NCBI GenBank assembly: GCA_946534105.1
Contig: CAMNCG010000006.1
Location: 1-43,736, forward strand
From: an uncultured Verrucomicrobiota bacterium
Lineage (GTDB): Bacteria; Verrucomicrobiota; Kiritimatiellia; RFP12; UBA3636
Reading direction: 5' to 3'
Length of the DNA: 43,736 bases
This document shows, one piece after another, positions 1 through 43,736 of the stretch (positions within the stretch are counted from its first letter, which is position 1; each line of letters begins with the position of its first letter). Position numbers and translations under genes: made by a program. Below the pieces are notes generated by a model. That model worked only from the letters and a program-made list of their open reading frames with translations. It had not been told where the DNA came from and made no database searches.

Positions 1-153
1 GCCGAGGATCGACTCCAGTCGCTGCCCGTGCTTGGACGGCGCGCGCGTGCGCGGTGCCGCGGCGCGCGAGCCGCGGCACTGCAAGTCGGGACGGTAGCGG
101 TACCGGCAGGCGCGGCGGCCGTGGCCGGTGTTGCGGGAAAGACCGTAGGACAT
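1..153 (-). CDS. Partial hypothetical protein (N-terminal 51 codons)
   Basis: On the minus strand an ATG at 153 opens a frame that runs without a stop to the window edge. The visible residues are rich in Arg (begins MSYGLSRNTGHGRR) and I recognise no family. The support is positional: a near-consensus sigma70 promoter at 229-257 fires in this direction, about 70 nt before the ATG. No clear Shine-Dalgarno sequence precedes the ATG. The frame could be a chance opening in GC-rich DNA. Confidence 0.3.
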   Translation of the reverse strand, partial: MSYGLSRNTGHGRRACRYRYRPDLQCRGSRAAAPRTRAPSKHGQRLESILG

Positions 154-228
154 GGCGGAACGGGGTTGGAGGGTTGTGAAATCGAAGGCGAGGCGCTGGC
201 GGAAAAAGTGGTGGAGCAAGCGGGAAAA

Positions 229-257
229 AGAATAAACAACAACCGGGAATTTGTCAA
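229..257 (-). promoter_or_regulatory. Leftward sigma70 promoter
   Basis: Read on the minus strand, TTGACA (252-257) is followed by exactly 17 nt and then TATTCT (229-234). This is one of the best -35/-10 matches in the window. It would start transcription near 222, toward the partial ORF at 1-153. Confidence 0.6.
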
Positions 258-261
258 TTGT

Positions 262-307
262 AGAAAAAAACTAATAACAAAGAAATAATTCATCGAGAAT
301 TCGGTGA
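262..307 (+). promoter_or_regulatory. AT-island plus AGAATTCGGTG box, copy 1
   Basis: An A/T-rich tract (262-293) in otherwise GC-rich DNA leads into the box CGAGAATTCGGTGA (294-307). The same arrangement recurs at 6791-6848 and 43603-43663. The box lies about 58 bp upstream of the leuC extended -10. The function is unknown; an UP-element or a regulator site is possible. Confidence 0.5.
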
Positions 308-361
308 AACAAAGGGGAGAGGATGGGAGGGAGGGGGTGGTGCGCGACGGGAACGGGGTTG

Positions 362-370
362 TGGTAGACT
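362..370 (+). promoter_or_regulatory. Extended -10 promoter of the leuC-type gene
   Basis: TGG (362-364) is followed by TAGACT (365-370), an extended -10 element without a clear -35. It predicts a leader of about 33 nt before the ATG at 410. Matching boxes occur at 6889, 18929, 28931 and 43197. Confidence 0.5.
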
Positions 371-409
371 TGGTTCCCGACGCGCGACAACAACGCGTCG
401 AACGACGAC

Positions 410-1708
410 ATGAAACAGACCCTTACCGAAAAGATCCTCGCCCGCGCGGCGGGAAAGCCGGCCGTGACGCCGGGAGAAAACATCTGGGCCAAGATCGACG
501 TGCTGCTGACGCACGACGTGTGCGGTCCGGGCACGATCGGCGTCTTCAAGCGCGAATTCGGGGAAAACGCCAAGGTCTTCGACCGCGAAGGGGTCGTGAT
601 CATTCCCGACCACTACATCCACACGCGCGACGAAAAGGCGCACCGCAACGTCGCGACGCTGATCGATTTCGCGAAGGAGCAGGACCTGCCGTACTTCTAT
701 CCGCCGTGGAGCAAGGACTATTGCGGCGTCTGCCACGTGGGTCTGCCCGACAAGGGCCACGTTCGTCCTGGCGAGACGATCGTCGGCACGGACTCGCACA
801 CGTGCACGCACGGCGCGCTTGGCGCCTTCTCGACCGGCATCGGCAACACCGACGCCGGGTTCGTGATGGGCACGGGCAAGATGCTCGTGAAGGTCCCGGA
901 GACGATCCGCATTGTGCTTTCCGGAAAGAAGCCGGACTACATCGCGGGCAAGGATGTCATCCTGCGCATCATCGGCGACCTCGGCACCGGCGGCGCGACG
1001 TACTGCGCGATGGAGTTCACCGGACCCGGCTGCGCGGAGCTTTCGATCGAGGACCGCATGACGATCTGCAACATGGCGGTCGAGGCCGGCGCGAAGAACG
1101 GCATCTTCGCTCCCGACGGCAAGGCGCTCGAATACGTCCGCGCCCGAACGTCGAAGCCCTTCACCCCCCTGTACGGCGACCCGGACGCGCCGGTGAAGGC
1201 CGAATACGCGTACGACCTTTCGACGCTCGTCCCGTGCGTCGCGAAGCCCCACTGCCCGGACCGGTACGCGCCGGCCGCCGAGTGCGGCGACGTGAAGCTC
1301 GACCGGGCCTACATCGGCTCCTGCACGGGCGGCAAGATCGAAGACTTCGAAATGGCTGCGCGCGTGCTGGACGGGCGCAAGGTCTCGATCGACACGTTCC
1401 TCGTCCCGGCCACGGTTGAAGTGGCCGAGGCGCTCCGCACCCGCGAAATCGGCGGGAAGACGTGGGAGCGCATCTTCGCCGAGGCGGGCTGCATTCCCGT
1501 CGCCGCTCCCGGCTGCGCCGCATGTCTCGGCGGTCCGGTGGACACGTTCGGCCGTACCCACGGAAACGAGGTCGTGATCTCGACGACGAACCGCAATTTC
1601 ATCGGCCGCATGGGTTCCAAAACAGCCCCGATCTACCTCGCGAGTCCACTCACCACGGCCGCGTCGGCGATCACGGGGCACATCACGGATCCTCGCGAGT
1701 TTCTCTGA
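410..1708 (+). CDS. leuC: 3-isopropylmalate dehydratase/homoaconitase-type large subunit (aconitase family)
   Basis: This is a 432-residue [4Fe-4S] hydro-lyase. The cluster ligands are visible as C305 (SCTGG) and C369/C372 (GCAACLGG). The conserved GTDSHT motif is at 126-131 and is followed by GALGAFSTGIGNTD. The length fits the compact LeuC/HacA/DmdA-like class, which isomerises 2-isopropylmalate in leucine synthesis or acts on homoaconitate or dimethylmalate; sequence inspection does not settle the substrate. This family needs a separate small swivel subunit (LeuD), and none is adjacent: the next gene downstream runs the other way. No clear Shine-Dalgarno sequence precedes the ATG. A strong terminator follows at 1729. 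Confidence 0.88.
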   Translation: MKQTLTEKILARAAGKPAVTPGENIWAKIDVLLTHDVCGPGTIGVFKREFGENAKVFDREGVVIIPDHYIHTRDEKAHRNVATLIDFAKEQDLPYFYPPWSKDYCGVCHVGLPDKGHVRPGETIVGTDSHTCTHGALGAFSTGIGNTDAGFVMGTGKMLVKVPETIRIVLSGKKPDYIAGKDVILRIIGDLGTGGATYCAMEFTGPGCAELSIEDRMTICNMAVEAGAKNGIFAPDGKALEYVRARTSKPFTPLYGDPDAPVKAEYAYDLSTLVPCVAKPHCPDRYAPAAECGDVKLDRAYIGSCTGGKIEDFEMAARVLDGRKVSIDTFLVPATVEVAEALRTREIGGKTWERIFAEAGCIPVAAPGCAACLGGPVDTFGRTHGNEVVISTTNRNFIGRMGSKTAPIYLASPLTTAASAITGHITDPREFL

Positions 1709-1728
1709 TTCGCAGTCCGGGAAAACGG

Positions 1729-1770
1729 AACGCCCCGGCGCGACCTGGCCGCACCGGGGCGTTTGTTTTT
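1729..1770 (+). terminator. Rho-independent terminator after leuC
   Basis: Perfect 10-bp arms AACGCCCCGG (1729-1738) and CCGGGGCGTT (1754-1763) are followed by TGTTTTT. The hairpin separates leuC from the convergent oadB and may act in both directions. Confidence 0.85.
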
Positions 1771-1787
1771 GCGCTGCGGCGCGGTGC

Positions 1788-3326
1788 CTACGAGCCGAGC
1801 ATGCGGTAGAGGATGCCGGCGGCGACCGCCGAGCCGATGACGCCCGCGACGTTCGGGCCCATGGCGTTCATGAGGAGGAAGTTCGTCGGATCCGCTTCGA
1901 GGCCGACCTTGTTGGAGACGCGCGCGGCCATCGGGACCGCCGAGACGCCGGCCGAGCCGATGAGCGGGTTGACCTTCTCCTTCACGAAGAGGTTCATGAG
2001 GCGGGCCATGAACAGGCCGCCCATGGTGCCCACCGCGAAGGCGACGACGCCGAGGATCATGATGCCGGCGGTCTGGCCGGTCACGAACTTCTCCGCCGCG
2101 AGCTTCGAGCCGACGGCGATGCCGAGCATGATCGTCACGATGTTGCAGAGGGCGTTCTGCATCGTGTCGGAGAGGCGGTCCACGACGCCGCTTTCCTTCG
2201 CGATGTTGCCGAACATGAGCGCGCCCATGAGCGGAACGGCGGAGGGGAGCAGGAGGCCGCAGAGGATGACGACGACGAGCGGGAAGACAACTTTTTCGAT
2301 CTTCTTGACCGGGCGAAGCTGCTTCATGTGGATCTTGCGCTCGGCTTCCGTGGTGCAGAGCTTCATGAGCGGCGGCTGGATGACGGGCACGAGCGCCATG
2401 TAGCTGTACGCCGCAACGGCGATCGGGCCGAGGAGGTCCGGCGCGAGCTTGGTGGTGAGCCAGATCGACGTCGGGCCGTCCGCGCCGCCGATGATGCCGA
2501 TCGAGGCGGCGTCGCGAAGAGAGAAGTGGATGCCGGGGACGAACTGGTCGAGGCACACGGCGCCGAGGAGGGCGGTGAAGATGCCGAGCTGCGCGGCGCC
2601 GCCGAGGAGCAGCATCTTCGGGTTGGCGATCAGCGGGCCGAAGTCCGTCATCGCGCCGACGCCGAAGAAGATGAGGATCGGGAAGAGACCGGTGTCGATG
2701 CCCGCCTGAAAGATGACGGAGAGAAAGCCTCCGGCCGTGACCTGGCCGCCGACCATCTGGAGGCCGCCGTTCACGATCTGGCCTCCGGTCATGATCGTCG
2801 GCGTCGTGACGCCGGCGAGCGGGACGTTGGCGAGGAGGCCGCCCATGCCGATCGGGAAGAGCAGGAGGGGTTCGAAGCCCTTCACGAAGGCGAGGTAGAT
2901 CAGGAACACGCACACGACGATCATCAGAAGCTGGCCAAGGCCGTACGGCATGCCGAAAAGCATGTGCACGTCGTGCCCGGGCACAAACGCGCCCTTCTGG
3001 TCGTAGTAGCCCTGTTCGATGCCGTAGGAGAGCGTGCCGGTCGGAATCCCGTTTTCGTCGCGGTCCACCATGCGGAGCGCGCGCTCGTCGGTGATGCCGT
3101 CGATGCCGGACGCCTTGTCGCCGGAGACGTAGGGGCGCGGCACCGCCGTGAGGAATCCGTAGATGCCGGAATCCTTCCACATGCCGCCCGCGCGCTCGGC
3201 AAGCTGACCGATCGAGAGGGCGTCGGGGTCCGAAGGCTCCGCGTTGGCGGCGGGCTCCTGCGCCCGCGCGGGGAAGACCGTGCAGAGCGCGGCGAGGGCC
3301 GCAAGGAAAATCGTTGTCTTTCTCAT
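1788..3326 (-). CDS. oadB: Na+-translocating decarboxylase beta subunit (oxaloacetate decarboxylase type)
   Basis: This 512-residue membrane subunit couples decarboxylation of carboxybiotin to Na+ export. The OadB core starts near residue 130 and holds many hydrophobic segments. It carries the family landmarks [13 protein letters not shown] (about 224-236) and GGADGPTS (280-287), and the C-terminal block around [13 protein letters not shown]. The first 125 residues are unusual: a signal-peptide-like start ([22 protein letters not shown]) and a polar stretch precede the core, so the protein is longer than the roughly 430 residues usual for OadB. The ATG at 3326 is chosen because it starts this signal-like segment. 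It is the last gene of oadG-oadA-oadB, 89 bp after oadA. Confidence 0.92.
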
Positions 3327-3346
3327 GGGAATGCTTTCGTGTTTCG

Positions 3347-3398
3347 CGCCGCCGGGGCGGCGCATCCGGCGGCCGCGCGGCGCGGCGGGCGCCGCGCC
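3347..3398 (-). other. Two GC hairpins between oadA and oadB
   Basis: CGCCGC/GCGGCG (3347-3352 and 3357-3362, loop CGGG) and GGCGCGGC/GCCGCGCC (3379-3386 and 3391-3398, loop GGGC) form two short perfect stem-loops in the 89-bp gap. There is no U-tract, so they are more likely mRNA processing or stability elements than terminators. Confidence 0.45.
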
Positions 3399-3415
3399 GG
3401 AGCGGCCGGGGGACG

Positions 3416-5251
3416 CTACGCGACGGTGAAGAGCGTGTCGCCCGCGTTGATCTTGTCGCCCTGGGCCACGGAGATCGAGACCGTTCCGGCCTTGGTGGCC
3501 TTCATCGGCATTTCCATCTTCATGGACTCCATGACGAGCACTTCGTCGCCTTCGGCGACCTGCTGGCCGTTCTGCGCGGTGATGCGCAGCACGAGGCCGG
3601 GCATCGGGGCCTTGAAGGGCTCGCCGGCGCCGGCGGCCGCGGGGGCGGCGGCGGGGGCGGCCGCGAGGCCGTCCTTCACGGAGTAGGAGTAGGCCTGGCC
3701 GTTCACCGTGGCGCTGCCGTCCGCGCCGAAGGAGACGCCGTAGGCGGTGCCGTTCACGGTGACCGTGAAGTCCTTGCCGCCGGAGGCGGCGCCGGCCGCG
3801 GGGGCCGCGGCCGCGGCGGCGTTCTTGCGGACGCCGTTGGGGGCCTTGGACGGATCCTTGAGGAAGGCGATGCCCTTTTCGAGGCAGGAGGCGGCGATGA
3901 AGACGTTTTCGTCCGTGACGGGGAGCCCGGCGTCCTTGAGCATCTTCTCGGCGGCGGCGCGGCCCTTCTTCGGGTCGGCGTTGTTGATCTCGAGTACGGT
4001 CTTCGTGGTGGGCTGGAGTCCGAGCGCTTCGGAGGCGATCTTGACGATTTCCGGATCGGGCGCGACGGGGGTCTTGCCGAAGTAGCCGAGGACCATCTTG
4101 CCGTAGCCGGGGGCGATCTTCTTCCACTTGCCGAACATGGCGTTGTTGAGCGCCTGCTGGCCGTAGAACTGGGAGACCGGGGTGACGGAGGTGCCGAAGC
4201 CGCCGAGGCGGACGCAGTCGTACATCTCGGCGATCATCGCGTCGTACTTGTCCATCATGCCGAAGTCGCGCAGCATCTGCGTGTTGGCGGTGAGGGCGCC
4301 GCCGGGCATCGGGGACCAGACGATCGAGGGGCTCACGGACATCGCCTCCGGCGGGAGGAAGTAGTCCTTCATCTGCTCCTTGAAGACGGCCTCGGCCTTG
4401 CGGACCTTCTCGATGTCGATGCCTTCGAGCTCGAAGCGGTCGTCGCCGTCGAGCGCGTGCCACATCGTGATGATGTCGGGCTGGCAGGTGCCGCCGGACA
4501 TGGGCGCCATGGAGAGGTCGAGGCCGTCCGCGCCGCCTTCGAGCGCCGCGAGGTAGCACGCGATGCCGTTGCCGGCCGTCTCGTGGGAGTGGAACTGGAT
4601 GTGGACGTGCTTGCCGGGGAAGGCCTTTTCGAGGACCTTGCGGGCTTCCTTCATCGTCTCGCGGACGGTCGCCGGCGTGGAGGTGCCGGAGGCGTCCTTG
4701 AAGCAGAGGCGGTCGAAGGGGATCTTCGCGTCGATGATCTGCTGCACGCGCGAGGCGTAGAACGCGGGCGTGTGGGTGCCCTGGTTGTCGACCCCCGGGG
4801 GCAGGCCCATCATCGTCACGACGACCTCGTGCTTGAGGCCGGCGTCGTGGATGCACTGGCCGGACCACTTGAGGTTGTTGACGTCGTTGAGGGCGTCGAA
4901 GTTGCGGATCGAGGAGATGCCGTGCTTCTTGAACGTCTCGGCGTGCAGCTTGATCATGTCGGAGGGCTGCGAGTCGAGGCCGACGACGTTCACGCCGCGG
5001 GAGAGCGTCTGCAGGTCGGCGTCCGGACAGGTCTTGCGGAACTCGTCCATGACGTCGTAGGCGTCCTCCTGGCAGTAGAAGTAGCACGCCTGGAAGCGGG
5101 CGCCGCCGCCCGCTTCGAACCAGCGGATGCCGGCGTCGTACGCCGCCTTGACGGCGGGCATGAAGTCCTTGGAGAAAACGCGGGCGCCGATGACGGACTG
5201 GAATCCGTCGCGGAACGCCGTGCACATCACTTTGATTTGCTTTTTGGCCAT
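3416..5251 (-). CDS. oadA: Biotin-dependent carboxyltransferase/decarboxylase alpha subunit (OadA type)
   Basis: This 611-residue protein has an N-terminal carboxyltransferase TIM barrel, a conserved PYC/OADA domain, an Ala/Pro-rich linker (about 500-550) and a C-terminal biotinyl domain with ESMKMEM; the biotinylated Lys is near residue 578. Metal and catalytic landmarks are RDGFQS near the N-terminus, FKDASG and the HSHET block. The start of the barrel ([10 protein letters not shown]) departs from the canonical TLRDAHQS form seen in the second carboxyltransferase at 26839, so this is a divergent clade and oxaloacetate as substrate is inferred. The ATG at 5251 (MAKKQIKV) is preferred over an upstream in-frame ATG because an AGGGG lies just upstream. 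Confidence 0.88.
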
Positions 5252-5310
5252 GTTGAACCCCTGCTCTGAGGGTCGTTTGGTGGTTTGGGTTGGTTGAAGG
5301 GGGAAATGCG

Positions 5311-5345
5311 GAAAGCCGCCTTCCGGTTCCCGGACGGCGGCTTTC
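5311..5345 (-). other. Intergenic hairpin between oadG and oadA
   Basis: Perfect 10-bp arms GAAAGCCGCC (5311-5320) and GGCGGCTTTC (5336-5345) lie directly after the oadG stop. No U-tract follows in the direction of transcription. An attenuator or an mRNA-processing stem that sets subunit ratios is possible. Confidence 0.55.
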
Positions 5346-5349
5346 GGCT

Positions 5350-5580
5350 TCACGCGCGCTTCTGCAGCGCGGCGGCGATCGCGAGGGCGATTTCGGCGCC
5401 CTTGGGACCGGCTTTCGGGGCGGCGGCCTTGGGCTTCGCGGGCTCGGGATCCGGCATCATGAACGCGAGTTTCGGCACGAACAGCTTCGACGCCGAGAGG
5501 ACGAGCGAGAGGAGGATGAGGAACGCGAAGACGGTTCCCATGCCGACTCCCATGAGCAAAAACGCCTTGGTGATTTCCAT
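5350..5580 (-). CDS. oadG: Oxaloacetate decarboxylase gamma subunit-like membrane anchor
   Basis: This 76-residue protein has one N-terminal membrane helix (about 6-30, [19 protein letters not shown]) and a Pro/Ala/Lys-rich tail. That is the usual form of OadG, which anchors OadA to the beta subunit. Identity rests on the topology, the GVGMGTVF-like helix and its place as first gene of oadG-oadA-oadB. It is preceded by a good promoter at 5623-5651 on the same strand. Confidence 0.85.
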
Positions 5581-5622
5581 GACTGGTTTCGGATTCCGGG
5601 TGGGGTGAAAAAGTTGCGTGGC

Positions 5623-5651
5623 ATCATATCAAAAACACGATGAAAAAACAA
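5623..5651 (-). promoter_or_regulatory. Promoter of the oadGAB operon
   Basis: On the minus strand TTGTTT (5646-5651), a 17-nt spacer and TATGAT (5623-5628) form a promoter. The spacer ends in TGA, giving an extended -10. Transcription would start about 35 nt before oadG. Confidence 0.65.
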
Positions 5652-5674
5652 ATGCGGTTTTCGCCGGGGCGGCG

Positions 5675-5683
5675 TGGTATTCT
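5675..5683 (+). promoter_or_regulatory. Extended -10 element upstream of apbE
   Basis: TGG (5675-5677) plus TATTCT (5678-5683) faces right, about 100 bp before the apbE start and divergent from the oad promoter. No good -35 is visible. Confidence 0.4.
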
Positions 5684-5783
5684 TCTCGGACGCGGGAGCG
5701 TTTTTCCCGGTGTTTCGGAGGTGGAAAATGGTGGTCGAAAGCAACTTTTCCGGTGCCGGAGCGGACCATTGGGAGTGGAGCGC

Positions 5784-6740
5784 ATGATGGTCCGGACCGT
5801 AGCGGTCGCGCTCGTTTTCGTCGCCGCGGCGCTCATGGCTGTGGATGAGCCTGTTGCGTTCGAATGGGCGGCCATGGGCACGACGATGCGGCTCCTCGTG
5901 CGTGGTGGCGGCGCGCGGGAGGCCGGCGAGGCGATGTTCGCCGCGGCGAGGGCGGCCGTCGAAGCCGTCGAGGCGGAGACGAGCGCGTTCCGGCCGGACG
6001 GCGCGGTCTGCCGCGTGTCGGCCGCCGCCGGGAGCGGGGAATGGATCGCGACGGGACCGGCGTTCGACGCCGCGCTCGACGCCGCGCTCGACGTCGCTGC
6101 GAAGACCGGCGGCGCCTTCAATCCGCTCGTCGCCCCGCTCCTGGCGGCCCGGGGATTCGGCAGGGGGTCGGTTTCCCGCCCGTCGGACGACGCCGCGCTG
6201 CGCGATCTTTCCGCCGTCGAACGGCGGCCGGGCGCGTGCCGGCTCGCCCGAAGCGGCATGGCGCTGGACCTCGGCGGCGTCGCGAAGGGGCTCGGCGCCG
6301 ACCTCGCCGCCGCGGCCGCGCGCGCTGCGGCGACGAACGAATTCCTCCTCGACGCCGGCGGAAATCTCGTCGGCCGCGGCGCGTGGAGCGTCGGCGTGCG
6401 CGACCCGCGCGGAGCGGCCGACGCCCTGCCGCTACGGGTCTTTCCTCTGCCCGGCGGAACGGCCGTTTCCACGTCCGGCAACTACGAGCGCCGCGCCGTG
6501 GCGCCGGACGGCACGGCCGCCGGGCACGTCTTCGATCCGCGCACCGGGCTTCCGGTCGGCGGCGATGTTCTCCAGGCAACCGCCGTGGCGCCGAGCGCAG
6601 TCTTGGCCGACGCCTGGAGTACCGCCCTGTTCGTTCTCGGTCCGGAACGCGGTCGTGCCGCCCTTTCCGGCGAGAACGTCGCCGCCCTCTGGGTCCTCGC
6701 GGCGCCCGATTCCTCCCTCCGGTTCGAAACCGGACCGTGA
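5784..6740 (+). CDS. apbE: FAD:protein FMN transferase (ApbE family)
   Basis: ApbE covalently attaches FMN from FAD to Thr/Ser of extracytoplasmic flavoproteins such as NqrB/C and RnfG/D. The roughly 318-residue product has a signal sequence (MVRTVAVALVFVAAALMA), no lipobox Cys, and the family motifs DLGGVAKGLGAD, LLDAGGNL and HVFDPRTGLP. The ATG at 5784 is chosen because GGAG lies 8 nt upstream and the signal sequence begins there; an upstream in-frame ATG at 5640 would add a non-hydrophobic extension. No obvious flavinylation target (RNF, NQR or FMN-binding domain) is encoded in the window. Confidence 0.9.
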   Translation: MMVRTVAVALVFVAAALMAVDEPVAFEWAAMGTTMRLLVRGGGAREAGEAMFAAARAAVEAVEAETSAFRPDGAVCRVSAAAGSGEWIATGPAFDAALDAALDVAAKTGGAFNPLVAPLLAARGFGRGSVSRPSDDAALRDLSAVERRPGACRLARSGMALDLGGVAKGLGADLAAAAARAAATNEFLLDAGGNLVGRGAWSVGVRDPRGAADALPLRVFPLPGGTAVSTSGNYERRAVAPDGTAAGHVFDPRTGLPVGGDVLQATAVAPSAVLADAWSTALFVLGPERGRAALSGENVAALWVLAAPDSSLRFETGP

Positions 6741-6790
6741 CGGTCGATGCCGGGTCGTCGGAAAACAGACGGAAAACGCCCGATCGAAAA

Positions 6791-6848
6791 AAATGAATTT
6801 AATAAATATCTTTATTGAAATAAAATATTTATGCGAGAATTCGGTGGA
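6791..6848 (+). promoter_or_regulatory. AT-island plus AGAATTCGGTG box, copy 2
   Basis: An almost pure A/T tract (6791-6832) leads into the box GCGAGAATTCGGTGGA (6833-6848), as in copy 1 at 262-307. It is about 45 bp upstream of the extended -10 of the HAD gene, with purine-rich DNA between. Confidence 0.5.
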
Positions 6849-6888
6849 AGCATGGGGGAGGAGAGAGGAAACGCGGAGGCGAAAACGG

Positions 6889-6897
6889 TGGTAGAAT
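6889..6897 (+). promoter_or_regulatory. Extended -10 promoter; predicted leaderless start of the HAD gene
   Basis: TGG (6889-6891) plus TAGAAT (6892-6897) is a strong extended -10. Only 9 nt separate it from the ATG at 6907 and no Shine-Dalgarno sequence is present, so the mRNA probably begins at or within a few nt of the start codon. Confidence 0.55.
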
Positions 6898-6906
6898 CCG
6901 CGGACC

Positions 6907-7707
6907 ATGAAAACCGTACGCGACATCGACTTGTTCCTTCTCGACATGGACGGGACGATCTATCTCGGGGACCGGCTCTTCGACTGCACGAAGCCGTTTC
7001 TCGAAACGGTCCGTTCCCTCGGAAAGCGCTACGTCTTCCTCACCAACAATTCTTCGAAGGACCGCACGGCCTACGTCGAAAAGCTCGGGCGGCTCGGCAT
7101 CGAGGCCGTTCCCGACGAAGTGTTCACGTCCGGCGAAGCCGCCACGCTGCGTCTCCGCCAGACGCATCCGGGCGCTTCGGTCGCCGTGTTCGGGATGCCG
7201 ACGCTGGAGCGCGAGTTCGAAAACGCGGGGTTCCGGCTCGTCGAGCGCGAACCGGACGTCGTGCTGCTCGGCTTCGACCAGCGTTTCGACTACGCCAAGA
7301 TGACGCGGCTGTGCGACCTCGTCCGCGAGGGCCGTCCGTACGTCGCGACGCATCCGGACTTCAACTGTCCCGTGGACGGGGGCTTCATCCCCGACATCGG
7401 CGCCGTCATCGCCTACGTGAAGGCGTCGACCGGCCGCGAGCCGGACGAAATCGTCGGCAAGCCCTATCCCGGCATCGTCGACGCCGTCGTCGCCAAGTAC
7501 GGGGTTCCCAAGGAACGCCTCTGCATGGTCGGTGACCGTCTCTACACCGACATCGCGCTCGGCGCGCGCGCCGGCATTTCGGCGGCGCTCGTCCTTTCCG
7601 GCGAAACGTCGGAGGCGGACGCCGCCGTTTCCCCGCACAAGCCGACCTGGACGTTCCGCGACCTCGGCGGCATCCGCGACGCGCTCCTGGCTCCCGCGGC
7701 CGGCTGA
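6907..7707 (+). CDS. HAD-IIA family phosphatase (NagD/p-nitrophenylphosphatase-like)
   Basis: This 266-residue cytoplasmic HAD hydrolase has motif I DMDGT with nucleophile D13 and acid D15, motif II in TNNSS, motif III Lys in GKPYPG and motif IV GDRLYTD. The C2-type cap and length match the NagD/PGP/AraL-like IIA subclass, which dephosphorylates small sugar and nucleotide phosphates. The substrate cannot be told from sequence. It is convergent with the carbohydrate cluster that ends at 7744. Confidence 0.87.
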   Translation: MKTVRDIDLFLLDMDGTIYLGDRLFDCTKPFLETVRSLGKRYVFLTNNSSKDRTAYVEKLGRLGIEAVPDEVFTSGEAATLRLRQTHPGASVAVFGMPTLEREFENAGFRLVEREPDVVLLGFDQRFDYAKMTRLCDLVREGRPYVATHPDFNCPVDGGFIPDIGAVIAYVKASTGREPDEIVGKPYPGIVDAVVAKYGVPKERLCMVGDRLYTDIALGARAGISAALVLSGETSEADAAVSPHKPTWTFRDLGGIRDALLAPAAG

Positions 7708-7743
7708 CGGCCCTCGGGCGGATTCCGCCCCGTCGCCCGCCGG

Positions 7744-8742
7744 TCAGCGGACGGCGGCGAGGGCGCGCGCGGCGGCGGCGCGGAGGTCCGGAAGGTCGGC
7801 GGCGAAGCGCTCGGTGCCGGGCAGGGCGAGGTCGAGCGCGGCGACGTCGAGCCCGGAGAAGAACCCGAGCCAGACCATGGCCTGGAGGTACTGTCCGGCG
7901 GGGTTGAGGTGGATGGTGTCGCTCTGGAACGTCCGCTCGCCGCTTGCGGCGTCCGTCTTCCACCAGAAGTTCCCGACCGGTTCGCCGCGGAGGTCGGGCG
8001 TCTGCCCCGGGGCGAGCCCTTCAAGCGAGGCGGGGTCGAAGACGCGCCCTTCGGCGGCCAGCGCCTCCCGGCGCATCCGCACGGCGGCGCCCACCGGGAT
8101 GGTGCGCAGACCGAAGTCGTCCGCGAATTTGCGGTACGCGTCTTCGACGCGGCGCGCCATTTCCCCCTGATCGAAGCCCCACGTTTTTTCACCGGGGCGG
8201 AAGCGCGCGTCGGCGGCGTTGTAGGCCCAGGTCTGGTGCACGACGATTTCCGCCTGCGGCGCGAGGCGGCGGATTTCGGCGACCACCTCGTCCGCCGCCG
8301 GGCGGTACGTTTCGGGCCGCCAGCTCGCGGGACTCGCCTGCTGGATCGTCACGACGTCCCATGCCTGCGTGGCGAGCATTTGCGGGATGTTGGCATTGAA
8401 CTTGACCGGAGCCGCAGGGCGATCCGCGTGGAACCACGTGACGCCGTATGGGGCGAAGTCGGGATCCTCCTCGGCCTTGCGGATGTTGTCGGCATGACGG
8501 GCCAGGGAACAGCCGCCGATGTAGAGGGAGCAGAATTCCATCGGCGCACCGACGGCGGCCGCCGCCGCGGGAAAGAACTTGCAGAGGCTCAGCGAAAAGC
8601 TGTTCCCGATGGCGAGGATGCGCACGGGGTGGCGATCCGCGGGGGCGGAGGAGGGCGGGAGCCGTCCGCCCGCGCCGTCGATTCCGGCGGCAACGGCCGC
8701 GAGCGGGGCGAAAAGGGAAAGAGCGGAGAGAGGGCGATGCAT
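7744..8742 (-). CDS. Secreted SGNH-fold hydrolase (DUF4886-like)
   Basis: This protein is about 332 residues with an N-terminal hydrophobic segment (about 5-20) that looks like a signal sequence. Block I is GNSFS (about 46-50) with S48 as likely nucleophile. The C-terminal SDTIHLNPAG carries the Asp/His of block V, so the catalytic machinery appears intact. Such enzymes deacylate glycans or other secreted substrates. It is the last gene of the six-gene cluster, 32 bp after the FAD oxidoreductase. The start at 8742 is set by an AAGGA about 10 nt upstream. Confidence 0.8.
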   Translation of the reverse strand: MHRPLSALSLFAPLAAVAAGIDGAGGRLPPSSAPADRHPVRILAIGNSFSLSLCKFFPAAAAAVGAPMEFCSLYIGGCSLARHADNIRKAEEDPDFAPYGVTWFHADRPAAPVKFNANIPQMLATQAWDVVTIQQASPASWRPETYRPAADEVVAEIRRLAPQAEIVVHQTWAYNAADARFRPGEKTWGFDQGEMARRVEDAYRKFADDFGLRTIPVGAAVRMRREALAAEGRVFDPASLEGLAPGQTPDLRGEPVGNFWWKTDAASGERTFQSDTIHLNPAGQYLQAMVWLGFFSGLDVAALDLALPGTERFAADLPDLRAAAARALAAVR

Positions 8743-8774
8743 GGTTGATTCCTTGCGTTGCGGGTAATTCGTTT

Positions 8775-10556
8775 TCAAGTGGTCTCGAAGGCGAAGACGC
8801 GGGCCGTCGCGGCGCCCCAGGTGGAGAGCGGGACGAGGCGCACGCCGCAGGCGCGGCAGTCGAGCGGGACGCGCACGAGGCGCTGGTGGTTGCCGAGGAC
8901 TTCCGCTTCGCGCGTCCACGTCCCGTCGGCGCAGAGGCGGTCGATGCGGAAGTCGCGCACGAGCGTGGCGGGCACCGCGCGCGGCTTGTCGCGGAGCGCG
9001 CGGTAGTACCGCCCCTGGCTACACTCGGAATTGCCCCCCAGCGGCCGGTCGTCCTCGCGGCGGTCGAGATTGCTGTCGAAGACGATGCGCGCCTCGCGCA
9101 GCTCCGTCTCGGCGGCGAAGCGGTATTCCGCGGCGGAGCCGGCCGGCGCCTCCCACGCGTGGGGACCGTCGTCCCAGTCGCGGTCCATGCCGTCGCGCAG
9201 GCGTTCGACGCCTTCCCCCGCCGTCGCGGAAAGTTCCGCCGCGGCGCAGGGGCCGCGCGTCTCGCGGCGCAGGCCCGGGATCATGCAGTCGTCGTCGAGA
9301 AGCGCGCGCCGGAGTTCGTCGAGGCGGAGGCGCCCGACGTCGCGCGCGTCCAGACGGTCGCGCGCGGCGATCGCGGCCGCGGTGCCGACGGCCTGGCCTT
9401 CGAGCGCGCAGGTGGCCATGACGCGCGCGGCGCTCAGCGCGACGTGCGAGCAGCTGATGTCGCGTCCGGCGCAGAAGAGGTTCGGAACGTTGCGCGAGTA
9501 CAGGGAGCGGTACGGAATGCCGAAGGGGCTCGGACAATCCGTGTACTTGGTGCCCGGACCGTCGTGGTAGAACCCCTTCGGGTAGTGGTTGTCGATCTTC
9601 CAGCCGCCGTAGGCCACGACATCGGGAAAGACGCCGCCGGACTGCACCTCGCCCTGCGTCAGCACGTGGTCGCCGAGGTAGCGGCGGCTCTCGCGCTTTC
9701 CGGGAAGCGCGCCGACCCATTCGAGGCCGAAGTTGGCGAAGCGCCCGCGGTCCGGGGCCTTGTTCTTGATCCAGTCCCAGACGCCGTAGGCGATCCGCAG
9801 AAGCTCGTCGCGGTGCGCCGCCGCGTTGGCGATCGTATCGTCCGCGCCGCCGACCTCGATCCACCACATGTTCGTGCGCGTCGGGTCGCAGAAGCGGTTC
9901 TCGATCCAGCGCCGGCGGTCCGGGGCGGAAAAGTCGTACGCCCACGGCGGCGGAACGAATTCCTGCGGCGTCTCGAACTCCATCGTCTGGAAGAGGATGC
10001 TGCTCCCCATCGTGCAGGAATCGGACTCCGCCGGGGCCTCGCTCTCCCCGTATTCGGAACGGGCTTCGCGCCCGACGCGGAAGTCGGCGCCGGAAAGGGG
10101 GGCGAGGACGGCGTCACCGGTGCAGTCCGCGAACAGAGGGGCGAAGACTTCGATCCACCGCTGCGTCGGTCCCTGCCAGGCCCGGACGGACTTCACCGCG
10201 CTTCCGGACGTTTCGCAGGAACAGACGGACGCGTCGAGAAGGAGGTCAAGGTTTGGCTCCTTGCGGACGAGGCCCCACAGCAGGGAATCGAAAACCGGCC
10301 AGCACGACCCGGCGTTGTAGCGGAGGTTTTCCAGCTGGATCTCTTCGAGGATGCCGGTCTCCCTCCGGTTCGGGCCCAGCGCCCCGCAGACGTGCATCCG
10401 GATCTCGGACGACGCGTTGCCGCCCAGCACCGGCCGGTCCTGGACGAGCACCGTCTTCGCCCCGCGCCGCGCGGCGGCGAGCGCCGCGCACGTGCCCGCG
10501 AGGCCGCCGCCGACGACGCAGAAATCCGCTTCGATTTTGGTTGTCGGGAATTCCAT
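8775..10556 (-). CDS. FAD-dependent oxidoreductase (FAD_oxidored family) with C-terminal beta domain
   Basis: This 593-residue protein opens with a Rossmann dinucleotide fold: GGGLAG near 17-22, then ARRGAKTVLVQDRPVLGGNASSE, the typical second FAD contact. NLFCAGRDISCSHVALSAAR is the C-terminal flavin-binding block of this family. Residues after about 460 form a separate segment that looks like a beta-sandwich. No signal peptide is seen, so it is probably cytoplasmic. The substrate is unknown; an oxidised sugar would fit the genes around it. It follows the first GH gene by 36 bp. A related enzyme without the long C-terminal domain is at 34032. Confidence 0.83.
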   Translation of the reverse strand: MEFPTTKIEADFCVVGGGLAGTCAALAAARRGAKTVLVQDRPVLGGNASSEIRMHVCGALGPNRRETGILEEIQLENLRYNAGSCWPVFDSLLWGLVRKEPNLDLLLDASVCSCETSGSAVKSVRAWQGPTQRWIEVFAPLFADCTGDAVLAPLSGADFRVGREARSEYGESEAPAESDSCTMGSSILFQTMEFETPQEFVPPPWAYDFSAPDRRRWIENRFCDPTRTNMWWIEVGGADDTIANAAAHRDELLRIAYGVWDWIKNKAPDRGRFANFGLEWVGALPGKRESRRYLGDHVLTQGEVQSGGVFPDVVAYGGWKIDNHYPKGFYHDGPGTKYTDCPSPFGIPYRSLYSRNVPNLFCAGRDISCSHVALSAARVMATCALEGQAVGTAAAIAARDRLDARDVGRLRLDELRRALLDDDCMIPGLRRETRGPCAAAELSATAGEGVERLRDGMDRDWDDGPHAWEAPAGSAAEYRFAAETELREARIVFDSNLDRREDDRPLGGNSECSQGRYYRALRDKPRAVPATLVRDFRIDRLCADGTWTREAEVLGNHQRLVRVPLDCRACGVRLVPLSTWGAATARVFAFETT

Positions 10557-10592
10557 TTCGGTAGGTTCCGGGAGTTGCGTTTCCGGGCGGGT

Positions 10593-12635
10593 TCACTTGC
10601 CGCGCGGCGAGCCGGACTGTCTCCCGCGACGGCGCAAATCATACATCGTTTCGCCGATTTCGCGGGCGGCTTCGCAGAGCGGGCGGTACGGGCGGTCCGT
10701 GCCGTCGACGAAGCCGCACTGATACGCTTCGCCGTCGCCTCGCCCGATGAGCGGCTGGTCGCGGTACTGGAACCAGTGGCAGCCGACGAGGAGCGGGTGG
10801 CGGAGCGCGCCCTCGACGAGGCGCGCGTAGCTCCTTCCGCGCTCCTCCTGGTCGCCGACGGGGCAGAGGCTCGCCTTGAACATCCCGCGGTCGATGCACC
10901 CGAAGTGGAATTCGCCGAGAAGGACGGGCTTTTCGACGCCGCCGTCCATGATCTTCGAGGGAAGGTTTGCGATGGAGTTCGCGTAGGCGTTGACGCTCAC
11001 GACGTCGCAGTGCCTCGCGGCGGCGTTCCAGAGCAGCCCGCTCTGGCGGAACCCGACGAAGCGGCTTCCGAGATAGAGCTTGTCCGGCGCCGCGCGGCGC
11101 AGTTCTTCCTTGCAGACGCGGAAGTAGAGGTCGAGGAGCGGCGCGGCTTTTTCCCCGCCGACGGACGGAATCCACTTCTGGAACTGCAGTTCGTTGTCCA
11201 CGAAGAAGCCGATGCACAGCGGATCGCGCGCGGCGCGGCGCAGCATGGCGCCGTTGGGCGAATCTTCCGCGAACGCCCGGCGGATCGCTTCGCGCATGTT
11301 TTGTTCGAAATCCGGGTCTTCGAGATCGTAGACGTGGAATTTGGGGTGCCGCTTCACGCCCCTGGCGCGTTCGAGAACGCTCGCGACGTAGGGCATGCGC
11401 GCCGTGGCGAGGAGTTCGCGGGCCGACCAGTTGCCGATCGTGTTCTGGCCCCACGCGGGCAGGCGCCTCTGGACGAAGTCGAAGTAGTCCCGGAGGTAGT
11501 CCTTTTTGCCGAACTTCCGTTCGAGGTTCCACGCCGGATAGGCCATCATGCGGTCCGGCGGGACCGGCGTCTCGTGCCAGCCGGGATGCTTCGAGCCGTC
11601 GGAGGAGTCGGTGTTGTCGCGCACGACGTCGATGCCGGTCGAAAAGAAGAGCGTGCCTTCGGGCGTGACGAGCCACCACTTGCCGTCCACGCGTTCGGTG
11701 CGGAAGGAACCGGTCGCGCGGAGGCGCGGGCCGTCCTTCCAGCCGCCGAAGCGGTCCCAGGAAGCGGGGCGGGGGGAGGCGGCGATTTCCGCCGATTCGC
11801 GCGCGAGGTCGGCGCGCAGTTCTTCGTCGGAATGCACCTTCTCGGGCCATTCGGCGTGCTTGAACTGCCCGTAGCGGTCGATGAACGGGAAGAACCGGTC
11901 CGCGGGGATCGCGCGGGCGGCGTCCGGCTCGCCTTCGAGCCGCAGGTCCGAGAGCCGGCAGTCCACGACCCAGCGGAATTCGTCCTCGTAGGGCCACTGC
12001 ACCTGGAGATCGACGGAGTTGACGTGGTGCGTGTCGACGAGAAGCGGCCCCGGCGCGCCTTCGGGGGAGGCGTAGATTTCCGGATGCGGCAGGAGGATGC
12101 GCATCGTGCCCTTTTCGCCGGGATTGAGGCCGATGCCGGTGTTGATCGAACGGTTCTTGACGAAATTCGCGATCGCGTGGTCGGCCGCCTCCGAATCCGC
12201 GCCGCCGCTTCCGACGTGCATCGTGAGGCGCATCTGGCGGTCGGGCGAGCGGTTTTCCACGTCGAGCGCGAGCCACTTGGCGCCGGAGAAGTCGAACGAC
12301 CGCCGGCCTTCCGGCGGCAGGATGCGCAGGCCGCAGCTCCACTCCGCGCTCGGGAGGCGCAAGGCGACGGCGCCCGCGCCGTCGCGCACGACCTCCGCGC
12401 CGTGGACCGGCTCCAGCCGGCAGGCGGCGAAGGAAAGGGGCTCCGGCGCTTCGCGGATCGGGACGGGCGGGACGGGCGAGGCCGGCGGGGCGGGCGAGGC
12501 CGGCGGGACGGGCGAGGCCGGCGGGGCGGGCGAGGCCGGCGGGACGGGCGCGGCCGGCGGGGCGGGCGGGGCGTAGCGGTAAAACGCGAACACCGCGGCG
12601 CCGATGAAAAGGACGAGGAATAGAAAGTCTTTCAT
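10593..12635 (-). CDS. GH50-like (beta-agarase-type) glycoside hydrolase, membrane-anchored, catalytically intact
   Basis: The product is 680 residues. An N-terminal signal-anchor (MKDFLFLVLFIGAAVFAFYRY) is followed by a Pro/Ala/Ser linker (about 22-59), a beta-sandwich-like domain (about 65-235) and a clan GH-A barrel (about 290-665). The acid/base is E482 in FFVDNEL and the nucleophile E575 in LLGEFHFG. The motifs LFFSTGIDVVRD and GQNTIGNWS also fit GH50/GH42-like enzymes. The substrate is probably a galactan-type polysaccharide, by family inference. The ATG overlaps the stop of the upstream GH gene (ATGA), implying translational coupling. It is the third of three tandem paralogues in transcription order. 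Confidence 0.82.
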   Translation of the reverse strand: MKDFLFLVLFIGAAVFAFYRYAPPAPPAAPVPPASPAPPASPVPPASPAPPASPVPPVPIREAPEPLSFAACRLEPVHGAEVVRDGAGAVALRLPSAEWSCGLRILPPEGRRSFDFSGAKWLALDVENRSPDRQMRLTMHVGSGGADSEAADHAIANFVKNRSINTGIGLNPGEKGTMRILLPHPEIYASPEGAPGPLLVDTHHVNSVDLQVQWPYEDEFRWVVDCRLSDLRLEGEPDAARAIPADRFFPFIDRYGQFKHAEWPEKVHSDEELRADLARESAEIAASPRPASWDRFGGWKDGPRLRATGSFRTERVDGKWWLVTPEGTLFFSTGIDVVRDNTDSSDGSKHPGWHETPVPPDRMMAYPAWNLERKFGKKDYLRDYFDFVQRRLPAWGQNTIGNWSARELLATARMPYVASVLERARGVKRHPKFHVYDLEDPDFEQNMREAIRRAFAEDSPNGAMLRRAARDPLCIGFFVDNELQFQKWIPSVGGEKAAPLLDLYFRVCKEELRRAAPDKLYLGSRFVGFRQSGLLWNAAARHCDVVSVNAYANSIANLPSKIMDGGVEKPVLLGEFHFGCIDRGMFKASLCPVGDQEERGRSYARLVEGALRHPLLVGCHWFQYRDQPLIGRGDGEAYQCGFVDGTDRPYRPLCEAAREIGETMYDLRRRGRQSGSPRGK
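12471..12560 (-). repeat. Tandem 18-bp repeats encoding a PAS-rich linker
   Basis: Five units alternate between GACGGGCGAGGCCGGCGG and GGCGGGCGAGGCCGGCGG (the fifth has one change). Each encodes six linker residues of the APPASP/VPPASP type between the membrane anchor and the sugar-active domains of the GH at 10593-12635. Copy number could change without a frameshift. Confidence 0.85.
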
Positions 12636-14110
12636 TGCGGGTCGGGACGGTCGTACATGGTTTCGCCGACCGCGCGGGCGGCGGCGCAGAGCCCGGGATA
12701 CGTGCGGTCGCAGACGTCGACGAAGCCGATCTGGAAGGCCTCGCCGTCGTCGCGCCCGACGAGCGGCTGGTCGCGGTACTGGAAGTAGTGGCATCCGACG
12801 ACGCACGGATTCGCGACGGCGCCGCGGACGAATCGTTCGTACGCCGCGGCTCGCGCGGCCTGGCTCGTGGCGGGGCACGGACCGGCGGCGAACATTCCGC
12901 GGTCGAGGCATCCGAACGTGAACGCCCCGACGAGGAGCGGCTTGTCGGCCATCGCGGCGGTGCCGAGCGGGCGGAGGGACGCGGCGTCGCGCTCATGCAC
13001 GTCCGCGACGAGCACGTCGGCGAATTCGGCCGCGGCGTCCCATGCCGAGGCCGGCTGCTCCATTCCGGCGAAGGCCGCCGCGAAGTAGAGGCGTTTTGGC
13101 GCGAGGGCGCGAACGGCGCCCTGCGCGGCGCGGAAGTAGACGCCGAGCCATTTCCGGCGGAAGGTCTCCGCGTCGGCCGCGAACCCGGCCCCGGGAAGCG
13201 GGGCGGCGAGCATGGCGAGCGACGGCCACGTCGGGAGGCTCGTGCCCCAGGCGGCGTTCAGCGCGCCGAGGGAGCCGTATTTGGCGTGGACGTGGCCGAA
13301 GAAGGCGTTCTTCGCGGACGAAGCGCGGACGTCCTGCGCCATCATCGCGCCGAGCATGGATTCGAACGGCAGTTCGCTGTCGACGGAAAATCCGATGCAC
13401 GCCGGGTCGTCCACCGCCGCGGCGACGGCGGGTTCGGTGCGGGCCTGGTCGAGGACTCCGGCACGGAATTTCGTTTCGAAATCCGGGTGGAAGACGTCGT
13501 AGATGCGCGTGCCCGGGAGGCGCGGGGCCTTGGCGGGGGAGTCGAGCAGGAGAACGTACGGCGTACGGCCGGCCGAGGGGAGGCGCCACGCGCTCCAGCG
13601 GCCGATCGTGTTGAAGCCCCAGTCGGCGAGACGCGCGTGGATGTGGCGATAGTAGTCCGAGAGGTAGTCGATTTTGCCGAATTTTTTCTGGAGGTTCCAG
13701 TGGGTGAAGGCCATGCGGCCGTTTTTCGGCGGCTTCGTTTCGTACCAGTCGGGGTTGAGGCGGCCGTTGGCGGCGTCGGTGTAGTGGCGGAGCGTGTCGA
13801 GGCCGTGCGAGAAGAAGAGCCGGCCGTCGGGGTCCACGAGGTGCCAGCGGCCGTCGCGCTTTTCGGCGCGGAACGCGCCCGTCGCTTCGAGCGCCGGGCC
13901 GGCGGCGCTCCCGCCCCACCGGTCCCACGAGGCGGGAGCCGGGCGCATCGCGGCGCGTTCGCGCGCGAGGTCGGCGGGGAGTTCGGATTCGTCGTGAACC
14001 TTTTCCGGCCAGTCGGCGTGGGCGAACTGGCCGAAGCGGTCGACGAACGGCCGCCGCAGCGCATCGTAGGGCACGGCGGGGGAGTAAAGGGAGTAGCGGG
14101 GGGAAACCAT
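12632..14110 (-). CDS. GH50-like protein lacking the catalytic nucleophile (predicted pseudoenzyme)
   Basis: This 492-residue paralogue of its two neighbours aligns to them from the FVDRFGQFAHADWPEKV motif onward. It lacks a signal peptide and the N-terminal beta-sandwich domain. At the acid/base site it reads FSVDSEL (S245-E246) instead of FFVDNEL. At the nucleophile site it reads LLVGAFTFG, with A396 where the neighbours have Glu. Hydrolysis is therefore unlikely. It keeps a segment (about 276-297, with KYGSLGALNAAWGT) that is typical of GH42/GH50 and missing from both paralogues. The frame is open and coupled to the next gene by ATGA, so it is not a decayed ORF. A heptanucleotide repeat lies directly upstream. 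It may bind sugar or regulate. Confidence 0.78.
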   Translation of the reverse strand: MVSPRYSLYSPAVPYDALRRPFVDRFGQFAHADWPEKVHDESELPADLARERAAMRPAPASWDRWGGSAAGPALEATGAFRAEKRDGRWHLVDPDGRLFFSHGLDTLRHYTDAANGRLNPDWYETKPPKNGRMAFTHWNLQKKFGKIDYLSDYYRHIHARLADWGFNTIGRWSAWRLPSAGRTPYVLLLDSPAKAPRLPGTRIYDVFHPDFETKFRAGVLDQARTEPAVAAAVDDPACIGFSVDSELPFESMLGAMMAQDVRASSAKNAFFGHVHAKYGSLGALNAAWGTSLPTWPSLAMLAAPLPGAGFAADAETFRRKWLGVYFRAAQGAVRALAPKRLYFAAAFAGMEQPASAWDAAAEFADVLVADVHERDAASLRPLGTAAMADKPLLVGAFTFGCLDRGMFAAGPCPATSQAARAAAYERFVRGAVANPCVVGCHYFQYRDQPLVGRDDGEAFQIGFVDVCDRTYPGLCAAARAVGETMYDRPDPQ

Positions 14111-14116
14111 GGCGGG

Positions 14117-14193
14117 TTTCAGGTTTCAGGTTTCAGGTCTCAGGTTTCAGGTCTCAGGTTTCAGGTTTCAGGTCTCAGGTTTCAGGTTTCAAG
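14117..14193 (-). repeat. Heptanucleotide tandem repeat (TTTCAGG/TCTCAGG)n
   Basis: Ten uninterrupted 7-bp units run from 14117 to 14186 (seven TTTCAGG, three TCTCAGG), followed by a degenerate eleventh. The array fills much of the 131-bp gap between two GH genes and starts 6 bp upstream of the ATG at 14110. Copy-number change would alter the distance to that start codon. Confidence 0.92.
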
Positions 14194-14241
14194 GTTTTTG
14201 GGGGCAGGTTGAAGGGTAGGGGTGGGGCGGGGGGGGGCGGG

Positions 14242-16134
14242 TCAGGGGGCGGAATGATAGCGCGTTTCGTACATCGTTTCGGCGACGGCGCGGGCGGCTT
14301 CGGCGAGTTTCGGGTACGGCCGGTCGCAGACGTCCACGAACCCGATCTGGTAGTTCTCGCCGTCGCCGCGCCCGACGAGCGGCTGGTCGCGGTACTGGAA
14401 CCAGTGCGACCCGACGAACAGCGGGTGGCGCAGCGCGCCCTCCACGACGCGGCGATAGCTTCTGCCCCGTTCGCACTGGTCCCCGACGGGGCAGAGTCCT
14501 GGCGAGAACATCCCGCGGTGCATCGTCCCGAAGTGGAATTCGCTGTGCAGGACCGGCTTGTCGAACGCGGGGGCGGCGTATTCGCCCTCGCCGAACACCG
14601 CGACGCTGCTTACGTAGGAATTGACCGAAATCACGTCGCACCACTTCGCGGCGGCCTGCCAGAGGGCGGTGGAGTTGCGCAGTCCCTTGAACCGGCAGCC
14701 GAGGTAGAGCTTTCCGGGCGCGGCGGCGGCGAGCGCCTCCTTGCAGGCTTTGAAATACGGCTCGAAGTACGCGCTGTCGGAGGGGAAGGAAAGCTCGTTG
14801 TCGATGAAAAACCCGATGCACATCGGATCCGCCGCCGCGTGCGCGAGCGCCGAGCCCTCCGCCGCGAACGCGGCGGCCACGGCGTCGCGCATCTTGCCGG
14901 TGAACGTTTCGTCGAGCGTGTCGTAGAAGCCGGAGGAAAGATACGGCAACCCGGAGGGCTTCGAGACGGCGACGATCGCGTAGGGCTTGCGCGAGAGCTT
15001 CGTGAGGTCGCCGTCGCTCCAGTTGCCGATTGTGTTGATCCCCCATGAATCGAGCCGGCGCAGGACGAAGTCGAAGTAGTCCGCCCGGAAGTTCTCCTTT
15101 CCGAACTTTTCACGCAGGTTCCATGTCGGAAACGCCATGGAGGCCTGCGCCCGGCTTTCGTACCACGAGGGGTGAAGCCGGCCGTCCGGCGCGTCGCTGT
15201 CGGTTTTCACCACGTTGATGCCGAGCGAGTAGAACAGGTGCCCGGAAGGCGTCACGAGCCACCACTTGCCGTCGACCTTCTCCGTGCGGAAGTTCCCCGT
15301 CGCCTCCAGCTGCGGCCCCGCGGCCCAGCCGCCGTATTCGTCCCACGACGACGGCGGCGCCTTTAGGGCGGCATTCTCGGCCGCGAGGTCGGCGCGCAGT
15401 TCGTCGTAGGACGAGACCTTGTCCTTCCACCGGCCGTGCGCGAACTGGCCGAACCTGTCGACGAACGGGAGATAGCCGCCGGCGGCGACGCCGCGCGACC
15501 AGTCGGGCGCCCCGACGAGCCGCACGTTCGAGACGCGGAAATGGAGGAGGTTGGAAAACTGCCCCTCGTAGGGCCAGACCACGAGAAACGCGACGTTCGT
15601 GATCGCGGCGGTGTCGAGCGTCCTCACGCCCTTTGCACCGCTTGGAAAGGAGTAGATCTCCTTGTGCGGGAGCTGCAGCTTCAGCGTCGCCCTTTCCCCC
15701 GGGTCGAGGGCGATGCCGGCGTAGGCGTCGCCGGATGCGTCCTTGATCTGGAGGCAGAGGCGCTGCTGGTGGCCGGAGAGGTTCTCGACGTCGGCGGCGA
15801 GATAGCGCCCTGCCGAAAGGTCGAACGTCGCCTTCCCCGGCGGCGGCAGGAGCCGGAAGCCGGAGGAATACTCGGCGCTCGAACTCCGAAGCACGACGGA
15901 GCCGCCGGACTCGAACGACAGCCGTCCTCCGTAGACCGCCTCCGCCCGGCCTTTCGCGAGCGAAAGCGCATCGTCCGCGCCGGTTCCGAAAGCCGCCTGC
16001 GGCAACAGCGCCGCGGCGAGGAGAATCGCCGCAACGGCCAGTGGGGAGGCGGTCTCCAGACCGCCGCCGGGCTTCGCGGCGAACGGGAGTTCGCCGCCCC
16101 CCTCCGAGGCGCAAGCCAGTGGCGAGGCGGTCAT
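14242..16134 (-). CDS. GH50-like (beta-agarase-type) glycoside hydrolase with interrupted signal peptide
   Basis: This 630-residue paralogue of the GH at 10593 has a beta-sandwich-like domain (about 60-215) and a clan GH-A barrel (about 260-620). Both catalytic acids are present: E447 in FFIDNEL and E532 in SEFHFG. The start ATG at 16134 overlaps the stop of the beta-helix gene (TAATG), which supports it. TASPLA occurs at residues 2-7 and again at 28-33. Removing the 26 residues between leaves a canonical signal peptide, MTASPLAVAAILLAAALL followed by PQAAFG. The extra codons come from a structured 78-bp insertion (16037-16132). Whether the lengthened N-region still exports the enzyme is uncertain. 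Confidence 0.82.
   Translation of the reverse strand: MTASPLACASEGGGELPFAAKPGGGLETASPLAVAAILLAAALLPQAAFGTGADDALSLAKGRAEAVYGGRLSFESGGSVVLRSSSAEYSSGFRLLPPPGKATFDLSAGRYLAADVENLSGHQQRLCLQIKDASGDAYAGIALDPGERATLKLQLPHKEIYSFPSGAKGVRTLDTAAITNVAFLVVWPYEGQFSNLLHFRVSNVRLVGAPDWSRGVAAGGYLPFVDRFGQFAHGRWKDKVSSYDELRADLAAENAALKAPPSSWDEYGGWAAGPQLEATGNFRTEKVDGKWWLVTPSGHLFYSLGINVVKTDSDAPDGRLHPSWYESRAQASMAFPTWNLREKFGKENFRADYFDFVLRRLDSWGINTIGNWSDGDLTKLSRKPYAIVAVSKPSGLPYLSSGFYDTLDETFTGKMRDAVAAAFAAEGSALAHAAADPMCIGFFIDNELSFPSDSAYFEPYFKACKEALAAAAPGKLYLGCRFKGLRNSTALWQAAAKWCDVISVNSYVSSVAVFGEGEYAAPAFDKPVLHSEFHFGTMHRGMFSPGLCPVGDQCERGRSYRRVVEGALRHPLFVGSHWFQYRDQPLVGRGDGENYQIGFVDVCDRPYPKLAEAARAVAETMYETRYHSAP
16037..16132. 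repeat. In-frame structured insertion with flanking 18-bp direct repeats
   Basis: Two copies of an 18-mer, GCCAGTGGGGAGGCGGTC (16037-16054) and GCCAGTGGCGAGGCGGTC (16115-16132), differ at one base and are 78 bp apart. Between them lie a palindrome GGCGGTCT/AGACCGCC (16049-16066, 2-nt loop) and a hairpin GCGGCGAAC/GTTCGCCGC (16076-16097, 4-nt loop). The extra 78 bp keep the reading frame of the GH gene. It resembles the palindromic elements known to insert in-frame in other bacteria, but I see no second copy in this window. Confidence 0.7.
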
Positions 16135-18842
16135 TACCGGAGGATGAACACCGTCGCGGGCAAGTTCTGGCACTCGAAGCAGCCGACGTCGATCCTGTCG
16201 TACATGACGCGCGGATTGCCGGCAAGGTCGAAGGCCGGCAAAAGCGCGAGACCGGAGAGCGTGCCGCCGTTGAACGCGGTGCCGGATGACCGGATGCGGA
16301 AATCACCGCCGGCGAAGTCCTTGAAAAGGGAGAACGCCGTCGCGTCGTCGATGTTGTTCACGTAGGTGCCATGCTCCGCGTCCATCTTGACGGAGGTGTA
16401 TTTCTCCTTGCCGGTTTCGTAGTTCCCGACGACGATGTTGTTGCGGAGGCGGCCATACCAGGTCGTGCAGTGGACGCCGGCTGAATCGTCCTTCAAGGAA
16501 CCTTCCACGGTGTTGGCTACGACGGTGTTGTTTTCGATCTGCGTGTTGTTGTTGCTGCCGCCGAAGCGAATGCCAGCCGCGCCGTCCTTTGCCTCGTCAC
16601 CGCTGGTAATGTAGGTGTTGTAGGCGATCAGGCAGTTGGACACCCGTGCGTTTTGCGCACCATAAGTGATGAACACGGCGCCGCCGGCAAGCCCCTGGTT
16701 GGAGGATGTGCCGACTACGACGTTGTTGGAGATAACGCAGTGGGTGAGCGTGGCCGCGCCGGCGATCGCAACGCCGCCGCCGGCTCCGTTGCTGCCGTCG
16801 GCTACGGCGATGCCGCCCCGGATCACGCAGTTGGAGACGACGCCGGTCACGAGCCGCAGATTGCCGCCGTTCTCGTTCCTGACGCGCCCGTCCTCGATGG
16901 TGATGTTCTCGATGCGCCCGGCCGCATTGTTCATTTCAAGGGTGCGGTGGTAGTATGAGTTCGTCGTCACTGAGGTGTTGCGGACGATGACTGCCTCCGG
17001 CGTGTCGCCGAGACCGCGCAGCGTGAGCGCCTTGTTGAAGGAAATCTGGTCTGTCGTCTCGTAGATGCCCTCGCCAATCAGCAGCGTGTAGCCGTCGAGC
17101 GCCTCGGAGACGGCCGTCTTCAGCGAGGAATATCCTGTTGCGGCGCTGTCGTAGGGGAACGCCTGTCCGGCCGTGTTGCCGGCAGTCACGTAAACCGTGG
17201 AGGACGCCACGCGCACGTATCCATCGTAAACCATCGTGGCCGTCTCGCCATCCTCGCATTCGCTGTCCGCCGTGATTGTGACGGTATAGACGCCGGGGTT
17301 GGCGTAGGCGTGGGAAATCGTCGATTCCGAGGTCGATTCGGTCGCGGAACCGTCGCCGAAGTTATAGGTGAACGTGACCGTATCGGGATCGGGGGAGTTC
17401 TCGACGACATGCGAGAACGTGACGGTGGCCGGGGCGAAAACCTGGCTGTAGGTCGCGCCTTCGATGCGCACGGTCATGTCGGGCTTCTGGTATTCGTAGC
17501 AGCCGATATCGACATCGCCGCTGGCGCGCGGATTGCCGGCGAGGTCCGTTGCGGAGGCAGACGCGCCGCGTGGGTCGGAGATGCCCGCATCGACGAGTGC
17601 GCCGCCCGGAGCAGGGGAGTAATCGCCATTTGCGTAATCCGCAAAGACGGAATCGACGATAAGAGCGAGCGACGTGAATGCGTTCGTGGCAAAGCGCCCA
17701 TTGTCCTCTGAAAGGGCGCAATTCAGGAACTCCGCCGTGGATGAATTCGGCATGTTGCCATCCCATTCGTCGACGGTTCCGTTCTTCGTGTTGCCGAACA
17801 CTATGGTGTTGAAGATGTGTTGCGTGGCGCTCCATGCCCAGACGCCGTAAGGCTCGTTGTCAACGATGGTGCAGTTGTAGAGGTATGATGTCCCGCCGAG
17901 CAGGACGCCGCCGCATTCGCTGCCTTCGACGAGGCAGTCCTCAACGCGCGCCGAAGAGCTGTAAACGCAAAGGCTGCCGCCGTTGTAGGCGGTATGGACG
18001 CCGCCAATGAGATGGCAGCGAGACATCTTCGCCGAGCTGTCCATATAGACGTTGGCGCCTTTTTTGTCGCCGGAGGTCGCCGTATTCGTGCCGCCGGAAA
18101 TCACGCAGTCTTCCATCGTGCCGGAACCATTCATGCGCACGTTGCCGCCATCATTCACCGAAGTGCCGCCGGAAATCTGGCACTTCGCCATCGTTCCGTT
18201 GTATTGGAAGACATTGCCGCCGACGTTGTCGCAGATGCCGCCGGTGATTGTGCAGTCGCGGACGGTGCCGGCGTCAAGATAGACGTTGCCGCCGCGCTTG
18301 GTGGCGTGGCCGCCGGAAATGGCGCAATCGACGACGAGTGACGAGCCGTTGACGTAGAGGTTGCCGCCCTCGGTGTTGGCGGAGCCGTTCTTCGCCGTGC
18401 CGTCGCGGATGACGCAGTTCGTCACCGTGCCGCCGGACATCTCGATGGCGCCGCCCTTGTCGGCCTTGTAGGTGCCTTCGCCGACAACCGTCACCTTCTC
18501 TACCCATGACCCCGCCGCCATGCGGAGCGTGCGGTAGGTGCCGGCGGAGCGGATCACGACTTCGTCGCGCGTTTCGCCGGTGCCGACGAGCCTGGCCGCG
18601 AGATTCGGCCCCCACTGCGTCGTCGTCTCGTAGTCGCCCGGAGCGACGAAAATCGTGTCTTCGGCCGTGGCGCAGGCGACCGCCTGGTCGATTGTTGCGA
18701 ACGGCGTTTCGGCGGAGGATCCGTCGTTGCCGTCGTTGCCGGTCGTGGAAACGTAGTAGTCGGCGGCGCGGGCCGCGCCGGCCGCGGCGAACGCCGCGAA
18801 GGCCGCTGCGGCGCAGGACGCCGCGGGGTGTCGAGTCTTCAT
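16134..18842 (-). CDS. Secreted right-handed beta-helix protein with central PKD domain
   Basis: This 902-residue protein starts with a signal peptide (about 1-27, ending ARAAD) and then DUF1565-like YYVSTTGNDGNDGSSAETPF. A first beta-helix (about 60-420) has coils marked by Cys at 143, 173, 197, 221, 246, 276 and 303, each in a CxIxGG-like turn. A PKD domain follows (about 465-545, NFGDGSA and HAYANPGVYTVTITA), then a second beta-helix. A LAGNPR...D(I/V)GC(Y/F)E cassette (choice-of-anchor Q type) closes both halves, near 434-451 and at the C-terminus. It probably acts at the cell surface in polysaccharide binding or cleavage; no lyase active site is recognised. It is less GC-rich than its neighbours. 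It leads the six-gene cluster. Confidence 0.85.
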   Translation of the reverse strand: MKTRHPAASCAAAAFAAFAAAGAARAADYYVSTTGNDGNDGSSAETPFATIDQAVACATAEDTIFVAPGDYETTTQWGPNLAARLVGTGETRDEVVIRSAGTYRTLRMAAGSWVEKVTVVGEGTYKADKGGAIEMSGGTVTNCVIRDGTAKNGSANTEGGNLYVNGSSLVVDCAISGGHATKRGGNVYLDAGTVRDCTITGGICDNVGGNVFQYNGTMAKCQISGGTSVNDGGNVRMNGSGTMEDCVISGGTNTATSGDKKGANVYMDSSAKMSRCHLIGGVHTAYNGGSLCVYSSSARVEDCLVEGSECGGVLLGGTSYLYNCTIVDNEPYGVWAWSATQHIFNTIVFGNTKNGTVDEWDGNMPNSSTAEFLNCALSEDNGRFATNAFTSLALIVDSVFADYANGDYSPAPGGALVDAGISDPRGASASATDLAGNPRASGDVDIGCYEYQKPDMTVRIEGATYSQVFAPATVTFSHVVENSPDPDTVTFTYNFGDGSATESTSESTISHAYANPGVYTVTITADSECEDGETATMVYDGYVRVASSTVYVTAGNTAGQAFPYDSAATGYSSLKTAVSEALDGYTLLIGEGIYETTDQISFNKALTLRGLGDTPEAVIVRNTSVTTNSYYHRTLEMNNAAGRIENITIEDGRVRNENGGNLRLVTGVVSNCVIRGGIAVADGSNGAGGGVAIAGAATLTHCVISNNVVVGTSSNQGLAGGAVFITYGAQNARVSNCLIAYNTYITSGDEAKDGAAGIRFGGSNNNTQIENNTVVANTVEGSLKDDSAGVHCTTWYGRLRNNIVVGNYETGKEKYTSVKMDAEHGTYVNNIDDATAFSLFKDFAGGDFRIRSSGTAFNGGTLSGLALLPAFDLAGNPRVMYDRIDVGCFECQNLPATVFILR

Positions 18843-18919
18843 CTTGTGAACCTTTCTCAGTTCTCGGGGATGGTGGTTTGGTTGTGGTGACGGGGGACCG
18901 GTGTCTCACGGTAGCCGTC

Positions 18920-18947
18920 AAAAAAGGGAGTCTAGCACGAGACTCTC
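18920..18947 (-). terminator. Rho-independent terminator after addA
   Basis: On the minus strand GAGTCT (18940-18945), loop CGTGCT and AGACTC (18928-18933) form a stem that extends by a G-T and a G-C pair. Six U follow (18920-18925). It lies 32 bp past the addA stop and shares its sequence with the promoter of the next operon. Confidence 0.75.
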
Positions 18948-18957
18948 CTTCGGTCAA
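18929..18957 (-). promoter_or_regulatory. Promoter of the carbohydrate cluster
   Basis: On the minus strand TTGACC (18952-18957), a 17-nt spacer and TAGACT (18929-18934) form a good promoter; the spacer ends in TGC, giving an extended -10. The initiation site (about 18922) falls inside the addA terminator. The leader to the beta-helix ATG at 18842 is about 80 nt. Confidence 0.65.
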
Positions 18958-18978
18958 GCGCGATTTTGCGCTTTGCGG

Positions 18979-21900
18979 TTACGCTTCCCTGGCGGTGCCG
19001 GTGTCGGCGAGAAGGAGGGTCGTGCGGATGCGGTCGGCGGGAAGTCCGCAGAGGCTGGCGAGCGCGTCGCGGTAGGATGCCATCTGCCCGGCGTATTCGC
19101 TCCGCATCCGCTCCTCGAACTTCGCGACGGATTCTCCCTTCCACCGGCGGTTGGTCTTGAAGTCGTAGAGGTCGGCGCGGGGGCCGTCCTCCCCGTCGCG
19201 GAAGACGACGCGGTCGAACTGGCCGGTCTCCCAGACTTCCTCCGCGCCGTTTCCGACGATCCGTTCGTAGCCGCGTTCGCGCCAGACGGTGGCGCCGGCG
19301 GTCCGCGCGAACGCTTCGCTCCAGGCTCCTCCCCGACGCAGGATTTCCTTCTCTCTCTCGTCTTTCGGCGCGGCGGGATCGATCCATTCGATCGCGGCGT
19401 AGGCGGCGTGCTCGTCGAGGCCGCGGCGCGCGGCGGATCCGCGGGTGACGTCTCCGGCGGCAAACCACCGCGACACTTCGGTCCGAACGCCGCGGTGGCC
19501 GGAGGCTCCCTCCGACGAAGGCGTTCCGTGCCGGACGCGGGAACGGACGCCTCCGTGCGTCCACGCCGTCCGGGCCGCGGGCGGCGCGGCGTCCGCAGCC
19601 GATCCGTCCTTTTCGGATTCCCTCCGCGCGAAGACCGGAGGCGCGCCAACGGCGTGCAACACGCTTCGGGAGCCGCACGTCTGGAGCGTCGATCCGGCGA
19701 AGGGGCGCAGGAGGAGGTCTCCGATTCCGCGGCCTTCGGAAGTCCGGGCTTCCTTTCCGGAATCGCCGGACTTTCGTCTCGCCACGAAGACGAAGGTCGA
19801 TTTCCTGGCCCGCGTGAGCGCGACGTACCACGTGCGGAGCGTTTCGAGAAGCCGTCCGTCGGACGCTTCCTTCCAGGCCGCGCGCGTCGTTTTGTTGGCG
19901 AGGGCCGTTTCTTCCGGAAGCGACTCGAGAAACCAGCCTTCTCCGAAGAGAGGCGATTTCGGTTTGGGTCCGAGGATGTTCCCGTCTTCCACGACGGGAA
20001 CGACGACATGGTCGATGGAAAGGCCCTTGGAGCGGTGGATCGTGAGGATGCGGATCACGTCCGGCGAGGCGGCGGTCTCGCGGTCGGAGACGGTCTCCAG
20101 GTATTCGTGGAAGGCCCCGATCCCGCCGATGGCGTCCGGGCGTTCTTCGAACCGGACGCCCTCCCGGACGAGATCGTCGAGCCGCATCCGCGACCGGCGG
20201 TCGAGCGCGGGCCGCCCGTTTCCGTCCTTCGCGTCCTTCAAGGCGCCGACGATTTTCCGGAGCGTCCGCGCCAGCCCGAGGCGCGAAAGCAACTCTGCGA
20301 CTTTTTCGGAAACCGCTTCCGCGGAGGCGCCGTCTCCGAACTCGGCGTCGGGAAACACGGTACGCCGGACGGGGAAAAGCGTCTCGACAACCTCCCGGGA
20401 AAAGCGGTCCTCCGGATGTTCGGCGAGACGGAGCAGTTCGAGAACGGCGCGGACGGCCACGCAGTCAAGCACACCGCCCTTTCCCTCCCAGACGACGGGC
20501 AGGGGAGGCTTTCCGTCCCGGTCCAGCTTTCGCAGCCGTTCCGCAAGGTAGAGCCCGTCGGCGTTGTTCCGAACGAGAATGCCGACCGTTTCCGCGCTTC
20601 CGGCCGCTTCGTGCCGTTCCCAGAATTCGCGGACGAAATCGCAAAGCGTCGGCGCGAGGTCGCGCATGGACCGGCTCGGCCTGGCCGCTTCGTCTTCGTC
20701 GTTCTTCTCCCCGGAGCCGCCATCGTCCTTGACGGCCGTTCCGCCGTTCTCGCCGGGGACCGCGATTTCGACGTAATCGCCTTCCCCCTTCGCCTGATGA
20801 CCCTTTTCGGGCCAGCAGACGTCGCGCCAGAGCCGGACGCCGCCGGGACACGCGCCGTCGGCGAATCCGGCCACGTTTTCCGGTCCGAAGACCGCGTTGA
20901 CGAATTCGGCGGTGTTCTTTCCGTAGCGGTGGGAAAGATCGAGCGATTCGATCCGGCCGCCGCCGCCCTCGACGTATGCGATCAGATCCTCGAAGGGCCG
21001 GTCGTTGCCGCCGCGCCAGCCGTAGATCGACTGCTTGAAGTCGCCGACGGCCATGACGCTGCCCGCCGCCTCCTTCACGAGAGCGCGGAGGCAGTCCCAC
21101 TGCGCCATGCTGGTGTCCTGGAATTCGTCCAGCGCCCAGTGGTCGAAGCGGGAATCGAGCCGGAACTGGAGATTCCGCAGGCAGACACGCCCGTTTTCGT
21201 CCATCGCCGCCCGAGCCTGGCTTCGGGTGAAATCGTCGAACGAAAGCCGTCCCGTGCCCCGCCCGGCCCGGTCGTAGGCCTCGGCGGCGGCCGAGGCGAG
21301 GCGCAGCTTCGCCGCCGTGGCCCCGAGCCGCGCGTTCAGCGCGACGGCGGCCAGGTAGCCGACGGCGGCGCGGATCGCCGCGGCGCCTTCCGCCCCGCAG
21401 TCGAAGGGGACCTGCCTGTTCCTAAGCGTCAGGCCCTCCATCGCCGTCGCCTCCGGTCGTTCGTGGAAAAACCGGAGGATTTCGCCAATCTTGTTTTTCG
21501 GGAAAACGTCCGACGATCCGTCGTATCCGCCGACCCATTTGCGGATGTCCTCGACGAACTTCGTCCCCTGCGGTCCGTCGACGCGGAGGACCGACAGGTC
21601 CGGCTTCCGCAGGGCCTCGTCGATGCCGAGTGCGCGGCGCATCGAGTCCTCCGTCCACGTCCCGGCCTCGGGATGTTCCCGCAGGAACGGGAGCAGGGGG
21701 GGCAGGATCTTCCGGATCTTCGGAAGGCAGGCTCGCACGGTCTGCGCCTTCTGCGTCGCGAGAAAATCGCGGCGGATGGCGTCCCTGTCCCTCCGCGAGG
21801 CGGAAAGAATCTCCGCCACGGCGCCGTCGGCGGCCCGCTTCTCCCCGTAACGGTCGAGAACGGAGAGTTCGCGCTGGAAGCCCATTTCGAGCGGGAAGCT

Positions 21901-22329
21901 GCGGACGATGCGCTGGATGAAACTGTCAAGCGTGGCGATGGCGTCGAGATGCTGCGCGTCGAGAACCCGGCGCAGGAGTCCCGCGAAGAACGTGGCGTCC
22001 CGCCCGGCGACCTTGGCGCGGGCCTCCTTCCGACGCTCCGGGGGAAGCCCTTCGAGGAGATGTTCCGCCTCTTCCGCGGCGGCCTTCCTTCGGGCCGCTT
22101 CGATTTCGGTCGCGCTCCGATTCTCGGTCGCCACGCCTGCGCCGGAGGCCAGCCAGAGGCGTTCGAGAATCTTGTCGTAGATTTCCTGCGCGGCGGCGCG
22201 GGAGAACGTCAGGGCGAGGATTCGTCCGGGCTCGACGCCGTCGAAGACGAGGAGCTGGAGGTAGCGCGTGGCGATGGCGAAGGTCTTGCCCGTTCCGGCG
22301 GAGGCCTTGATGACGAGATTGCCGTTCAT
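18979..22329 (-). CDS. addA: ATP-dependent helicase/nuclease subunit A (AddA)
   Basis: This 1116-residue UvrD/Rep-like helicase processes double-strand DNA ends for recombination together with AddB. Walker A is KASAGTGKT (8-16), Walker B/motif II is LDEFQDTS, motif III is GDFKQSIYGWRGG, motif V is TIHRSKGLSIDHVVVP and motif VI is YVALTRARK. Near the C-terminus ADLYDFKTNRRW carries the DxK core of a RecB-type PD-(D/E)XK nuclease. The start ATG overlaps the addB stop (ATGA). A rho-independent terminator follows. Confidence 0.92.
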   Translation of the reverse strand: MNGNLVIKASAGTGKTFAIATRYLQLLVFDGVEPGRILALTFSRAAAQEIYDKILERLWLASGAGVATENRSATEIEAARRKAAAEEAEHLLEGLPPERRKEARAKVAGRDATFFAGLLRRVLDAQHLDAIATLDSFIQRIVRSFPLEMGFQRELSVLDRYGEKRAADGAVAEILSASRRDRDAIRRDFLATQKAQTVRACLPKIRKILPPLLPFLREHPEAGTWTEDSMRRALGIDEALRKPDLSVLRVDGPQGTKFVEDIRKWVGGYDGSSDVFPKNKIGEILRFFHERPEATAMEGLTLRNRQVPFDCGAEGAAAIRAAVGYLAAVALNARLGATAAKLRLASAAAEAYDRAGRGTGRLSFDDFTRSQARAAMDENGRVCLRNLQFRLDSRFDHWALDEFQDTSMAQWDCLRALVKEAAGSVMAVGDFKQSIYGWRGGNDRPFEDLIAYVEGGGGRIESLDLSHRYGKNTAEFVNAVFGPENVAGFADGACPGGVRLWRDVCWPEKGHQAKGEGDYVEIAVPGENGGTAVKDDGGSGEKNDEDEAARPSRSMRDLAPTLCDFVREFWERHEAAGSAETVGILVRNNADGLYLAERLRKLDRDGKPPLPVVWEGKGGVLDCVAVRAVLELLRLAEHPEDRFSREVVETLFPVRRTVFPDAEFGDGASAEAVSEKVAELLSRLGLARTLRKIVGALKDAKDGNGRPALDRRSRMRLDDLVREGVRFEERPDAIGGIGAFHEYLETVSDRETAASPDVIRILTIHRSKGLSIDHVVVPVVEDGNILGPKPKSPLFGEGWFLESLPEETALANKTTRAAWKEASDGRLLETLRTWYVALTRARKSTFVFVARRKSGDSGKEARTSEGRGIGDLLLRPFAGSTLQTCGSRSVLHAVGAPPVFARRESEKDGSAADAAPPAARTAWTHGGVRSRVRHGTPSSEGASGHRGVRTEVSRWFAAGDVTRGSAARRGLDEHAAYAAIEWIDPAAPKDEREKEILRRGGAWSEAFARTAGATVWRERGYERIVGNGAEEVWETGQFDRVVFRDGEDGPRADLYDFKTNRRWKGESVAKFEERMRSEYAGQMASYRDALASLCGLPADRIRTTLLLADTGTAREA

Positions 22330-25300
22330 GTCCTCGCCCCCTTTTCGGCGAAGTCCGCGAGCCGTTTCTCCTGCTCGGCCAGCCAGGGCGAGCCCTTCAG
22401 GTCGCCCTCGACCGAATTGAGGACGATTTCCGCCAAGTCGTACTGCAGGGCGTTTTCCGGCCCCGGGGGCCAGAAGAGGTTGGCGCGGATGGCGCGGATG
22501 GCGCGTCGCGCCGTGTCAAGCGCGTCGCGCGCCGTGTCGAGGAGCCGGACCGGTCCGGCGCGGAACGGTTCGGTCTCGTGCGAACTGCCGAACACCCGGG
22601 CGTCTTCGGCGTTTGCCCCGAGGACGAGATAGCACAGATCGGCGATCCGGCCGCGGTATCGGTCGGGATCGAGCGCTTCGAGGCAGCGCGCGTAGAGCGG
22701 AAGCTGGACGGAAAGAAGGCGCCTCGGGCTCGCGTTGGCCCGGAGCGTCCCGTCGTTCTTGAGGTCGCCCGGCAGGGACACCGTCGGAAGGGCGAGGCGC
22801 TCCGCGTAGCCGGCCTGCGCCGCGCCGCTCGAAAAGACGTGGGCGCGGGCTTTTTCCTCGTCGTCCCATGTCTTGTAGTCGATGAGGCGGTAGCCGACGC
22901 CCTCCTTGACGTCGATGCGGTCGACGGAGCCCTTGATCCGGACGTCGCACCCCTCCTCTCCCGCGAACGGGCGGACGAGGAAGCGCTTCTCCGGGACTTC
23001 CGCGATGCGCCAGCCTTCCGCCGCCCAGTGGGCCTGAATGCCGGCGAACCATTCGAGCCGGCGCCGCAGGGAATCGAGCTGGATGCGGAGGTTCTGGCTC
23101 CGTCCGAAGTCCCGGACGATGCCGTCGAAGATCCCGAACAGCGACTTCCGGATTTCTTCCTCGTCAGCCAGTTGCCCCTCCCCGGCGGCGGTGCGTTCGA
23201 GCTGCCGGTTCGCGTAGAGCTCCAGCGTCCGGTGGAGGAGCGACCCGAAGTCGTTTGCCTCGAGCTCCTCCTTCTCCTCGGTTTTCCGCATCCCGAGGCC
23301 GAAGGTCAGAAGGTAGCCGAGGGGATTGGCGAGCCATGCGTCGATCGCGGAAGGGGAGAGGTGCCCCTCCGGATCTTCCTCGGAGGCGCCCTGGAGGGGG
23401 GCCGAGTCCGGCAGGTTCGGCCGCCACGCTTCCGCCACGATCCGGGGGGCGCGCGGCTCGTCGGGCGGCAGGGCGCCGAAGAGCCGCTTCGTCCGGGCGG
23501 CCAGTTCCCCGTCGCGCACGAGGAAGAGCAGACGGCTGGGCTTGTGGATGTCGCCCTCGTCGCTCGTCCGCGCGTAGTAGGCGCGCACGTCGCCCGGGTG
23601 CCGGGAGGCGAGGAGCGAGGAAAGGAGAAACGCGTCGCGGGCGAGGCGACGGTCGTTGGAGGGCAGACCGAGCGCGTTGCGGAGTTTCTCCGGCAGGAAC
23701 ACGTGCCCGGTCACCGTGTCGGGGACGCAGCCTTCGCGGAACCCGGCCAGGGCGATCTTGTCGTTGGGGCTCCAGGCCAGTTCGAGCCAGCCGTCCGTCG
23801 TCAGGGAGTCCGGCGCGTCCGGTTCCAGCGAATAGACGGCGTCGGCCAGAAATTTCCGGAGCAGAGCCGTGCGCCCGGCGCCGTCCAGTCCGAGAGCGGG
23901 CACCACGTCGCCGTCGAAACCGGCCAGGACGCCGTCCAGCGCGTCGATCGCGGCGGCGAATTCCCGGTCGCCGGGTGCGTTGCCGAGAATCCGGCCCTTG
24001 TAAAGGGATCCCAGCGCGCTTCGGAGGAATGCGACCGGGTCCGTCCCGTCGCCGCCGTCCTTCCGCGCGGCGCGGAGCCATCGGGCCATCCGGTCCGCGG
24101 CGGCGGCGAGGTCCCGGACGGCCCGGCGCTCGGACTCCCGCGCGAATCCGTCCGGATTCCACGCTCCGGGAGCCGGAACGGTCGTCGGAAGCTTCGCGTT
24201 GCGGTACAGGTCGAGCCCCTCCAGGACGCGCTCGCGGCACGGGGCGTCCCTCCCCCTTGTGAGGAAGCGCATCACGTCGTCTTCCCGCATCAGTCCGGCG
24301 AGGTCGTCCCACGACCCTTCTCCGGGGAGGGCGTGAAGCGCGAGCAGCCGTCCGGCGATGCGGCCGAGCGAGGAGGCGGAAAGGCGGAATTTCTCCGGAT
24401 CGTGCAATTCGTATCCTCGGGCCGGAAAGGCGGCCGAAAGCCCTTCGAAGAGATTTTCGTCGCACAGGCCGAGCGACGGGGGCTGCAGCCCGGTGGCCGC
24501 GTCGGGAAAGTCCGCCGCGATCGCCTTCGCGAGTTTGCCGTCGGAGGCGGCGCAGACGACATCCTCGTCCGCGAGGGGGAGGATCGGCCGGGCGTCGCCC
24601 GTCCATCGTTCGGGCAGGGGCCGGCCCCATTCGTCGAACCGATCCGCCTCCGTCTCCGCGCAATGAAGCAGGACGACGATTTCAAGCGCATGGCGCTGCC
24701 CGGCCAGCACGTCGTGGAGGACGGGAATCGGATCGGCCAGCGCCGGCAGGACGACCGTGGAGATTTCCCCGGGCAGCGGGGCCGGGGCCGTCTTCGCCAG
24801 ATGGACGCATTCGGCCGGATGGCGGATGCCCCTCTCGCGGAGGAACGCGAAAAACGCCGCCTCCAGTTCCGCGAGTTCGTTCCAGCGCTCCACCTCGTCG
24901 CCGAGCGCCTCTTCCAGAACCGGCCGGGCCCGTTCGTTCCTCGGGACGTCCCCCATGAGCAGACCTCCCGCGCCGAGGATGCGCCAGATGTCGCGGAGCT
25001 GGTCGAAGAGGGAGAAGGCGGCGTCACCGTCATCCAGCGCTTCCGGGCGGAACAGGTGCGTCCATTCCCGGACTTCCGTGACGCGGCCGTTCTCGACGCG
25101 CCGGGCCGGCCGTTCGCGCACGAAGGCGAGAAACGCCGCCGCGAGCTCGGCGTCCGTCGCCGGGCGCGGCGTCCGGTCCGCCGGAACGGCCAGCTGCATC
25201 GGCTGCACGACCCGGGGCGGGACGACGCCCCGGGGAAACCGTCGCGCGAGCGCGAACCGGAGTCGTCGGCCGCTCTGCGCCGTCGGCACGACGACGCAGA

Positions 25301-25430
25301 CGTGGGCGAGGGACTTCGCGCCGGACGGATCGTCGCGGAGGCGATTCTCCGCCAGCCACCCGGAGACGGCCTCCACCAGTTTTCGGGAGGGGTGGAGGCA
25401 CACGCGTTCGACCGGGTTCATGCCAAACAT
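22326..25430 (-). CDS. addB: AddB-like helicase-exonuclease subunit (PD-(D/E)XK family)
   Basis: The protein is 1034 residues. The N-terminal part (VCVVVPTAQSGRRLRFAL) is helicase-like but has no Walker A motif, so it is probably an inactive motor that recognises DNA, as in proteobacterial AddB. The C-terminal part has an intact nuclease motif, GSVDRID followed by YRLIDYKTW. The cysteines that hold an Fe-S cluster in Bacillus AddB are not evident. The ATG at 25430 is used; a second in-frame ATG at 25421 is possible, and neither has a strong Shine-Dalgarno sequence. It is translationally coupled to addA. Confidence 0.86.
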   Translation of the reverse strand: MFGMNPVERVCLHPSRKLVEAVSGWLAENRLRDDPSGAKSLAHVCVVVPTAQSGRRLRFALARRFPRGVVPPRVVQPMQLAVPADRTPRPATDAELAAAFLAFVRERPARRVENGRVTEVREWTHLFRPEALDDGDAAFSLFDQLRDIWRILGAGGLLMGDVPRNERARPVLEEALGDEVERWNELAELEAAFFAFLRERGIRHPAECVHLAKTAPAPLPGEISTVVLPALADPIPVLHDVLAGQRHALEIVVLLHCAETEADRFDEWGRPLPERWTGDARPILPLADEDVVCAASDGKLAKAIAADFPDAATGLQPPSLGLCDENLFEGLSAAFPARGYELHDPEKFRLSASSLGRIAGRLLALHALPGEGSWDDLAGLMREDDVMRFLTRGRDAPCRERVLEGLDLYRNAKLPTTVPAPGAWNPDGFARESERRAVRDLAAAADRMARWLRAARKDGGDGTDPVAFLRSALGSLYKGRILGNAPGDREFAAAIDALDGVLAGFDGDVVPALGLDGAGRTALLRKFLADAVYSLEPDAPDSLTTDGWLELAWSPNDKIALAGFREGCVPDTVTGHVFLPEKLRNALGLPSNDRRLARDAFLLSSLLASRHPGDVRAYYARTSDEGDIHKPSRLLFLVRDGELAARTKRLFGALPPDEPRAPRIVAEAWRPNLPDSAPLQGASEEDPEGHLSPSAIDAWLANPLGYLLTFGLGMRKTEEKEELEANDFGSLLHRTLELYANRQLERTAAGEGQLADEEEIRKSLFGIFDGIVRDFGRSQNLRIQLDSLRRRLEWFAGIQAHWAAEGWRIAEVPEKRFLVRPFAGEEGCDVRIKGSVDRIDVKEGVGYRLIDYKTWDDEEKARAHVFSSGAAQAGYAERLALPTVSLPGDLKNDGTLRANASPRRLLSVQLPLYARCLEALDPDRYRGRIADLCYLVLGANAEDARVFGSSHETEPFRAGPVRLLDTARDALDTARRAIRAIRANLFWPPGPENALQYDLAEIVLNSVEGDLKGSPWLAEQEKRLADFAEKGART

Positions 25431-25513
25431 TCCGCTTGGGAGGCCGACTTGCCGTTTTGCGCGATGAGGATCGGACGATGGGGGCGGGGCGTGCGGGCGG
25501 CGGCGCCGCGCCG

Positions 25514-26815
25514 TCAGCGGGCGGGGCCGAGCTCGCGGTCGAAGATTTCGCCGATGTGGGTGAAGCTGTTTTCGGGACGGCAGATGGCGTCGAGGTCGGC
25601 CGGGGAGAGGTGCGCCGAAACGTCGGGGTCGGCGGCGAGGAGCGCCTTGTAGTCCGTCCCCTCGGCCCACGACTGCATGGCGAGCTTCTGCACGAGATCG
25701 TACGCGGTCTCGCGCAGGAGGCCGCGTTCGACGAGCGCGAGCATGACCCGCTGCGCGTAGACGAGGTTGTGGCTCATGTCCATCGAGCGGCGCATGTTCT
25801 CCGGGTGGACGATCAGGCCGGAAAGGATGAAGTCGACGCGCTCGAACATGTAGTCGAGGAGCGTCGTGCCGTCGGGAATGATGACGCGTTCGGCCGACGA
25901 GTGCGAGATGTCGCGCTCGTGCCAGAGCGCGACGTCCTCGAGGGCGGTGACGGCGTAGCCGCGCAGGACGCGTGCGAGGCCGCAGACGTTTTCGCTCTTC
26001 ACGGGGTTGCGCTTGTGCGGCATCGTCGAGGATCCCTTCTGACCCTTGCCGAACGGCTCCTCCGCCTCCCGCAGCTCCGTGCGCTGGCAGTGACGGACTT
26101 CGAGCGCGATCTTTTCGAGACAGGCGCCGACGATCGCGATCGTGCACATGAGCTCCGCGTGCCGGTCGCGCTGGAGAACCTGCGTGGAGACCGACGCGGG
26201 CTCGAGCCCGAGCGCCTTGCAGACGTGCTTTTCCACGGCCGGGTCGATGTTGCCGTAGTTGCCGACGGCGCCGCTGAGCTTGCCGACGCGCATCGTCTCG
26301 GCCGCCTGTTCGAGGCGGCGGAGGCAGCGGCGCATGTCGCTGTGCCACAGGAGGAACTTCATGCCGAACGTCGTCGGCTCGGCGTGCACGCCGTGGGTGC
26401 GGCCCATGACGGGCTGGTCCTTCCAGCGGCGCGCCTGCGTTTCGAGCGTGGAGAGGAGCTTCTTGCAGTCGGCGACGAGGATTTCCATCGCGTGGCGGAT
26501 GTTCACCGCGTAGGCGGTGTCCACGACGTCGGTGGAGGTGAGGCCGTAGTGGAGCCACTTGGAGTCTTCGCCGAGGCTCTTCGCGACGGTGCGCGTGAAG
26601 GCGACGACGTCGTGGTGCGTGCTCTTCTCCAGTTCGTTGATCTCCTCGACGGTGAAGCGGGCGTTTTTGCGCATGCGCGCGGCGGTGCCGGCGGGGACTT
26701 TGCCGAGTTTTTCCCACGCTTCCGTGGCGGCGATTTCAACGTCCAGCCAGACGCCGAACTTGTGTTCGAGCGTCCAGATGGCGGCCATTTCGGGGCGGCT
26801 GTAGCGGTCGATCAT
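25514..26815 (-). CDS. purB: Adenylosuccinate lyase
   Basis: This 433-residue fumarase/aspartase-superfamily enzyme cleaves SAICAR and adenylosuccinate to release fumarate in purine synthesis. Signature GSSTMPHKRNP is at 261-271 with the catalytic Ser loop. STHHDV (65-70) and GRTHG (138-142) supply active-site His residues. Length and motif order fit PurB. It lies 23 bp downstream of the carboxyltransferase and 83 bp upstream of addB, probably in one transcript with both. Confidence 0.95.
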   Translation of the reverse strand: MIDRYSRPEMAAIWTLEHKFGVWLDVEIAATEAWEKLGKVPAGTAARMRKNARFTVEEINELEKSTHHDVVAFTRTVAKSLGEDSKWLHYGLTSTDVVDTAYAVNIRHAMEILVADCKKLLSTLETQARRWKDQPVMGRTHGVHAEPTTFGMKFLLWHSDMRRCLRRLEQAAETMRVGKLSGAVGNYGNIDPAVEKHVCKALGLEPASVSTQVLQRDRHAELMCTIAIVGACLEKIALEVRHCQRTELREAEEPFGKGQKGSSTMPHKRNPVKSENVCGLARVLRGYAVTALEDVALWHERDISHSSAERVIIPDGTTLLDYMFERVDFILSGLIVHPENMRRSMDMSHNLVYAQRVMLALVERGLLRETAYDLVQKLAMQSWAEGTDYKALLAADPDVSAHLSPADLDAICRPENSFTHIGEIFDRELGPAR

Positions 26816-26838
26816 GGTTGGAAGGTCCGGTGGGGGGC

Positions 26839-28851
26839 TTACGGTCGGGGGGCCGCGGGAGAGGAGGAAGGCTCGTCGTACTGGATGACGGCGTAGGGCG
26901 CGCCCTTCTGGACGGTGTCGCCGGTCTTGACGAGGAAGCGCACGAGCTTGCCGGGCTTTTCGACCTTGATCTGGTTGAACATCTTCATCGCCTCCAGAAT
27001 GCAGACGGTCTGCCCGGCCTTGACGGCGGCGCCTTCCTCGACGAGGTTCGGCGCGTTGAGGCCGTTGGAGCGGTAGAACGTGCCGGTGAGCGGGGCCTTG
27101 AGCGTTTCGCCCTCGGATGCGGCGGCCTGCGGGGTCGGCGCCGCGGCCTGCGGAACCGGCGCCGACGGATCGGGAGCGGGGCCGGCGGAAGGCGCGGAGG
27201 CCTCGCGGATCGCCTGCGGGGCCGCGGAGGCGTTCGTCAGGGAGACGTTCACGTCGCCGCGGCGGATGACGAGCTCGCTGAAGCCGAGGTTCTTCACCGT
27301 GGCGAGGAGCCCTTCGAGCGCCGGGTAGTCGGCCGGGGCCATGAGCGGCTGGGCGGGGAGGGCGACCGGGGCGGCGTCCGCCTTGCGCTTCTTCTCCTCC
27401 TCGTCGGCCGGAATTGGCGGGCGGGTGGCGGGCGGCGCGGCGCGCCACTGGAAGTAGGAAAGGGCGGGTTCGGGGAAGAGGCAGTAGGAAAGGATGTCCT
27501 CTTCCGACTTGATGAGCGCCGGATCGACGGCGTCCACCGCGTGCGGGAGCATGGGCGGGAGGGCGTCGGCGGGGCGGCCGGTGATCGGCTTGGCCTTGCC
27601 GAGGATCTTCCTGGCGAGCTTGGCTTCGATCGGGGCGGGAGAGCGGCCGTAGAGGCCGCGGACGTAGTTCTTCGTCTCTTCGGCGACCATCTCGTAGCGC
27701 TTGCCGGCGAGGACGTTCAGCACGGCCTGGACGCCGACGATCTGGGAGGTGGGGGTGACGAGCGGCGGGTAGCCGAGGTCGGCGCGGACGCGCGGCACTT
27801 CGTCCATGACGTCCCCGATGCGGTCCAGCGCGCCCTGCTGCGAAAGCTGCGAGCGGAGATTCGAAATCATGCCGCCGGGGATCTTGTGGCGCAGAATGCC
27901 CGGGTCGATGATGTCGTGCATCCGGTGCGCGGGTTCGCGCATCGGGCGCAGACCCTTGAAGAAGCGGTTCGCCTCGGCGATGCGGTCCATGTCGAGCTTC
28001 GGCGCGACCGCGCTGTCGGCGAAGATCGCGGCGATCGTCTCCACCGGGGGCTGGGAGGAAAATCCGGCCATCGACGAGACGGCGCAGTCCACGGCGCCGG
28101 CGCCGGCGAGGGCCGAGGCGAGGTACGTCGCCGTGGCCATGCCGCTCGTCGCGTGGGAGTGGACCTGGATCGGGATCGTGATTTCCTTGCAGAGGGCGGA
28201 GACGAGGCGGCGGGCGTCGAGCGGCGCGAGGATGCCGGCCATGTCCTTGATGCAGATGGAGTCGACGCCCATCTGCTCCTGTTCCTTCGCGATGCGGACG
28301 AACTCCTCGATCGTGTGGACCGGGGAGACCGTGTACGCGATCGTGCCCTGCGCGTGGGCGCCGTATTTCTTGATGAACTTGACCGACTTCTCGATGTTGC
28401 GGTTGTCGTTCAGCGCGTCGAAGGTGCGGAAGATGTCGATGCCGTTCGAGGCCGCGAGCGCGATGAAACGCTCCAGCAGGTCGTCCGGGTAGTTGTGGTA
28501 GCCGAGCACGTTCTGGCCGCGGATCAGCATCTGCAGCGGCGTGTTCTTCGCGTGCGCCTTGATTTCGCGGAGGCGTTCCCACGGGTTTTCGCGGAGGAAT
28601 CGGAGGCACACGTCGAACGTGGCGCCGCCCCAGCATTCCAGCGAGTAGTAGCCGGTGCCGTCGATGACGTCGATGATTTCGAGGATGTCCTTCGTCCGGA
28701 TGCGGGTGGCCCAGAGCGACTGCGGGGCGTCGCGGAGCGTCGTGTCGGTGATGCGGAGCGGAACGCGGTTGCCGAGCAGCACGGCGTCGTCGATCGGCGC
28801 GACGCGCTGCGGTCCCGGGGCGGAGATCTTCTTGGTCTTTGTCTTTTTCAT
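26839..28851 (-). CDS. Carboxyltransferase fused to an AccB-type biotin carboxyl carrier domain
   Basis: This 670-residue protein has a canonical OadA/PycB-type carboxyltransferase barrel (DTTLRDAPQS with D41, then IKDMAG and VHSHATSG) and the PYC/OADA domain. The C-terminal third reads like AccB of acetyl-CoA carboxylase: a ..LLATVKNLGFSELVIRRGDV.. segment, a Pro/Ala linker, then LTGTFYRSN and CILEAMKMFNQI with biotinylated K623. It may be pyruvate carboxylase subunit B or a soluble oxaloacetate decarboxylase. A separate biotin carboxylase would be needed for carboxylation and none is in the window. It differs clearly from the OadA at 3416. An extended -10 lies at the end of rsmA. Confidence 0.85.
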   Translation of the reverse strand: MKKTKTKKISAPGPQRVAPIDDAVLLGNRVPLRITDTTLRDAPQSLWATRIRTKDILEIIDVIDGTGYYSLECWGGATFDVCLRFLRENPWERLREIKAHAKNTPLQMLIRGQNVLGYHNYPDDLLERFIALAASNGIDIFRTFDALNDNRNIEKSVKFIKKYGAHAQGTIAYTVSPVHTIEEFVRIAKEQEQMGVDSICIKDMAGILAPLDARRLVSALCKEITIPIQVHSHATSGMATATYLASALAGAGAVDCAVSSMAGFSSQPPVETIAAIFADSAVAPKLDMDRIAEANRFFKGLRPMREPAHRMHDIIDPGILRHKIPGGMISNLRSQLSQQGALDRIGDVMDEVPRVRADLGYPPLVTPTSQIVGVQAVLNVLAGKRYEMVAEETKNYVRGLYGRSPAPIEAKLARKILGKAKPITGRPADALPPMLPHAVDAVDPALIKSEEDILSYCLFPEPALSYFQWRAAPPATRPPIPADEEEKKRKADAAPVALPAQPLMAPADYPALEGLLATVKNLGFSELVIRRGDVNVSLTNASAAPQAIREASAPSAGPAPDPSAPVPQAAAPTPQAAASEGETLKAPLTGTFYRSNGLNAPNLVEEGAAVKAGQTVCILEAMKMFNQIKVEKPGKLVRFLVKTGDTVQKGAPYAVIQYDEPSSSPAAPRP

Positions 28852-28930
28852 GTGGCGTGACGAATCAAAGGGGGACGCGGCGCGGTGGCGCGGAGAGGGA
28901 AAAACGGACGGGATGCACGCGCGGTCGCGA

Positions 28931-28939
28931 AGTCTAGCA
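28931..28939 (-). promoter_or_regulatory. Extended -10 element upstream of the carboxyltransferase
   Basis: On the minus strand TGC (28937-28939) plus TAGACT (28931-28936) forms an extended -10 without a good -35. The TAG of the hexamer is also the stop codon of rsmA. The predicted leader is about 75 nt. Confidence 0.4.
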
Positions 28940-29815
28940 CAGAAACGGTTCTCCGGCGCCCGTCCAGGCGGCGGCGAAACGGAGCCACGCTTCGAGGGAG
29001 AGGTCTTCGGGGCGGGCGGCCGGCGGGAGGCCGGCCGCGGCGAGGGCCGCGCGGACGAAGTCCGGGTCGCGGGAGAGCGGCCCGGCGGAGCGGAGCGAAG
29101 AGGCGAGCTGCTTGCGCCGGTGGAGGAAGGCCGCCTTCACGAGGGCGTCGAACCGCGCGGCTTCGGCGGGCGGGAGCTCGTGGCGGCGGTGGCGGAGGAG
29201 CACGACGACGGAGGAGGTGACATCCGGGCGCGGCACGAAGCACGACGGCGAGACGTCGCGCGCGAGCGACACGTCGTAGCGGCGCTGGAGCGCGACGGAG
29301 ACGGAGCCGCGGTCGGGTGCGCCTTCGCGCGCCGCGAAACGCAGCCCGACCTCCTTCTGGAGCAGCAGCACCATTCGCTCCGGCGGGCGGCGGCACGTGG
29401 CGGCGTCGAGCACGACGCGGGTGCCCACGGAATAGGGAAGGTTGGAGACGAGATGCGTCGCGCCGGCCTCGAAAAGCGCGGCGAGGTCCGTCTCCAGCGC
29501 GTCGCCGCGGACGAGCGAAAAGCGAGGTTCACCGGCGAAGCGCTCTTCAAGGAGCGGTTGGAGCGCGGAGTCCTTCTCGATGGCCGTCACGCGCGCGCCG
29601 GCCCGCAGGAGGCGCGTCGTGAGCGCGCCGAGGCCGGGCCCGACCTCGACGACGCCCGTGCCGGGGACGATCCGGGCCTCGTCGACGATGCGGTCGAGGA
29701 CGTTGCCGTCCGCGAGGAAGTTCTGCCCGAGCGCCTTGCTCGGGCGGATGCCTCGGTCGCGGAGCAGTGCGGAGACGTCGCGCGGGGATTCGTCCCGGAA
29801 ATCAGGAGGAAACAT
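28934..29815 (-). CDS. rsmA: 16S rRNA dimethyladenosine transferase
   Basis: This 293-residue SAM-dependent methyltransferase dimethylates the two adjacent adenines in the 3' terminal hairpin of 16S rRNA. Family motifs are SKALGQNFLAD (26-36), the SAM-binding EVGPGLGALT (57-66) and catalytic NLPYSV (125-130). The C-terminal helical domain is present. The start overlaps the end of the VanZ-like gene by 14 bp, suggesting joint expression. Confidence 0.94.
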   Translation of the reverse strand: MFPPDFRDESPRDVSALLRDRGIRPSKALGQNFLADGNVLDRIVDEARIVPGTGVVEVGPGLGALTTRLLRAGARVTAIEKDSALQPLLEERFAGEPRFSLVRGDALETDLAALFEAGATHLVSNLPYSVGTRVVLDAATCRRPPERMVLLLQKEVGLRFAAREGAPDRGSVSVALQRRYDVSLARDVSPSCFVPRPDVTSSVVVLLRHRRHELPPAEAARFDALVKAAFLHRRKQLASSLRSAGPLSRDPDFVRAALAAAGLPPAARPEDLSLEAWLRFAAAWTGAGEPFLC

Positions 29816-30251
29816 CGCTTTTCGGCGGAACGCGCCGGAGGAGGAAAAACGCGGGAAGAAGCGCGCCCGCGGCGGCGCCGGCGGCGTTGTGGGCGGCGTC
29901 GCCCCACGACGCGGAGCGGTTGACGAACGGGGTCGCCTGGAGAAGCTCCAGGACGCCGCCGAGGAGGGTGAAGAAGGCGAACGCCGCCGCGCGCGTCGCG
30001 GCGTTCGCGGACTCGCGCTTCACGCGGGCCGCGAGGAAAAGCGCCGTGAGCGCGGCGTACGCGAAGGCGTGGAAGGCGTGGTCGCGCGCCTGCACTTCGG
30101 CGGAAAACGCGGCGTCCACCGCGGCGCGCGGAAGAAGCGAAAGCGCCAAAATCGCGGCGAGGGCCGAGAAAAACGCCGTGTTGCGGACGGGGACGCTGCG
30201 GAAGACGTCGCGGGCAGCGCGCGTGACGGCGTTTTCCGGGATGCGTTTCAC
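29802..30251 (-). CDS. VanZ-like family membrane protein
   Basis: A GTG start at 30251 with GGAG upstream gives 149 residues. Several hydrophobic segments are visible (about 22-40, 57-76, 85-105 and 125-140), with HAFHAFAYAALTALF, GGVLELLQ and [18 protein letters not shown], which match the VanZ-like pattern. The function of such proteins is poorly defined (envelope or glycopeptide-related). A longer frame upstream is Pro/Ser/Arg-rich and unlikely to be translated. Confidence 0.72.
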   Translation of the reverse strand: MKRIPENAVTRAARDVFRSVPVRNTAFFSALAAILALSLLPRAAVDAAFSAEVQARDHAFHAFAYAALTALFLAARVKRESANAATRAAAFAFFTLLGGVLELLQATPFVNRSASWGDAAHNAAGAAAGALLPAFFLLRRVPPKSDVSS

Positions 30252-30264
30252 GGGACTTCTCCGT

Positions 30265-31398
30265 TCAGTTCTGCCGGGCGACGAGCACGGCGGAGAGCGC
30301 GAGGCACGCCACGACGGGCGCGCCGACGATCCAGTGCGCGGAAAAGGCGGGGTTCTTCGCGAGCGATTCGCCGGTGATGCAGAAGAAGTAGAACGCGCCG
30401 GCGGTGGCGAGCGAAATCGCAAGGCCGGCCGAGGACTCGCGGCGGTGGCTCTGGATGCCGAGCGGGATGCCGACGAGCACGAAACAGACGCACGCGAGGG
30501 CGAGCGTGGTGCGGACCGCGAGCTCGGCCTTGGCGCGCGAGAGGTTTCGCTTCTCCCGTTCGTCGGCGGGCGGATGGAGGCGCGAAATCGCGATGTCGCG
30601 CATGAGCTCCCAGGAGTACAGGTCCTTGGTGCGGCGGCGGACGGGCCCGGACGATCCGGGACCCGTCTGCGCCTGCTGCGACGCGGCGACGGACTTGTCG
30701 CCGGAAATCGCGGCGAGCGGGAGCGACCACGTGGAGGCGCGCAGGATCCCGGGTCGGTCCTCGCGCACCGGGTCGATCGTCACGTCGGCCATTTCGAGCG
30801 TGGCAACCCCCTGCGCGTTGGTGGAGACCACGGCCGACGCGGCGCGGATTTCGCGAAGCTTTCCGTTCGACATCGTTTCGTTGACGCGCAGGTCGAGGAG
30901 CCGCTCCGCGTCGCGTCGCGACACGTAGATTTCGTGTTCGCCGACCTGCGTCCAGGTGCCGGGTTCGAGAAGCGCCGTCACGTCGGTGAACTTGAAGTCG
31001 TGCCGGCGCTCGGAGCGCAGCAGCGCGGCTTCCGGGGAGACGTTTCCGTTGATCCAGAAGCACACCGCCGAGAGAACGAGCGAGAGCAGCACCGGGGTGC
31101 GCATGATCGCCGAAAGGGGCACGCCGCAGGCGCGCATGGCGGCGATTTCGCTGTCCGACGAGAGACGCGAAAAGACCAGAAGCGAGGCGACGAGCGACGC
31201 CACGGGCACCGAGTACGAGAGCGTTCCGGGGAGATTCTGGAGGAGGAACTGGACGACGAGCGCCGGGGCCATTCCGCGCGCGATGTACTTCATCGACCCG
31301 AAGAGGAGTCCGACGGTCATGACAAAGGACAGCACCGCCACCGCCATCAGGAAGGTGGCGAGAAAGTTGGAGAGAATGTAGCGGTGAAGGGTTCGCAC
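30265..31398 (-). CDS. LptF/LptG (YjgP/YjgQ) family permease
   Basis: This 377-residue inner-membrane protein has three N-terminal membrane segments (about 12-35, 58-78 and 100-118), a periplasmic beta-jellyroll-like region and three C-terminal segments (about 290-375). LQNLPGTLSYSVPVASLVASLLVFSRLSSDSEIAAMRACG is close to the family pattern for the coupling region. The protein takes part in extracting LPS for transport to the outer membrane. Only one of the usual LptF/LptG pair is present here; the second may be elsewhere. It lies between the SDR epimerase and the VanZ-like gene. Confidence 0.85.
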   Translation of the reverse strand: MRTLHRYILSNFLATFLMAVAVLSFVMTVGLLFGSMKYIARGMAPALVVQFLLQNLPGTLSYSVPVASLVASLLVFSRLSSDSEIAAMRACGVPLSAIMRTPVLLSLVLSAVCFWINGNVSPEAALLRSERRHDFKFTDVTALLEPGTWTQVGEHEIYVSRRDAERLLDLRVNETMSNGKLREIRAASAVVSTNAQGVATLEMADVTIDPVREDRPGILRASTWSLPLAAISGDKSVAASQQAQTGPGSSGPVRRRTKDLYSWELMRDIAISRLHPPADEREKRNLSRAKAELAVRTTLALACVCFVLVGIPLGIQSHRRESSAGLAISLATAGAFYFFCITGESLAKNPAFSAHWIVGAPVVACLALSAVLVARQN

Positions 31399-31441
31399 GG
31401 GAGCGGAAACGGGGCGGGGAGGCGCGCGGAGGCGGCGAGCG

Positions 31442-32479
31442 CTAGAAGAACGACCGGGCGAGGGCGAGGGCGCCCTGCTTCCAGGGGACGCGGTGCGAGA
31501 CGCCGCTGCGGCCCTCGAACTCCGAAAGGTGCGAAACGTACCAGTCGTAGTTGCGGACGAGCGCCTCGGCCGTGGAGTGCTTCGGGGCGAAGCCGAGTTT
31601 CGCGACGGCCTTGTCGACCGAGACGAACGAGTCGGTGCAGGCGGTTTCGTAGACCCACATGTAGAGCGGGGAGAGGTGCAGGGCTTCGAGCGCGCGGAGG
31701 GCGAAGATCGCCGGTTTGGCCGGGAGGCCCACGATCTTCTTGCCGAAGCCCGCGCGGTCGAGAACCGCCTGCCAGTCCTGCCGCATGGTCGTGTAGATCG
31801 TGGCGCCGATGTTGAACACGTCGTCGACGGTTTCGCGCGGAAGCGAGAGACACGCGTGGATCGCGTCGCAGAGGTCCTCGACGTCGAGCAGCTGGTAGCG
31901 GTTCGAGCCGTCGCCGATCATCGGAAAGTCGTGCCCTCGCCGCGCCCAGTCGTAGAAGAGGGCGAAGACGCCGAGGCGCTCGGGGCCGACGAACGACTTG
32001 GGGCGCACGACGGGGAGGCACAGCCCGCGGGCGCGGAATTCCGGAACGAGCGAAGTCTCCACTTCGACCTTGCACTTGCCGTACGGCCCCACGCCGTCCA
32101 TGCGGTCCGTCTCGAAGAGCGGATGGTGGTCGGGAATGCCGTAGACGGCGGTGGAGGAAATGTAGACGCAGCGGCCGATGCCGTTTTCGACGCACGCCTC
32201 GAAGACGTTGCGGGTGCCGTCCACGTCCGTGCTGCGGATTTCCTCTTCGGTGTAGAGCGGGAGGGCGGCGGCGCAGTGCACGACGGCGTCGAAGCCCCTC
32301 ATCGCCGCGGAGAGCGCGGCCTTGTCGCGGATGTCGTCGCGGAAGACTTCGAAGTCCGCTGCGTCGGGATACTCGAACGCCGCGATGTCGTACGCCGCGG
32401 AGGCGATGCCGCGCGCGCGAAGCGAGCGCATCAGATTGATGCCGAGAAAACCGGCTCCGCCGGTGACGAAAACTTTCAT
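31442..32479 (-). CDS. NAD-dependent epimerase/dehydratase (extended SDR)
   Basis: The 345-residue extended SDR has the NAD-binding motif TGGAGFLG (6-13) and an active site of S109/T110 with Y133 and K137 (YGKCK). SNRYQLLDVEDLCDAIHACL and DDVFNIG are typical downstream blocks. It acts on a nucleotide-sugar or steroid-like substrate that cannot be assigned. The ATG at 32479 is selected because the Rossmann strand begins at once (MKVFVTGG) and GGAGG is about 12 nt upstream; the longer frame would run through the terminator. Confidence 0.85.
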   Translation of the reverse strand: MKVFVTGGAGFLGINLMRSLRARGIASAAYDIAAFEYPDAADFEVFRDDIRDKAALSAAMRGFDAVVHCAAALPLYTEEEIRSTDVDGTRNVFEACVENGIGRCVYISSTAVYGIPDHHPLFETDRMDGVGPYGKCKVEVETSLVPEFRARGLCLPVVRPKSFVGPERLGVFALFYDWARRGHDFPMIGDGSNRYQLLDVEDLCDAIHACLSLPRETVDDVFNIGATIYTTMRQDWQAVLDRAGFGKKIVGLPAKPAIFALRALEALHLSPLYMWVYETACTDSFVSVDKAVAKLGFAPKHSTAEALVRNYDWYVSHLSEFEGRSGVSHRVPWKQGALALARSFF

Positions 32480-32496
32480 GGTCGATCTTGCCTCCG

Positions 32497-32531
32497 AAAA
32501 AGCGGAACGGGACCGGCGAATGGCCGGTCCC
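32497..32531 (-). terminator. Rho-independent terminator after the rpmB operon
   Basis: On the minus strand GGGACCGGC (32523-32531) and GCCGGTCCC (32509-32517) form a perfect 9-bp stem with a 5-nt loop. GTTCCGC and five U (32497-32501) follow. It lies 4 bp past the stop of the 67-residue ORF, which supports that ORF as a real gene. Confidence 0.75.
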
Positions 32532-32535
32532 GCGA

Positions 32536-32739
32536 TCAGGAAACGGCCGCGCGGAGCGCCGAAAAGGCGGCGACGGCGGCGAAGAAGACGCACAGCGCGT
32601 CGCGTTCGCGCTGCGTCGGCGCGAACGAGGCCCCGAGAAATGCACGGGCGCGCGCGCCCGACGCGCGGAATTCACCCGCGAGGGCGCGGACCGCGGAGCC
32701 GCGGCCGCGGCCGGCGGGGACGCGCCCGCGCGCCGTCAT
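32536..32739 (-). CDS. Small hypothetical protein (67 aa)
   Basis: An ATG at 32739 overlaps the stop of the zinc-ribbon gene (ATGA), and the frame ends 4 bp before a terminator. The product starts MTARGRVPAGRGRG and ends in a hydrophobic stretch, ALCVFFAAVAAFSALRAAVS, that could be one membrane helix; the middle is basic. I recognise no family. Coupling and terminator placement argue for translation. Chance opening in GC-rich DNA remains possible. Confidence 0.5.
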   Translation of the reverse strand: MTARGRVPAGRGRGSAVRALAGEFRASGARARAFLGASFAPTQRERDALCVFFAAVAAFSALRAAVS

Positions 32740-33314
32740 GACCGCGGCGTCTCGGAGCTTTCCGCGGTTTCCGGCGCGAACACTTCGGCCGCACCGGCGG
32801 CGACTTCGCGGAGCGTCGCGAGCGAGGTTTCCGCCTCGCGTACCGCGCGGGCGAGGACGGCGCGGAAGGGCGCGGCGACGAGCTCGCGGCGGTTTTCGCG
32901 GCGGCGGGCGGCGGCAAGGACCGCCGTGGCGGACTCGTGTTCTGCCGCGCGCTCGGCGAGGGCCGCGTCGCGTTCGGCTTCCAGCTCCTCGATGCGCTTC
33001 TGCGCCTTGGCGAGCGCCTGGCGCGTGTGCAGAAGCTGGGCGGAAAGCTCCTCGGGCGTCGCGTCGAAATCCTCGATTTCCATGCCTTCCGGAATCGGCA
33101 CCGTCACCGGATTGCCGCACTGCGTGCAGCGGATGACGAGCCCGGCCCCGCGCTGGTCGATAGAGAGGGACTTCGAGCAGTGGGGGCACTCGAAGACGAT
33201 GTCCGTTTCGGGAATGTCTTCGGCGTCGATTTCCTCGCTCTGCGCAAAACCCCCGGCCGGCACGTTTTCGGCTTCCGGAGAAGGTGTGGGAACGGTGGCG
33301 GGGGCTTCTTGCAT
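32736..33314 (-). CDS. Zinc-ribbon and coiled-coil protein of unknown function
   Basis: This 192-residue protein has an acidic N-terminus, a zinc ribbon with C43-x2-C46 and C63-x2-C66 (FECPHCSKSL, IRCTQCGNP), then a long Glu/Ala/Arg-rich helical region (about 88-180) that looks like a coiled coil. The domain VFECPHCSKSLSIDQRGAG resembles the ribbon found in many hypothetical proteins of the PVC group. The role is unknown. It follows rpmB by 34 bp and is coupled to a 67-residue ORF. Confidence 0.75.
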   Translation of the reverse strand: MQEAPATVPTPSPEAENVPAGGFAQSEEIDAEDIPETDIVFECPHCSKSLSIDQRGAGLVIRCTQCGNPVTVPIPEGMEIEDFDATPEELSAQLLHTRQALAKAQKRIEELEAERDAALAERAAEHESATAVLAAARRRENRRELVAAPFRAVLARAVREAETSLATLREVAAGAAEVFAPETAESSETPRS

Positions 33315-33348
33315 GGGGATCTCCGTGGGGTTGGAAACGCGGGGGCGG

Positions 33349-33609
33349 TCAGGCCTTGGCTTCGGGCGCCGGCTTGCGGACCGGCACCTTCACCACGCGG
33401 CCGGACTTGATGCAGGCGGCGCAGGCGTAGATGGTGCGCGGCGTGCCGTCGACGATCGCGCGGACGCGGTGCAGGTTGGGGAGAAAACGGCGCGGGGTGA
33501 CGGCCGTGGTGTGCAGACCGATGCCGCCCTTGGCCTTCGCGAGACCGTGGCGGACGATGTGGTTGCCGGTGTGCGGCGTCTTGCCGCAGATGGAACAGAT
33601 GCGGGACAT
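33349..33609 (-). CDS. rpmB: 50S ribosomal protein L28
   Basis: The 86-residue protein has the L28 start MSRICSICGKTPHTGN, the basic core TPRRFLPNLHRVRA and two CxxC pairs (C5/C8 and C63/C66), so it is the zinc-binding form. The C-terminus is slightly extended with Pro and Lys. AGGAG lies about 10 nt before the ATG. A matching promoter is at 33637-33665. It is the first gene of a three-gene unit. Confidence 0.95.
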   Translation of the reverse strand: MSRICSICGKTPHTGNHIVRHGLAKAKGGIGLHTTAVTPRRFLPNLHRVRAIVDGTPRTIYACAACIKSGRVVKVPVRKPAPEAKA

Positions 33610-33636
33610 GGCAGTGTATCTCCTGAAAGCGCGGTT

Positions 33637-33665
33637 AGTCTACAGAAAGGGGCCGTTCAAATCAA
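33637..33665 (-). promoter_or_regulatory. rpmB promoter
   Basis: On the minus strand TTGATT (33660-33665), a 17-nt spacer and TAGACT (33637-33642) form a sigma70-type promoter. It gives a leader of about 20 nt that contains the AGGAG ribosome-binding site. It is divergent from the tRNA promoter. Confidence 0.7.
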
Positions 33666-33700
33666 GGGAAAACTTTTTTTGCGGGGAGGGCATTTTTCGC

Positions 33701-33729
33701 TTGCATTGTTTCCGGGCGTCTGCTAACAT
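33701..33729 (+). promoter_or_regulatory. Promoter of the tRNA pair
   Basis: TTGCAT (33701-33706), a 17-nt spacer ending TGC, and TAACAT (33724-33729) lie 43 bp before the first tRNA. Confidence 0.65.
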
Positions 33730-33772
33730 TGCGCCCCGTTGCAACGCACGGAACCGTGCAAAGCGACCCCGT

Positions 33773-33850
33773 GCGCCTCTCGCCCAATTGGATCAGAGCA
33801 CCTGACTACGGATCAGGAGGTTGCAGGTTCGAACCCTGCGAGGCGCACCA
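33773..33850 (+). tRNA. tRNA-Arg(ACG)
   Basis: The acceptor stem GCGCCTC/GAGGCGC pairs perfectly. The anticodon stem CCTGA/TCAGG holds the loop CTACGGA with anticodon ACG at 33808-33810. The T-stem GCAGG/CCTGC encloses TTCGAAC. CCA is encoded. The D-stem has one C-A mismatch. A34 would be edited to inosine by TadA, as is usual for this tRNA. Confidence 0.95.
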
Positions 33851-33855
33851 CTTTC

Positions 33856-33932
<77 letters not shown>

Positions 33933-33938
33933 AATTGG

Positions 33939-33970
33939 AAACGCCGCGGACTTGCGTCCGCGGCGTTTTT
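33939..33970 (+). terminator. Rho-independent terminator after the tRNA pair
   Basis: A perfect stem of 10 bp, ACGCCGCGGA/TCCGCGGCGT, with a 6-nt loop is followed by TTTT, starting 7 bp after the initiator tRNA. It also bounds the convergent FAD oxidoreductase gene. Confidence 0.9.
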
Positions 33971-34031
33971 CTTTCCGCCCGCGCGCCGCGGGCCGCCCGG
34001 GGAGGCGGCGCGCGGCGCGCGGAGGTGCGTT

Positions 34032-35393
34032 TCAGGAGGGGAGGAAGGCGCCGTCTTCGCGGAGCGCGGCGGCGACGGCGGCGCCGTCCAGCGCGCGCGG
34101 CGCGACCGCCTCGCGCACGGCCATCGCTGCGGCAACTCCTGCGGCCTGCCCCGTCGCCATGCACGGCGGCATGACGCGGGCCGAGGCCGACGCGGCGGAC
34201 GTGGCGCTGATGCAGCGCCCGGCGACGAGCAGATTATCGACTCCACGCGGCACGAGGCAGCCGTAGGGGATGCCGTAGTAGTCGCCGTCGAGCACGACGA
34301 AGCGCGTCCCGGAGGCGTCCTTGCCGCCGCTGTGCTGGTCGATCGGATACGAGCACAGCGCGATGGAATCCTCCGGAACGCGGCCCTTCAGGACGTCTTC
34401 GGCTTCAAGGACGCTCTCGCCCAGGACGTGGCGCGATTCGCGGATGCCGACCGTGGCGGGGAGCGCCGACAGGCGCACGCCTTCCGCGCCGGGCACGTAG
34501 TCGCGGAGGAACGCGAGGATTTCGCGCACCTGCCGGCGTCCTTCGGATTCGGCGGCGCTGAGCGATTCCGGATCCGTGGCGTCCACGCCGTTGAGGCGCG
34601 AGACATTGACGAACCACTCGTCGTCCTTGACGCCGCGGTAGATATTGACGTGCGGGCGCGGAATGTTCCAGCGGCCGTCGGCCTTCGCCTTCGCGAGGAG
34701 GGTCTTGAAGCAGAGCCCGTCCTGCGGGTACTGCGCGCGGACCGCTTCGACCGCCGCTTCCGGGAGGCCGTGGATGCGGAAGAAGGTGGTGGCCGGCTGC
34801 ATCGCGCCGCCGCGCGCCGGATCGCCGAGCTCGCAGGGCGCGCCGGCGCGGAAGGCGACGTCGCCGTCGCCCGTGGCGTCGATCGCGATTTTCGCCGCGA
34901 CGCGGCGCGTCCCGGCCTTGGTGAAGAGATCGGCGCCCACGACGGACGGGGGCTCCGCCCCCGGACCCCCGGCCATGACCGGCGCGAGAAAGGCCGCGTG
35001 GAAAAGCACGGAAACCTCGGCTTCGCGGCAGAGGTCGTCGAGGACGAATTGCAGGGCTTCGGGTTCGAAGGGCGTGACGTGGTCGTGCCCCGGCACGTGC
35101 CAGGCGGCGAACGACGTGCCGGCGCGCACCTGCGAGGGGTGGATCGCGCCGCCGACCGCGACGAGACGCCGCACGATTTCCTCGAAGAGGCCCCGGATGA
35201 TCTGGGTTTCGCCCCGCCGGTCGTAGCACGTCATGAACGGGCCGACAAGACCGCGCGTGGCCATGCCGCCGAGGCAGCCGCCTTGCTCGACGAGGAGGGT
35301 TTTCGCGCCGCGGCGCGCGGCCGCGATGGCGGCGCAGACGCCCGAGGGGCCGCCGCCGACCACGAGGACGTCGAAGGAGGATTGGTGTTCCAT
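34032..35393 (-). CDS. FAD-dependent oxidoreductase (FAD_oxidored family)
   Basis: This 453-residue flavoprotein has GGGPSG near 13-18, ARRGAKTLLVEQGGCLGGMATRG for the second FAD contact, AIDATGDGDVAFRAGAP in the centre and NLLVAGRCISATSAASASARVMPPCMATGQAAG at the C-terminal flavin site. No signal peptide is seen. The start at 35393 places the Rossmann strand at the N-terminus; the longer frame is not needed. The substrate is unknown. A short palindromic insertion encodes a GGPGAEPPS segment in a loop. The regulator at 35514 lies immediately upstream on the same strand and may control it. Confidence 0.85.
   Translation of the reverse strand: MEHQSSFDVLVVGGGPSGVCAAIAAARRGAKTLLVEQGGCLGGMATRGLVGPFMTCYDRRGETQIIRGLFEEIVRRLVAVGGAIHPSQVRAGTSFAAWHVPGHDHVTPFEPEALQFVLDDLCREAEVSVLFHAAFLAPVMAGGPGAEPPSVVGADLFTKAGTRRVAAKIAIDATGDGDVAFRAGAPCELGDPARGGAMQPATTFFRIHGLPEAAVEAVRAQYPQDGLCFKTLLAKAKADGRWNIPRPHVNIYRGVKDDEWFVNVSRLNGVDATDPESLSAAESEGRRQVREILAFLRDYVPGAEGVRLSALPATVGIRESRHVLGESVLEAEDVLKGRVPEDSIALCSYPIDQHSGGKDASGTRFVVLDGDYYGIPYGCLVPRGVDNLLVAGRCISATSAASASARVMPPCMATGQAAGVAAAMAVREAVAPRALDGAAVAAALREDGAFLPS
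34947..34972. repeat. Short palindromic element inside the FAD oxidoreductase gene
   Basis: GGGGGC (34948-34953), TCC and GCCCCC (34957-34962) form a 6-bp hairpin, followed by GGACCCCC, which can pair alternatively. It adds about eight residues (GGPGAEPP) at a loop between two conserved blocks. Similar G5/C5 palindromes are common dispersed repeats in GC-rich genomes. Confidence 0.55.
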
Positions 35394-35459
35394 TTTTGTC
35401 CGGTTTTCCGGTTTTTTCGCAGACGCCGTGGCGGCGACCTCGCCGCCCGGCACCTCTGC

Positions 35460-35468
35460 ATCGTAGCA
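35460..35468 (-). promoter_or_regulatory. Extended -10 element of the FAD oxidoreductase gene
   Basis: On the minus strand TGC (35466-35468) plus TACGAT (35460-35465) forms an extended -10. The leader is about 60 nt. No good -35 is seen, so an activator such as the neighbouring AraC-type protein could be required. Confidence 0.4.
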
Positions 35469-35513
35469 CCCGCCACCCTCCAAGAAATGACGTTTTGCGA
35501 AAAAAAGGCTTCG

Positions 35514-36665
35514 TCAGCCGAAATGGTTCCTTCGCCAGCGGGCCATCGACATGCCGGTGCGCGCCCTGAAGGCCCGGTGCAGCGTCTCGTACGACTTGAA
35601 GCCGCAGAAGTCGGAGATGGCCTTCACCGGAAGGTCGGGCCGGGCAAGGAGCGACTGGACCTTTTCAAGGCGCACCTCGTGGATTTCGTCGAGAATCGAA
35701 TGGCCGATCGCGTCGCGGAATCGCATTTCGAGAAGGCGACGCGAACCGGGGACGCGGGAGGCGGCGCGCGCCGCGGAGAGGCCGTCGCAGGCTTCGCGGC
35801 GGATGGCGTCGAGCACGAAAAGCACGGCGCTCTCCATGCGCCCGGTGCCGCGCGTCGAGGCCCTGCGCACGACGAGGAGCGGCGGGACGTTTCCGGCGGC
35901 GTCCGGCGCGCTCCGGCCGCGGAGCAGGGCGTCGAGCATGCGGGCGGCGCGGAAGCCGGAGCGCTCGTGGTCGAACCGGACCGAGGAAAGCGGCGGCCGG
36001 CACCGTTCGCAGATTTTCGGGATGTCGTCCACGCCGAGAAGCGTGAAATCCCGTGGAATCGTGCGTCGGGCGATGCGCGCCGCCCCGACGACGGCGGCGG
36101 CCACGTGGTCGCTCACCGCGAACACGGCGCTGCCGCGCGGAAGCGCGGCGAGCCACGCCGCGAGTCGTCGCGTCCAGTTCCCGGCGCTTTCGCCGCGCAC
36201 AACCGGAAACGAGCGGAACGCCGCGCCGTTTTTCCTCGCGAGCGCGCCAAAGGCGCGCGTCCGCGAACGGGACCATGCCGAGCCGTTTCGGTGCCCGACG
36301 GCGGCGAACGCGGTCGGACGCCCGGCGGCGAGGGCTCGAAACGCGACCTGCGCGATCGCGGGATTGTCGGATTCGACGTGCGGCACGCCGCGGTACGAGC
36401 CGGATTCCGAGCCGAGGTACACCACCGGAAGTCCGCGGAAGACGGACGGCGGAAGGCGCGTCGAAATTCCCGTGCAGTCCACGGCGCAGCCGATCGGAGC
36501 GTACTGCGCCAGGAGGTGCGGGACGCGTTCCGGGCGGGACTGCACGTCCGGCACGGCGACGACTTCCCAGCCGCGCGCCGAGGCGTACCGCCGGAATCCC
36601 GCCAGCTGCGAGTGGCGGATCACCGACGGGGTCTTGAGGTTGAGGTAGAGGACGCGTTCGGGCAT
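35514..36665 (-). CDS. XylR-like transcriptional regulator (LacI-type sensor plus AraC helix-turn-helix)
   Basis: The product is about 383 residues. Residues 1-270 follow the periplasmic-binding-protein/LacI-like fold ([40 protein letters not shown]). The C-terminal 100 residues are an AraC-type DNA-binding domain, with [27 protein letters not shown] as the second helix-turn-helix. This architecture matches XylR-type activators that sense a sugar. The ATG at 36665 (MPERVLYL) is preferred to 36677, because the latter overlaps the likely -10. The next gene downstream is an FAD oxidoreductase, a plausible target. Confidence 0.85.
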
Positions 36666-36675
36666 TCCGCCGCCC

Positions 36676-36684
36676 ATCGTACCA
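36676..36684 (-). promoter_or_regulatory. Extended -10 of the XylR-like regulator; predicted leaderless start
   Basis: On the minus strand TGG (36682-36684) plus TACGAT (36676-36681) lies 10 nt before the ATG at 36665. The mRNA would begin within a few nt of the start codon. The box includes the alternative ATG at 36677, which argues against that start. Confidence 0.45.
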
Positions 36685-36723
36685 CGGCGCCCGTTCGTCG
36701 GCGGGGCGCCGCGCGTCGCGGAT

Positions 36724-37434
36724 TCAGGCGCGTTCCACGATCCGGCCGTCGCGCAGGACGAGGCGGTGCTGCGCCCAGGCCGCGATGTCGGGCTCGTGCG
36801 TGACCATGACGATCGTCTTTCCGCTCTCGTGGAGTTCGGCGAAGAGTTTCATGATTTCGACGCTCATGGCGGTGTCGAGGTTTCCGGTGGGCTCGTCGGC
36901 GAGGACGAGCGTCGGATTGGTGGCGAGAGCACGCGCGATCGCGGCGCGCTGCTGCTGGCCGCCGGAAAGCTGGGAAGGCCGGTGGGCGAGTCGCCCGGAG
37001 AGGCCGACGAGCTGGGCGAACGTTTCGGCCCGCTTCGCGCTTTCGTCCTCCGGAACGCCCTGATAATACAGGGGCAGGGCGATGTTCTCGGCGACGGTGA
37101 GTTGCGGCACGAGGTTGAAGCTCTGGAAGACGAAGCCGAGGTGTCGAAGCCGGATGTCGGACAGTTCGTCGTCGCCGAGCCGCGAAACGTCCTCGCCGCC
37201 GAGCCGGTACGTGCCGGATGTCGGACGGTCGAGGCATCCGAGGATCGACAGAAGCGTGCTTTTGCCGGATCCGCTTGAACCCATGATCGCCCAGAACTCC
37301 CCGGTTTCCACCCGGGCCGAAACGCCCCGCAGCGCGTGAACGCGCTCCGAGCCCATCTCGTAGACCTTGGTGAGATTCTCGAATTCGACGGCGGGGGGCG
37401 CCGGAGAGGCGCCGGAAAGGGACGGAAGCGACAT
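36724..37434 (-). CDS. ABC transporter ATP-binding protein (MacB/LolD type)
   Basis: The product is about 236 residues. Walker A is GSSGSGKST (52-60), the Q-loop is in [10 protein letters not shown], the signature is LSGGQ (156-160), Walker B is VLADEP (177-182) and the H-loop is in VTHEPD. The sequence closely follows MacB/LolD ATPases, which work with FtsX-like permeases on lipoproteins, toxins or peptides. No FtsX-type permease gene is adjacent. An in-frame ATG at 37461 is possible, but the first residues would come from repeat DNA. It lies beyond a 164-bp repeat-rich gap downstream of the TolC-HlyD-fusion operon. Confidence 0.88.
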
Positions 37435-37438
37435 GGGG

Positions 37439-37560
37439 AGGGACGGAAGGGACAGGGACAAAGGGACGGGGCAGGGACGAAAGGGACAGGGACAAAGGGA
37501 CGGGGCAGGGACGAAAGGGACCTAAGGGACGGAAGGGACAGGGACAAAGGGACGGGGGCA
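37439..37560 (-). repeat. GGGAC-rich tandem repeats (34-bp unit)
   Basis: Two adjacent 34-bp units (37439-37472 and 37473-37506) differ at one base. A third, interrupted copy runs to about 37560. Each unit is built from AGGGACRRA and AGGGACAGGGACAAAGGGAC submotifs. The array fills most of the gap before the ABC ATPase start. Confidence 0.85.
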
Positions 37561-37634
37561 GGCTGGAGCGCGAAGATCGGGGAAGGGCAGGTCGGGAGCT
37601 AGGACTCGGGGCGTCCCTTTGTCTCTGTCCCTTC
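37532..37634 (-). other. Long inverted repeat spanning the stop of the flippase fusion
   Basis: The arm at 37532-37554 (starts GAAGGGACAGGGAC) and the arm at 37612-37634 (ends CTGTCCCTTC) are reverse complements over 23 nt with one mismatch. The 57-nt loop contains the stop codon at 37599-37601. In mRNA this could form a long stem between the fusion gene and the ABC ATPase gene. Confidence 0.65.
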
Positions 37635-39878
37635 GGTCGCTTCTGTCCCTTGTGTCCCTTGCCCCGCCGCGCCACTCGCGCCCGCCGCGCCCGCCGCGCC
37701 CTTCGCGCCTTTCGCGCCCGCCGCGCCACTCGCGCCCGCCGCGCCTTTCGCGCCCGCCGCGCCACTCGCGCCCGCCGCGCGTTCGGGGTTTCTCCACAGG
37801 TCCGGCCATCCGTCGTTGCCGCCGTGGAAGGTGAGGCGGACGGGGGCGGAGTCTGGGGCGTCGGTGTCGAGGAGGAAGATCTCGTAGTCTTCGGAATCTT
37901 GTTCATGACCTCCGGCGCTGGCGCCGAAGACGAGAAACCGGCCTTCGGAGTCGAAGCGGGGGAAGTATTCGTGGGACCAGGGGTCAGCGGCGTCGAGGAG
38001 CGTCGTGGCCGCGGCGCCGCGGCCTGCGGCGGCGTCGCCGACGCGGATCGCGTTTTTCATGCGACCGGGGTGGTCGATCCACGCGACGCGGGTGTCGTTT
38101 CGCGCGCCGGGCGCGCGCCAGACCATCTGGCAGCCGCCCGCAAGCTCTTCGATCGTGCGGGACGCGGGATCGAAAAGCGCCGTGGCGCGGCGCGCGCCGC
38201 GGAGCGTGACGAGGAAGCGCCCGTGCGCGAAGTCGGGAAGCGTCACGAGCACGCCGGCGCCGAGGGGCGCTTCGCCGCTACGCAGGATCGTTTCCTCGCC
38301 GGGCGCGTCCACGCCAGCCTTGGCGAGAACCGTTCCTCCGGCTCGCACGAACGCGACCGCGGCGCCGTCGTCGCACCAGCAGGCCTGGCAGGCGTTCGTC
38401 GCCACGAGCCGTTCCTCTCCGGTCTCGAGGTCGAGCACCCAGGTGTCCCATCGCTCGAAGTCGCGCTGCGAAACCCAGGGTTCTCGAGAGCGCGAGAAGG
38501 CGATGCGAGAGCCGTCCGGGGAGAAGCGCGGATAGGCGTCCGTGAAGCCGGAATCCGTGAGACGGCGCGGCGCGGCGCCGGGGCCGTCGAGGATCCAGAG
38601 ATCGTGCGAACCGGCGCGATTCGAGGTCCACACGATCTTTCCGCCGAAGGCGGCGAGCGCGGCGTCGCGCTCGTCCGCTTCGGCGTCGGTCGCCGTGGTC
38701 TCCGCGCCGGGCGGGGGAGGGGAGAGGCGCCCGCGCTTCTTCGCGGCGCGCAGCTGCCAGGCGTCGAACGCGAGCGCGGCGGCGAGGGCGGCCAGCGCGA
38801 GGGCGAGCCTTGCGGCGTCGCCGCGGCACCGCCGGCGCCGACCGCCCGTCGGCGCCGGCTCCGCGGCGGGGGCGCAAGGCGAACTCCAGAGAAAGACGAG
38901 GAAGGCGGCGCCGCCGAGCGTGTAGTCCACGATCTGGCTTGCGAGATGCATCGCGGTCATGGCGACGAGCGAATCCGCCGCCGGGAAACCGAGCGCCGTG
39001 AGCGCGGCGAGGCCGCCGGCCTCGTACGCGCCGAAGGAGAGGAACGTCGGCACCGGGAGGCTCGCGGCGCCCTCGGCGGCGACGAGCGCCACGAGCACGG
39101 CCGGCACGGGCGCCCGGGAGAGTTCCGGCCAGAGCGGGCGCGTCACGGCGGCGAAGAGGCACCAGAGCCCGGCGTATTTCGCCGCGCGGACGGCCACGGA
39201 GAGCGCCATCGCGGGCGCCGCGACGCGGCCTCTCCTCGCGGCGACGACGGCCGCGGCGACCTCGCGCGCGAGCCGGAGCGCGGCCGCGGCGGGGCGGAGG
39301 CGGAAAAGGGGGATGCGCTCCCAGCGCCACGCCGCGGCGGCGGGAAGCACGGCGAAAATCCCGGCCGTCCCGACGGCGCAGACGCCCGCGAGGAGGATCG
39401 CCGAGCCGAGGAGGGAGAGTCCCTGCGCCGCGGCGGGCACGGCGACCGCGAGTACGGCGAGAAGCGCGAGGAAGTCGAAGAGCAGGCCGATCGAAAGCGA
39501 GGAGAGGCCGTCCGCCGCCGGTACGGCGCAGCCGCGGCTGAGCATCGCGACGTAGCTCAGCTCCCCGAGGCGCGCCGGGAACATGTCCGCGCAGGCGCCG
39601 CGCACCAGCGTGACGAGCGTCGTCCGGAAGAGTCCCGGCGTCCGGTCCGCGCCGAGGGATGCGCACAAGAGGATCCGCGCGCGTTGCGCGCGCGAAAGCG
39701 CCTGAACGAACTGGCAGGCCACGTAGGCGCAGACGAACGCCGGCATCGCGGAACGGACGCCGGAAAAAACGTCCGCGGCGGAAACGCCGGCGCCGAGGGA
39801 GCGAAGCAGGGAAAGGAGCAGCCCGAAAACGGCCGCCGACACGGCCGCCGACGCGGCGAGCCGGGCCGCCGCGTTCAT
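37599..39878 (-). CDS. Fusion: LPG-synthase/UPF0104-type flippase domain, beta-propeller (PD40) and collagen-like tail
   Basis: The 759-residue protein begins with a multi-helix membrane domain (about 10-335) bearing FPARLGELSYVAMLS, the R-x-GE mark of the LPG_synthase_TM/AglD-like lipid-flippase family. A further helix (about 365-385) precedes a TolB/PD40-like propeller (about 405-690), with blades such as VWTSNRAGSHDLWILD, FSPDGSRIAFSRS and NDGWPDLW. A low-complexity tail (703-755) has Gly at every third position for about 13 triplets (GAS, GAA, GAK), then degenerates. I know no standard family with this architecture. The start overlaps the HlyD gene stop (ATGA), in the slot where an ABC permease would be expected. 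Confidence 0.78.
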   Translation of the reverse strand: MNAAARLAASAAVSAAVFGLLLSLLRSLGAGVSAADVFSGVRSAMPAFVCAYVACQFVQALSRAQRARILLCASLGADRTPGLFRTTLVTLVRGACADMFPARLGELSYVAMLSRGCAVPAADGLSSLSIGLLFDFLALLAVLAVAVPAAAQGLSLLGSAILLAGVCAVGTAGIFAVLPAAAAWRWERIPLFRLRPAAAALRLAREVAAAVVAARRGRVAAPAMALSVAVRAAKYAGLWCLFAAVTRPLWPELSRAPVPAVLVALVAAEGAASLPVPTFLSFGAYEAGGLAALTALGFPAADSLVAMTAMHLASQIVDYTLGGAAFLVFLWSSPCAPAAEPAPTGGRRRRCRGDAARLALALAALAAALAFDAWQLRAAKKRGRLSPPPPGAETTATDAEADERDAALAAFGGKIVWTSNRAGSHDLWILDGPGAAPRRLTDSGFTDAYPRFSPDGSRIAFSRSREPWVSQRDFERWDTWVLDLETGEERLVATNACQACWCDDGAAVAFVRAGGTVLAKAGVDAPGEETILRSGEAPLGAGVLVTLPDFAHGRFLVTLRGARRATALFDPASRTIEELAGGCQMVWRAPGARNDTRVAWIDHPGRMKNAIRVGDAAAGRGAAATTLLDAADPWSHEYFPRFDSEGRFLVFGASAGGHEQDSEDYEIFLLDTDAPDSAPVRLTFHGGNDGWPDLWRNPERAAGASGAAGAKGAAGASGAAGAKGAKGAAGAAGASGAAGQGTQGTEATEGTETKGRPES

Positions 39879-41350
39879 TCCGCGGAGGTTCCGGCGTCCG
39901 GCGCGGAGTCGGCGAGCGGCGGCACGAGCAGCACCTCCTCGCCGCCCTCGAGCCCCGAAACGATCCGCACGGAACGGTTGTTGTCCAGACCGGGTTCCAC
40001 GGCGCGGCGTTCCACGCCGCGCGGCGTCTTCACCCAGACGTACGCCTGTCCGCCGACGCGCACGACGCACTGCACGGGCACGGACACGGCGTCCTCGTAC
40101 TCCGCCAGCACGATTTTCACGCGGCATCCCATGCCGTTCTTGAGCTCGCCGACGCCGCCGTCGATCCGGATCTCGGCCGGGTATTCCTTGATGTCAGGGT
40201 TCATCCAGCGGCGGGCGGTGTCCGGCATCGGCGAAATCTTCGAAAGGACGCCGGAAAATTCGCGGTCCGGCAGGGCGTCGCACGTGACGCGGACCGGCAT
40301 CCCGGTGGCGAGGCTCGAAAGCGCGCTTTCGCGCACGACCGTCGAGGCGACGAACGTGTCGGCCGTGGGCAGGATGATGAGGTCCCGGCGCTCCCACACT
40401 TCGACGCCTTCCTTCAGCGGCTCCTGGTTGTCCCACGGGCGCAGGTTGCTCGTCGCGTAGATCGCCTGGCCGTCCATCGGCGCGACGATGCGGGCCTTTT
40501 CGATCTGCCGTTCGATTTTTTCGAGCTTCTGGCGCTGGCGGTTGTATTCGCTCTCCCGGGCGCGGAGCGCGCTTTCCTCCTGGAGGATCGAGGAGGCGGC
40601 GCGGCGGCGGACGCGGTCGAGCGCCGCTTCGGTCTGGCGCACGTCGCTGCGGAGCTTCGCAAGATCGCGCTTGTACGTGTACTTCCGGAGGAGTTCGAGG
40701 TTGCCGCGCGCGGTTTCGAGCGCGAGCTGGTTGTGGCGCCAGGCCAGTTCGTCGCTCTTGAGCTCCGCGGCGGAGAGGAAGTCTTCTTCGTGGAGCTTTT
40801 TCGACCACTCGTATTTTTCGCGCGACTGCTCGACCGTCTGTTCGGCGAGGGCGACCGCGCCCTTGGTTTCGCTGAGCTTGTTCGGGTATTCGCCTTCCTC
40901 GTACTTGACGAGGTCCTCCTTCGCGAACGCGAGGTCCTGCTCGGCCAGTTCGATGTCCGACGCCGCCTGGTTCTTGGCGATTTCGAGGTCCTCGCGCTTC
41001 ATTTCGAGCGCCGAGGCGGCGTTCGTGACGGCGATTTCCTGGTCCACCTTTTCGTCGAGGAGGTTCGACACGTCGAGCTCCACCAGGAGGTCGCCGGCCT
41101 TCACCATCGTGCCCTCCGGCACGATGTAGAGGATCGAACGGCGCCCTTCCACCTCGCTCTTGAGCTTGAGCTGCTGGCTCGGCTTGATTTCGCCGTCTTC
41201 CGCGAGGTCGATGACGAGCGGGCCGCGCGCCGCGACGGCGAACGCCTCCCCGGGGTCCTCGCCGCCTCCGGCGCGGGAACCGCGCATCGCGAACGCGGCG
41301 GCGGCGGCGGCGAGCGCGGCGGCGGCCGCGGCGGGCTTCTTGCGTTTCAC
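39875..41350 (-). CDS. HlyD/MacA-like periplasmic adaptor (membrane fusion protein)
   Basis: A GTG start at 41350 (GTGA overlap with the TolC-like gene stop) gives 491 residues. An N-terminal membrane anchor (about 6-22) is followed by a lipoyl-like half-domain (VPEGTMVKAGDLLVELDV), a very long coiled coil (about 105-290, with EQTVEQSREKYEWSKKL and the like) and the second half (KARIVAPMDGQAIYA). The beta-barrel and membrane-proximal domains (VSVPVQCVVRVGGQAYVWV) complete the adaptor. It bridges an inner-membrane pump and the TolC-like channel. The gene order matches tripartite export systems. Confidence 0.86.
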   Translation of the reverse strand: MKRKKPAAAAAALAAAAAAFAMRGSRAGGGEDPGEAFAVAARGPLVIDLAEDGEIKPSQQLKLKSEVEGRRSILYIVPEGTMVKAGDLLVELDVSNLLDEKVDQEIAVTNAASALEMKREDLEIAKNQAASDIELAEQDLAFAKEDLVKYEEGEYPNKLSETKGAVALAEQTVEQSREKYEWSKKLHEEDFLSAAELKSDELAWRHNQLALETARGNLELLRKYTYKRDLAKLRSDVRQTEAALDRVRRRAASSILQEESALRARESEYNRQRQKLEKIERQIEKARIVAPMDGQAIYATSNLRPWDNQEPLKEGVEVWERRDLIILPTADTFVASTVVRESALSSLATGMPVRVTCDALPDREFSGVLSKISPMPDTARRWMNPDIKEYPAEIRIDGGVGELKNGMGCRVKIVLAEYEDAVSVPVQCVVRVGGQAYVWVKTPRGVERRAVEPGLDNNRSVRIVSGLEGGEEVLLVPPLADSAPDAGTSAE

Positions 41351-43188
41351 GTGCCTTTCTCCGTCTTGGCCGACACCCCGAGCTCCGCGAGGTCGGATTC
41401 GGTCCAGACGCCGTCGGCCGTGGCGTCGAGCGTGCCCATGTCGCGCTGCAGCGCGAGTTCCTGCTGCCGGTAGTCGGTGATGGCGCGGTAGAGGGAATTC
41501 TGGGCGGAAAGCAGCGCGGCCTGGGCGTCGAGCAGGTCCTTCATGTCGGCGCGGCCGGCTTCGAGCAGCATGTCCTGGTTGCGGACGCGGCGGCCGGCGA
41601 GTTCCACGGCGCGCGACTGGATCCGGAGCTGTTCGCGCGTCTGCGCCAGCGCGCGCAGGTCTTCGCGGACTTCGGTCTTGAGCTCGTCTTCGGCCTTCTG
41701 GTAGTCGCGCACGGCGCTTTCGAGCGCGACGAGCGCGTTGCGGTAGGAGTTGCGTTCCTTCGTGCGTTCGAGCGGGAGGTCGATCTTGACGGTGCCCGAG
41801 GCCGAGGCGTCGCGCATCCGGAACGGCGCGTGGCTGCGCCCGACGCGCGACGTCGAGGCCGTCGCCGCCTCGCCCACGCTCGCGGCACCGCCGATCGTCA
41901 CCTCCGCGCGGAGCCCGTCCTCCGCCACCGCGAGGTGGCGCTGGGCGTCCTCCACGCGGTCGCGCGCGGTGGCGATGTCGGACCGCCGCTCGAACGCGAT
42001 GGCGATGGCGCGGTCCGCGGCTTCCTGGGGGTCCCCGTCCTCGCCCGCGGCGCCGTCGGACGCTTCCGCCGCGAGAAAACCGGAAACCAGCGTTTCGAGC
42101 TCCTCCATGTCGCTTTCGCGCGGCTCCACCGCGGAGTCGGGCGGGAGCCCGAGCCGCGTCTTGAAGGCGTCGAGCGCCGATTCGTAGTTCTGGCACGCGG
42201 CCGTCCACCGCGCCCGCGCCGCCAGTTCGCTCTGGTAGGACTGGTCGAAGGCGGCCTTCGACATCCGGCTCGCGTCGGCCATGCGGCGCGAGCGCCGCGT
42301 GGAAAGGACGACGCGGCGGTAGTTGGCGTCCTCGTTCTGGCGCGTGCGCAGGGCGAGAAGGAGCGAGAGGTAGGAGCGGCCGATTTCCACGACGAACGCG
42401 CGCTTGCGCTGCTCGAAGGCGCGGACGGCGTAGACGAGGTCGCGCTCGGCCTGCGTGAGGGATTCCCGCCGGACGAGACGGCCGGACCCGCGCAGCAGCG
42501 GGATCGAGACGCTCGTGTCGGCGACGGCGCCCCACGCCGTCCTGCGGTCGCCGTCGAGCATGCCGGTGAGGTTGAAGGCGAGCGCGGCGTCGGTCGAAAC
42601 GCCGTTTTCGAACGTTTTCGACGCGCCGGCTTTCGCGCTTTCGCCGTGGGCGGAAACGCGCTCGCCGTCCGTCCCCCGCTCCGTTTCGGCGGCGCCGGAG
42701 AGCGCGCCAAGGAGAGAAGAGTGGAATTCCCGGCTTTCGAGGTCGAGCGCGAGCGCGCTCGCGAAGAGCTCTTCCTTGGCGGCCCGGAAGTCCGGGGAGT
42801 TCGCGGCCGCGATCCGGACCGAATCCTGGAGCCCGATTTCCAGCGCGTTCGTGCCGCTCGGAACGAACGCGGCGTCCGCGCCGTTCCGGCCCGGCAGGAG
42901 CCGGTCGCCGGCGCGCCAGTAGCGGTTCGCCGGGAGGTCGCGGATGCCGAGCGACGCCGGATCGAACACCGGGAGGTTCTGCCCCAGAAGCAGGCGCCGC
43001 CGCAGCGTCTCCGCCGCCGATTCGACGGCGATTTCCTCCGGCACCGCGCCCGCCGCGGCCTGCGCCGCCGCGATGTGGCGGGCCGCGGCTTCGTCCGCCG
43101 CCTCGCGCCACTTGGCCGTGCTCCGGCATCCGGCCGCGGCGATCGCGGCGGCTGCAACGGCGAGACGGAAGACGTGCGGGCGGAACAT
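41347..43188 (-). CDS. TolC-like outer-membrane efflux lipoprotein
   Basis: This 613-residue protein has a lipoprotein signal MFRPHVFRLAVAAAAIAAAGC with lipobox Cys at 21. Two TolC-type halves follow, rich in long alpha-helices and Asn/Arg/Ala (LEIGLQDSVRIAAANSPDFRAAKEEL; YQKAEDELKTEVREDLRALAQTREQLRIQSRAVELAGRR). It forms the outer-membrane channel of the export system. The start at 43188 is chosen over the longer frame because the signal peptide begins there. An extended -10 lies 8 nt upstream, so translation is probably leaderless. First gene of the operon; its stop overlaps the adaptor start. Confidence 0.88.
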   Translation of the reverse strand: MFRPHVFRLAVAAAAIAAAGCRSTAKWREAADEAAARHIAAAQAAAGAVPEEIAVESAAETLRRRLLLGQNLPVFDPASLGIRDLPANRYWRAGDRLLPGRNGADAAFVPSGTNALEIGLQDSVRIAAANSPDFRAAKEELFASALALDLESREFHSSLLGALSGAAETERGTDGERVSAHGESAKAGASKTFENGVSTDAALAFNLTGMLDGDRRTAWGAVADTSVSIPLLRGSGRLVRRESLTQAERDLVYAVRAFEQRKRAFVVEIGRSYLSLLLALRTRQNEDANYRRVVLSTRRSRRMADASRMSKAAFDQSYQSELAARARWTAACQNYESALDAFKTRLGLPPDSAVEPRESDMEELETLVSGFLAAEASDGAAGEDGDPQEAADRAIAIAFERRSDIATARDRVEDAQRHLAVAEDGLRAEVTIGGAASVGEAATASTSRVGRSHAPFRMRDASASGTVKIDLPLERTKERNSYRNALVALESAVRDYQKAEDELKTEVREDLRALAQTREQLRIQSRAVELAGRRVRNQDMLLEAGRADMKDLLDAQAALLSAQNSLYRAITDYRQQELALQRDMGTLDATADGVWTESDLAELGVSAKTEKGT

Positions 43189-43196
43189 GGCGCCGG

Positions 43197-43205
43197 AGTC
43201 TACCA
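43197..43205 (-). promoter_or_regulatory. Extended -10 promoter of the TolC operon; predicted leaderless start
   Basis: On the minus strand TGG (43203-43205) plus TAGACT (43197-43202) lies 8 nt before the ATG at 43188. No good -35 and no Shine-Dalgarno sequence are visible. The transcript should begin at or within about 2 nt of the ATG. Confidence 0.5.
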
Positions 43206-43388
43206 CAAGCCTCCGTTTCCGTGCTTCATGGGTGTGACCAAACGTTGTCAGCGGCATGGCGCGCCCGTACGCGGGCTTGCGCTTGCGTGTGCGCCCTTGC
43301 CTTTGCCCTTGTGCGTTGCTGCTTTCCGAACCGCCGCCGCCGGTCGAGGGGACGCTCCCGGAAGCGTCCGGCAGGGCCATCCTTTGTG

Positions 43389-43465
43389 TTGACATTTTTG
43401 TCAATGGTGTTCATTTGGTGTTTGTGACAATGACACAAACATTCATTGACCAACAATGACACAAA
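43389..43465. repeat. Operator-like inverted and direct repeats upstream of the TolC operon
   Basis: TTGACA-TTTT-TGTCAA (43389-43404) is a perfect inverted repeat. CAATGACACAAA occurs at 43428-43439 and 43454-43465, 26 bp apart. TTTGTG/CACAAA (43421-43426 and 43434-43439) forms another dyad with a 7-bp spacer. The cluster is A/T-rich within GC-rich DNA and lies about 200 bp upstream of the TolC-like gene. Confidence 0.6.
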
Positions 43466-43602
43466 TACCAATGCCAATTCAAAGCGCTCGCATTCGTTTC
43501 GGAACGAGTCGAAGAAGGCAAAAGGGCTCCGCACCCCCTTCGCGCCGAGCCCAAGGCCGCGCCCGATACGCGCGAAACCGCCGCCCGGACTGCCCGAAAA
43601 CG

Positions 43603-43663
43603 CGCCGAATTCTCGCGCGATATTTCATTAATTGATAAGATATATTTTACATAGAATTCGGTG
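43603..43663. promoter_or_regulatory. AT-island flanked by inverted AGAATTCGG boxes, copy 3
   Basis: CGCCGAATTCTC (43603-43614; GAGAATTCGGCG on the minus strand) and AGAATTCGGTG (43653-43663) face outward from an A/T-rich core (about 43620-43651). Each box thus has the AT tract on its 5' side, as in copies 1 and 2, so a divergent arrangement is likely. Confidence 0.5.
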
Positions 43664-43736
43664 CCATTTTTGGAACCGTTTCCGGGCCGGTCCGGAGGCG
43701 GGGATTCGGCGAGGAAGGAGCGGGAGGGCGGCGCGG

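Follow-up and report, generated by a model that had tools for sequence, protein, structure and literature searches.

A putative REPIN cluster at the start of a beta-agarase-like gene in an uncultured Verrucomicrobiota bacterium

Among the closest described systems are the REPIN/BIME families of Pseudomonas fluorescens SBW25 and E. coli, in which tagged palindromes of 20–30 nt form inverted pairs and tandem clusters, reach high copy numbers, are specific to a lineage, and flank the gene of a RAYT, a Y1 HUH tyrosine transposase. Their tag is GTAG, for which the variants GYAG, GYRG, GTRG, GTMG, and GTGG have been reported. In SBW25, 14 of 1,067 16-mers overlap genes (PMC3116915). This extragenic habit describes the name REP, and the literature consulted makes no requirement of it (PMC3733652). 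Intragenic REPs are already known from the Rickettsia palindromic elements (RPEs) and from Opitutus terrae, where GTAG REPs occur within ORFs as monomers, dimers, and clusters that add at least 20–30 residues (Di Nocera et al., 2013, PMC3733652). Intragenic REPs of the GTAG families are most abundant in O. terrae and those of the CGTC families in R. conorii; REPs at the N-termini of ORFs are described as non-coding in many cases, although RPE-1 is expressed (PMC3733652).

The gene considered here lies on the minus strand (14242–16134) of a window of 43,736 nucleotides, the whole stretch of DNA that was analyzed, from an uncultured Verrucomicrobiota genome denoted G000. It encodes 630 residues, the first 32 of them element-derived, and its minus-strand reading is MTASPLACASEGGGELPFAAKPGGGLETASPLAVAAILLAAALLPQAAFG. 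A Pfam search of the protein returned no match; its nearest solved relatives are beta-agarases (4bq2), and the product is probably a secreted glycoside hydrolase. The upstream gene (PKD/DUF1565; 16134–18842, minus strand) ends in a TAA that overlaps the downstream ATG. Three consecutive paralogous beta-agarase-like genes occupy the minus strand between 10593 and 16134, and this row has same-order matches in G001, G003, G004, G023, and G032. A sequence-only reading of this DNA had proposed that a mobile palindromic element of 78 bp, comparable to those of Rickettsia, was inserted cleanly and in frame in an intact signal peptide; the sequence, the frame, and the TAATG overlap are as it described them on re-reading.

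The 18-bp direct repeats of that proposal (16037–16054 and 16115–16132, spacing 78) are present with one mismatch, as are its two internal hairpins, at 16048–16065 and 16078–16095. Both belong to a 96-bp stretch (16037–16132) that comprises one complete REPIN, consisting of two inverted REP hairpins, and the broken start of a second. The whole REPIN spans 16043–16100. Its left REP (16043–16065, plus strand) has an unpaired GGGGA tag (16043–16047) followed by the hairpin GGCGGTCTCCAGACCGCC (16048–16065) with a T-type stem, and a spacer at 16066–16077 (plus strand) joins it to the inverted right REP (16078–16100, minus strand), where the hairpin GGCGAACGGGAGTTCGCC (16078–16095) has an A-type stem with both arms altered and pairing preserved, and the tag occupies 16096–16100 on the minus strand. 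An inter-REPIN spacer, CCTCCGAGGCGCAA (16101–16114, plus strand), resembles the GAGGCGYNAGCC spacers that adjoin other REPIN clusters, on contig C63 in G000 and C95 in G001. The second REPIN begins at 16115 with the left arm GCCAGTGGCGAGGCGGTC and is broken mid-stem at 16132 (plus strand). Because the family consensus has GCCAGNGGGGAGGCGG as its outer arm, we take the second 18-bp repeat as the start of this truncated REPIN and reject a target-site duplication. The window thus holds a whole REPIN plus the cut first arm of another, so the 78-bp period is that of a REPIN cluster; tandem repetition is also seen in other G000 clusters. As single-stranded DNA, the 96 nt fold better than 196 of 200 shuffled sequences (z −2.15).

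Searching the genome with the unit, as the sequence-only reading had suggested, gave 51 matches to the 96-bp stretch at E ≤ 1e-3, itself included, and the core palindrome GGCGGWCTSSAGWCCGCC (two mismatches or fewer) has 100 copies in G000 vs. 4 for a reversed control pattern. The consensus REP is an unpaired 5′ tag, GGGGA, followed by GGCGGTCTCCAGACCGCC. GGGG(A/C) stands directly 5′ of the hairpin in 77–80 of 81 oriented copies and has no 3′ equivalent, the 3′ flank being variable beyond its first G. Two stem forms, which differ at the sixth pair (T-A or A-T), occur in balanced numbers (GGCGGTCT/AGACCGCC, n = 36; GGCGGACT/AGTCCGCC, n = 31), and the commonest arrangement of neighbors is a T-type copy with an inverted A-type copy after it (9 of 29 neighboring pairs). 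A conserved unpaired tag confined to the 5′ side, inverted pairs, and tandem clusters are all REP characters, and the repeat is a REP in the broad sense; it falls outside the GTAG superfamily, as its tag is GGGGA(G). A third palindrome, GGGAGCGCGGGCTTCCAGCCCGC (peptide SAGFQPA), was also seen in or near called genes (L016, position 1765; L031, positions 1570 and 2762).

More than one copy of the family was found in only three of the 162 genomes of the order searched (G000, G001, and G003), three species that share a genus, and the other 159 have at most one stray match each. Eight further members of the same genus contained zero copies. The exact 23-base pattern occurs in 25 stretches among 84,980 species genomes, a set from which the window's own records may be absent, and these are confined to three Verrucomicrobia MAGs. 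On this distribution, the family looks young and lineage-specific.

A candidate for the mover of these repeats was found in the sister species G001 (UBA6982), where contig C95 has REPINs of the family on both sides of a Y1 transposase gene whose product shows the motifs NHVH and WQRNYWD. The protein scores 33.9 bits against PF01797 (cut-off 23), its best PDB match is TnpA-REP 4er8 (E 7.5e-5), and it has the HxH motif and catalytic Tyr of a Y1 HUH enzyme. Since its score against NCBIfam NF047646 (59.9 bits) is under the curated cut-off of 80, we call it RAYT-like on its motifs and flanking REPINs, and it is likely the mover of the family. Its open frame (3–821 of L121, minus strand) is continuous at both ends with the REP peptides GGLKTAAPLA, GGLQSAV, and GGLETTSPMA. 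No RAYT of the same family turned up in G000, and G003 yielded no close copy; these two MAGs are fragmented, although the gene may truly be missing. Other Y1 transposase genes of G000 were rejected as movers, as no REP of the family occurs closer to them than about 1.5 kb: one on C203, and a ~360-aa gene whose two copies share ~98% identity but not their surroundings (C3:2020-2208 and C48:2135-2323; L064 and L065), the C3 protein having no match in an NCBIfam search. Contig C217 of G003 carries another RAYT, with which a different REP family is associated, the second seen here (TGTGGCGACGACG...CGTCGTCGC). On its first 2,000 positions (L123, G003:C217:1-2000), this RAYT and the second REP family share an open frame with a glycyl-radical-enzyme gene, which carries a further copy of the second REP; the far side lies past the contig end.

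This candidate bears on the comparison with Rickettsia. A strict RPE would insert itself in frame without a REP transposase, and the present repeats are likewise palindromic, dispersed, and in frame in unrelated genes (PMC10969869, PMC3733652). We nevertheless consider a strict RPE improbable, as the tag is GGGGA rather than the CGTC of the RPE class, and in the sister species this repeat lies on both sides of a RAYT gene. The comparison holds insofar as both belong to a broader REP-like class; in mechanism, REPIN/RAYT systems appear to be a nearer match than the Rickettsia elements themselves.

Alignment of orthologue N-termini revealed what the element displaced. Four orthologues (G001, G004, G032, and G039) have no insert and carry their own short leader 3′ of the upstream stop. 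In G001, G032, and G039, that stop is followed by a short gap, an ATG, and a charged n-region (the three begin MAKSSRQR..., MIAAQSRR..., and MKTMKIH...), and the orthologue of G004 probably starts at a TTG without a charged n-region. In G000 and G003, element sequence alone fills the interval between the upstream stop and the hydrophobic core, with neither the native start codon nor its n-region left. As the insert-free orthologues have leaders of their own, three of them with charged ATG-initiated n-regions, the aligned sequences indicate that the element has replaced the native start and n-region; the four empty orthologues diverge around the junction, so that exact insertion points and any target sequence are unreadable. 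The proposal of a mobile palindromic element therefore survives in part: the element is dispersed, in frame in many genes, and missing from four orthologues, but it is not a clean insertion in an intact signal peptide, since everything from the stop to the core is element-derived. For the same reason, removing 26 residues would not restore a textbook signal peptide, as the remaining MTASPLA is itself from the element and has no positive n-region. A conserved insert in all orthologues, with no copies elsewhere, would have made it an old part of the gene, and both halves of that expectation fail. A further reading, prompted by the 18-bp direct repeats at spacing 78, is that old gene sequence was duplicated locally as a 78-bp tandem with no mobile element involved. 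The genome-wide recurrence of the unit and the orthologues that have none leave this practically no probability and already refute it.

The G003 gene is a mosaic. Over the whole gene, dS between G003 and G001 is 0.107, and between G003 and G000 it is 0.694 outside the first 60 codons. The first 31 codons of G003 and G000 have zero synonymous and two other differing sites, and the next 28 codons have one synonymous difference. The G000-like tract of G003 (~250 bp, about −30 to +215) is ~98% identical to G000, and past it G003 matches G001 at 98–100%. A near-identical tract of this length inside a gene otherwise of the sister-species type suggests that the insert allele probably spread between species by recent short-tract recombination. 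The same data speak to an assembly artefact, namely a repeat-mediated chimera in a MAG, which is conceivable in that G000 and G003 are both fragmented, with several contigs ending in REPs, and REPs may break contigs. However, G003 (CAMOSH) is a separate assembly with the same junction and its own substitutions near the edge, and the tract extends ~100 bp into unique sequence, so we regard a chimera as highly improbable.

Insertion within genes is common in this family. Genes were called with a home-made codon-usage caller trained on orthology-supported genes, and are thus approximate; the sample comprised stretches around part of the family's copies and held 84 hairpins, at least one of them a chance match. 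Called genes contain 24 of the 49 sampled clusters (one chance match removed), so the family is not mostly extragenic. As 80% of the sampled DNA is coding, REPs avoid genes nonetheless (binomial p 1e-6), an avoidance far weaker than in P. fluorescens. No stop codon interrupts the hairpin in any of its six frames, and the commonest REP peptide, GGLETA/GGLQTA, is small and weakly charged; the frame that encodes it is used in 16 of the 24 intragenic clusters (p 0.0009 vs. one third, with clusters that share one gene not being independent). Three hits of a looser scan (C86:11066, C86:13140, and C6:5192) were discarded as chance matches.

Inserts are carried by IspH, a gyrase/topoisomerase IV A subunit, a protein kinase, and an FAD protein, among others. 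Pfam domains lend independent support to coding: they extend across the insert of IspH, and in the gyrase/topoisomerase subunit, the kinase, the FAD protein, and further proteins they match the host-derived parts. Compared with structures in the PDB, IspH is ~40 residues longer than Aquifex IspH at the REP position, with both flanks aligned and 67 vs. 25 residues separating two conserved blocks; the alignment of the FAD protein breaks at the insert and was set aside. The G000 kinase gene has a single in-frame REP, a net 39 bp, that is absent from G001, where the flanks align well. In the gene at C42:7499-10054, a family REP in G000 occupies the position at which the orthologues in G001 and G003 (L070 and L075) have an unrelated tandem repeat (PDAQALYPDAQAL), and the alignment marks this position as an insertion-tolerant spot.

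At the junction ATG of the agarase-like gene (16132–16134, minus strand), the G is the final base of the truncated REP and the A is also the final base of the upstream TAA. No in-frame ATG, GTG, or TTG was found between this ATG and codon 44, which makes it the sole standard in-frame start ahead of that codon, and a start at codon 44 would lose the signal sequence. Barring use of a rare start, export therefore depends on the junction ATG. What is left of the host's own signal sequence, its hydrophobic core and its end (VAAILLAAALLPQAAF...), lies at 15993–16036 (minus strand). The element-encoded leader has 32 residues and a net charge of −2; assessed from charge and hydrophobicity alone, the negative n-region could impair export. 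The gene body is under constraint between G000 and G003 (dN 0.095, dS 0.58, dN/dS about 0.16).

The cluster might instead be an intercistronic RNA stem-loop, its frame incidental, with translation of the enzyme beginning at an internal or non-standard codon and its export perhaps lost. The negative charge would agree with this, as would the position of the element exactly between two overlapping genes and the frequent mis-annotation of REPs near ORF 5′ ends as coding (PMC3733652). The lack of a standard in-frame start up to codon 44, where the signal sequence is already lost, argues against it, as do the many copies deep within genes, beyond the help of an alternative start, and overall we find an RNA role rather unlikely.

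We instead consider it likely that a tandem REPIN cluster of a young, RAYT-moved family landed at the start of this gene and made a new ATG, and that the resulting allele recombined between species. The RAYT would act in trans on the REP family, binding the tagged single-stranded hairpin, cutting it, and rejoining it at new sites; with a hairpin open in six frames and a small, weakly charged peptide, insertions of fitting length would be tolerated inside genes. Here a REPIN cluster would have landed at the junction of two adjacent same-strand genes, and the original start codon would have been lost together with its charged n-region, which in relatives take up about 30 bp. The upstream TAA and the truncated REP would together have created the new ATG, which would read through the element into the surviving hydrophobic core, and a short homologous-recombination tract would then have moved the allele between two species. 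We infer insertion near the start plus a ~30-bp deletion, in this order of steps, as the simplest history; RAYT-driven movement, translation from the new ATG, and retained export are likewise presumed. A stronger version, in which a functional secreted enzyme now relies on the REPIN for its translation start and the n-region of its signal peptide, short-tract recombination then moved this allele between species, and REPINs regularly supply new protein segments in this genus instead of being extragenic parasites, is tentative, and we lean against it.

The significance of the locus lies in extending protein-coding palindromes to an uncultured Verrucomicrobiota genus and tying them to a candidate transposase. 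Species with and without an insert at the same genes offer a direct test of tolerance to in-frame mobile inserts, and the signal-peptide case poses the question of whether a negatively charged, element-encoded n-region is compatible with export. All the features listed above for the REPIN/BIME systems of SBW25 and E. coli are shared, the flanked RAYT here being that of the sister species; the differences are a GGGGA(G) tag in place of GTAG and gene overlap in about half of the sampled clusters, far from the SBW25 proportion. The Rickettsia RPE families have in common the palindromic structure and in-frame position in unrelated genes, and N-terminal examples are known there; by its features, the present family is set apart in having no CGTC tag, a GC-rich sequence, a candidate transposase, and a shorter REP unit. 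The O. terrae REPs, likened here by description, belong to the same phylum and are also intragenic, with a degenerate GTGG tag being common; the present repeat differs in its GGGGA tag and in replacing an enzyme's start codon and signal-peptide n-region at this locus. To judge from the papers found, the details that are new within this known kind of intragenic repeat are the family itself, the RAYT associated with it, its restricted range, and a signal-peptide start taken over by the element.
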